Assembly (NCBI RefSeq): GCF_003336425.1
Contig: NZ_QEIO01000079.1
Span: 1-44,603, forward strand
Direction: 5' to 3'
DNA from: Marinitenerispora sediminis
Lineage (GTDB): Bacteria > Actinomycetota > Actinomycetes > Streptosporangiales > Streptosporangiaceae
Length of the DNA: 44,603 nucleotides
A program made the position numbers and the translations under genes. Shown here one piece after another: positions 1-44,603 of the stretch (position 1 is its first letter; every line of letters starts with the position of its first letter). A model generated the notes under the pieces. The model worked only from the letters and a program-made list of their open reading frames with translations. It made no database searches and had not been told where the DNA came from.

Positions 1-600
1 GTTCTCGCGCTGGTCGGTGGGCTGGGGGATGGTCGCCGTGATGTCGCGGCGGGCGCGCGGGTGGGCGCGGATCGCGGCCGAGGAGAGGCCCTGTCGCCGA
101 GCAGCCGGTCGGGCCGGGCCCGGGGAGGGGCCCCTGGTGCGGGGCGGCCGCAGTTGGGCCGTTAGCGGCTCGAACGTGAGCGTGTCGCCCCGCTGTGCGG
201 GGCTGGTGGTGATGGCCAGGGGTGGGGGGCGGCGAGCAGGTGGGTCTTGGTGGTCAGCCCGCCCCGGGAGCGCCCCGAGGGCTTCGGATGCGTCCCTTTC
301 GTGCCGGGCCGCGTCCCCTCTTTTCGCGGCCCTGGCGGTGTGGTGGTGGGCGCGGACCGTGGTGGAGTCCGCCCAGACGTCGAGGTGTTCGCTGGTGGCG
401 GTGTCGGTGCGCAGCCGCTCGGTGATGCGGTTGCGGGTGCCGTCGAGGGGCCAGTGGCGGTGGCGGCCTGCCGCTGTTTCCCCGGTGCCGTACCGTTCGG
501 GCGGGTCTCGCCAGGGGGCCCCGGTGATGCGCCTGCCGGCGGTGCCGCGCCGGTCGGTCGCGCGGCCGAAGGCCGGGAGCGGTGCGAGGTGGCGCGCGGA
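1..600 (-). pseudogene. IS5-family transposase remnant, frameshifted and cut by window edge
   Basis: Read on the minus strand from about 600 down to 1, three successive reading frames together spell an actinomycete IS5-type DDE transposase. The first frame (about 592 to 280) gives LAPLLPAF, then GAPWRDPPERYG, a HWPLDGT segment and VWADSTTVRAHHH, where the Asp of ADST corresponds to the first catalytic acid. The frame then shifts near 280 to GRSRGGLTTKTHLLA, the best conserved block of the family. It shifts again near 220 to a segment with QRGDTLTFEPL and ending in ATIPQPTDQREN. The block that normally carries the second Asp (LADKAYSS type) is degenerate here (RRQGLSS). No single ORF covers the protein, so it is an inactive relic. 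The C-terminal end lies beyond the window. Family membership is from recognised motifs; I did not see terminal inverted repeats. Confidence 0.75.
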
Positions 601-1500
601 CGTGCCACGGGATGTCCTCCGCCCCCGGACAGGGGGCTGGCGGCGACTCGTTCGGGGCCTCGCGAGTCCTGATGGGACCGGGGCCTGCCCGGCCGGCCAC
701 CAGCGGCGCGACGGCGGGTGGCGCGGCCGGAGCGGAGCGGCGCGCGTCCGGATCCTCGGGGCCGGACCCTCACCCGGACGGGCACCTGCCACAGGACCCG
801 TTTCCGTCCCTGCCCTCCTGCTCACGCACGGAGCGGCGGCGCGGACCGAGCCCGGGGCCCGACTGCCCCGGTGCTGCGCGGCCAGGCGCTCACGCGGGGC
901 CCGGCGGGCCCTGCTCCTGTCCGGATGGGCGACCGCCCCGGCGGCGGTGGTGCCGGATCCGGTGGCGGTGCCGCGCGACTGCCGGGAGGCGGTGGAGACG
1001 GCGTTCGGCGACGTCGCGGCCGTGGTCGCCGGGGGAGGCGCCGCCGGGGCGCCAGCCCGCCGCGGGGCGGCCGACGGGGGGATGAGGCGGCCCGGTCAGC
1101 GGAGGGGGCGGGCGCATCCCGCCGCACGATCCCGGACCGGATACCGGTAGACGGCGCCCTCCACCACCGCCCGCGTCCGGGAACGCCGGCCCCGGCTTCT
1201 CCGGCAGAGCCGGTGGCGCCTCCGCGATCCGCCCGCGGCCGTTCCGACAGCGGCCGGCCGCACACGGCCGGCCTGACGCGGGTGCCAGACGGGTCCCGGG
1301 CGGCGCGTGCCGGGGCGGCCGCCCGGGCGCGGGGAGCGGCCCCGGAGGCCGTGCCGCGCGGGCCGGGGCCGCGTGGGGCGGCCGCCCGCGTCGCGAACCG
1401 GAGTCCGGCGGGGAGGCCGGGGGCCCGGCGCCGTTCGGGGGCGGAGCGACGTGCTCTCGGAACCGGTGGGTTGACCGGTTCGTGCGCATTGCCCGCATAA
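601..1500. other. Gap with no assignable gene
   Basis: About 900 bp of extremely GC-rich DNA. All six frames are open over long stretches, which is expected at this composition and is not evidence of genes. Between about 940 and 1060 the plus strand shows a short stretch with coding-like third positions (encoding VVPDPVAVPRDC), but it has no recognisable start, domain or continuation. It may be the fossil of a gene destroyed alongside the neighbouring transposase. I see no RNA gene here. Confidence 0.4.
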
Positions 1501-1509
1501 TGGGGGGAA

Positions 1510-1600
1510 CCGACAGGGGAGCGCTTCGGCGCTGAGAGTGCGGCGCGGCCGCAGACCCTTAGCCACCTGATCTGGATCATGCCAGCGAAGGAAGTCGTGG
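1510..1600 (+). promoter_or_regulatory. TPP riboswitch (THI element)
   Basis: The plus strand carries the conserved thi-box blocks in order: a ggggagc run at about 1516, the gctgagagtg block at 1531-1540, gaccctt at 1554-1560, cacctgatctggat at 1564-1577, and catgccagcgaagga at 1579-1592. The closing P1 helix can be drawn between 1511-1514 and 1594-1597. This is the thiamine-pyrophosphate aptamer. It lies about 85 bp upstream of ykoE, so it should lower expression of the transporter when TPP is plentiful. I could not tell whether it works by termination or by hiding the ribosome binding site; no T-rich terminator is visible between the aptamer and the start codon, which favours translational control. 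Confidence 0.93.
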
Positions 1601-1683
1601 GAACCGTTCGTCCGGCGGAGCCGATCCGCTCCGGGCGGGTGCTCTCGGGCTGGGCCCTCTCGTCATGACGTGAAGGGACACCT

Positions 1684-2289
1684 GTGGAAACCTCCTCCTC
1701 CGCCACCGGGGGCGTCCGGGCCGGGCGGCTGCTGCGCTGGCGGACCGTCGACATCGTGGTCGCGGCCGTGCTGGGCGTCGCGCTCGGCGTCGTCTTCTGG
1801 TTCTGGGGCATGCTCTGGCAGGCCACGGATGTGCTGTTCCTCGCCTTCCCCCCGGCGCAGGCGGTGCTGTACGGCGTGTGGCTGCTGCCCGGGGTCCTCG
1901 GGCCGCTGATCATCCGCCGGCCGGGCGCCGGTGTGCTCACCTCCATCGCCGCCGCCACCGTGTCGGCGCTGCTCGGCACCGGGTGGGGGCTGATGGTGCT
2001 GGTGTCCGGGCTGCTGCAGGGGCTGCTCCCCGAGACCGTCTTCGCGCTGGGCCGCTACCGGCGCTGGGGAATGGGCGCCGCGGTGACCGCCGGTGCCGTC
2101 GCGGGTCTCGCCCCCGTGGCCATGGACCTCACGCTGTACTACCCGACATGGCCGCTGGAGTACCAGGCGGCCTACGCGGTCATCGTGGTGCTCAGCGCCG
2201 CCGCCGTCGCCGGGGTCGGCGGGCGGCTGCTGACCAGCGCGCTGGCCCGCGCGGGCGCGCTCACGCCGTTCCCCTCGGCGCGCGGCTGA
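1684..2289 (+). CDS. ykoE: ECF-type thiamine precursor transporter, substrate-specificity subunit YkoE
   Basis: A 201-residue, very hydrophobic protein with about six predicted membrane helices (for example DIVVAAVLGVALGVVFWFW near residue 26), of the size and pattern of the YkoE family. In this family the S-component binds the pyrimidine moiety of thiamine (HMP) or thiamine itself and works with an ATPase and a coupling membrane protein in the cytoplasmic membrane. The assignment rests on the protein pattern, the upstream TPP riboswitch and the following ykoD and ykoC genes. The GTG start at 1684 is chosen because aaggga (1673-1678) lies five bases upstream. The stop is followed four bases later by the ykoD start, so the three genes form one operon. 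Confidence 0.88.
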   Translation: METSSSATGGVRAGRLLRWRTVDIVVAAVLGVALGVVFWFWGMLWQATDVLFLAFPPAQAVLYGVWLLPGVLGPLIIRRPGAGVLTSIAAATVSALLGTGWGLMVLVSGLLQGLLPETVFALGRYRRWGMGAAVTAGAVAGLAPVAMDLTLYYPTWPLEYQAAYAVIVVLSAAAVAGVGGRLLTSALARAGALTPFPSARG

Positions 2290-2293
2290 GCAG

Positions 2294-3844
2294 GTGCGTA
2301 CGGACGGGGGGACCACCGCGCGCCCGGGGACGCTGGTCGAGCTCACCGGGTGGGGCTGGCGGCACTCCGGGCGCACCGAATGGGCGCTGCGCGGGGTGGA
2401 CCTGCGGATCGAGCCGGGCGAACGGGTACTGCTGCTCGGCGCGTCCGGCGCGGGCAAGAGCACCCTGCTGCACGCGCTGGCCGGGCTGACCGGCGACGAC
2501 GGCGCCATCATCGGCGAGGAGGAGGGCGAACTCCGCCTCGACGGTGCGCCCGCGGTCCGGCGGCGCGGCGGTGTCGGCCTGGTCGGCCAGGACCCCGAGA
2601 CCCAGCTCGTGATGGCCCGGGCCGGCGACGACGTCGCGTTCGGCCTGGAGAACCTGGCGGTGCCGCCCACTGGGATCTGGCCGCGGGTGACCGCCGCGCT
2701 CGGCGAGGTCGGCTTCCCCTACGGGCCGGCGCGCGGCACGGCCGCGCTGTCCGGTGGGGAGAAGCAGCGGCTGGTGATCGCCGGGACGCTCGCGATGCGC
2801 CCGCGGCTGCTGCTGCTCGACGAGCCCACCGCCAACCTCGATCCGGACGGCGCCCGGCTGGTCCGCGAGGTCGTCGCCCGCGTGGTGGCCGCCACCGAGG
2901 CGACCCTCGTGCTGGTCGAGCACCGGGTGGCCGACGTCGTGGACCTGGTGGACCGCGTCGTGGTGCTGGAGCCGGGCGGCGGCGTGGTCGCCGACGGCCC
3001 GCCGCCGGCGGTGTTCGCCGCCCAAGGCGAGCGGCTCGCCGCGCGGGGCGTGTGGGTGCCCGGCCGAGAGCCGCGGCCGCGGACCGCCCCGGCGCCGGGC
3101 GGGGACGTGGTGATCGAGGCGGTCGACTGCGTCGCCCGGGCGCCCCTGGACGTCGCCGCGCCGGGCGCGGTGCCCGCGACCGTCCTGGACGGCGTCAGCG
3201 CCGCGGTGCCGGCGGGGACCGCCACCGCGCTCACCGGCCGCAACGGCGCCGGGAAGTCCACCCTGCTCATGCTGCTGGCCGGCCTCGCCCGCCCGCACGC
3301 CGGGGCGGTGCTCCCCCGCGGCCCCCTCGCCGAGGTGAGCCCGCGGCCGCTCTCCCGGTGGCCGGCCCGCCGGCTGGCCCGCCATGTGGGCACGGTCTTC
3401 CAGCACGCGGAGGACCAGTTCGTGACGCGCACGGTCCGCGACGAGCTGCGCTTCGCCCCCGCGCGCGCCGGCCTGGGGCGCCGCGAGACCGAGTCCTGGG
3501 TGGAGGAGCTGCTGGAGCGGCTGCGGCTGCGTCCGCTGGCCGACGTCCACCCCTACACGCTGTCCGGCGGGGAGAAGCGCCGGCTCTCGGTGGCGACCGC
3601 GCTGAGCTCCGGACCCGCGCACGCGCCCGACGTGCTGCTGCTGGACGAGCCGACGTTTGGGCAGGACACCCGCACCTGGGTGGAGGTGGTCGAACTGCTC
3701 GGCGCGCTGCGGGCCGAGGGGCGCGCCGTGGTCATGGCCACCCACGACGACCTCCTGCTCGACCGCTTCGCCGACACGCGGCTGCGGGTCGGGCGGGGCC
3801 GGGTGGCGGCCGCCGGGCGCACGTCCGGGGGAGGGGCCGAATGA
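2294..3844 (+). CDS. ykoD: ECF-type thiamine precursor transporter, double ATP-binding protein YkoD
   Basis: A 516-residue fusion of two ABC ATPase domains. The first has Walker A GASGAGKST near residue 49, signature LSGGEKQRL near 153 and Walker B LLLLDEPTANLD near 173. The second has GRNGAGKST near 316, LSGGEKRRL near 420 and LLLLDEPTFGQD near 443. Both domains keep all ATP-hydrolysis motifs. It is the energising subunit of the riboswitch-controlled YkoEDC system. The GTG start at 2294 follows the ykoE stop by four bases; no strong ribosome binding site is visible, so translation may be coupled to ykoE. The stop overlaps the ykoC start (ATGA at 3841-3844). Generic ECF A-subunits for cobalt or biotin look similar; context makes thiamine/HMP the best call. 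Confidence 0.88.
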   Translation: MRTDGGTTARPGTLVELTGWGWRHSGRTEWALRGVDLRIEPGERVLLLGASGAGKSTLLHALAGLTGDDGAIIGEEEGELRLDGAPAVRRRGGVGLVGQDPETQLVMARAGDDVAFGLENLAVPPTGIWPRVTAALGEVGFPYGPARGTAALSGGEKQRLVIAGTLAMRPRLLLLDEPTANLDPDGARLVREVVARVVAATEATLVLVEHRVADVVDLVDRVVVLEPGGGVVADGPPPAVFAAQGERLAARGVWVPGREPRPRTAPAPGGDVVIEAVDCVARAPLDVAAPGAVPATVLDGVSAAVPAGTATALTGRNGAGKSTLLMLLAGLARPHAGAVLPRGPLAEVSPRPLSRWPARRLARHVGTVFQHAEDQFVTRTVRDELRFAPARAGLGRRETESWVEELLERLRLRPLADVHPYTLSGGEKRRLSVATALSSGPAHAPDVLLLDEPTFGQDTRTWVEVVELLGALRAEGRAVVMATHDDLLLDRFADTRLRVGRGRVAAAGRTSGGGAE

Positions 3845-4614
3845 CCGTCTCCGCCAGCGGCGCCGGCGGCGCGGCCGCGGCCCCGGAGGCCGCGGCCCGG
3901 CCCTGGCTGTCGCGCGCCAACCCGGCCGCCAAGCTGGTCGCCGCGCTGCTCGTCGCCGCGGGCCTGGTCCCGGTGGTGGACCCGGTGACCAGCGGCGTGC
4001 CGCTGCTCGCCACGCTCGCGCTGGCGCCGTTCGCCGGAGTCGAGCGGCGCCGGCTGCTCGTCGCCGCCGGCTCGCTGCTGCTCATGGGGGCCTCCGTCGG
4101 GCTGGTCAACCTGCTCTTCGGTGAGGCCGGGCCGGTGGGTGCGCTGGGCGTGGTGGTGCGCCTGCTGGCGATCGCGCTCCCGGGGGTGCTGGTCGCGCTC
4201 AGCACGGACCCCACCGACCTCGCCGACGCGCTCGTGCAGCGGCTGCGGGTGCCGGAGCGCCCGGCCCTCGGGGTGCTGGCCGGGCTGCGGCTGGTCCCGC
4301 TGCTGGCCGGGCAGTGGCGTGCCCTGGCACTCGCCCGCCGCGCTCGCGGGCTGGAGGCCGGACGCAACCCGGCGGCCGCGCTCGGTGTCTTCGCGGGCAT
4401 GACGTTCGCGCTGCTGGTGCGCGCCATCCGGACCGGCACCCTGCTCGCCATGGCGATGGACGCCCGCGCCTTCGGCACCGGTCCGCGGACCCACGCGCGC
4501 ACCAGCCGGTGGCGGGCGTCCGACACCTGGCTGGTCGCCGGCACCGTCCTCCTGCTGTGCGCCGCACACGCCCTCTCGGTGGCGCTGGGCACCTGGCGGC
4601 CGCTGTTCCGGTGA
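3841..4614 (+). CDS. ykoC: ECF-type thiamine precursor transporter, transmembrane coupling subunit YkoC
   Basis: A 257-residue CbiQ/EcfT-like membrane protein: hydrophobic helices at about residues 30-60, 75-115 and near the C-terminus (LVAGTVLLLCAAHALSVAL), separated by a cytoplasmic loop containing the ARRARGLEAGRNP segment, which corresponds to the Ala-Arg-Gly coupling helix of EcfT proteins that contacts the ATPase. It joins YkoE and YkoD into the transporter. The ATG overlaps the ykoD stop by four bases, implying translational coupling. A strong GC-rich hairpin at 4631-4667 ends the operon. Confidence 0.86.
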   Translation: MTVSASGAGGAAAAPEAAARPWLSRANPAAKLVAALLVAAGLVPVVDPVTSGVPLLATLALAPFAGVERRRLLVAAGSLLLMGASVGLVNLLFGEAGPVGALGVVVRLLAIALPGVLVALSTDPTDLADALVQRLRVPERPALGVLAGLRLVPLLAGQWRALALARRARGLEAGRNPAAALGVFAGMTFALLVRAIRTGTLLAMAMDARAFGTGPRTHARTSRWRASDTWLVAGTVLLLCAAHALSVALGTWRPLFR

Positions 4615-4630
4615 CCGGCCGCGTCGCGCT

Positions 4631-4667
4631 GGCCGGACCCGCGCGGTGACACCCCGGGGGTCCGGCC
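4631..4667 (+). terminator. Hairpin terminator after ykoEDC
   Basis: The 10-bp arms ggccggaccc (4631-4640) and gggtccggcc (4658-4667) are perfectly complementary with a 17-nt loop, 16 bp past the ykoC stop. There is no T tract, as is common for terminators in GC-rich actinomycetes. Confidence 0.6.
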
Positions 4668-4747
4668 CACGCGCGGTGCCGCGCTCCGTGATAGGTACGG
4701 GAGAGCCAGCGGTGAGACAGACCGCACACAGCTGAAAGGGGCTGACC

Positions 4748-5536
4748 GTGGCGGAGTTCGTCCGGGTGGAGACCGATCCGAAGACCCCGGCCGTGGCCGT
4801 GATCCGGCTGGACCGGCCCAAGATGAACGCTCTCAACGCGCAGGTCCAGGCGGAGATCGGCGCGGCGGCGGCCCAGGTGGCGGCCGACGACGCGGTCCGC
4901 GCCGTGGTCCTGTACGGCGGGGAGCGGGTCTTCGCGGCGGGTGCCGACATCAAGGAGATGGCGGACATGGACTACGCCCGGATGGCCGCGCACTCCGGCC
5001 GCCTCCAGGCGGCCTTCACCGCGGTGGCCGAGATCCCCAAACCGGTCATCGCGGCCGTCACCGGGTACGCGCTGGGCGGTGGCTGCGAGTTGGCGCTGTG
5101 CGCCGACTTCCGGGTGGCCGCCGAAGACGCCAAACTCGGCCAGCCCGAGATCCAGCTGGGCGTCATCCCCGGCGCCGGCGGCACGCAGCGGCTGCCGCGG
5201 CTGATCGGGCCCGCCCGCGCCAAGGACCTCATCTTCACCGGGCGGCACGTGGCCGCGGAGGAGGCACTGCGGATCGGCCTGGTGGACGCGGTCGTACCGG
5301 CGGAGGAGGTCTACCCGACGGCGGTCGCCATGGCCGCCCGTTACGCCGACGGGCCCGCCGTGGCGCTGCGGGCCGCGAAGCAGGCGGTGGACCGCGGGCT
5401 GGAGGCCGACCTCGCCACCGGCCTGGAGATCGAGCGCCTGCAGTTCGCCGCGCTGTTCGCCACGGAGGACCAGAAGACCGGTATGCGGAGCTTCGTGGAG
5501 AAGGGGCCGGGCAAGGCCGTCTTCGAGGGGCGCTGA
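4748..5536 (+). CDS. echA: Enoyl-CoA hydratase/isomerase (crotonase family)
   Basis: A 262-residue crotonase-fold protein, the normal family length. It would hydrate trans-2-enoyl-CoA in fatty-acid beta-oxidation or a related acyl-CoA pathway in the cytosol. The oxyanion-hole segments are clear: AAGADIKEM near residue 64 and GYALGGGCELAL near 106. The two catalytic glutamates expected of true hydratases are present at about E114 (GGCEL) and E134 (GQPEIQLG), which argues against a purely isomerase or degenerate member. The GTG start at 4748 is preceded by gaaagggg. A possible -10 box (taggta, 4692-4697) lies upstream, so it is probably its own transcription unit. Electron transfer flavoprotein genes lie 4 kb downstream, consistent with acyl-CoA metabolism, but the exact substrate cannot be told. 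Confidence 0.85.
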   Translation: MAEFVRVETDPKTPAVAVIRLDRPKMNALNAQVQAEIGAAAAQVAADDAVRAVVLYGGERVFAAGADIKEMADMDYARMAAHSGRLQAAFTAVAEIPKPVIAAVTGYALGGGCELALCADFRVAAEDAKLGQPEIQLGVIPGAGGTQRLPRLIGPARAKDLIFTGRHVAAEEALRIGLVDAVVPAEEVYPTAVAMAARYADGPAVALRAAKQAVDRGLEADLATGLEIERLQFAALFATEDQKTGMRSFVEKGPGKAVFEGR

Positions 5537-5664
5537 AGACGCGTTCCCGCCCGGCCCGGGCCGGGGCGCCCCCTCCCGAGTCGCCGGGCTCCGGCGCACC
5601 GGCGGTCGCCGGGGAAACGGCGAACCTGTGCGGGGGATAGGCAAGAGAGGTAGAACAGGAAACC

Positions 5665-6207
5665 ATGTGGAAACTCGATACCCACCCCGCGCTGGAGCGG
5701 CCCGACCTGCTGGCCGAGCCGGTCGCCGCGGCGCTCGCCCGGTGGAAGGACGGCCCGGCGGCGGAGCCGCTGGCCGCGGAGATCGATCCGGACCTCGCTG
5801 ACACCGCGAGTTGTGCGGATGCCTACGGGATCCCGTTGGAGGCGTCGGCGAACTGCGTGGTGATCGCGGCGCGGCGCGGCGCCGTCACCCGGCTGGCCGC
5901 CTGCGTGGTGCTCGCGACCACCCGTGCCGACGTCAACGGCGTGGTGCGCCGCAGGATGGACGCACGCAAGGCGTCGTTCGCGCCGCAGGACGAGGTGGTC
6001 AGCGCGACCGCGATGGAGTACGGCGGCATCACCCCGGTGGGGCTGCCGGAGGACTGGCCGATTCTGGTCGACGCCGCCGTGCTGGAGCAGCCGCACGTGG
6101 TGATCGGCAGCGGCCTGCGCCGGTCCAAGCTCGTGGTGCCGGGCCGCAGCCTGGCCGCACTGCCCGGTGCCGAGGTGGTGGAGGGCCTGGCCCGGCCCGC
6201 TACCTAA
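5665..6207 (+). CDS. YbaK/EbsC-type aminoacyl-tRNA editing-domain protein
   Basis: A 180-residue protein matching the YbaK/EbsC/ProX editing fold. Marks include SANCVVIAAR near residue 61, a lysine in the MDARKASFAP segment near 101 (the position of the conserved Lys of this fold), EVVSATAMEYGGITPVGLP near 110-128 and the GSGLRRSKLVVPG block near 148. Members hydrolyse mischarged tRNAs, such as Cys-tRNA(Pro) or Ala-tRNA(Pro), in the cytosol; the specific substrate cannot be read from sequence. The ATG at 5665 has aggaaa eight bases upstream, and a -10-like taggca sits near 5637. It appears to be monocistronic; the following 627 bp hold repeats and no gene. Confidence 0.8.
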   Translation: MWKLDTHPALERPDLLAEPVAAALARWKDGPAAEPLAAEIDPDLADTASCADAYGIPLEASANCVVIAARRGAVTRLAACVVLATTRADVNGVVRRRMDARKASFAPQDEVVSATAMEYGGITPVGLPEDWPILVDAAVLEQPHVVIGSGLRRSKLVVPGRSLAALPGAEVVEGLARPAT

Positions 6208-6235
6208 AAGCCGCACCGCGGGGAGCAGCGAGCCG

Positions 6236-6477
6236 CCGAGCGTCCGGAGCCGTCAACGCCCTTTGGCGTAGCCCTTCCTGTGTTGGCGGTGGAGGGGAGT
6301 GAGGTGGTGAGCGCGACTGGGGGTGGAGCGGCGAGCTTCCGAGCGTCCGGAGCCGTCAACGCCCCTTGGCGTAGCCCTCTCTGTGTTGGCGGTGGAGGGG
6401 AGTGAGGTGGTGAGCGCGACTGGGGGTGTGGTGGTGGGCCGCCGAGCGTCCGGAGCCGTCAACGCCCCTTGGCGTAG
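6236..6477 (+). repeat. Tandem direct repeat, 103-bp unit, 2.3 copies
   Basis: The segment starting ccgagcgtccggagccgtc recurs at 6236, 6339 and 6442, an exact period of 103 bp. Copies one and two run full length and are nearly identical; copy three breaks off after ggcgtag at 6477. Each full unit also holds ggcggtggaggggagtg. Related sequence appears inverted at 20743-20925 and inside cimA near 43370, so this is a dispersed family. Long ORFs across it are composition artefacts. From 6478 to 6834 I see no further gene; a -10-like taggct at 6789-6794 may serve the kinase. Confidence 0.85.
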
Positions 6478-6834
6478 TGCTCGTCGGCGGTCCAAGACGG
6501 CGAGGCGGCGGGCACGGCCAGGGGATGACCCGGATGGTGCCTCCGGGGCGCCCCTGGTATTCCCCCGGTCCGTGGCGGGGGCGGAACCGACCCCTCGGAT
6601 TTTCCGTCATACTCATGGAGTTGTCCGGCGAGCGCGGTACCGTGCGGCGTCCGGTCGCACCGGCGGACGACGGCGCAGCGGAGCCACCGCGCTCGACATG
6701 AGGCCGACGGCGCGGAGCCGTCGGTGGATCGCCGTGATCCATGAGCAGTTGCGGGTCGGCTACGCCGCGGCCCGCGCACCCCGGCCGATAGGCTGGGCGA
6801 GGTGTTTCGCGGGGTTTGAGGGGATGAGTTCGCG

Positions 6835-8898
<2,064 letters not shown>

Positions 8899-8918
8899 CC
8901 CCGGTGCCCGTAAGGACG

Positions 8919-8947
8919 CCTTCCCTCACCGCGGTGGTGAGGGGAGG
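8919..8947 (+). terminator. Hairpin terminator after the kinase gene
   Basis: ccctcacc (8923-8930) pairs perfectly with ggtgaggg (8936-8943) around a 5-nt loop; the stem extends outward to 8919/8947 with one wobble. It starts 20 bp past the stop codon. Confidence 0.65.
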
Positions 8948-8950
8948 TGT

Positions 8951-8978
8951 TTGCCCGCTCGCTACTGATGAGTAACAT
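8951..8978 (+). promoter_or_regulatory. Probable promoter with palindromic operator upstream of etfB
   Basis: ttgccc (8951-8956) and taacat (8973-8978) are 16 bp apart, a reasonable sigma-70-type pair. An imperfect palindrome, tactgatgagta (8963-8974), overlaps the spacer and -10 box and could be a repressor site. A similar palindrome is at 18619-18631. Start of transcription is inferred only. Confidence 0.4.
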
Positions 8979-9150
8979 CGGGATGGGCAAGCGATACGAT
9001 CGACGCGGGGGGCGGGACAGGAACGTCACACCCGCGACCGGGCGTCCCGCGCGGATTTGGCACCCTGGTGACCAGTGATCCACGGCGCGCGGGCGTCCGC
9101 GGCGTCCGAGCGGACGGCGCATGGGAGTGCAGGGAGGTCGGCCACCGGCC

Positions 9151-9930
9151 ATGAATATTGTCGTTTTGGTCAAGCAGGTCCCGGACACGGCGACCGAGCG
9201 GAAACTGAGGCCCGAGGACAACACGCTGGACCGTGCGGCCTCGGACGGCGTCATCAACGAGCTCGACGAGTACGCGATCGAGGAGGCGCTGCTGCTCAAG
9301 GAGAAGCACGGCGGCGAGGTGACCGTGCTGTCCATGGGGCCCGACCAGGCCACCGACTCCATCCGCAAGGCGCTGTCCATGGGCGCCGACAAGGCCGTCC
9401 ACCTCAACGACGACGCGCTGCACGGCTCCGACGCCCTCCAGACCGCCTACGCGCTCTCCAAGGCACTCGGCACCCTTGAGTTCGACGTCGTGGTCCTCGG
9501 TTCGGAGTCGACCGACGCGCGCACCGGCGTCGTGGGCGCCGCGCTCGCCGAGTACCTGGGCCTGCCGCAGCTCACGCTGGCCGGCAAGGTCGACATCGAG
9601 GGCCGCTCCATCCGCATCCAGCGCCAGACGGACTACGGCCACGACGTCGTGGAGGCGGAGCTGCCGGCGGTCGTCTCGGTGGTCGAGAAGATCAACGAGC
9701 CGCGCTACCCCTCGTTCAAGCTCATCATGCAGGCAAAGAAGAAGCCGGTGCAGAAGCTGACGGCCGCCGAGGCCGGGATCGACGTCGCGAAGGTGGGCCT
9801 GAACTCCGCGGCCACCGAGGTCGTGGACGCCGCCGCCGCTCCGCCGCGCGCCACCGGAACCGTCATCAAGGACGAGGGCGACGGCGGTCTGAAGGCCGCC
9901 GAGTTCCTCGCCGCGAAGAAGTTCATCTAG
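9151..9930 (+). CDS. etfB: Electron transfer flavoprotein beta subunit
   Basis: A 259-residue EtfB. It begins MNIVVLVKQVPDTATE, the family N-terminus, and has the AMP-binding region typical of the subunit (GSESTDARTGVVGAALAEYLG near 117, then LPQLTLAGKV). With EtfA it forms the soluble heterodimer that takes electrons from acyl-CoA and other dehydrogenases and passes them to the quinone pool through ETF-quinone oxidoreductase. I chose the ATG at 9151 rather than an in-frame ATG 30 bases upstream because the conserved protein starts there and agggagg lies at 9131-9137. etfA follows after 34 bp, so the two are co-transcribed. Confidence 0.95.
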   Translation: MNIVVLVKQVPDTATERKLRPEDNTLDRAASDGVINELDEYAIEEALLLKEKHGGEVTVLSMGPDQATDSIRKALSMGADKAVHLNDDALHGSDALQTAYALSKALGTLEFDVVVLGSESTDARTGVVGAALAEYLGLPQLTLAGKVDIEGRSIRIQRQTDYGHDVVEAELPAVVSVVEKINEPRYPSFKLIMQAKKKPVQKLTAAEAGIDVAKVGLNSAATEVVDAAAAPPRATGTVIKDEGDGGLKAAEFLAAKKFI

Positions 9931-9964
9931 CGGGTCCGGCGGAGACGAAGGAGGGATAGGGAAC

Positions 9965-10915
9965 ATGGCTGAGGTCCTCGTCCTCGTCGACCACGTCGAC
10001 GGAGAGGTCAAGAAGGTCACCACCGAGCTGCTCACCGCGGCCCGCCGCCTCGGCGAGCCGTCGGCGGTGTGGGTCGGCGACGGCGCCGAGGAGGGCGTCG
10101 CGCGGCTCGCCGAGTTCGGGGCCGCCAAGGTGTACGTCGCCTCGGGCGAGCTGAACGACTACGTCACGGCGCCCACGGCCGAACTGCTGGCGAAGCTGGC
10201 CCGCGACGCGGAGGCCGCCGCCGTCCTGGTGTCGGCCACCGCCCAGAACAAGGAGATCGCCGGCCGGCTCGCGGTCAAGCTGGACTCCGGCGTGCTGACC
10301 GACGTCGTCGACGTGGACGCCGACGCCGTCGCCGAGCACTCCGTCTTCGGCGGTGCCGTGGTCACGCACGCGCGGGTCCGCACCGGAGCGCCGGTCATCG
10401 CGGTCCGCCCCAACTCGATCCCGGCCGCGCCGGCCGAGACCCCGGGCGAGGCCATCCGCGAGTCGGTGGCGGTCGAGCTGTCCGACACCGCCCGGGCCGC
10501 CCGGGTGGTCGAGCGCGTCAAGCAGGAGCAGGGCGCGCGCCCGGAGCTGACCGAGGCCGCCATCGTGGTGTCCGGCGGGCGCGGCGTGGGCTCCGACGAC
10601 TTCTCGGTCGTGGAGAACCTCGCCGACAGCCTGGGCGCCGCCGTGGGCGCCTCCCGGGCCGCCGTGGACTCCGGCTGGTACCCCAACCAGTTCCAGGTCG
10701 GGCAGACCGGCAAGACCGTCGCTCCGCAGCTCTACATCGCGCTGGGCATCTCCGGCGCGATCCAGCACCGGGCCGGGATGCAGACCTCCAAGAGCATCGT
10801 CGCGGTCAACAAGGACCCGGAGGCGCCGATCTTCGAGCTCAGCGACTTCGGGGTGATCGGCGACCTGCACAAGGTGGCTCCGCAGCTCACCGAGGAGATC
10901 AACCGGCGCAAGTAG
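9965..10915 (+). CDS. etfA: Electron transfer flavoprotein alpha subunit
   Basis: A 316-residue EtfA. The C-terminal FAD domain has all the usual blocks: [11 protein letters not shown] near 199, [23 protein letters not shown] near 224-246, and [17 protein letters not shown] near 251-267 ending with [10 protein letters not shown]. The N-terminal half is the more variable dimer-interface domain. It pairs with EtfB to make the FAD-containing electron carrier. The ATG at 9965 is preceded by a strong gaaggaggga. A perfect 15-bp-stem hairpin 18 bp past the stop ends the operon. Confidence 0.96.
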
Positions 10916-10933
10916 CCGCGCGCGTCCGAGAGC

Positions 10934-10965
10934 GGTGGCCCGGGGAGGACCCTCCCCGGGCCACC
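10934..10965 (+). terminator. Hairpin terminator after etfBA
   Basis: ggtggcccggggagg (10934-10948) and cctccccgggccacc (10951-10965) are perfectly complementary, forming one of the strongest hairpins in the window. No T tract follows. Confidence 0.75.
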
Positions 10966-11051
10966 GTGCCGTAGGGCGCCTCCGGCGCCTGCGCCAGCGG
11001 GCGGTCCCGGCATGCTCCCGGCCGACCGCGCACCGTATTCTTGGAACCGCC

Positions 11052-12221
11052 ATGGTGTATCTGGATCACGCCGCGACCACTCCCGTGCGGCCGGAGGTCG
11101 TCGCCGACATGACGGCGGAGTTCGGCGAACTCGGCAACGCCTCATCGCTGCACGGAGCGGGGCGCCGGGCCCGCAGGGTCGTGGAGGAGGCACGCGAGGC
11201 GGTCGCCGCCTCGCTGGGCGCCACCCCCAACGAGGTCGTGTTCACCGGCGGCGGCACCGAAGCCGACAACCTGGCGGTCAAGGGGCTGTACTGGGCCCGG
11301 CACGGGGCCGACCCGGCGCGGCGGCGCATCCTGGTCAGCGCGGTCGAGCACCACGCCGTCCTGGATCCGGCGCGGTGGATGGCCGACCACCAGGGGGCCG
11401 TCTACGAGGAGCTCCCGGTGGACGCCGGCGGGCGGGTGGACCCGGCGGCGCTGCGCGCCGCCATCGAACGGGACCCGGCCGATGTCGCCCTCGTCTCGGT
11501 CATGTGGGCCAACAACGAGGTCGGTACCGTCCAGCCCGTTCCGGAACTGGCCGCGGTCGCCCGCGAGTACGCGATCCCGTTCCACACCGACGCGGTGCAG
11601 GCCGTGGGGGTGCTCGACCTCGACTTCGCCGCCAGCGGGGTGTCGGCCATGACGGTCACCGGCCACAAGATCGGCGGACCGGTCGGGGCCGGCGCGCTGC
11701 TGCTCGCGCGGGGCGTGGACCCGGTGCCCGTGCTGCACGGCGGCGGCCAGGAGCGCGAGGTCCGCTCCGGCACCCTCATGACACCGCTGCTGCGCGGGTT
11801 CGGCACCGCCGTACGGCTGGCCGCCGCCGAGCGCACCGCGCACGCGGCCGAACTCGCGGGGCTGCGGGACGAACTGGTGGCCGCCGTGCGCCGCGCGGTG
11901 CCCGACGTCCGGCTGAACGGCCACCCCACCGACCGGCTGCCCGGCATCGCGCACCTCTCGTTCCCGGGCTGCGAGGGCGACGCGCTGCTCATGCTGCTCG
12001 ACGCCCGCGGGATCGCGTGCTCCACGGGATCGGCCTGCTCGGCCGGCGTCGCGCAGCCCAGCCACGTGCTGCTCGCCATGGGAGCCGATCCGGAGACGGC
12101 GAACGGCTCCCTGCGGTTCTCGCTCGGGCGCGGCTCGGGCCAGGCCGACGTCAAGGCGCTCGCCGAGGCCGTGGGGCCGGCGGTCGAGCGGGCCCGCGCC
12201 GCCCGCGCCCGGCGCCGCTGA
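11052..12221 (+). CDS. Cysteine desulfurase (IscS/NifS family)
   Basis: A 389-residue PLP enzyme that removes sulfur from cysteine as an enzyme-bound persulfide. N-terminus [16 protein letters not shown] is typical. PLP features include H100-H101 (VEHHAV), D180/Q183 (HTDAVQ) and the Schiff-base lysine K206 in TGHKIGG. The catalytic cysteine is C329 in STGSACSAG. The ATG at 11052 starts the conserved protein; a tattct box at 11036-11041 sits just upstream, so the transcript may have almost no leader. mnmA lies 1.3 kb downstream, and in many actinobacteria such a desulfurase feeds sulfur to MnmA for tRNA 2-thiouridine; that partnership is inference. It could also serve Fe-S assembly. Confidence 0.92.
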
Positions 12222-12253
12222 GCTCTCCCGGGCAGGGCGGGCGCGCGGCCGCC

Positions 12254-13426
12254 CTACTGCCCGAGCTGGCGCCGCACCGGCCGGCTGATCTGGTCGATCG
12301 TGTCCCACTCCGGGTCCAGCAGGCTGTTGATCTGGGTGCGGCCCTCCGGCCACTCCCGCACGGCCTTCTCCAGCGTGGCGTACACGCCGGAATCGGGGTC
12401 GAGGTAGAAGTGGAACTGCCGCTGGCCGCCGACCGTCTGCTGGGCCAGCAGCGCGCCGTCCTCGCCCAGCAGGTCGCGCAGGCCCAGCGTGAAGCTCTCC
12501 AGCGCCGCCGCCGACGAGCCGGTGGGCAGCCGGTCGGAGTCGGTCTCGGCGTAGTGCACCGTGACCTGCACGTACAGCGTGAACGCGGGGAAGTCGCGGC
12601 GGTGCAGCGGGTGGCGGACCGCGATCTGGATGGTGCCGCGCAGCGGGATCCGGCCCTGCAGCGTCACCCAGCCGCCGCTGCCCAGCGTGCCCGACAGCTG
12701 CTGCACGACCGACGGCATGGAGGTCGGCGGCAGCGGGTCGAGCGGCTTCTCCACCAGCGGGGTGACCGACCCGATCCACCGCACCACGTCGTCCTCGCCG
12801 AGCGCCAGCATCACCACGAGGTCGGCCACGCCGGAGCGGACGTCCTCGGGAACGAACATGAAGTCGGGGTGGTAGACGCTCACCTCGATCTTGCCGAGCT
12901 TCTGGTTCACCCGCAGCGCCACCGTGGCGTGCCCGAGGTCGAGTTCGTTGCCGTCCCAGTTCACCGGCTTGGACAGCCGGTCATGGTCGGCCGGGCGCGC
13001 GGGCAGGAACCGCCACGCGGCCTCCGCCGGCGCGGAGCGCGACCAGCGCTCGGCGAGCACCCGTGCGGCGTCGTCGGCGCCCGCGCTCAGGACCAGCGCG
13101 TACTCGGGGTCGTCGGCCGGGGAGGCCGGCACGGTCCCCTCCAGGTCGTCCATCCGGGCGAGGAGCTCCCGGGCGTCGTCGTCGAGCCGCAGGTCCTCCA
13201 ACCCCCGCAGCGCGCTCCGCGGTGCCCGGGACACCTCCCACGTCAGCGCCGGGTGGATCTGGCGCACGCGCTCGGTCAGCTGGCGGGCGGCGTCCTCGGG
13301 AACCGGCGTCCCGGCGTCGACCGACGCCGCCAGGTCGGTGCGGACGTCGGCCCAGTGGGCCCAGAACTCCTCCACGGCGGCGGCGGAGTCGGAGTCGGCG
13401 GATCGGCGGCGACGGAACAGAGCCAT
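12254..13426 (-). CDS. Conserved protein with DUF695-like C-terminal part
   Basis: A 390-residue minus-strand protein without signal peptide or membrane segment. It starts MALFRRRRS, is acidic overall, and contains repeated beta-rich segments. The C-terminal region resembles DUF695-type proteins: HFYLDPDSGVY near 344, a GRTQINSLL segment and DPEWDTIDQ near the end (similar to the DPEWD motif I associate with that family). The function is unknown. It lies between the cysteine desulfurase and mnmA but on the opposite strand, and is divergent from mnmA with 96 bp between them. The ATG at 13426 is chosen because upstream extension runs through the mnmA promoter. Third-position GC is uniform, confirming that this strand is coding. 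Confidence 0.72.
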   Translation of the reverse strand: MALFRRRRSADSDSAAAVEEFWAHWADVRTDLAASVDAGTPVPEDAARQLTERVRQIHPALTWEVSRAPRSALRGLEDLRLDDDARELLARMDDLEGTVPASPADDPEYALVLSAGADDAARVLAERWSRSAPAEAAWRFLPARPADHDRLSKPVNWDGNELDLGHATVALRVNQKLGKIEVSVYHPDFMFVPEDVRSGVADLVVMLALGEDDVVRWIGSVTPLVEKPLDPLPPTSMPSVVQQLSGTLGSGGWVTLQGRIPLRGTIQIAVRHPLHRRDFPAFTLYVQVTVHYAETDSDRLPTGSSAAALESFTLGLRDLLGEDGALLAQQTVGGQRQFHFYLDPDSGVYATLEKAVREWPEGRTQINSLLDPEWDTIDQISRPVRRQLGQ

Positions 13427-13522
13427 GTACCGATTTTCGCAGAGCGCGGCGACCGGATCGGCACCGGTTCGACGCGAACCCGGTAGGGAGTGATCCGCGC
13501 CAGCGCTTACGCTGGAGGTGCT

Positions 13523-14608
13523 ATGACTCTGCGTGTACTGGCCGCCATGTCCGGCGGCGTCGACTCCGCCGTGGCCGCCGCCCGCGCCGCCGAGGCCGGG
13601 CACGACGTCACGGGCGTGCACCTGGCCCTCGCCAAGAACCCCCAGTCCTACCGCACGGGCGCGCGGGGCTGCTGCACCGTCGAGGACTCCCGCGACGCGC
13701 GCCGCGCCGCGGACGTGATCGGCATCCCCTTCTACGTGTGGGACATGGCCGAGGAATTCGACCGCGACGTCGTGCAGGACTTCGTGTCGGAGTACGCGGC
13801 CGGCCGCACCCCCAACCCGTGCCTGCGTTGCAACGAGAAGATCAAGTTCGCGGCGGTGCTGGACCGCGCGGTCGCGCTCGGCTTCGACGCGGTGTGCACC
13901 GGCCACCATGTGCGCAAGGCCGGCGGCCGGCTGCGGCGCAGCGTCGACGACGCCAAGGACCAGTCCTATGTGCTGGCGGTGCTCACCCGGGAGCAGATCG
14001 CGCACGCGATGTTCCCGCTGGGCGACTGCACCAAGGCCGAGGTCCGGGCCGAGGCCGACCGGCGCGGGCTCGCGGTGGCCGACAAGCCGGACAGCCACGA
14101 CATCTGCTTCATCGCCGACGGCGACACCGCCGGCTTCCTCAACGGGCGGCTGGGCAGCGAGCCCGGCCCGATCGTGGACCAGTCCGGTGAGGTCCTGGGC
14201 ACGCACAACGGCGCGCACGCGTTCACGGTCGGCCAGCGCAGGGGGCTCCACCTGGGCGGAGCCGTGGACCGCCGCTACGTGCTGTCCATCGAGCCGGTGA
14301 ACAACACGGTCACCGTCGGCCCCCGCGAGGCGCTGGCGGTCGACGAGATCGTGGCGGAGCGCCCGGTCTGGAGCGGCTGCGAGCCCCCGGCTGAGCCGCT
14401 CGCCTGCACGGTCCAGTTGCGGGCGCACGGTGAGGTGCACCCGTGCCGGGCCTGGCAGCGCGAGGGCCGGCTGGTCGTGCGGCTGGACGAGCCGGCCACC
14501 GGCGTCGCCCGGGGCCAGGCCGCGGTCCTGTACGACGGCGACGTCGTCCTCGGGTCGGCCACCATCGCCGAGACGAGCCGGCGCGCCGAGGCAGCGGCGG
14601 CGGGGTGA
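13523..14608 (+). CDS. mnmA: tRNA-specific 2-thiouridylase MnmA
   Basis: A 361-residue enzyme that activates U34 of Lys, Glu and Gln tRNAs with ATP and inserts sulfur. The PP-loop SGGVDSAV begins at residue 10. The catalytic cysteines are expected at C100 (in [14 protein letters not shown]) and C195 (in DSHDICFI), and both are present. SHDICFI differs slightly from the common STGICFI form. Domain order (N-terminal ATPase, linker, C-terminal beta-barrel with VGQRRGL) is normal. The ATG at 13523 has ggagg at 13514-13518; a perfect small hairpin (ccagcg/cgctgg, 13500-13515) runs into this site and may affect initiation. The sulfur donor may be the nearby cysteine desulfurase. Confidence 0.95.
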
Positions 14609-14691
14609 GCCGGTGCACCGCCGGGCCCGCAGTGCCGAGATCGTGACATATCGCCCGCCGGCGGCCCCTGTCCGGCTCCGGAGAGCGGAAG

Positions 14692-14710
14692 TTAGGTTAG
14701 GCACAGCACA
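14692..14710 (+). promoter_or_regulatory. Iron-box-like (DtxR/IdeR/DmdR type) half-palindrome
   Basis: ttaggttaggc (14692-14702) matches the first 11 positions of the actinobacterial iron box exactly; the second half (acagcaca) is poor, giving 14 of 19 matches. It lies 42 bp before the start of the DedA-like gene. It could be a weak regulatory site or coincidence. Confidence 0.35.
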
Positions 14711-14751
14711 GTAGGTCCGGCAGTGGGTCCGGCGACGGGCGGGGAGGGCGG

Positions 14752-15273
14752 ATGCCGTACGAGTTCCTGGAGGGGCGGCCCTTCTGGGTGGTGTACTCCG
14801 CCCTCCTCGCCATCGTGTTCTGCCGCGCGCAGGCCACCTACTGGATCGGTCGCGGCATCGGCGCCGGCGTGCACCGCTCCGGACTCGCCCGCCGCCTGGG
14901 GGAGCGGCTCACCCGGGCCGAGCGGCTGATCGACCGGTTCGGCCCGCCGGCGGTCACCCTCTCCTTCCTGACCGTCGGCATCCAGACCGCCGTGAACCTC
15001 GCCGCCGGCGCCATGCGCATGAGCTTCCCCCGCTACCTGGTCGCGATGTTCGCCGGCTGCCTCGCCTGGGCGGCCGTGTACAGCCTCGGCGGCATGGCGG
15101 TGCTCGCGGCGTGGTGGAACCTCTTCCTGCACTCGCCGCTGCTCGCGGTCGCCGCCGCGGCGCTCGCGGTCACGGCCGTGGCCGCCGCCGTGCTGTGGCG
15201 CCGGCGGCGCCGCCGGCGGGCCGGCGCGGAACCGGGCCGCGAGGACGCCCGGCGGGAGGAGACGGCCGCCTGA
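14752..15273 (+). CDS. DedA/VTT-family-like membrane protein
   Basis: A 173-residue integral membrane protein with an early helix (VVYSALLAIVFCRAQATYWIG), a basic amphipathic stretch with RLGERLTRAERLIDRFG near 46-62, a proline-glycine break (FGPPAVTLSFLTVG), a segment AAGAMRMSFPRYLVAMFAG near 84-102 and two more helices before a very basic tail. The FGxxAV...R..AG..RM....F pattern is that of DedA/SNARE-associated (VTT) proteins, which act as lipid flippases or in membrane homeostasis. It is shorter than typical DedA (about 200 residues). The ATG at 14752 is preceded by ggggaggg. Function is not established; the site at 14692 hints at metal control. Confidence 0.6.
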   Translation: MPYEFLEGRPFWVVYSALLAIVFCRAQATYWIGRGIGAGVHRSGLARRLGERLTRAERLIDRFGPPAVTLSFLTVGIQTAVNLAAGAMRMSFPRYLVAMFAGCLAWAAVYSLGGMAVLAAWWNLFLHSPLLAVAAAALAVTAVAAAVLWRRRRRRRAGAEPGREDARREETAA

Positions 15274-15342
15274 CGGCCGCGGCCGGCGCCGGCGCTCCCG
15301 GCGGTGCGGGGACACCGCCGTGCTGCTCTAACCTTGGGCATC

Positions 15343-18578
<3,236 letters not shown>

Positions 18579-18908
18579 TCGAATCGTGGGCCTGGCGTGA
18601 GTGCCCGGTGGGTTCGGGTACTCATTGAGTAGCCGGTGACACGGTGGGATCTACGATACGCAGTCATCAGGCTACCTCCCGCAGTATTCTGGAGCGAATC
18701 GGGCGATTGTGGCAGGGGAACCATGGTTTACCTAAAGTCTCCATTTGGCGACAGCTGGTGACGAAGCGACGTAAGCTGTGCCTGAACGGCTGTATCCGAA
18801 TCCCATACGAGGCCCGAGCCGGTCATGGGGGTGACCGCGACGGTTGAGACAGATTTCGTGAGGAGCGCCGACAGCCGCACAGTTCTCCCGGCTCGCCGCC
18901 GACGCTCC
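18579..18908. other. Intergenic region with lower GC and palindromes
   Basis: About 330 bp, clearly lower in GC than the surroundings and without coding third-position bias on either strand. It holds a perfect palindrome tactcattgagta (18619-18631), similar to the one before etfB, and aaccatggtt (18719-18728). These, and tacgat-like boxes, suggest promoter or operator sequences for the downstream GGDEF-EAL gene. No RNA gene was recognised. Confidence 0.45.
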
Positions 18909-20694
18909 ATGGAAGACCCCGAGGACGTTATGAAAGATCCCAACAACACCCGGGACGTCGGCCCCCGGGTCGGGACGCCACTGTGGCTGTACCTCGCCAG
19001 TACCACCGTGGCCGGCTGCGTTCTCCTCGGCGTGTCGCTGTTCTGGGTCGACCTGCCCGGCCTGCACCACATGGCCGCGCAGCCGCTGGTGTGGGTGGTC
19101 CTGTGCATGGTGATCATCGGCGAGCTGCGTCCCATCGGGACCCGCAACAGCCCCGGCGACGACGGCACACCGACGTCGCTGCCCTTCTCGTTCGCCCTGG
19201 TGATCGCCTACGGCCTGCCGCTCGCCGGCGTCACGCAGGCCCTCGCCACGATCATCGCGGGGGTCGCGCGCGGCCACGCACCGCACCGCACCGCCTTCAA
19301 CGTCGCGCAGGCTCTTCTTCTTCCCGCTGGCCGCCCTGTACAGCAGCGCCACGCTGTCGATGAAGCGCGAGTACCAGGCCAACCACGACGAACTCACCGG
19401 CCTGGCCAACCGCAAGCTGCTCATCCTGCGCACCCAGGAGGCGCTGAGCGAGGCGCAGCAGCGCAAGCAGCGCGTCGGGCTGCTGCTCGACCTCGACCGC
19501 TTCAAGGAGGTCAACGACACCCTCGGCCACCCCACCGGCGACCGGCTGCTGCAGACCGTCGCGCACCGGCTGACCCACAGCGTGCGCCCGGGCGACCTGG
19601 TGGCCCGGCTCGGCGGCGACGAGTTCGCGGTGCTGCTGCCGCAGATCCGCGACGCCGCGTCCGCGCGCGAGGTGGCGGCGCGGCTGCGGGTGGCGCTCGC
19701 CGAGCCCATGCGGCTGGACGGCATGGACTTCGACCTGGAGGCCAGCGTCGGCATCGCGCTGTTCCCCAACCACGCGCCCGACTTCGAGCTCCTGCTGCAG
19801 CGTGCCGACGTCGCCATGTACGTGGCCAAGGAGCACCGCACCGGCGTGGAGCTCTACGCCCCGCACAAGGACCGCAACTCCACCGCCCGGCTCAGCCTGT
19901 TCAGCGAGCTGCGCCGCGCCCTGGTGGAGAACGAGCTGGAGATGTTCTACCAGCCCAAGGTCAACCTCGCCGACCGCAGCGCGGTGGGCCTGGAGGCGCT
20001 GGTGCGCTGGCGGCATCCGCAGCGCGGTGTGCTGCCCCCCGAGGAGTTCGTGCCGATGGTGGAGCAGTCCTACCTGATGCGCAGCTTCACCCACGAGGTC
20101 ATCGAGCAGACCCTGCCGCAGATCGCCCGCTGGTGGGCCGAGGGGATCCGGCTGCCGGTGGCCGTCAACCTCTCCGCGCGCGAGCTGCTGGACCCGACCC
20201 TTCCGGACATCGTCGCCGCCGGCCTGCGCCGGCACGGCGTCCGGCCCGAGGCCCTGCGGCTGGAGATCAGCGAGCGGGTCATGGTGGCCGAGGCCGAGGC
20301 CATCACGCCGACCATCCTCGCGCTGGCCGACCTCGGCGTGCCGCTGACCCTGGACGACTTCGGCACCGGCTACTACACGCTCGCCCGGCTGAACGGGCTG
20401 CCGGTCGAGGAGATCAAGATCGACGAGTCCTTCGTCCGCCAGGTCGCCGACACCCCCGACGGCCGACTCATCGTCGGCTCCGCCATCGACCTGGTCGGCA
20501 CGCTCGGCATGCGTGCGGTCGCCGAGGGGGTGGAGTCGGAGCACGTCGCCACCACCATGCACGCCCTGGGCTGCTACGCGGCGCAGGGGCGCCACTTCGC
20601 CCCGCCGCTGGAGGCGGCAGCGGCCACGAACTGGCTGCTGGAGCACGGCAAGCTCGCGCTGCCGTCGCAGGAGCGCACCGGATCGCACGGTTAG
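18909..20694 (+). pseudogene. GGDEF-EAL (c-di-GMP) membrane protein with internal out-of-frame deletion
   Basis: Codon bias follows one frame from about 18930 to 19310 (membrane segments LWLYLASTTVAGCVLLGV, PLVWVVLCMVIIGE, then HRTAFNVAQ) and then jumps to another, reading LFFFPLAALYSSATLSMKRE and on to a full GGDEF and EAL pair ending at 20694. The first frame runs on into nonsense. The pattern implies loss of most of the multi-helix sensor domain with a frame change near 19310, rather than a single-base error. GGDEF (LGGDEF near 19610), EAL (LEALVRW near 19990), DDFGTG, KIDESF and AEGVES are intact, so both activities were encoded. Possible starts are ATG 18909 or 18930 (gagga six bases before the latter). 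Translation restart at ATG 19360 is possible but has no ribosome binding site. Confidence 0.72.
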
Positions 20695-20742
20695 CGCCGC
20701 GCGCCAGGGGCCGGTGCGCCGCATCGGCCCCCGGCCGCTTCC

Positions 20743-20925
20743 GCCGTCGGCGTGGTGGGGTCTTCGGGGGGTGACGAACGGCGGCTCCAGGTGCTCGGCG
20801 GCTCACCCTTGGTGCTGTTGGTCGGGTTCGCCGTCTCGCTTCCTTGCGCCGTCGGCGTGGTGGGGCCTTCGGCGGGAGACGCCGACGGCTCCAGGCGCTC
20901 GGCGGCTCACCCTTGGTACACCCGA
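20743..20925 (-). repeat. Tandem repeat, 105-bp unit, inverted relative of the 6236 family
   Basis: gccgtcggcgtggtgggg begins at 20743 and again at 20848 (period 105). Both copies include ggctccagg, gctcggcggctcacccttggt. On the minus strand this reads gagccgccgagc...ggagccg, the core of the 103-bp repeats at 6236, so the two sets belong to one family in opposite orientations. The gap 20695-20998 otherwise holds only the gatC promoter region (taggat at 20955-20960). Confidence 0.75.
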
Positions 20926-20998
20926 TCACCGGTGAGCGCTGTCCGCGGCGGCCATAGGATTGACCTGTCCGAATCCGCCGAAGAAACGGTTTCCATTC

Positions 20999-21298
20999 AT
21001 GTCCGCCATCACCCGCGATGAGGTCGCACACCTCGCCCGGCTGTCGCGGCTGGCGCTGCACGAGGACGAGCTCGACCGGCTCGCCGCCCAGCTGGATGTC
21101 ATCATCTCCGCTGTGGCCGAGGTGCAGGAGGTCGCCAAGGGTGACATCCCGCCGACCTCGCACGCCCTGCCGCTGACGAACGTGTACCGCTCCGACGAGG
21201 CCCGACCAGGGCTCGCCCCGGACCAGGCGCTGGCCGGCGCGCCGGCGGTGGAGGACGGCCGGTTCCGCGTCCCGCAGATCCTGGGGGAGGAAGAGTGA
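20999..21298 (+). CDS. gatC: Aspartyl/glutamyl-tRNA amidotransferase subunit C
   Basis: A 99-residue GatC, normal length. It opens [20 protein letters not shown] and has the conserved C-terminal block with [11 protein letters not shown]...RSDEARPGL. GatC wraps around the A-B interface of the GatCAB complex, which converts misacylated Glu-tRNA(Gln) (and Asp-tRNA(Asn)) to the amidated form in organisms lacking the direct synthetase. The ATG at 20999 starts the conserved protein; no strong ribosome binding site is seen. gatA follows after 28 bp. Confidence 0.95.
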
Positions 21299-21326
21299 GC
21301 TCACGCGTGCGAGCAGAGGGGAGCCG

Positions 21327-22829
21327 GTGTTGAGCGGCGATCTCATCCGGCTGACCGCGGCCGAACTCGGTGCCGCCATCCGCGACGGCGAGACGTCCGC
21401 GGTCGAGGCCACCCAGAGCTACCTGGACCGCGTCGCCGCGGTCGACGGCGACATCCACGCGTTCCTGCACGTGGACGCCGACGCCGCCCTCGAACAGGCC
21501 CGCGCGGTCGACGCCCGGCGCGCCGAGGGCGCCGAGCTCGGCCCGCTGGCGGGCGTGCCGATCGCCCACAAGGACGTGTTCACCACCCGCGACATGCCCA
21601 CCACGGCGGCGTCGCGGATCCTGGAGGGCTGGCGGCCGCCCTACGACGCCACCGTCACCGAGCGGCTGCGCGCCGCGGGGCTGGTCATCCTCGGCAAGAC
21701 CAACATGGACGAGTTCGCCATGGGCTCCTCCACGGAGAACTCCGCCTTCGGCCCGACGGCCAACCCGTGGGACGTCTCGCGCATCCCCGGCGGCTCCTCG
21801 GGCGGCTCGTCCGCCGCGGTCGCCGCGTTCGAGGCGCCACTGGCCACCGGCACCGACACCGGCGGTTCGATCCGCCAGCCCGCGGCCGTGTGCGGACTGG
21901 TGGGCGCCAAACCGACGTACGGCGGCTCCTCGCGCTACGGTCTCATCGCGTTCGCCTCCTCCCTGGACACCCCGGGCCCGTTCGCGCGCAACGTCCTGGA
22001 CGCCGCGCTGCTGCACGAGGCGTTCTCCGGCCACGACCCGCGCGACTCCACCTCCATCGACGCTCCGGTGCCGCCGGTGGTCGAGGCGGCCCGGCGCGGC
22101 GACGTCGACGGCCTGCGGGTGGGCATCGTCCGGGAGTTCGCCGGCGAGGGCTACCAGACCGGCGTGCTCCAGCGGTTCACCGAGGCGGTGGAGGTGCTGG
22201 AGTCGCTGGGCGCCAAGGTGGTCGAGGTCTCCTGCCCGAGCTTCCGCAGCGCGCTGGCGGCCTACTACCTGATCGCGCCGAGCGAGTGCTCGTCCAACCT
22301 GGCGCGGTTCGACGCCATGCGCTACGGGCTGCGCTCCGGCGACGACGGCACCCGCAGCGCCGAGGAGGTCATGGCGCTGACCCGGGCCGAGGGCTTCGGT
22401 CCCGAGGTCAAGCGGCGGATCATCCTCGGCACCTACGCGCTGTCCAGCGGGTACTACGACGCCTACTACGGTTCGGCCCAGCAGGTACGCACCCTGATCA
22501 AGCGCGACTTCGACGCCGCGTTCGAGCACGTCGACGTGCTGGTCTCCCCGACCACGCCGACCACCGCGTTCCCGCTCGGCGAGCGCGTGGACGACCCCAT
22601 GGCGATGTACCTGGCCGACCTGTGCACCATCCCGGCCAACCTGGCGGGCAACGCCGCCCTGTCGGTGCCGTGCGGGCTGGCGCCCGAGGACGGCCTGCCG
22701 GTGGGCCTGCAGATCATGGCCCCGGTGCTCGCCGACGACCGCACCTACCGGGTCGGCGCGGCCCTGGAGACCGCGCTGCGCGACCGGTGGGGCGGCGACC
22801 TGCTGGCCCGCAGCCCCTACGCGGTGTGA
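21327..22829 (+). CDS. gatA: Aspartyl/glutamyl-tRNA amidotransferase subunit A
   Basis: A 500-residue amidase-signature protein that releases ammonia from glutamine for GatB. The Ser-cisSer-Lys triad is complete: K82 in PIAHKDVF, S157 in GGSSGGS and the nucleophile S181 in [11 protein letters not shown]. The start is taken at GTG 21327 (gcagagggg upstream); TTG 21330 is also possible. It forms an operon with gatC. Unlike the common gatCAB order, gatB is not next: two convergent surface-protein genes intervene, and a pair of strong hairpins at 22864-22997 closes this unit. Confidence 0.96.
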
Positions 22830-22863
22830 GGCGGCGTCGCCGGATCCGGTGACGCGGGACAGC

Positions 22864-22913
22864 GGAACGGCGCGGGCCGGACGGGAGACCTCCCGTCCGG
22901 CCCGCGCCGTTCC
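22864..22913 (+). terminator. Strong hairpin terminator after gatCA
   Basis: A stem of more than 20 bp: ggaacggcgcgggccgg at 22864-22880 pairs with ccggcccgcgccgttcc at 22897-22913, and inner acggga/tcccgt continues the helix. It lies between convergent genes and may act in both directions. Confidence 0.8.
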
Positions 22914-22958
22914 CATGTCCGTCCGCGGCGCTGGCCCGAGTCCGGCCCGTACATGGCG

Positions 22959-22997
22959 GAGCGCCCGCCGCCGTGGGTGCCACGGCGGCGGGCGCTC
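22959..22997 (-). terminator. Hairpin terminator after the first thioester protein gene
   Basis: gagcgcccgccgccgtg (22959-22975) and cacggcggcgggcgctc (22981-22997) are perfectly complementary with a 5-nt loop, 30 bp past the stop of the minus-strand gene ending at 23028. Confidence 0.75.
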
Positions 22998-23027
22998 ACC
23001 GGACCTGCGTCAGGTCAGGCGCGGATG

Positions 23028-24152
23028 CTACTGCGCGCTGTCGTCCGGCTGGCCGCTCTTGCGCTTGCGGGCGAGGTACATCGCCGCACCGCCGCCGCCG
23101 ATGGCGACCGCGGCCACCGCGACCAGACCGCCGAGCGCGGCACCGGTCACGGGGAGACCGCCGCCCGGGCTCGGGCTGGGGCTCTCCTCCGGAACGCCCT
23201 CGGTCCAGGTGACCTGGACGCCGGCGCTGATCTCGGCCTCGCCGCCCTCAGCGGTGATCAGCGTCTGGGTCGGGTCCTCGCCGGGGGCACCCCGGAACAG
23301 CCGACCGGTGTGCACCTCGGCGGTCACCGAGCCGGACACGCTGGCCTCGCCGGGCGCGGCGTCGGCCGGGACGCTGACGCCGAAGGTGTCGCCGTTGCCG
23401 ACCGTCTCGACCGGCTCGCCGCTCTCCAGGTCGACGAGCTGCACGCCCTCGGGGCCCTCCAGGGTCAGCGGCAGCGACGCGGCGCTGGTGCTGACCGTGA
23501 ACTCGCCGATGGTCTCGCCGGCCCGGCCCTCGGCGGTCGCCGGCGTGATGCTCAGCGAGGCGTCGGGCTCCGCGGTCTGCGGGAGGTCCTGGGCGTTCTC
23601 GACCAGGTAGTCGTAGAGCGCCTGGACGTTGCCGTCGTTGCGGCCGGACAGGTCGATGCCGTTGCTGAAGTGCCAGATGGCGGCCTGGGTGCCGGCGACG
23701 GCCTGCTCCTCGGTGAGCCCCTCGATGCCGGCGGCCTCGGCCAGCGCGGCCACCTCGACCGTCGGGTAGGAGTTCTGCAGGATCCAGTGCACCTTGGCCG
23801 GCTCGGCGAAGGCGCCCTGGCCCGGGTAGGTCTCCCAGGAGTCCTCGACGTAGTCCGCGCCGCTCCGGATGCCGGTCTTGACGTCGATGCAGTAGGTGAG
23901 CAGGACGGTGCCGTCCTCCAGCTCCAGCCTGAACAGGTTGGTGCGGAAGCGGCCCTCGCTCGTGGTGATCTGCGCGCCGCCCTGGCCGTTGCCGATGTAG
24001 GTGCCCTTGGCACCGCCGTTCAGCGGGGTGTCGGCGAAGGCCGGGCCGGCGGACGCGCCGAATGCCAGGAAGGTGGCGGTGGCGACCGCCGCCAGGCCGG
24101 TGACGGTCCGGCGACCGCGACGGGGGGATTGGGGGAGAGTTTCGTGGATCAA
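23028..24152 (-). CDS. Sortase-anchored thioester-domain (TQXA) surface protein
   Basis: A 374-residue secreted cell-wall protein. It has a signal peptide (basic PRRGRR, hydrophobic core, cleavage near AFA at 40), a thioester/TQXA domain with C88 in TYCIDV and Q156 in AGTQAAIWHFSNG, a beta-rich stalk with Thr/Ser-rich segments, a PSPSPGGG spacer and a C-terminal sorting signal: LPVTG at 333-337, a hydrophobic helix and RKRKS. In this family the Cys and Gln side chains form an internal thioester used for covalent attachment to host or surface molecules (known in Gram-positive adhesins). The start is TTG at 24152, since no ATG or GTG gives a better signal peptide; no strong ribosome binding site. 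A perfect palindrome lies 30 bp upstream. Confidence 0.82.
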   Translation of the reverse strand: MIHETLPQSPRRGRRTVTGLAAVATATFLAFGASAGPAFADTPLNGGAKGTYIGNGQGGAQITTSEGRFRTNLFRLELEDGTVLLTYCIDVKTGIRSGADYVEDSWETYPGQGAFAEPAKVHWILQNSYPTVEVAALAEAAGIEGLTEEQAVAGTQAAIWHFSNGIDLSGRNDGNVQALYDYLVENAQDLPQTAEPDASLSITPATAEGRAGETIGEFTVSTSAASLPLTLEGPEGVQLVDLESGEPVETVGNGDTFGVSVPADAAPGEASVSGSVTAEVHTGRLFRGAPGEDPTQTLITAEGGEAEISAGVQVTWTEGVPEESPSPSPGGGLPVTGAALGGLVAVAAVAIGGGGAAMYLARKRKSGQPDDSAQ

Positions 24153-24664
24153 GTTGTGTCCCGGTAAGAGTTAGGGGAACCCGGTGGATTCATCGTCCAC
24201 CGGAGCGGTCACGAACGACCGACGAGCGGGATAGGGCCGAACGTTGAATGACCTGGCCGACTGCCGGAATCATGACGCGGTGGTCGACCATGGGGATCGA
24301 GCGAGGCTCAGGTGAGCTCAGAAGCCGGTCATACGAGGCGCGTCTCTCCGCGCCGGCGAGGTGCCGACCACCGCACCGCCAGATACTAGCGACCGGATTC
24401 CGGGCTTCCAACATGATTCGCGAAAATCGCACGAATCCGTGGTGTGACGCCCGTAATTGGGCACCGTCGGTGACGGCGATGATTCGGTCGACAGACCGCC
24501 GAAAGTTAGACGCCCGAACCCACGCCGCGGATTACCGGCGCGACGTCGTTTTTCTCGTCCACAACGGCCGCGGAGCCCGCGTCCGCCCGGCGGGACCGGG
24601 CCAGAGGCGCTCCGGACGCAGCGTCACCAGGTGTCGGGCGGCCGAAACCGGCCACTGCGGCGTG
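24153..24664. other. Intergenic region upstream of thioester gene, with inverted repeat
   Basis: About 510 bp between two minus-strand paralogues. At 24181-24203 ccggtgga and tccaccgg form a perfect 8-bp inverted repeat with 7-nt spacer, just upstream of the TTG start, fitting an operator or a 5' UTR hairpin. A second small inverted repeat, cggtc/gaccg, is at 24206-24221. From about 24380 to 24560 the GC content drops and coding bias is absent; gcccgtaattgggc near 24449 is another small palindrome. No gene is seen. Confidence 0.5.
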
Positions 24665-25900
24665 CTAGCGCCGCCGCCGGTACCCGAGCACCATCACCAC
24701 CGCGCCGGCGACGAGCGACGCCGACCCGGCGAGCAGGACCGTGCCGAGCCAGGTCCCGGTGAAGGGCAGGTCCGCGTCCGGCCGCTTGTCCTCCGCGATG
24801 ACGAGCGGGCTCGGATCGGGCTCGGGCCGGGGTGCCGGAGTCGGCCGCGGTGCCGTGGCGGCCGGCGGCGGTGCTCCGGCCGACGCGCCCGGAGCGGTCG
24901 GCGGTGAGGGCTCGGGGCCCGCCGGGGCGGCGGAGGGCGGATCGGCGGTCCAGTTCGCCGTCGCCGACACCGTGGCCGAGACGGTGGCGGAGTCGGCGGC
25001 CACCAGCGGCTGGGTCTTGACCCCGTCGCGCCCCACGAACAGCCGGCCGGCCGAGACCACGACGGCATCCGAATCCGCGTAGACCTTCGCGCTGCCCTCC
25101 GGTGTGCCCGGCTCCAGCCGGAGCAGCACCTGCGCGCCGTCCACCGCGCTGGTCACCGGGTCGCCCGCACCGTCCACCAGCGACGCCGCGCGCACCCCGT
25201 TCACGGTGAGCCGCACCGGCCCCTCGGAGGTGGTGCGGACGGTGAAGGGGCCCAGGGGCTCGGCGGAGTCCCCGCGCACCACACCGGGCTCCAGCGCGAG
25301 CGAGGGCGGCGGCTCCGGGACCGGCCCGGCGGCCGCCGCGTTGGCGACCAGGTACCGGTACAGCGCCTCGACCTCGGCGGAGTTGCGGTGGGTCAGGCCC
25401 TCCGTCCGCAGGTCCACCCCGTTGCTGAAGTGCCAGATGGCGGCCTGGGTTCCGGCGATGGCCTGCGCCTCGTCCAGCGACCCGATGCCGGCCGCCGCGC
25501 GCAGGTCCGCGAGCCCCACGTGGGGGTAGGAGTGCGTCACGATCCACAGCACGGGGTCCGGGCGCGCGGCGACGGCGCGCCCGGCGGGGAGGTCCGCCCA
25601 GTCCGCCTCGACGTAGGGCGCCCGCTGGTCCACGTCGGTGCCGAGGTCCACGCAGTAGGCGGGCAGCCCCGCCGCGTCACCCACCCGGAGGTTGAACAGC
25701 GCCGTGGCGGCCGCCGGCGCGCCCTCGCCAGCGAAGTGCACCGTCTCGCCGGCCACGCCGTTGCGGTCGACGCGGGCGATGGTGTCGGCTTCGGCCCGCG
25801 CCGGGGCGGCGCCGTACCAGCCGAGGCCGCACCACCCGAGGAGGAGGACGGCCGCGAGCAGGGCGCGACCGCGCCGCACGCGGGCGGAGATGCTGCTCAA
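24665..25900 (-). CDS. Second sortase-anchored thioester-domain (TQXA) surface protein
   Basis: A 411-residue paralogue of the protein at 23028. Signal peptide (RRGRALLAAVLLLGW core, cleavage near ARA at 36), thioester domain with C83 in AYCVDLG and Q152 in AGTQAAIWHFSNGVDL, a beta-rich middle, a long Pro/Ala spacer (about 325-370) and the sorting signal LPFTG at 378-382, a membrane helix and RRRR. Both residues of the thioester pair are kept, so the bond could form. The first 170 residues align well with the neighbour, the stalk less well, as expected for an old tandem duplication. The spacer is much longer here, so this head may stand further from the wall. ATG at 25900. Sortase itself is not in the window. 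Confidence 0.82.
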   Translation of the reverse strand: MSSISARVRRGRALLAAVLLLGWCGLGWYGAAPARAEADTIARVDRNGVAGETVHFAGEGAPAAATALFNLRVGDAAGLPAYCVDLGTDVDQRAPYVEADWADLPAGRAVAARPDPVLWIVTHSYPHVGLADLRAAAGIGSLDEAQAIAGTQAAIWHFSNGVDLRTEGLTHRNSAEVEALYRYLVANAAAAGPVPEPPPSLALEPGVVRGDSAEPLGPFTVRTTSEGPVRLTVNGVRAASLVDGAGDPVTSAVDGAQVLLRLEPGTPEGSAKVYADSDAVVVSAGRLFVGRDGVKTQPLVAADSATVSATVSATANWTADPPSAAPAGPEPSPPTAPGASAGAPPPAATAPRPTPAPRPEPDPSPLVIAEDKRPDADLPFTGTWLGTVLLAGSASLVAGAVVMVLGYRRRR

Positions 25901-26289
25901 AGCGGCCCCCAGGGAGGTGAGCGAGGGCGGCGCCCGGAAGGTCGCGGGCGGTCGTGCACGGGACGGAGGTGAACGCGAGCACAGCGTATCCGCGGCCCCG
26001 GGGCGGGCCAGGCGAACGCGGACGCCGGGCGCGCAATCGTGTGCGTCCTGTGACCTGGCGGTCGCGCCCCCGACTCGCCGCGGACCGCCGCGGACCCGGC
26101 CGGCGGGACCGGCGCGCGGCGGAGCGCCGCCGGCGCACCGCGCTCACCTGGCGCGGAGTCGTCCTCGATCCCCTCGCATCATCGGTAGGCTCAGGTCTGC
26201 GGGCCCGCCTCAGTCTGGCTGCCGAACGGTGGGCGGCGCGGAAACTGGGAGGTCGTCCCCTCCGGCCGGGCAGCGCGGGCGGGGACGCC
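25901..26289. other. Divergent intergenic region before gatB
   Basis: About 390 bp between the minus-strand surface protein and plus-strand gatB. An open frame runs through it in phase with gatB but is Arg/Pro-rich and lacks a recognisable protein, so I treat it as non-coding. A -10-like tcggtaggct near 26181-26190 could start the gatB transcript. Nothing else recognised. Confidence 0.4.
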
Positions 26290-26316
26290 GTGGAGACGGA
26301 AACGGGTAGTGCGGCG

Positions 26317-27867
26317 ATGGGTAGCGCGGTGACGAGTGGCCCCGCCACGGGCGGCGGTTCGGTGCTGGTGGATTACGACGACGCCTTGGCGAGGTACGAG
26401 CCCGTGCTGGGCCTGGAGACGCACGTCGAGCTGGGGACCCGGTCCAAGATGTTCTGCTCCTGCGCCACCGCGTTCGGCGCCGAGCCCAACACCCAGGTCT
26501 GCCCGGTGTGCCTCGCACTGCCGGGCTCGCTGCCCGTGGTCAACGGCACCGCGGTCGAGAGCGCCGTCCGGCTCGGGCTCGCGCTGAACTGCTCCATCGC
26601 GTCGTGGTGCCGGTTCGCCCGGAAGAACTACTTCTATCCGGACATGCCGAAGAACTACCAGATCTCGCAGTACGACGAGCCGCTGTGCACCAACGGCCAC
26701 CTCGACGTGACCGTCGACACGCCCGAGGGCCCGCGCGAGTTCCGGATCGAGATCGAGCGGGTCCACATGGAGGAGGACACCGGCAAGACCTCGCACGTGG
26801 GCGGGGCCACCGGCCGGATCCACGGCGCCGAGTACTCCATCGTGGACTACAACCGCGCCGGCATCCCGCTGCTGGAGATCGTCACCAAGCCCATCGAGCA
26901 CACCGGCGACCTCGCGCCGCTGGTGGCGCGCGCCTACGTCAGTGAGCTGCGCGACCTCGTGCGCGCCCTGGGCATCTCCGACGTGCGCATGGAGGAGGGC
27001 TCCCTGCGCTGCGACGTCAACGTCTCGCTGATGCCGCGCGGCGGCACCGAGTGGGGCATCCGCAGCGAGACCAAGAACGTCAACTCGCTGCGCTCCGTGG
27101 AGCGCGCCGTGCGGTACGAGATCCAGCGGCACGCCGGTGTCCTGGACGCCGGCGGCCGGGTGGTCCAGGAGACCCGGCACTTCCAGGAGCACAGCGGCAG
27201 CACCGTCTCCGGCCGCAGCAAGGAGGAGGCGCAGGACTACCGCTACTTCCCCGACCCCGACCTCGTGCCGGTCGCCCCGAGCGCCGAGTGGGTCGAGGAG
27301 CTGCGCGCCGCGCTGCCTGAGCTGCCCGCGGCCAAGCGCCGCCGGGTGAAGGCCGAGTGGGGGCTCTCGGACGAGGAGCTGCGCGACCTCGTCAACGCCG
27401 ATGCCATCGACCTGGTCGCCGCGACCGTCGAGGCGGGTGCGCCGTCCGGCGACGCCCGCAAGTGGTGGCTGAACGAGCTGTCCCGCCGCGCGACCGAGAA
27501 CGAGGTCGAGCTCGCCGCACTGCCGATCACGCCGGCGCAGGTGGCCAGGGTCATCGCGCTGGTGGCCGAGGGGGCGCTCACCAACAAGCTGGCCCGCCAG
27601 GTGGTCGAGGGGGTCCTCGCCGGCGAGGGCGACCCCGACCAGGTGGTCGAGGCCCGCGGCCTCGCGGTGGTCAGCGACGACTCCGCGCTCGGCACCGCCG
27701 TGGACGAGGCCATCGCCGCCAACCCCGACGTCGCCGAGAAGATCCGGGGCGGCAAGGTGGCCGCGGCCGGCGCGCTCGTCGGCGCCGTGATGAAGGCCAC
27801 CCGGGGGCAGGCCGACGCCGGCCGCGCCCGGCAGCTGATCCTGGAGCGCCTCGGCGCCGGAGGCTGA
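26317..27867 (+). CDS. gatB: Aspartyl/glutamyl-tRNA amidotransferase subunit B
   Basis: A 516-residue GatB, the tRNA-binding kinase-like subunit that phosphorylates the mischarged glutamyl or aspartyl group before amidation. The N-terminal cradle begins [13 protein letters not shown]; a zinc site is formed by C47, C49, C62 and C65 ([19 protein letters not shown]). [23 protein letters not shown] and YRYFPDPDL are diagnostic. A YqeY-type tail domain follows and ends in [10 protein letters not shown]. Start uncertain: ATG 26317 gives a short extra N-terminus, GTG 26290 adds nine residues. It is transcribed apart from gatCA, separated by 3.5 kb holding two surface-protein genes on the other strand. 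Confidence 0.95.
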
Positions 27868-27916
27868 GCCGCCGCCGGCGGCCGCCCGGACCGGCAACCG
27901 GGGGGCCGTGGCCGGT

Positions 27917-28002
27917 CATCCGCCACGGGAGGTGCGTTCGCCGTTCATTCGCGATGGGAGGCCTGTTCTCCGTTCATTCGCCACGGGAGGCTCCCCCCCC
28001 GT
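27917..28002 (+). repeat. Three tandem 29-bp repeats downstream of gatB
   Basis: catccgccacgggagg, cattcgcgatgggagg and cattcgccacgggagg begin units at 27917, 27946 and 27975 (29, 29 and 28 bp, each ending in cgtt). A diverged inverted copy occurs near 28139-28168 (agaacaagctcccgtggcga). There are no unique spacers between units, so it is not a CRISPR array. Confidence 0.8.
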
Positions 28003-28028
28003 TCAGGCTCCCCAGAGGGGGTGTCACG

Positions 28029-28094
28029 ATGCGTGACCATGTTGTCGCCGGGTCTCCGCTTCTCCTCAATCTCGCCGTGACCTTGAAGAAATAG
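28029..28094 (+). CDS. Possible 21-residue small ORF
   Basis: ATG at 28029 with agaggggg seven bases upstream opens a 21-codon frame (starts MRDHVVAG, ends LAVTLKK). The start lies inside the palindrome gtcacg-atg-cgtgac (28023-28037), and the frame sits between the direct 29-bp repeats and their inverted copy. No family recognised. The rest of 27868-28462 shows no gene; translation here is speculative. Confidence 0.25.
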   Translation: MRDHVVAGSPLLLNLAVTLKK

Positions 28095-28462
28095 CCTGGT
28101 CCGCCAGAGAGAGCACTGGTGCCTGCCGTGGTGCGTGACCGGAGAACAAGCTCCCGTGGCGACTGGACGGGGGAGCGGCCGTCCGCCGGATCCGCGTGGC
28201 GGCCGGCCACGGCAGCGGGCCGGACGGTACCGAGAGTGATCCCGGTCGGTGCGGCCGGCCGCGGCGGCGAGGAGGGACGCCCGGCCGGGCGAGGAAGCCC
28301 GGCACCGGCCCCGACCGCGGTCCGCGCCGGCGGGTGTCCGGCCCGGGCCGCAGGAGGCGATGCGCGAACCCCGGAGCCCACCGAGAGCGCTCGACCGAGA
28401 CGATTCCCCGGCCGACCCGAGGAGCCCGTAGCGCCGGAGCGCCATTGATTGGAAGGGTGCCC

Positions 28463-28522
28463 ATGTTCACGGCCGATGCGGCGGAACCCGCCGCCCCCGT
28501 CCCACCCCGGACGCGTCGATGA
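28463..28522 (+). CDS. Short upstream ORF overlapping the GGDEF-EAL start
   Basis: ATG at 28463 with ggaagg about eight bases upstream encodes 19 residues (MFTADAAEPAAPV...) and stops at TGA 28520-28522, overlapping the ATG of the downstream gene at 28519. The downstream ATG has no good ribosome binding site of its own, so coupled translation is plausible. It could instead be the shifted N-terminus of the same protein. Confidence 0.4.
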   Translation: MFTADAAEPAAPVPPRTRR

Positions 28523-31227
28523 GGAGCGACTCCCGGCTCTGGCTGGGTGGCATCCTGGCGCTCACCCTCGCCTACACGCTGGGCACCCTGGTGGACTCCG
28601 GTGGCCTGTCCCTCACCGCCCGTATGGGTACCTGGCCCATGGCGGCGGCGGCCGGCGTGGCCGCGGTTTCCCTGCTGTACTCGGCGCGGCGCCGGGCGGC
28701 CAGCGGCGCCGACACCGAGGCGAACGCCGACGGGGCCGACGGCGCCGCCGCGCTGCGCTACCTGGGCCTCGCCGCGCTGGCGTGGTGCGCCGGAGCGGTC
28801 ACCTACGGGGTGACCGGCCTGTTCAGCACCAGTGCCGCACTCTCCCTCACGTTCGGCGACCTGCTCTCGCTGGTCGCGCTGCCGCTGTTCGCCGTCGGGT
28901 TCACCCGGTTCGCGCCGCTGCCCCGGGGGGTGCGCCCCGCGGTCCGCCACTTCACCGACAGCTACGTGTGCGCCGCCGCGGTGTTCACCGTGGTGTGGCT
29001 GGTGCTGTTCGCGCCGCTGTACAGCGAAATGGGGGTCAACGCCGATTTCGTGGGCTTCGCCCTGGTCTACCCGGTCGCCGACATCGTGGTGCTCTGCCTG
29101 CTGGCACCCCTGGTGCTCACGTCGCCGCACAGCACCCGGCGGGCCGTGCTACTCGCCATGGGGGCGTTCGTCATCATCTGCGGCGCCGACCTCATCAGCA
29201 CGATCACGCGGCTCACCGGCGAGCCGCTGGCCGGCGGTATCGAGCACCCGGTACGGCTGCTCGGGTTCGCGCTGCTGGCCGGGCTGCCCTGGCTGATCCG
29301 GGACACCGCCGCCGCGGCGCCGCGCCGGATCACCGGCCGTGGGCTGTACCGGTTCGCGCCGGAGATCGCGGCGGCTGTGGCGCTCGCGGTCGCGAGCGTC
29401 GTGCTGACGGTGGCCGCACTGCGCATGGACGGCGTGGCGCCGGTGCTCCCGCTGGTCGCCGGCTCGGCGGTCCTCGTGCTCCTGGTGCGGCTGGTGGGGC
29501 TGCTGGAGGAGAACGCCACCCTGGCGCGCATGGTCCTCACCCGGGAGCGGCACTTCCACGAGCTGGCGCGCAACAGCGGCGACGTCATCCTGATCCTCGA
29601 CGAGGACGGCGCCATCTTCTACGTCAGCCCGGGCGCCGCCGAGGCGTTCGGGTACCGGCTGGACGACCTGCTCGCCGAGCCGGTCACCGCCATCGTGCAC
29701 CCCGAGGACCTGCCCCGGGTGGCCGCCGCGATGTCGGCGTTCCGGCGCGACGCCTCCCCGAGCTTCAGCCTGCGGCTGCGGGTGCGCTCCGGCGACGGCA
29801 CCTGGCGGCACACCGAGTCCACGGTCTCCCGCTACGAGCGCCCCGGGGAGCCGGACCGGCTGCTGGTGACCACCCGCGACATCAGCGCCCAGGTGGCGCT
29901 GGAGCAGCAGGTCGACCACCTGACCTTCCACGACGGCATCACCGGGCTGCCGAACCGGGCCTACCTGGAGGAGCGCACCCGCGAGGTGCTGTCCCGGCAC
30001 GGCGCGGGCGAGGGGCCGTGGACGGACGTCGCGGCGATCTTCCTGGACCTCGACGGCTTCACCGCGGTGAACGACTCCGCCGGCCACACCTTCGGCGACT
30101 ACCTGCTGGCGCAGGCGGCCCGCCGGCTGCGCGCCACCACCGACCCCGGGCACACGCTCGCCCGCTGGGGCGGCGACGAGTTCGCGGTGCTGATCGAGGA
30201 GAACGTCCAGGCGCAGCAGGTGGTCGACCTCGCCGAGCGGCTGTCACGGGTGATCGGCAGCGAGCCGTTCCAGGTCGCCGAGCGCGAGGTCGTGCTGACC
30301 GCGAGCGTCGGGGTGGCCTTCGCCGAGCGCGGCATCGAGAGCGGCGAGCTGCTGCGCAACGCCGACATGGCCATGGCCCGCGCCAAGGAGGAGGGCGGCG
30401 GCGGCCGGCTGGAGGTGTACGCCGCGCACATGCACGCCGCGGTGGTGCGCCGCCTGGAGCTGCAGACGGAGCTGCGCCAGGCGCTCGCCGACGGCGACTT
30501 CGTGCTGGAGTACCAGCCGGTCGTGGACCTGGAGAGCTCCCAGGTGACCGCCGTCGAGGCCCTGGTACGCCGGCGCAGCGGCGACACGGTGATCCCGCCC
30601 GAGGACTTCATCGGCGCCGCGGAGGAGTCCGGGCTCATCGTGCCGCTGGGCGAGTGGATCCTGCGGGAGGCCTGCGGGCGGGTCGCGCAGTGGCGCGCCG
30701 CCGAGTGGGACATCGGCCTGGCCGTGAACCTCTCGGTGCGGCAGGTGCTGTCCCCGCGGTTCGTCGAGACCGTGGCCACCGTCCTCGCCGAGAGCGGGCT
30801 GCCCGCCCACGTGCTGACCATGGAGGTCGACGAGGAGGTGCTGCTGGAGAACCCGGGCGAGGCCGTGGCGCGGCTCTCGGAGCTGCGTGGACTCGGCGTC
30901 CGGCTGGCGATCGACGACTTCGGCATGGGCTACGCGTCGCTGGCGCACCTGCGGCAGCTGCGGGTGGACGAGATCAAGATCGACCCGTCCTTCATCCGCG
31001 ACCTCGGCACGGACGGGACGGTGACCCTGCTCACCCACACCATCATCCGGCTCGGCCAGGACCTCGGCGTGCAGGTCGTCGCCGAGGGGATCGAGCGGCC
31101 CGAGCAGCTGGAGCGCCTGCGCGCCATGGGGTGCGGCTACGGTCAGGGCTTCCTGGTGGCCAAGCCGATGGCCGCCGCCGGCGTCGAGGCGCTGGTGGGC
31201 GACGATGTCCGGACGCCGGCCGGGTGA
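28519..31227 (+). CDS. Membrane PAS-GGDEF-EAL protein, c-di-GMP turnover
   Basis: A 902-residue protein. Residues 1-330 hold about eight membrane helices forming a sensor region. A PAS domain follows (HFHELARNSGDVILILDEDG near 343, ending in VTTRDISAQ). The GGDEF domain (about 470-640) keeps RWGGDEF near 550, so diguanylate cyclase activity is possible. The EAL domain (about 650-895) keeps VEALVRRR, NLSVRQ, IDDFGMGYASL, EIKIDPSFI and VVAEGIE, so phosphodiesterase activity is also possible; which dominates cannot be told. In actinomycetes c-di-GMP controls development and secretion. It is a paralogue of the broken gene at 18909, with a different N-terminus. It follows a short coupled ORF. Confidence 0.9.
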   Translation: MRSDSRLWLGGILALTLAYTLGTLVDSGGLSLTARMGTWPMAAAAGVAAVSLLYSARRRAASGADTEANADGADGAAALRYLGLAALAWCAGAVTYGVTGLFSTSAALSLTFGDLLSLVALPLFAVGFTRFAPLPRGVRPAVRHFTDSYVCAAAVFTVVWLVLFAPLYSEMGVNADFVGFALVYPVADIVVLCLLAPLVLTSPHSTRRAVLLAMGAFVIICGADLISTITRLTGEPLAGGIEHPVRLLGFALLAGLPWLIRDTAAAAPRRITGRGLYRFAPEIAAAVALAVASVVLTVAALRMDGVAPVLPLVAGSAVLVLLVRLVGLLEENATLARMVLTRERHFHELARNSGDVILILDEDGAIFYVSPGAAEAFGYRLDDLLAEPVTAIVHPEDLPRVAAAMSAFRRDASPSFSLRLRVRSGDGTWRHTESTVSRYERPGEPDRLLVTTRDISAQVALEQQVDHLTFHDGITGLPNRAYLEERTREVLSRHGAGEGPWTDVAAIFLDLDGFTAVNDSAGHTFGDYLLAQAARRLRATTDPGHTLARWGGDEFAVLIEENVQAQQVVDLAERLSRVIGSEPFQVAEREVVLTASVGVAFAERGIESGELLRNADMAMARAKEEGGGGRLEVYAAHMHAAVVRRLELQTELRQALADGDFVLEYQPVVDLESSQVTAVEALVRRRSGDTVIPPEDFIGAAEESGLIVPLGEWILREACGRVAQWRAAEWDIGLAVNLSVRQVLSPRFVETVATVLAESGLPAHVLTMEVDEEVLLENPGEAVARLSELRGLGVRLAIDDFGMGYASLAHLRQLRVDEIKIDPSFIRDLGTDGTVTLLTHTIIRLGQDLGVQVVAEGIERPEQLERLRAMGCGYGQGFLVAKPMAAAGVEALVGDDVRTPAG

Positions 31228-31279
31228 GCCGTCGCGGCGGCCGCGGCGGGGACCGGGGCGGTGCGGATCCGGCCGACCG

Positions 31280-31320
31280 GGTCCGCCTACCGCCGCCCCT
31301 CGGCGGGCAGGCGCCGGACC
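31280..31320 (+). terminator. Imperfect hairpin after the GGDEF-EAL gene
   Basis: ggtccgcct (31280-31288) pairs with aggcg..ggacc (31309-31320) with small bulges, and ccgcc/ggcgg close the inner stem. About 52 bp past the stop. Confidence 0.45.
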
Positions 31321-31327
31321 GCGGCCC

Positions 31328-31400
31328 ATTTTGTCTGTGATGTCACGACCTGCGGAGCAACCGCATGGTGATCCTAGTATCTCGCATGTCGAGACAAAAT
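31328..31400 (+). promoter_or_regulatory. Nested inverted repeats upstream of the ilvB promoter
   Basis: attttgtct (31328-31336) and agacaaaat (31392-31400) are perfect 9-bp inverted repeats 55 bp apart. Between them are gtga-tg-tcac (31337-31346) and tctcg-catgt-cgaga (31380-31394). A -10-like tagtat is at 31375-31380. The block ends 10 bp before the ilvB -35 box. It may bind a regulator at two sites; the protein is unknown. Confidence 0.45.
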
Positions 31401-31410
31401 CGCGTTCCAG

Positions 31411-31440
31411 TTGACGCGGAAGCGTCGGCTCGGCCATCGT
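31411..31440 (+). promoter_or_regulatory. Probable ilvB promoter
   Basis: ttgacg (31411-31416) and catcgt (31435-31440) are separated by 18 bp. Seven bases after the -10 box comes the GTG of the leader peptide at 31448, so transcription probably begins at or next to the start codon. Confidence 0.55.
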
Positions 31441-31447
31441 TGGGAGC

Positions 31448-31498
31448 GTGCAGAGCAACTCCCTGATTCTCGTACTTGGTCGGCGCGCCGCGAGCTGA
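31448..31498 (+). CDS. ilvB leader peptide (attenuator peptide)
   Basis: A 16-residue [19 protein letters not shown], starting at GTG 31448. Five consecutive branched-chain codons (Leu-Ile-Leu-Val-Leu: ctg att ctc gta ctt) precede a Gly-Arg-Arg tail, matching the known actinobacterial ilvB leader pattern (LVLG followed by basic residues). The cta/att/gta-type codons are rare in this genome, which would sharpen ribosome stalling. It has no Shine-Dalgarno sequence at usual spacing and a -10 box seven bases upstream, so it is probably translated from a leaderless mRNA. A terminator follows 20 bp later. Confidence 0.85.
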
Positions 31499-31518
31499 CC
31501 GAGCTGACGCTGCGCGCT

Positions 31519-31553
31519 CCCCTCAACCGCCTGTGGCCGGTGAGGGGTTTTTT
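31519..31553 (+). terminator. ilvB attenuator terminator
   Basis: cccctca (31519-31525) pairs with tgagggg (31541-31547), with an inner ccg/cgg extension, followed directly by six T residues (31548-31553). This T-tract hairpin is rare in this GC-rich DNA and lies between leader peptide and ilvB, the classical attenuator position. Confidence 0.88.
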
Positions 31554-31601
31554 GTTGCCAGAGCACGCCAAACCTCAGAGCCCTCTCCGAAGGATCTAGT
31601 G

Positions 31602-33389
31602 ATGACCGAGCAGATGACCGGAGCCCAATCGCTCATCAGGTCGCTGGAGCATGTCGGCGTCGACGTCGTGTTCGGGATTCCCGGTGGCGCCATCCTGCCC
31701 GCCTACGACCCGCTCTACGACTCGGCCAAGGTGCGCCACATCCTCATGCGGCACGAGCAGGGCGCCGGTCACGCCGCGGAGGGCTACGCCTACGCCACCG
31801 GCCGCCCGGGCGTGTGCATGGCCACCAGCGGGCCGGGGGCCACCAACCTCGTCACCCCGCTCGCCGACGCCTACATGGACTCCGTGCCGATGGTCGCGAT
31901 CACCGGCCAGGTCGCCGCTCCCCTGATCGGCACGGACGCCTTCCAGGAGGCGGACATCTGCGGCATCAGCATGCCGATCACCAAGCACAACTTCCTGGTG
32001 CGCGAGGCGGCCGACATCCCCCGCATCGTCGCCGAGGCGTTCCACATCGCCTCGACCGGCCGGCCCGGCCCCGTGCTCGTCGACATCGCCAAGACCGCGC
32101 TGCAGGCCGGCACCGAGTTCCAGTGGCCGCAGCGCCTCGACCTCCCCGGATACCGCCCGGTCACCAAGCCGCACGGCAAGCAGGTCCGCGAGGCCGCCCG
32201 TCTGATCGCCGAAGCGCGCCGCCCGGTGCTCTACGTCGGCGGCGGGGTGCTCAAGGCCGGTGCCGCGCAGGAGCTGCGGGTGCTCGCCGAGCTGACCGGA
32301 CTCCCGGTCGTCACCACCCTGATGGCCCGCGGCGCGTTCCCCGACAGCCACCGCCAGCACCTCGGCATGCCGGGTATGCACGGTACGGTCGCCGCCGTGG
32401 GCGCCCTGCAGCGCGCCGACCTCATCGTCGCGCTCGGCGCGCGCTTCGACGACCGGGTCACCGGCAAGCTGGACAGCTTCGCGCCCGACGCCAAGATCGT
32501 GCACGCCGACATCGACCCCGCCGAGATCTCCAAGAACCGGCACGCCGACGTCCCGATCGTCGGCGACTGCCGCGAGGTCCTCGCCGACCTGGTCGTGGCG
32601 GTCCGCGCCGACCAGGCGGCCGGCCGGCAGGGCGACTACGAGGCGTGGTGGGCGCAGCTGGACCGGCTGCGCACCGACTACCCGCTCGGCTACGAGCAGC
32701 CCGCCGACGGCTCCCTGGCCCCGCAGCACGTCATCAAGCGGCTCGGTGAGATCGTCGGGCCGGACGCCGCCTACGTGCCCGGCGTCGGCCAGCACCAGAT
32801 GTGGGCCGCCCAGTTCATCGACTACGAGAAGCCCGGCAGCTTCATCAACTCCGGCGGTGCCGGGACGATGGGCTTCTCGGTCCCGGCCGCGCTCGGCGCC
32901 AAGGTCGGGCGGCCGGACCAGGCGGTGTGGTCGATCGACGGCGACGGCTGCTTCCAGATGACCAACCAGGAGCTCGCCACCTGCGCGGTCGAAGGCATCC
33001 CGATCAAGGTCGCGGTGGTCAACAACGGCAACCTCGGCATGGTCCGGCAGTGGCAGACCCTCTTCTACGAGGGCCGCTACTCCAACACCAACCTGCAGAC
33101 CGCGCCGCCGGCCGGCGGCGGCAAGGTCCGGATCCCGGACTTCGTGCGGCTCGCCGAGGCGTACGGTTGTGTCGGGCTGCGATGCGAGCGCGCCGAGGAC
33201 GTCGACGCCACCATCGAGAAGGCCATGGCCATCGACGACGCGCCGGTCGTCGTGGACTTCACCGTCAACCACGACGCGATGGTGTGGCCGATGGTCGGAC
33301 CGGGCGTCAGCAACGACAACATCCAGTACGCGCGCGACATGGCGCCGGACTGGGACGACGAGGACGAGGAGAGGGCCACCTTCCGATGA
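31602..33389 (+). CDS. ilvB: Acetolactate synthase large (catalytic) subunit
   Basis: A 595-residue ThDP enzyme making acetolactate or acetohydroxybutyrate, the first common step of valine, leucine and isoleucine synthesis. The catalytic glutamate is E52 in [14 protein letters not shown]. The ThDP/Mg motif is [12 protein letters not shown] near 446, with the Asn-Asn-Gly-Asn segment ([14 protein letters not shown]) near 472. FDDRVTGKL near 283 belongs to the FAD domain. The ATG at 31602 has aagga seven bases upstream; an in-frame ATG at 31614 is less likely. Expression is controlled by the attenuator at 31448-31553. The stop overlaps the ilvN start (ATGA), so subunit synthesis is coupled. Confidence 0.97.
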
Positions 33390-33910
33390 GTCTGCACACG
33401 CTTTCCGTCCTCGTGGAGGACACACCGGGCGTGCTGGCCCGCGCGTCCGGCCTGTTCTCCCGCCGTGGATTCAACATCCACTCCCTCACGGTGGGCCCCA
33501 CCGAGTACGAGGGGCTGTCCCGCATGACGATCGTGGTCAACTGCGACCGCCACCCCCTGGAGCAGGTGACCAAGCAGCTCAACAAGCTGGTGAACGTCAT
33601 CAAGATCGTCGAGATGGACACCGACGCCTCCGTGCGCCGGGAGCTGCTGCTGATCAAGGTCAAGGCCGACGCCGCCAGCCGCTCCCACGTGCTGGAGACG
33701 GCCGAGCTGTTCCGGGCCAACGTCGTCGACGTCAGCCCGGACGTGGTCGTCATCGAGGCGACCGGCAAGCCCGAGAAGCTCGAAGCGCTGATCCGCAACC
33801 TGGAGCCGTTCGGGATCAAGGAGCTGGTGAAGTCAGGGCTGGTCGCCCTCGGCCGCGGACCGCGGTCCATCACCGACCGCTCCCTGCGCGCCGTCGAACG
33901 CAGCGCGTGA
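33386..33910 (+). CDS. ilvN: Acetolactate synthase small (regulatory) subunit
   Basis: A 174-residue protein with an N-terminal ACT domain ([21 protein letters not shown], then [15 protein letters not shown]) and the C-terminal ALS_ss domain ([21 protein letters not shown]). It binds IlvB, stimulates it and gives valine feedback inhibition through the ACT dimer. Length is normal. The ATG overlaps the ilvB stop. A 113-bp GC-rich gap with a small hairpin separates it from ilvC. Confidence 0.96.
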
Positions 33911-34023
33911 CCGCCGCGCGCCAGCGCGGCCGGCGCACCGTACCCGCCGGCCCGTACCCGGCCGCCGCGCCCCCGGCCGGCGGCCCCGGGCCCGCGTCCG
34001 CAACCAACAAGGAGTAAGCCGAA

Positions 34024-35019
34024 GTGGCAGCAGAGATGTACTACGACGACGCCGCCGACCTGAGCGTCATCCAGGGGCGCAAGGTCGCCGTCATCGGTTA
34101 CGGCAGCCAGGGGCACGCGCACGCGCTGTCGCTGCGGGATTCCGGCGTCGACGTCCGGGTGGGCCTCGCCGAGGGCTCCAAGAGCCGCGCGAAGGCCGAG
34201 GAGGAGGGGCTGCGGGTCGTCACGCCCGCGCAGGCGGCTCAGGAGGCCGACCTCATCATGATCCTGGTCCCCGACCACATCCACCGGGACCTGTACGCCG
34301 ACGAGATCGCCCCGCACCTCCAGGAGGGCGACGCGCTGTTCTTCGGCCACGGTTTCAGCATCCGCTACGGTCTGATCGAGCCGCCGGCCGGCGTGGACGT
34401 CGCCATGGTCGCCCCCAAGGGGCCGGGCCACCTGGTCCGCCGCCAGTTCGAGGAGGGGCGCGGCGTCCCGGTGCTGGTCGCGGTGGAGAAGGACGCCTCC
34501 GGCTCCGCCTGGGAGCTGGCGCTGTCCTACGCCAAGGGCATCGGCGGCACCCGCGCCGGCGCGCTGAAGACCACCTTCACCGAGGAGACCGAGACCGACC
34601 TGTTCGGCGAGCAGGCCGTGCTGTGCGGCGGCGTCTCCGAGCTGATCAAGGCCGGGTTCTCCACCCTCGTCGAGGCCGGCTACCAGCCCGAGGTCGCCTA
34701 CTTCGAGTGCCTGCACGAGATGAAGCTGATCGTCGACCTCATGTACGAGGGCGGCATCTCCAAGATGTACTGGTCCGTCTCGGACAACGCGGAGTTCGGC
34801 GGCTACACCCGCGGCCCGCGCGTCATCACCGAGCAGACCCGTGAGGAGATGCGCCGGATCCTCGCCGAGGTGCGCGACGGCACCTACGCCCGCGAGCTCG
34901 TGGCGGAGTTCGACGCCGGACGGCCGAACTTCCTCAAGCGCCGCGAGGCCGAGCAGAGCGAGCAGATCGAGAAGGTGGGCGCGGAGCTGCGCCCGCTCAT
35001 GAGCTGGCTGAAGGGCTGA
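34024..35019 (+). CDS. ilvC: Ketol-acid reductoisomerase (class I)
   Basis: A 331-residue NADPH enzyme that isomerises and reduces acetolactate and acetohydroxybutyrate in the second common step. The Rossmann motif [17 protein letters not shown] begins near residue 26, with the phosphate-binding loop [11 protein letters not shown] near 57. KGPGHLVRR, the Mg ligands in [18 protein letters not shown] (near 186-203) and the conserved glutamates in [13 protein letters not shown] (near 228) are intact. Length fits the short class. GTG 34024 has aaggag nine bases upstream; ATG 34036 is an alternative. It follows ilvN and probably shares its transcript. A hairpin at 35031-35086 follows. Confidence 0.97.
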
Positions 35020-35030
35020 GCCGCCCCTCC

Positions 35031-35086
35031 GCCGGTGCGGCCGGGCTCCGTCTCCTCGGACGGGGTCCGGCCGCGCCCGCACCGGC
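35031..35086 (+). terminator. Hairpin terminator after ilvC
   Basis: gccggtgcgg (35031-35040) pairs with ccgcaccggc-type sequence at 35077-35086, and an inner ggccgg/ccggcc helix extends it. It ends the ilvBNC unit; a tagact -10-like box at 35147-35152 then precedes serA. Confidence 0.6.
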
Positions 35087-35257
35087 CGGATCGGGCCGCC
35101 GCGCGCGTCCCGGGCCCCGTGCCGTGTGTGATCCCGACCTGCGCACTAGACTTCTGCTGGCCATTCCGCCTGCCGGAACTGCCGGAGGCGTGGAGCGCGC
35201 CGAGACCCCGGACGCAGCCCCGCGCGCCGCCGCCGCAACCCACATAAGGATCTAGCT

Positions 35258-36844
35258 GTGCCCAAGCCCGCCGTTCTTGTCGCGGAAGAACTCTCGCCCG
35301 CTGGTATCGCGCTGCTGGAGGAGGACTTCGAGGTCCGCTCCACCGACGGCGCCGACCGATCGCGGCTGCTTCCGGCCCTCGCCGACGTCGACGCCCTGAT
35401 CGTGCGCAGCGCGACCCGGGTCGACGCCGAGGCGCTGGCCGCGGCGCCGAAGCTCAAGGTGGTGGCGCGCGCCGGCGTGGGGTTGGACAACGTCGACGTG
35501 GAGGCCGCCACCAAGGCCGGCGTGCTCGTCGTGAACGCGCCGACCTCCAACATCATCAGCGCCGCCGAGCAGGCCATCAACCTCCTGCTGGCCAGCGCGC
35601 GCAACACCGCCCCCGCGCACCAGGCGCTGGTGAACGGCGAGTGGAAGCGCTCGAAGTACACCGGTGTCGAGCTGTACGACAAGACGGTCGGCATCGTGGG
35701 CCTGGGGCGCATCGGCGTGCTCGTGGCCCAGCGGCTGTCGGCGTTCGGCGCCCGGCTGATCGCCTACGACCCGTTCGTGCAGCCGGCCCGTGCCGCGCAG
35801 ATGGGTGTCGAGGTGGTCGGACTGGACGAGCTCCTGGAGCGCAGCGACTTCATCACCGTGCACCTCCCGAAGAACAAGGACACCCTCGGCCTGATCGGCG
35901 AGGAGGCGCTGCGGCGGGTCAAGCCCACCGTCCGCGTCATCAACGCCGCCCGCGGCGGGATCGTGGACGAGGCCGCGCTGTACCGGGCCCTCAAGGAGGG
36001 CCGGGTCGCCGGCGCGGGAATCGACGTGTTCGCCAAGGAGCCGTGCACCGACAGTCCGCTGTTCGAGTTCGAGAACGTGGTCGTGGCCCCGCACCTGGGC
36101 GCCAGCACCCACGAGGCGCAGGAGAAGGCGGGCACCCAGGTCGCCCGGTCCGTGAAGCTCGCGCTCTCGGGCGAGTTCGTCCCCGACGCGGTGAACGTGC
36201 AGGGCGGCGCGGTGGCCGAGGACGTCAAGCCGGGGCTGCCGCTGGCCGAGAAGCTCGGCCGGATCTTCACCGCGGTCGCCGGCGGGATCGCCAGCCGGAT
36301 CGACGTCGAGGTGCGCGGCGAGATCGCCGCACACGACGTCAAGGTGGTGGAGCTCGCCGCGCTCAAGGGGGTCTTCGGCGGTGTGGTCGAGGAGGCCGTC
36401 ACCTACGTCAACGCGCCGCTGCTCGCCAAGGAGCGCGGTGTCGAGGTGAACCTGGTGACCAGCGACGACAGCTCCGACTGGCGCAACGTCATCGCGGTGC
36501 GCGGCATCCTGGCCGACGGTCAGCGGGTCTCGGTCTCCGGTACGCTCACCGGTCCGCGGCAGAGCGAGAAGCTGGTCGAGCTGAACGGCTACGGCATGGA
36601 GATCGCGCTGAGCGAGCACATGGCGTTCCTGTCCTACGAGGACCGGCCGGGCATCGTCGGGATCGTCGGCGCGCTGCTCGGCGACGCGGGCGTGAACATC
36701 GCCGGCATGCAGGTGAGCCGGGACGCCGAGGGCGGCAAGGCGCTCATCACGCTCACCGTGGACTCCGCGATCCCGGCGGAGACGCTGGAGGCGATCTCCA
36801 CCGAGATCCGCGCCGAGAGCACCCGCCAGGTCGACCTGGTCTGA
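35258..36844 (+). CDS. serA: D-3-phosphoglycerate dehydrogenase, long form
   Basis: A 528-residue enzyme, first step of serine synthesis from 3-phosphoglycerate. The NAD domain has GLGRIGVLVAQRL near 147 and NAARGGIVDEAAL near 229; the catalytic Arg/Glu/His set is seen in the NAARGG segment, in GIDVFAKEPCTD near 258 and in APHLGAST near 279. An allosteric substrate-binding domain (about 320-450) and a C-terminal ACT domain (SYEDRPGIVGIVGALLGDAGVNIA near 455) complete the type found in Mycobacterium, so serine feedback is likely. GTG 35258 has aagga eight bases upstream. serA has its own promoter region after the ilvC terminator and ends in a perfect hairpin. Confidence 0.96.
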   Translation: MPKPAVLVAEELSPAGIALLEEDFEVRSTDGADRSRLLPALADVDALIVRSATRVDAEALAAAPKLKVVARAGVGLDNVDVEAATKAGVLVVNAPTSNIISAAEQAINLLLASARNTAPAHQALVNGEWKRSKYTGVELYDKTVGIVGLGRIGVLVAQRLSAFGARLIAYDPFVQPARAAQMGVEVVGLDELLERSDFITVHLPKNKDTLGLIGEEALRRVKPTVRVINAARGGIVDEAALYRALKEGRVAGAGIDVFAKEPCTDSPLFEFENVVVAPHLGASTHEAQEKAGTQVARSVKLALSGEFVPDAVNVQGGAVAEDVKPGLPLAEKLGRIFTAVAGGIASRIDVEVRGEIAAHDVKVVELAALKGVFGGVVEEAVTYVNAPLLAKERGVEVNLVTSDDSSDWRNVIAVRGILADGQRVSVSGTLTGPRQSEKLVELNGYGMEIALSEHMAFLSYEDRPGIVGIVGALLGDAGVNIAGMQVSRDAEGGKALITLTVDSAIPAETLEAISTEIRAESTRQVDLV

Positions 36845-36849
36845 CGTGC

Positions 36850-36883
36850 GGTCCGCCGTGCCGCCCGGGCGGCACGGCGGACC
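36850..36883 (+). terminator. Perfect palindromic terminator after serA
   Basis: ggtccgccgtgccgccc (36850-36866) is immediately followed by its exact reverse complement (36867-36883), six bases past the stop codon. A second hairpin, ccccgtc/gacgggg, is at 36903-36921. Confidence 0.78.
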
Positions 36884-37116
36884 CGCCCCGGGCGGCGGGC
36901 ATCCCCGTCCGGTAGACGGGGGCCGCCCGGCCCGGTTGTTCGGACGTCCGATAGTCTGACGTCCTCGTAGTTCCCGCGCGACGCCGCCCGCCGCATCCAT
37001 CCGGCGGCGACGGCTTCCGGTCTGGCGATCCCACCGGCTCACGCGCCCCTCCGGCGCCGCGGTTCCACCGCGGCGCGGCCGACTGTTCCACCGAGCCCCG
37101 TGGGGAGAGGATCGCC

Positions 37117-37215
37117 ATGTACGACACCACGTCCACCGCCGACGCCGACGAGGCCACCCGGGCCGTCCAGACCGCTCTGGACCGCCGGGACAACGGCGGG
37201 CCCGCGGGTCGCTAG
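37117..37215 (+). CDS. Possible 32-residue small protein
   Basis: ATG 37117 with ggggagagg eight bases upstream opens a 32-codon frame (MYDTTSTADADEATRAV..., ending GGPAGR). Third positions are mostly G/C and the peptide is hydrophilic and acidic. No family recognised. The rest of 36884-37358 holds a palindrome cggacgtccg (36941-36950) next to a tagtct box, probably the promoter for this ORF and leuB. Confidence 0.4.
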   Translation: MYDTTSTADADEATRAVQTALDRRDNGGPAGR

Positions 37216-37358
37216 GCTTGTCTCATTCCCGTTTCCGCTGGTCTCAGCATGTGAGAAGCCGCCTGACGCGGCGGCGAGCGGGAGGCGGGTCGGCGCCGCA
37301 CGCGCCGCCCCGGACCAGTGCCCCGTCCCGACGAGTTCTACGAAGTTGAGGCAATCGC

Positions 37359-38423
37359 ATGGCTGCTCGCACCGTGAAGTTGGCCGTCATCCCCGGTGAC
37401 GGCATCGGCCCCGAGGTCGTCGCCGAGGGGCTGAAGGTGCTCGCCACCGTGGCCCCCGCGCACGATTTGGCGCTCGACACCACCGAGTACGAGCTCGGGG
37501 CCAAGCGGTGGCACGCCACGGGCGAGACCCTGCCCGACTCGGTGGAGCAGGAGCTCCGCGAGCACCAGGCGATCTTCCTCGGCGCGGTCGGCGACCCGAC
37601 GGTGCCCAGCGGCGTCCTGGAGCGCGGGCTGCTCCTGCGGCTGCGGTTCAGCTTCTCGCACTACGTCAACCTGCGGCCGGTCCGGCTGTACCCCGGCGTG
37701 CACACGCCGCTCGCCGACGTCGGGCCCGAGGACGTCGACATGCTCGTCGTGCGCGAGGGCACCGAAGGCCCCTACGCCGGCATGGGCGGCGTGCTGCGCA
37801 AGGGCACGCCCGGCGAGATCGCCACGCAGGACAGCGTCAACACCCGCTTCGGGGTGGAGCGCGTCGTGCGCTACGCCTTCGAGAAGGCGGCGGCGCGCCC
37901 GCGCCGCAGGCTCACCCTCGTGCACAAGGACAACGTCCTGACCTTCGCCGGCGAGCTGTGGCAGCGCGTGGTGCGCGAGGTCGGCGCCGAGTACCCGCAG
38001 GTCTCCGTCGACTACCTGCACGTCGACGCGGCCACCATGTTCTTCGTCACCCAGCCGGCCCGCTTCGACGTCGTGGTCACCGACAACCTGTTCGGCGACA
38101 TCATCACCGACCTCGGCGCGGCGGTCGCCGGCGGCATCGGACTGGCCGCGAGCGGCAACATCAACCCCGAGGGGGACTTCCCGAGCATGTTCGAGCCGGT
38201 GCACGGCTCCGCGCCGGACATCGCGGGCCAGGGCAAGGCCGACCCGACCGCGACCATCCTGTCCGCCGCCATCATGCTCGACCACCTCGGTTACGCCGAC
38301 GCCGCGCGCCGCATCGAGCGCGCGGTCGGCGACGACCTCCAGGCCCGTGCGAAGGAGGGCCTGGTCCGCTCCACCGCCCAGATCGGCGACGACATCGTCC
38401 GGCGAGTAGCCGAGCAGGGCTGA
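37359..38423 (+). CDS. leuB: 3-Isopropylmalate dehydrogenase
   Basis: A 354-residue NAD-dependent beta-decarboxylating dehydrogenase of leucine synthesis. [10 protein letters not shown] near 10 is the family N-terminus. Substrate arginines occur in [15 protein letters not shown] near 96; [11 protein letters not shown] near 129, the catalytic lysine in HKDNVL near 190, the metal aspartates in [14 protein letters not shown] near 243 and [18 protein letters not shown] near 277 are all present. ATG 37359. No leader peptide rich in Leu was seen upstream. A stem-loop that contains the stop codon (38414-38445) may end transcription. Confidence 0.95.
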
Positions 38424-38445
38424 GTCGAACCCGTCTCAGCCCTGC
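38414..38445 (+). terminator. Hairpin spanning the leuB stop
   Basis: gcagggctgag (38414-38424, containing the TGA) pairs perfectly with ctcagccctgc (38435-38445). A second hairpin, cgggcgcgcc-cac-ggcgcgcccg-type, lies at 38491-38513. Confidence 0.6.
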
Positions 38446-38630
38446 CGGCACCCGGCGCGGCTGAGGCATCTGGACACCTCCATGGTGCTACGGGCGCGCC
38501 CACGGCGCGCCCGTTCGCCATGTTCGCCCAGTTCGGTGGGGGATATGGCCCGGGACGCGGCGATTCGGCAGACTGGAAGCCGGGTCGGCAGCGCCGCCGA
38601 CCCGCAGTACCCGAGAGGAACCTACGCGCT

Positions 38631-39746
38631 ATGAACACCACCACCACAAGCGGTCTGACGTTCGAGATCCGGCCGTCGTCCCAGCGGAGGACCCCGCAGG
38701 AACGAGCCGCGCTGCTGGAGAGCCCGGGGTTCGGCAACGTGTTCACCGACCACATGGTCACCATCCGCTACACGGAGGGCCGGGGCTGGCACGACGCCCG
38801 CCTGGAGCCCTACGGCCCGCTGCCGCTCGACCCGGCGACCGCCGCCCTGCACTACGCGCAGGAGATCTTCGAGGGTCTCAAGGCCTACCGGCACCCCGAC
38901 GGCTCGATCGCCGCGTTCCGCCCCGAGGTCAACGCGGCGCGGCTGAACGCCAGTGCCCGCCGCCTCGCCATGCCGGAACTGCCCGAGGACCTGTTCCTCC
39001 GCGCCATCGAGACGCTGCTGGAGCACGACCGCGAGTGGGTCCCCACGCAGGAGGGGCACAGCCTGTACCTGCGTCCGTTCATGTTCGCCACCGACGTCGG
39101 CCTGGGGGTCAACAACCCGTCCCGCAGCTACCTGTTCCTCGTGATCGCCTCCCCGGCGGCCTCGTACTTCTCGGGCGGGATCAAGCCGGTCACCGTCTGG
39201 CTGAGTGAGGACTACACCCGCGCCGCGCCGGGCGGCACGGGCGCCGCGAAGTTCGCCGGCAACTACGCCGCGAGCTTCCTCGCCCAGGCCCAGGCGGTCG
39301 AGCAGGGGTGCGACCAGGTCGTCTGGCTCGACGCGGTGGAGCACCGGTGGGTCGAGGAGATGGGGGGCATGAACCTGTTCTTCGTGTTCGGATCCGGGGA
39401 GAACGCCCGGCTGCTCACCCCGGCCCTCACCGGGACCCTCCTCCCGGGGATCACCCGCGACTCGCTGCTCAAGCTCGGCCCGGAGCTCGGCATCCCCGCC
39501 GAGGAGGGCCGGCTCTCCACCGACGAGTGGCGGGCGGCGGCGCTGAGCGGTGAGCTGACCGAGGTGTTCGCCTGCGGGACGGCCGCCGTCATCACGCCGG
39601 TCGGGCACGTCCGCAGCACCCAGGGCGACTTCCGGATCGGCGACGGAACGCCCGGACCGGTGACGATGCGGCTGCGCGAGGAGCTGGTCGGCATCCAGTA
39701 CGGCGAGCGTCCCGACAGCCACGGCTGGGTCCGCCGGGTCGGCTAG
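38631..39746 (+). CDS. ilvE: Branched-chain amino acid aminotransferase
   Basis: A 371-residue PLP fold-type IV transaminase, last step of valine, leucine and isoleucine synthesis. [14 protein letters not shown] near 74, [15 protein letters not shown] near 146, the PLP lysine K207 in [14 protein letters not shown] and the [13 protein letters not shown] segment near 324 are diagnostic of the long (BCAT) type. ATG 38631 has gagagga about 12 bases upstream; conserved sequence starts shortly after it. Upstream in-frame sequence lacks coding bias. A strong hairpin shared with the convergent epimerase gene follows. Confidence 0.96.
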
Positions 39747-39761
39747 CCCGCCGGGACACAC

Positions 39762-39806
39762 ACGCCGTCGCGGCCCCGCACGCACCGTGCGGGGCCGCGA
39801 CGGCGT
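39762..39806. terminator. Bidirectional terminator between ilvE and epimerase gene
   Basis: A 20-bp perfect stem (39762-39781 with 39787-39806) around a 5-nt loop, gcacc. It reaches the last base of the minus-strand gene's stop codon, so it can serve both convergent genes. Confidence 0.85.
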
Positions 39807-40759
39807 CAACGGGCGGCGAGTGCCTCGCGGTACCAGGCGAGGGTGGCGTCCAGCGCCGCGCCGAGCGGGGTCGGGCGTACGGCGAAGGCCCGTTCGAAGG
39901 CGGTCGAGTCCACGATCTGCGGCTCAGTGTGCTGGTAGAAGAGCTCGGCGTACTCCCGCATGAAGCGCTCATCGAATGGGCCGAACGCGCGCGGCTCGTC
40001 GAGCACCACGACCTTGAGCGGCCGGCCGACCCGCTCCTCGATCATCGCGTGCACCTCGCGGGTGGACACGGCCGGGGCGGTGGGCAGGTGCCATACCCGG
40101 CCGTCGCCCTCGGGGCGCTCGCCCAGCGTGGCCAGCCCGGAGGCGACGTCGCCGATGTAGCCGTAGCTGTGCGGCAGGTCGATGTCGCCGAGTGCCAGAA
40201 CCTCGCCACCGGTCAGGGCGCCGGGGAAGACGGCGCCGCCCAGGGTGGAGTTGACGACCCCGGGGCCGACGAAGTCGGCGGCCCGGCCCAGTGCGACCCG
40301 TACCCGTCCGGACTCGTGCGCGGCGAGGTAGACCTCGTCCAACCGGGCCCGCATGCGCCCCTTGCGGCCGGTCGCCCGCCACGGGGTGTCCTCGGCCATG
40401 GCGGCCCCGCCGGTGCTGCCGTAGGGGTAGAGCGTGTCCAGCACGACGAGCCGGACGCCCTCGACCTCGGCGGCGGCCAGGACCGCCTCCTGGATCCCCG
40501 GCAGCAGGTCCACCTGGCGGTGGTAGGCGACGTTGACGCAGTGGTAGACGGCGGCGGCGCCCGCCACAGCGGCGCGGACCTGGGCGGGGTCGGCGGCGTC
40601 GGCCGCGTACCGCGCGGCACCCGGGACGGGCGGGCCGTCGCCGCGGCGGTTGACCAGGCGGACCCGGTGGCCGCGGCGGGCGAGTTCGGCGGCGAGGGCG
40701 GTTCCGGCCGGGCCGGAGCCCAGGACGACGTGCTGGGCGGCAGGGGCGGTGCTGGGCAT
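39806..40759 (-). CDS. NAD(P)-dependent epimerase/dehydratase-like protein (extended SDR)
   Basis: A 317-residue Rossmann protein. The nucleotide motif GSGPAGTALAAELARRGHRV is near residue 14, followed by a DAADPAQVRAAVAGAAAVYHC segment and an LYPYGSTGG loop near 111. The usual YxxxK catalytic pair is not clear: the tyrosine may be in LYPYG, but no lysine sits four residues on, so it may be an atypical SDR reductase or NmrA-like sensor. The gene is divergent from a TetR-family regulator; agggag lies five bases before ATG 40759, and a -10-like tagaca overlaps the shared operator at about 40809-40827. Likely repressed by that regulator. Substrate unknown. Confidence 0.75.
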   Translation of the reverse strand: MPSTAPAAQHVVLGSGPAGTALAAELARRGHRVRLVNRRGDGPPVPGAARYAADAADPAQVRAAVAGAAAVYHCVNVAYHRQVDLLPGIQEAVLAAAEVEGVRLVVLDTLYPYGSTGGAAMAEDTPWRATGRKGRMRARLDEVYLAAHESGRVRVALGRAADFVGPGVVNSTLGGAVFPGALTGGEVLALGDIDLPHSYGYIGDVASGLATLGERPEGDGRVWHLPTAPAVSTREVHAMIEERVGRPLKVVVLDEPRAFGPFDERFMREYAELFYQHTEPQIVDSTAFERAFAVRPTPLGAALDATLAWYREALAAR

Positions 40760-40798
40760 GGGGACTCCCTAGGGGGCTGCGCGACCGTGTGGTTACGC

Positions 40799-40837
40799 TG
40801 TCTAACATACGTTATGGAATGTAACGTGCGCTAGGCT
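40799..40837. promoter_or_regulatory. Divergent promoters with TetR-type operator
   Basis: acgtta (40809-40814) and taacgt (40822-40827) form an inverted repeat with a 7-bp centre. It overlaps the rightward spacer before taggct (40832-40837, eight bases before GTG 40845) and the leftward promoter (-10 tagaca on the minus strand at 40804-40799). One repressor bound here would block both genes. Confidence 0.6.
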
Positions 40838-40844
40838 CTCTCAC

Positions 40845-41609
40845 GTGTCGGGTCGAGAGGAGACGGGTGTGGCACCGACCGGAGGGCCGCGGTCCCGCTA
40901 CCGGGAGCAGACGCGCGCCGAGATCAAGGCGATCGCGTTGCGGCAACTGGCGGAGGGGGGAATCGCGGCCGTCGCGCTCACCCGCATCGCCAAGGAACTC
41001 GGGCTGTCCGGCCCGGCGCTCTACCGCTACTTCGCCAACCGCGACGACCTGCTGACCGCGCTGATCCGGGACGCCTACGACGACGCGGCCGCGGCCATCG
41101 CCGACGCCGAGCCCCGAGCGGCGGGAGAACCGGCGCGGGAACGGCTGCACCGCCTGTCCGCCGCGTACCGGACGTGGGCGGCGACCCATCCGCACCGTTA
41201 CCTGCTGATCGCCGGTTCGCCGCAGCCCGGGTACACCGCCCCCGCCGATACCGTCGACCGCGCGCGGTCCGCACTCGGCCACTTCCTCCCGCTCTTCGCC
41301 GGAGCGGAACCGGTCCCCGCGGTTCTCCCCGTGGCGCGGCGGCTGACCGCGTGGGCAGAGCAGGAGCCGGCGGTCGCCGAGTGGGTCGCCGCGGCCGTGG
41401 CGGGGACATCAGGGGAAGCACCACGCGCGGACACCGGCGCCTCCGCCGCGACCGGAATCTGCCTAGCCGGCGCGCTCATGTCCTGGACGCGCACGCACGG
41501 CGTCGTCAGCCTGGAGGTCGCGGGGCACTTCGCCGGCATGGGGCACGACCCGGCGGGGTTGCTGGCGGCCGAGATCGACACCCTCGCCGACGCCTTCCGG
41601 CTCGACTGA
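40845..41609 (+). CDS. TetR-family transcriptional regulator
   Basis: A 254-residue regulator. The N-terminal helix-turn-helix is clear: IKAIALRQLAEGGIAAVALTRI near 27-48, then AKELGLSGPALYRYFANRDDLL. The C-terminal ligand domain (about 90-250) is of the WHG-like type, with AYRTWAATHPHRYLLIAG near 107. It probably represses itself and the divergent epimerase-like gene. GTG 40845 fits a leaderless transcript from taggct at 40832-40837. The ligand is unknown. A hairpin at 41659-41686 lies downstream. Confidence 0.88.
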   Translation: MSGREETGVAPTGGPRSRYREQTRAEIKAIALRQLAEGGIAAVALTRIAKELGLSGPALYRYFANRDDLLTALIRDAYDDAAAAIADAEPRAAGEPARERLHRLSAAYRTWAATHPHRYLLIAGSPQPGYTAPADTVDRARSALGHFLPLFAGAEPVPAVLPVARRLTAWAEQEPAVAEWVAAAVAGTSGEAPRADTGASAATGICLAGALMSWTRTHGVVSLEVAGHFAGMGHDPAGLLAAEIDTLADAFRLD

Positions 41610-41658
41610 CCCACGCTCCACCTCGCCGGACGCCGCGCGCCGTCCCGGTATGCGAGAT

Positions 41659-41686
41659 GCCCCGCACCGAGGACGTAGTGCGGGGC
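41659..41686. terminator. Hairpin between tetR and the small minus-strand ORF
   Basis: gccccgcac (41659-41667) and gtgcggggc (41678-41686) are perfectly complementary with a 10-nt loop. Located between convergent genes, so it may serve both. Confidence 0.65.
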
Positions 41687-41751
41687 TTGCGAAATGTCAG
41701 GCGAGGGACTGACGGCTTCCCCATGTCCTCACATCTCGGTGGCAACGCTGG

Positions 41752-41934
41752 TCACCACTGCTGGACGCCCTGCCAGTTGATGAACCAGTTGTGCGCCTGG
41801 GCGAACGCCACGTCCAGCTTGGTGTCCTTGTCCTTGGTGTCGCGGAAGTTGGACCGGAGGTACACGCGGAAGCCGGTGTGGGTGAGCCGCCCCCGGCGGA
41901 TTCCGCACACTCCCGCCACCTGCGACGATCCCAT
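41752..41934 (-). CDS. Small protein of unknown function
   Basis: Up to 60 residues on the minus strand. From the THTGFRVYL segment to the stop, every codon ends in G or C and the composition is that of a real protein (basic and acidic DTKDKDTKLD stretch, then AQAHNWFINWQGVQQW). I do not recognise the family. Start uncertain: ATG 41934, or GTG 41910 (aggtgg upstream on that strand), which gives 52 residues. The abrupt aromatic C-terminus could be the tail of a once larger gene. The start region abuts the cimA leader promoter on the opposite strand, so the two may be divergently transcribed. Confidence 0.55.
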   Translation of the reverse strand: MGSSQVAGVCGIRRGRLTHTGFRVYLRSNFRDTKDKDTKLDVAFAQAHNWFINWQGVQQW

Positions 41935-41950
41935 GTGGCAGACTGGTCCC

Positions 41951-41992
41951 GTGCCGTCGCGGCTGATCATTATCGAGCGGCGCGCTGGCTGA
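41951..41992 (+). CDS. cimA leader peptide, isoleucine-rich (proposed)
   Basis: A 13-residue ORF, MPSRLIIIERRAG, starting at GTG 41951 and stopping at 41992. Leu and three consecutive Ile codons (ctg atc att atc) are followed by a charged tail, a layout like the ilvB leader. cagact (41939-41944) is a plausible -10 box seven bases before the GTG, implying a leaderless transcript. The sequence overlapping its end, gcgcgctggc (41980-41989), is exactly complementary to gccagcgcgc (42004-42013), giving a pause-type helix before the terminator. The role is inferred from arrangement. Confidence 0.75.
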   Translation: MPSRLIIIERRAG

Positions 41993-42014
41993 CCACGGAC
42001 CTCGCCAGCGCGCT

Positions 42015-42044
42015 GACCTCTCGTGTCCACGAGGGGTCTTTTTT
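42015..42044 (+). terminator. cimA attenuator terminator
   Basis: gacctctcgt (42015-42024) pairs with acgaggggtc (42029-42038; one G-T pair), followed by six T residues (42039-42044). It lies between the leader peptide and the cimA start. Only this and the ilvB attenuator have such T tracts in the window. Confidence 0.85.
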
Positions 42045-42090
42045 ATTGGGCCGGCGGGGCGACCACCACCTGTTTCGGGGAGTTCCACCC

Positions 42091-43833
42091 ATGTTGGACG
42101 ACAGTTTCCACGTCTTCGACACGACCCTGCGCGACGGCGCCCAGCGGGAGGGGGTCAACCTGACCGTCGCCGACAAGCTGGCGATCGCGCGGCTGCTGGA
42201 CGAGTTCGGTGTGGGCTTCATCGAGGGCGGGTGGCCCGGCGCCAACCCCAAGGACACCGAGTTCTTCCGGCGGGCCCGGACCGAACTCCCACTGCGCAAT
42301 GCCCGGCTCACCGCGTTCGGCTCCACCCGGCGCGCCGGCACCCGGGCCGCGGACGACCCGCAGGTGGCGGCGCTGCGCGAGTCGGGGGCTCCGGTCGTCA
42401 CCCTGGTGGCCAAGAGCGACGCCCGGCACGTGGAACGGGCGCTGCGCACCACGCTCGCGGAGAACCTGGCCATGGTCGCCGACACCGTGGCGTACCTGCG
42501 GGAGCACGGTCAGCGGATCTTCGTGGACTGCGAGCACTTCTTCGACGGCTACCGGTACGACCCCGAGTACGCGCTGAGCGTGGTGCGGGCCGCTGCGGAG
42601 GCGGGCGCCGACGTCGTCGTGCTGTGCGACACCAACGGCGGGATGCTCCCGGCCGACGTGACCGCGGTGGTCGCCGCGGTCCGGGAGCGCACCGGCGCCC
42701 GGCTGGGCATCCACGCGCAGGACGACACCGGGTGCGCGGTCGCCAACACGCTGGCCGCGGTGGACGCCGGCGTGACGCACGTGCAGTGCACCGCCAACGG
42801 CTACGGCGAGCGCGTCGGCAACGCCAACCTGTTCTCGGTGGTCGGCGCGCTGGAGCTCAAGTACGACCGCCGGGTGCTCCCCGAGGGCGGCCTGCGGGAG
42901 ATGACCCGCGTCTCGCAGGCGGTCGCGGAGATCGTCAACATCGCCCCGGCGACCCACCAGCCCTACGTGGGGGTGTCGGCCTTCGCCCACAAGGCGGGAC
43001 TGCACGCCTCCGCCATCAAGGTGGACCCGGACCTGTACCAGCACACCGATCCGGCGCTGGTCGGCAACGACATGCGCATGCTGGTCTCGGACATGGCGGG
43101 CCGTGCCTCGATCGAACTCAAGGCGAAGGAGCTCGGCATCGACCTCTCCGGCGACCGGGCGCTGCTCGGCCGGGTGGTCGACCGCGTCAAGGCACTGGAG
43201 CTGCGGGGATACAGCTTCGAGGCGGCCGACGCCTCACTGGAGCTGCTGCTCCGGGAGGAACTGGGCCGCCCGGTGCGGTACTTCGAAGCGGAATCCTGGC
43301 GCGTGATCGCGGAGCGACGAGCCGCCGCACGTCCGGAAGCGTCGGCACCGGTTGCCGGAGGCCGATTGGTGTCGGCGGTGGAGGGGAGTGCGGTGGGGAG
43401 TGCGGCTGGTGGCGGTGTGCGGCGAGCCGGATCCGAGTCCCCTCGCGGGAGCGCGGACGTCTCCCCGTTCCTCGGTGCTCCGGCCGCCGCGCTCAGTGAG
43501 GCCACCGTGAAACTGCACGTCAAGGGCGAGCGGGTGATCGCCACCGCCGAGGGCAACGGCCCGGTCAACGCACTGGACCGCGCACTGCGCACCGCCATGG
43601 AGGGTGTGTACACCGCGCTGGCCAGCCTCGAACTGACCGACTACAAGGTGCGCATCCTGGAGGGCACCTCCGGTACCGACGCCGTCACGCGGATCCTGCT
43701 CACGTTCAGCGACGGCCGCGGGGAGTGGACCACGGTGGGGGTGGGGGAGAACGTCATCGACGCCTCCTGGACCGCCCTGGAGCAGGCTGTGACGTACGGC
43801 CTGCTGCGTCAGGGGTACCCGAGCCGCGTCTGA
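42091..43833 (+). CDS. cimA: (R)-citramalate synthase
   Basis: A 580-residue LeuA-like enzyme that condenses pyruvate and acetyl-CoA to citramalate, a threonine-independent start for isoleucine synthesis. DTTLRDGAQREG near residue 10 carries the catalytic Arg and metal Asp; YGERVGNANL near 241 and the C-terminal LeuA dimer domain (from about 470, LHVKGERV) are present. The usual HxHND metal motif reads HAQDD near 208, with His replaced by Gln. The protein is about 40 residues longer than usual because the linker (about 405-460) is low-complexity; part of it is encoded by sequence matching the 103-bp repeat family. ATG 42091 has ggggag eight bases upstream. Regulated by the leader attenuator. 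Confidence 0.9.
   Translation: MLDDSFHVFDTTLRDGAQREGVNLTVADKLAIARLLDEFGVGFIEGGWPGANPKDTEFFRRARTELPLRNARLTAFGSTRRAGTRAADDPQVAALRESGAPVVTLVAKSDARHVERALRTTLAENLAMVADTVAYLREHGQRIFVDCEHFFDGYRYDPEYALSVVRAAAEAGADVVVLCDTNGGMLPADVTAVVAAVRERTGARLGIHAQDDTGCAVANTLAAVDAGVTHVQCTANGYGERVGNANLFSVVGALELKYDRRVLPEGGLREMTRVSQAVAEIVNIAPATHQPYVGVSAFAHKAGLHASAIKVDPDLYQHTDPALVGNDMRMLVSDMAGRASIELKAKELGIDLSGDRALLGRVVDRVKALELRGYSFEAADASLELLLREELGRPVRYFEAESWRVIAERRAAARPEASAPVAGGRLVSAVEGSAVGSAAGGGVRRAGSESPRGSADVSPFLGAPAAALSEATVKLHVKGERVIATAEGNGPVNALDRALRTAMEGVYTALASLELTDYKVRILEGTSGTDAVTRILLTFSDGRGEWTTVGVGENVIDASWTALEQAVTYGLLRQGYPSRV
43370..43428 (+). repeat. Copy of the dispersed repeat inside cimA
   Basis: ggcggtggaggggagtg (43373-43389) is an exact 17-bp match to the 103-bp repeats at 6284 and 6387, and similarity continues with few mismatches through ggcgagc at 43421-43427. 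It is read in frame as VSAVEGSAVGSAAGGGVRRAG within the interdomain linker. Confidence 0.7.
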
Positions 43834-43889
43834 GCCGAGTCCGGCCCGTCCGGGGCCCCGCTCCCCGGTGAGAACGGCCGCCGCACCGG

Positions 43890-43930
43890 GGGCCTGGGGG
43901 CCGGGGGACGGGCGCCCGGCCCCCAGGCCC
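43890..43930. terminator. Bidirectional terminator between cimA and the protease gene
   Basis: gggcctgggggccggg (43890-43905) and cccggcccccaggccc (43915-43930) form a perfect 16-bp stem with a 9-nt loop, between convergent genes. Confidence 0.82.
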
Positions 43931-44016
43931 ACCGATTCTCGACGAGGCCGGGGCCGGCTGCCTTCCGCTGCCCGCCGCCGGCGCTCTCTTCGGACGGGGA
44001 GGACAGCGGTGCGCTG

Positions 44017-44603
44017 TCAGGGGTGCGGCCAGCCGTTGGGCTGGCAGCCCTGGAGGCTGAGGGTCTGCTGCTGCATGACGGGGGCGGGCTTGCCGTCGCC
44101 GGGGCAGTCCACATGGCCGTGGCCGAGTGCGTGGCCGACCTCGTGGTTGACCACGTACACGCGGTAGGTCTCCAGGTCGCCGTCGAAGTGCCTGACCCCG
44201 CTCACCCAGCGGTTCTGGTTGATGATGGCGCGCTCGCCCTGGGTGCACGAGACCTCGCCGTCGGTCCGCAGCGGGTAGCACATGGTGTCCACCGTCTCCG
44301 GGGCGGCCAGCGCCACCCGGAAGTCGACCGGGCCGGAGTCCACCCGCTGCACCGACATCCCCTCGCCGACCCAGCCGCGCGGGTCGCCGAGCACCTCGTC
44401 GACCGCCGCCGCGAAGTCGCCGGCGTCGCCGGGCAGCCCCTCCTCGACCTCCACGAGGTAGCGGCGCAGCGGGCCGGAGCCCCGTACGGGGCTCTCGCCC
44501 TCGACCACCGCCAGCTCACCGTCGGCGGTGGCCACCTCCTCCACCACCGAGCGGAGCAGTACGGGCGGCTCCGCCGACGGGGAGGGCGAGGGCGGCCGTG
44601 AGG
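44017..44603 (-). CDS. Secreted DUF3152-type zinc metalloprotease (5' part outside window)
   Basis: The minus-strand frame runs from the window edge to the stop at 44017, 195 residues. It begins in a Ser/Pro-rich linker (SRPPSPSPSAEPP), followed by a globular domain with YLVEVEEGLPGDAGDFAAAV, a DFRVALAAPETVD segment, CYPLRTDGEVSC and the zinc motif HEVGHALGHGH, the hallmark of metzincin-like DUF3152 proteases. Two cysteines near the C-terminus (HVDCPGDG, LQGCQPNGW) could form a disulfide, as expected for an extracellular enzyme. The signal peptide or membrane anchor should lie beyond the window. Substrate unknown. Shares a terminator with cimA. Confidence 0.85.
   Translation of the reverse strand, partial: SRPPSPSPSAEPPVLLRSVVEEVATADGELAVVEGESPVRGSGPLRRYLVEVEEGLPGDAGDFAAAVDEVLGDPRGWVGEGMSVQRVDSGPVDFRVALAAPETVDTMCYPLRTDGEVSCTQGERAIINQNRWVSGVRHFDGDLETYRVYVVNHEVGHALGHGHVDCPGDGKPAPVMQQQTLSLQGCQPNGWPHP

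Follow-up and report, generated by a model that had tools for sequence, protein, structure and literature searches.

An isoleucine-coded leader upstream of cimA in actinomycetes as a probable leader-peptide attenuator

Does cimA, the citramalate entry to isoleucine, carry an attenuator of its own in actinomycetes? The question is raised by a DNA stretch of 44,603 nt, hereafter called the window, from Marinitenerispora sediminis (Actinomycetota; Actinomycetes; Streptosporangiaceae; contig NZ_QEIO01000079.1, assembly GCF_003336425.1). The leader in front of its cimA most likely acts as a leader-peptide transcription attenuator that reports the charging of isoleucyl-tRNA. The cell would very probably make more CimA when isoleucine is short, because an Ile-rich leader together with the same hairpin layout recurs before cimA in many relatives.

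The element upstream of cimA

All parts of the element lie on the forward strand. An extended -10-like box (TGG-CAGACT, 41936..41944) has CAGACT at 41939-41944 directly after TGG, and 6 nt separate it from a GTG at 41951. This GTG opens a leader ORF of 13 sense codons, VPSRLIIIERRAG, which ends with TGA (41951-41992), carries its Ile codons at 41966-41974 and is kept in the fetched loci described below. A helix termed P1 (41980..42013; arms 41980-41989 and 42004-42013), found by folding and covariation, comprises 10 Watson-Crick pairs and could be extended by a G-U pair (41979/42014) and a C-G pair (41978/42015). It opens within the leader ORF and closes beside a predicted intrinsic terminator, T (42015..42044), whose arms (42015-42024 and 42029-42038) form a 10-bp stem followed by six T at 42039-42044, between the leader and the gene. 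The gene itself, cimA for citramalate synthase (42091..43833, ATG at 42091), matches TIGR00977 with 624.5 bits against a cut-off of 450. The -10-like box, 13-codon GTG ORF, 10-bp helix and six-T terminator that an earlier note on this DNA had described are all present where it placed them. The fold of 41948-42050 has a z of -2.78 relative to shuffled sequences, 3 of 200 shuffles being equally good; as this result is modest, the case for the element was built on comparison.

The comparison started from the best 80 of at least 590 cimA loci, which came from Nocardiopsis, Streptomonospora, Thermobifida, Murinocardiopsis, Streptomyces, Kitasatospora, Actinacidiphila and others. A leader and a terminator are present in 80 of these 80 loci, two of which (L003 and L004, both counted) are contigs of one assembly with identical sequence at the element. 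The leaders were found through an ATTA[TC] core pattern in 79 cases; L040, which the pattern did not catch, proved on manual reading to contain Ile codons too. An ATG or GTG stands six codons ahead of the conserved AUU in the window and in 78 of the 80 fetched loci. The distance is five codons in L033, the ORF of which ends directly after MIIG, and in L040 the start lies six codons ahead of an AUC that stands before AUU. Furthermore, at a threshold of E 0.01, a covariance model built from 26 dereplicated sequences finds matches in 160 of the 296 class genomes, with one match in the window's genome. Among the matches listed, which favour better-scoring ones, 111 of 150 lie 11-217 nt upstream of a cimA match. 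Twenty of the other 39 were fetched, and 10 of them (L119-L127 and L130) are then followed by cimA; these 20 loci were picked for their model match, and the presence of the element in them is given by construction. A draw across the whole phylum gave matches at E 0.001 in 14 of 246 genomes; three of these, all weak, lie outside the class.

The -10-like region is conserved as well. In an alignment of 26 sequences, its TG and two A/T positions show at least 90% conservation, up to complete invariance, and in 70 of 80 loci (79 fetched cimA loci and the window) the pattern TGn[CT][AT]nnnT ends 6-7 nt ahead of the start codon, a spacing that fits leaderless transcription. The transcript would presumably begin at the GTG itself or at the adjoining base. 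Leaderless transcription has been reported for several leaders of S. lividans in the accessible text of PMC8079986.

The P1 helix was examined in 64 elements with 32 distinct pairs of nine-base arms, a sample that includes the mis-anchored L136. Here 259 of 288 cells are paired, a value reached by 0 of 10000 shuffles (shuffle maximum 248). Two-sided changes occur in six of the nine pairs, and covariation amounts to 0.273 versus 0.131 in shuffles and at most 0.093 in slid versions, while further pair types occur in ordinary number (91 of 500 shuffles have at least as many). The outer GCGC is almost invariant in sequence. The arms were anchored on GCGC-like motifs, by which the outer pairs are fixed, so the covariation information resides in pairs 3 and 5-9. 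Automatic parsing of P1 and T misread L131, L136, L162 and L165; a T hairpin was identified in 64 elements, with placement by hand in five (L127, L131, L162, L165 and L166). The loop between the nine-base arms of P1 ranges from 4 to 61 nt in the 64 elements, with no conserved internal core noted. The P1 core and T adjoin without a gap in 39 elements and are 1 nt apart in 20 and 2 nt apart in five. Only in a few elements, the window among them, do P1 and T have an outer base in common; since most lack such a base, exclusion of one by the other through pairing is not evident.

The earlier note had tied its reading to the fate of the small ORF in relatives. The ORF is conserved, many families of the class retain the Ile codons together with P1 and T, and that attempt at refutation clearly fails; compensatory changes are found in P1, to which the covariation count is confined. 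Judged by this comparison, chance is excluded as the origin of the element. The element is confirmed as real in the sense that all of its parts are in place, the decisive evidence being comparative.

Leader codons and the genes that follow

Leader peptides were read at 117 loci (80 fetched, the window and 36 wider ones), which gave 71 distinct leaders. The peptides of the 36 wider loci were picked by eye, whereby frames with Ile were possibly favoured, and L137 and L165 were left out of the 38 wider loci since their start was unclear. Ile occurs in 71 of the 71 distinct leaders, at least two Ile in 65 and Ile-Ile in 63, and Ile accounts for 18.6% of their residues. The end of the peptide is variable. 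The leader comprises only 8-10 codons and stops soon after Ile in 28 of the 36 wider loci, and in 17 of 62 elements P1 begins on the last base of the stop codon. In eight Streptomyces loci (L046, L050, L052, L060, L068, L073, L076 and L078), a small change has altered the frame after the Ile codons, leading to another stop, with the Ile codons and P1 kept. The conserved part is the start, the Ile codons, the helix and the terminator, and not the end of the peptide.

The choice of Ile codon is distinctive as well. AUU makes up 96 of 153 Ile codons in all 71 distinct leaders, and 51 of 72 when only the distinct leaders from named loci are counted. In the cimA genes of the 81 named loci, 1416 of 1416 Ile positions are AUC, as are 49 of 49 in five genes of the window; AUU occurs in neither set. 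The preference for AUU could serve slower decoding or an open 5' end.

The same architecture is found before other genes, and both main kinds occur in the window itself, LILVL before ilvB and LIII before cimA, with P1 adjoining T in each. A leader of 16 residues with LILVL, paralogous to the cimA leader, lies at 31448..31498 on the forward strand, overlapped by a P1 with an abutting terminator (31482..31553; fold z -2.20, 6 of 200 shuffles as good); leader and tandem together occupy 31448-31556. The ilvB gene follows on the same strand at approximately 31602..33323, with its ATG at 31602 and a TIGR00118 match over cut-off at 31614-33323. Among 30 ilvB loci from the class, 28 were found to have a leader. 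The 27 distinct ilvB leaders, the window's included, contain Val in 27 cases and Leu in 26; they were chosen for the highest share of Ile, Leu and Val together, which favours branched-chain content but none of the three singly. Ile-Ile occurs in 63 of 71 cimA leaders versus 0 of 27 ilvB leaders (Fisher p 2.3e-17, which is only nominal because related sequences are not independent). The claim of the earlier note that cimA has a dedicated Ile leader, separate from that of ilvB, is borne out by this split between Ile-Ile and Val/Leu leaders and by the window's own LILVL leader before ilvB.

Further genes follow the layout with their own codons. Among loci found by the model, ilvB lies downstream of L116, L128 and L129, and leuS downstream of L113-L115, the leaders of which have Leu runs. 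The leuS family was matched by the longer pieces of L113 and L177, while the 59-residue fragment of L115 gave no match; L114, L115, L178 and L179 were named leuS by eye. An ilvA-type threonine ammonia-lyase directly follows the element in L117 (360-502) and in L118, with a leader that ends in MAIT before the stop; the L117 protein, when scanned, fell below the curated cut-offs. Outside the class, leuA follows a leader ending in NLLLT before the stop in L180, with a UAG-P1-T layout at 205-316 on the reverse strand, and in L181 and L182 ilvB was recognized by eye past an intervening reading frame. Across cimA, ilvB, leuS, leuA and the ilvA-type gene, the codons read in these leaders match the gene downstream, as is expected of attenuation that depends on tRNA charging. 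That codons track the gene within one architecture is the strongest argument that the leader codons are read.

Two side observations concern neighbouring functions. The genome of the window has five threonine-ammonia-lyase-like matches, 0 of them above the TIGR01127 cut-off. In L111 and L112, the Ile-coded leaders MFALVIIM and MFTPRIII, each closed by a stop, precede an ACT-like protein of about 105 residues, below the Pfam cut-off, which is possibly an isoleucine-related regulatory subunit.

Ribosome position, termination and competing explanations

From these patterns we infer the promoter and its start, the translation of the leader and its dependence on isoleucine. Transcription would begin at or next to the GTG, and a leaderless ribosome would translate up to the Ile codons. 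Its position, at the Ile codons or at the stop, would then set how far the 5' arm of P1 is covered and how active T is. With ample charged Ile-tRNA the ribosome would reach the stop and mask P1, and T would end transcription before cimA; with scarce charged Ile-tRNA it would stall upstream, P1 would form, and RNA polymerase would read through. The geometry is consistent with this. About 8-15 nt separate the Ile codons from P1 downstream. When the A-site holds the first Ile codon, the distance to the start of P1 is 11-15 nt in 60 of 62 elements; when it holds the last one, 8-11 nt in 56 of 62. If the ribosome footprint is set at 12 nt from the A-site, a ribosome stalled at Ile would leave much of P1 free and one at the stop codon would cover it. 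Stalling should permit transcription if the gene is biosynthetic, and P1 would therefore oppose T, a role presumed by comparison with C. glutamicum ilvBNC, where an antiterminator hairpin adjoins the terminator.

Equilibrium folding lends no support to this opposition. When 62 elements were folded either free of a ribosome or with one masked in at the first Ile codon, the last one or the stop codon, the median probability of T stayed at 0.99; the sole element with T below 0.5, L060, showed it with the ribosome at the stop, which is the wrong direction for the model. A weak hairpin between the 3' arm of P1 and the 5' arm of T is found in 44 of 48 segments (median -2.85 kcal/mol), with a median z of 0.09 against base-shuffled versions. 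Since T is predicted to form in all states and this alternative is no better than in shuffles, the link between the position of the ribosome and termination is one that we infer. A classical antiterminator was sought in folds of 13 elements, in the 62 masked elements, in the 48 segments and in consensus folds of 11 Nocardiopsaceae-type and 68 Streptomycetaceae-type sequences, with 0 exclusive alternatives. Two pairings proposed by eye, GGACC with the 3' arm or the loop of T and a GAGG:CCUC extension of P1 in Nocardiopsaceae, do not recur across families.

Could termination instead respond to translation in general, through initiation or ribosome-polymerase coupling, with the Ile codons being a relic or serving an unstructured, slowly decoded 5' end? 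Codon substitutions in the ilvB leader of S. coelicolor were reportedly without regulatory effect (PMC1262725, as far as its accessible text goes), and the simple attenuation model may accordingly be incomplete. The folds that yielded no exclusive antiterminator point the same way, and the strong preference for AUU could reflect a requirement for A/U-rich sequence. However, A/U-richness alone needs no matching of codons to genes, and the split of Ile-Ile between cimA and ilvB leaders, together with the Leu runs before leuS and leuA, makes this explanation unlikely. It is highly improbable that P1 and T form a structured RNA that senses a ligand or protein in the manner of a riboswitch, with the ORF incidental. 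P1 does covary, with its near-fixed outer GCGC, but its loop varies widely in length around no noted core, the start, stop and Ile codons are conserved, and a permissive Rfam search returned weak matches at chance level. At the gathering score, Rfam gave no known riboswitch or T-box at the cimA element. Just as improbable is that T is a constitutive partial terminator which only reduces cimA expression and regulates nothing; this agrees with a T predicted to form in every ribosome state, yet leaves the conserved Ile codons, the fixed position of the start and the covariation of P1 unexplained. Elsewhere in the window, a TPP riboswitch was recognized at 1505-1610 (RF00059, 64.2 bits).

Attenuation through Ile-tRNA charging thus remains the preferred reading, and it may be extended. 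Tentatively, and with considerable doubt, a single RNA architecture, in which a helix at the end of the leader abuts a terminator, might serve the whole branched-chain regulon of actinomycetes, with only the codons swapped among cimA, ilvA, ilvB, leuS, the ACT-like gene and, outside the class, leuA. The ribosome position would then be read without an exclusive antiterminator, with P1, once formed, acting on T at the RNA exit channel as a steric or kinetic hindrance. The abutting layout of P1 and T opens attenuation that lacks a classical antiterminator to direct testing, may account for the puzzling S. coelicolor ilvB mutants, and, with its exchange of codons along with the downstream gene, offers a natural experiment.

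Kinship with described leaders, and exceptions

In the trp and ilvGMEDA operons of E. coli, charging-dependent translation of a leader ahead of an intrinsic terminator acts through a mutually exclusive antiterminator, whereas none was found by folding in the cimA element. In actinobacteria, leader-peptide control has already been described for ilvB, leuS, leuA and trp (accessible text of PMC1262725 and PMC8079986). A close counterpart is C. glutamicum ilvBNC with its ilvB-II motif, where, in the portions available of PMC11857589 and PMC10272879, the leader starts one nt from the transcription start and stalling at control codons is proposed to favour an adjoining antiterminator hairpin; mutational work gives the terminator-adjoining hairpin that role (PMC11857589). 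Both systems combine a short leader with branched-chain codons, an overlapping hairpin and an intrinsic terminator directly after it. They differ in the gene, ilvB with Ile, Leu and Val codons there and cimA here, and in the junction, since the antiterminator and terminator of C. glutamicum, as far as described there, overlap by a GCC trinucleotide and the P1 core and T of the cimA elements are 0-2 nt apart. The cimA element does not lie upstream of ilvB and falls outside the ilvB-II motif, but it may work like it. Additionally, it resembles the Streptomyces ilvBHC (MRTRILVLGKRVG) and leuS leaders, leaderless short ORFs with matching codons (PMC8079986 and PMC1262725, in part); ilvB and leuS leaders of that kind were recovered here with the same model or layout.

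Within the literature searched, the leader-peptide attenuator proposed for cimA, with its abutting P1-T design, is new within a known kind, and the widely common layout may deserve a description of its own. The accessible parts of the sources list eight leaders for S. lividans without cimA (PMC8079986) and mention neither cimA nor citramalate in the 2005 survey text (PMC1262725). A cimA leader is likewise not described in the available portions of PMC11857589, PMC10272879, PMC11109978 and PMC4833913, the third of which has eight uORF candidates, most of them given in its supplement. The statement of the earlier note that it knew of no such description agrees with the absence of a report in the open-access text searched, a scope with subscription literature mostly outside it. 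With this leader, cimA would gain dedicated control apart from the ilvB leader in many actinomycete families, predicted to respond to Ile-tRNA charging, and a possible use lies in the engineering of isoleucine and branched-chain precursors in Streptomyces.

The element is widespread but, on the loci compared, not universal, because 12 inspected cimA loci are without an Ile leader. Among the matches listed, 39 genomes have cimA without a linked model match, and 20 of them were inspected. Eight have a leader and hairpins by eye (L161-L163, L165-L167, L169 and L170); the 12 without an Ile leader are L151-L159, which belong to family f17, L160, L164 and L168. The ilvA-type loci L117 and L118 belong to f17 as well, in which none of the nine inspected cimA loci has an Ile leader. 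Rfam gave no match for the f17 loci L151-L158. Upstream of cimA in L151-L155 and L158, a different hairpin-like motif, with neither Ile codons nor a U-tract, is common to these f17 loci.
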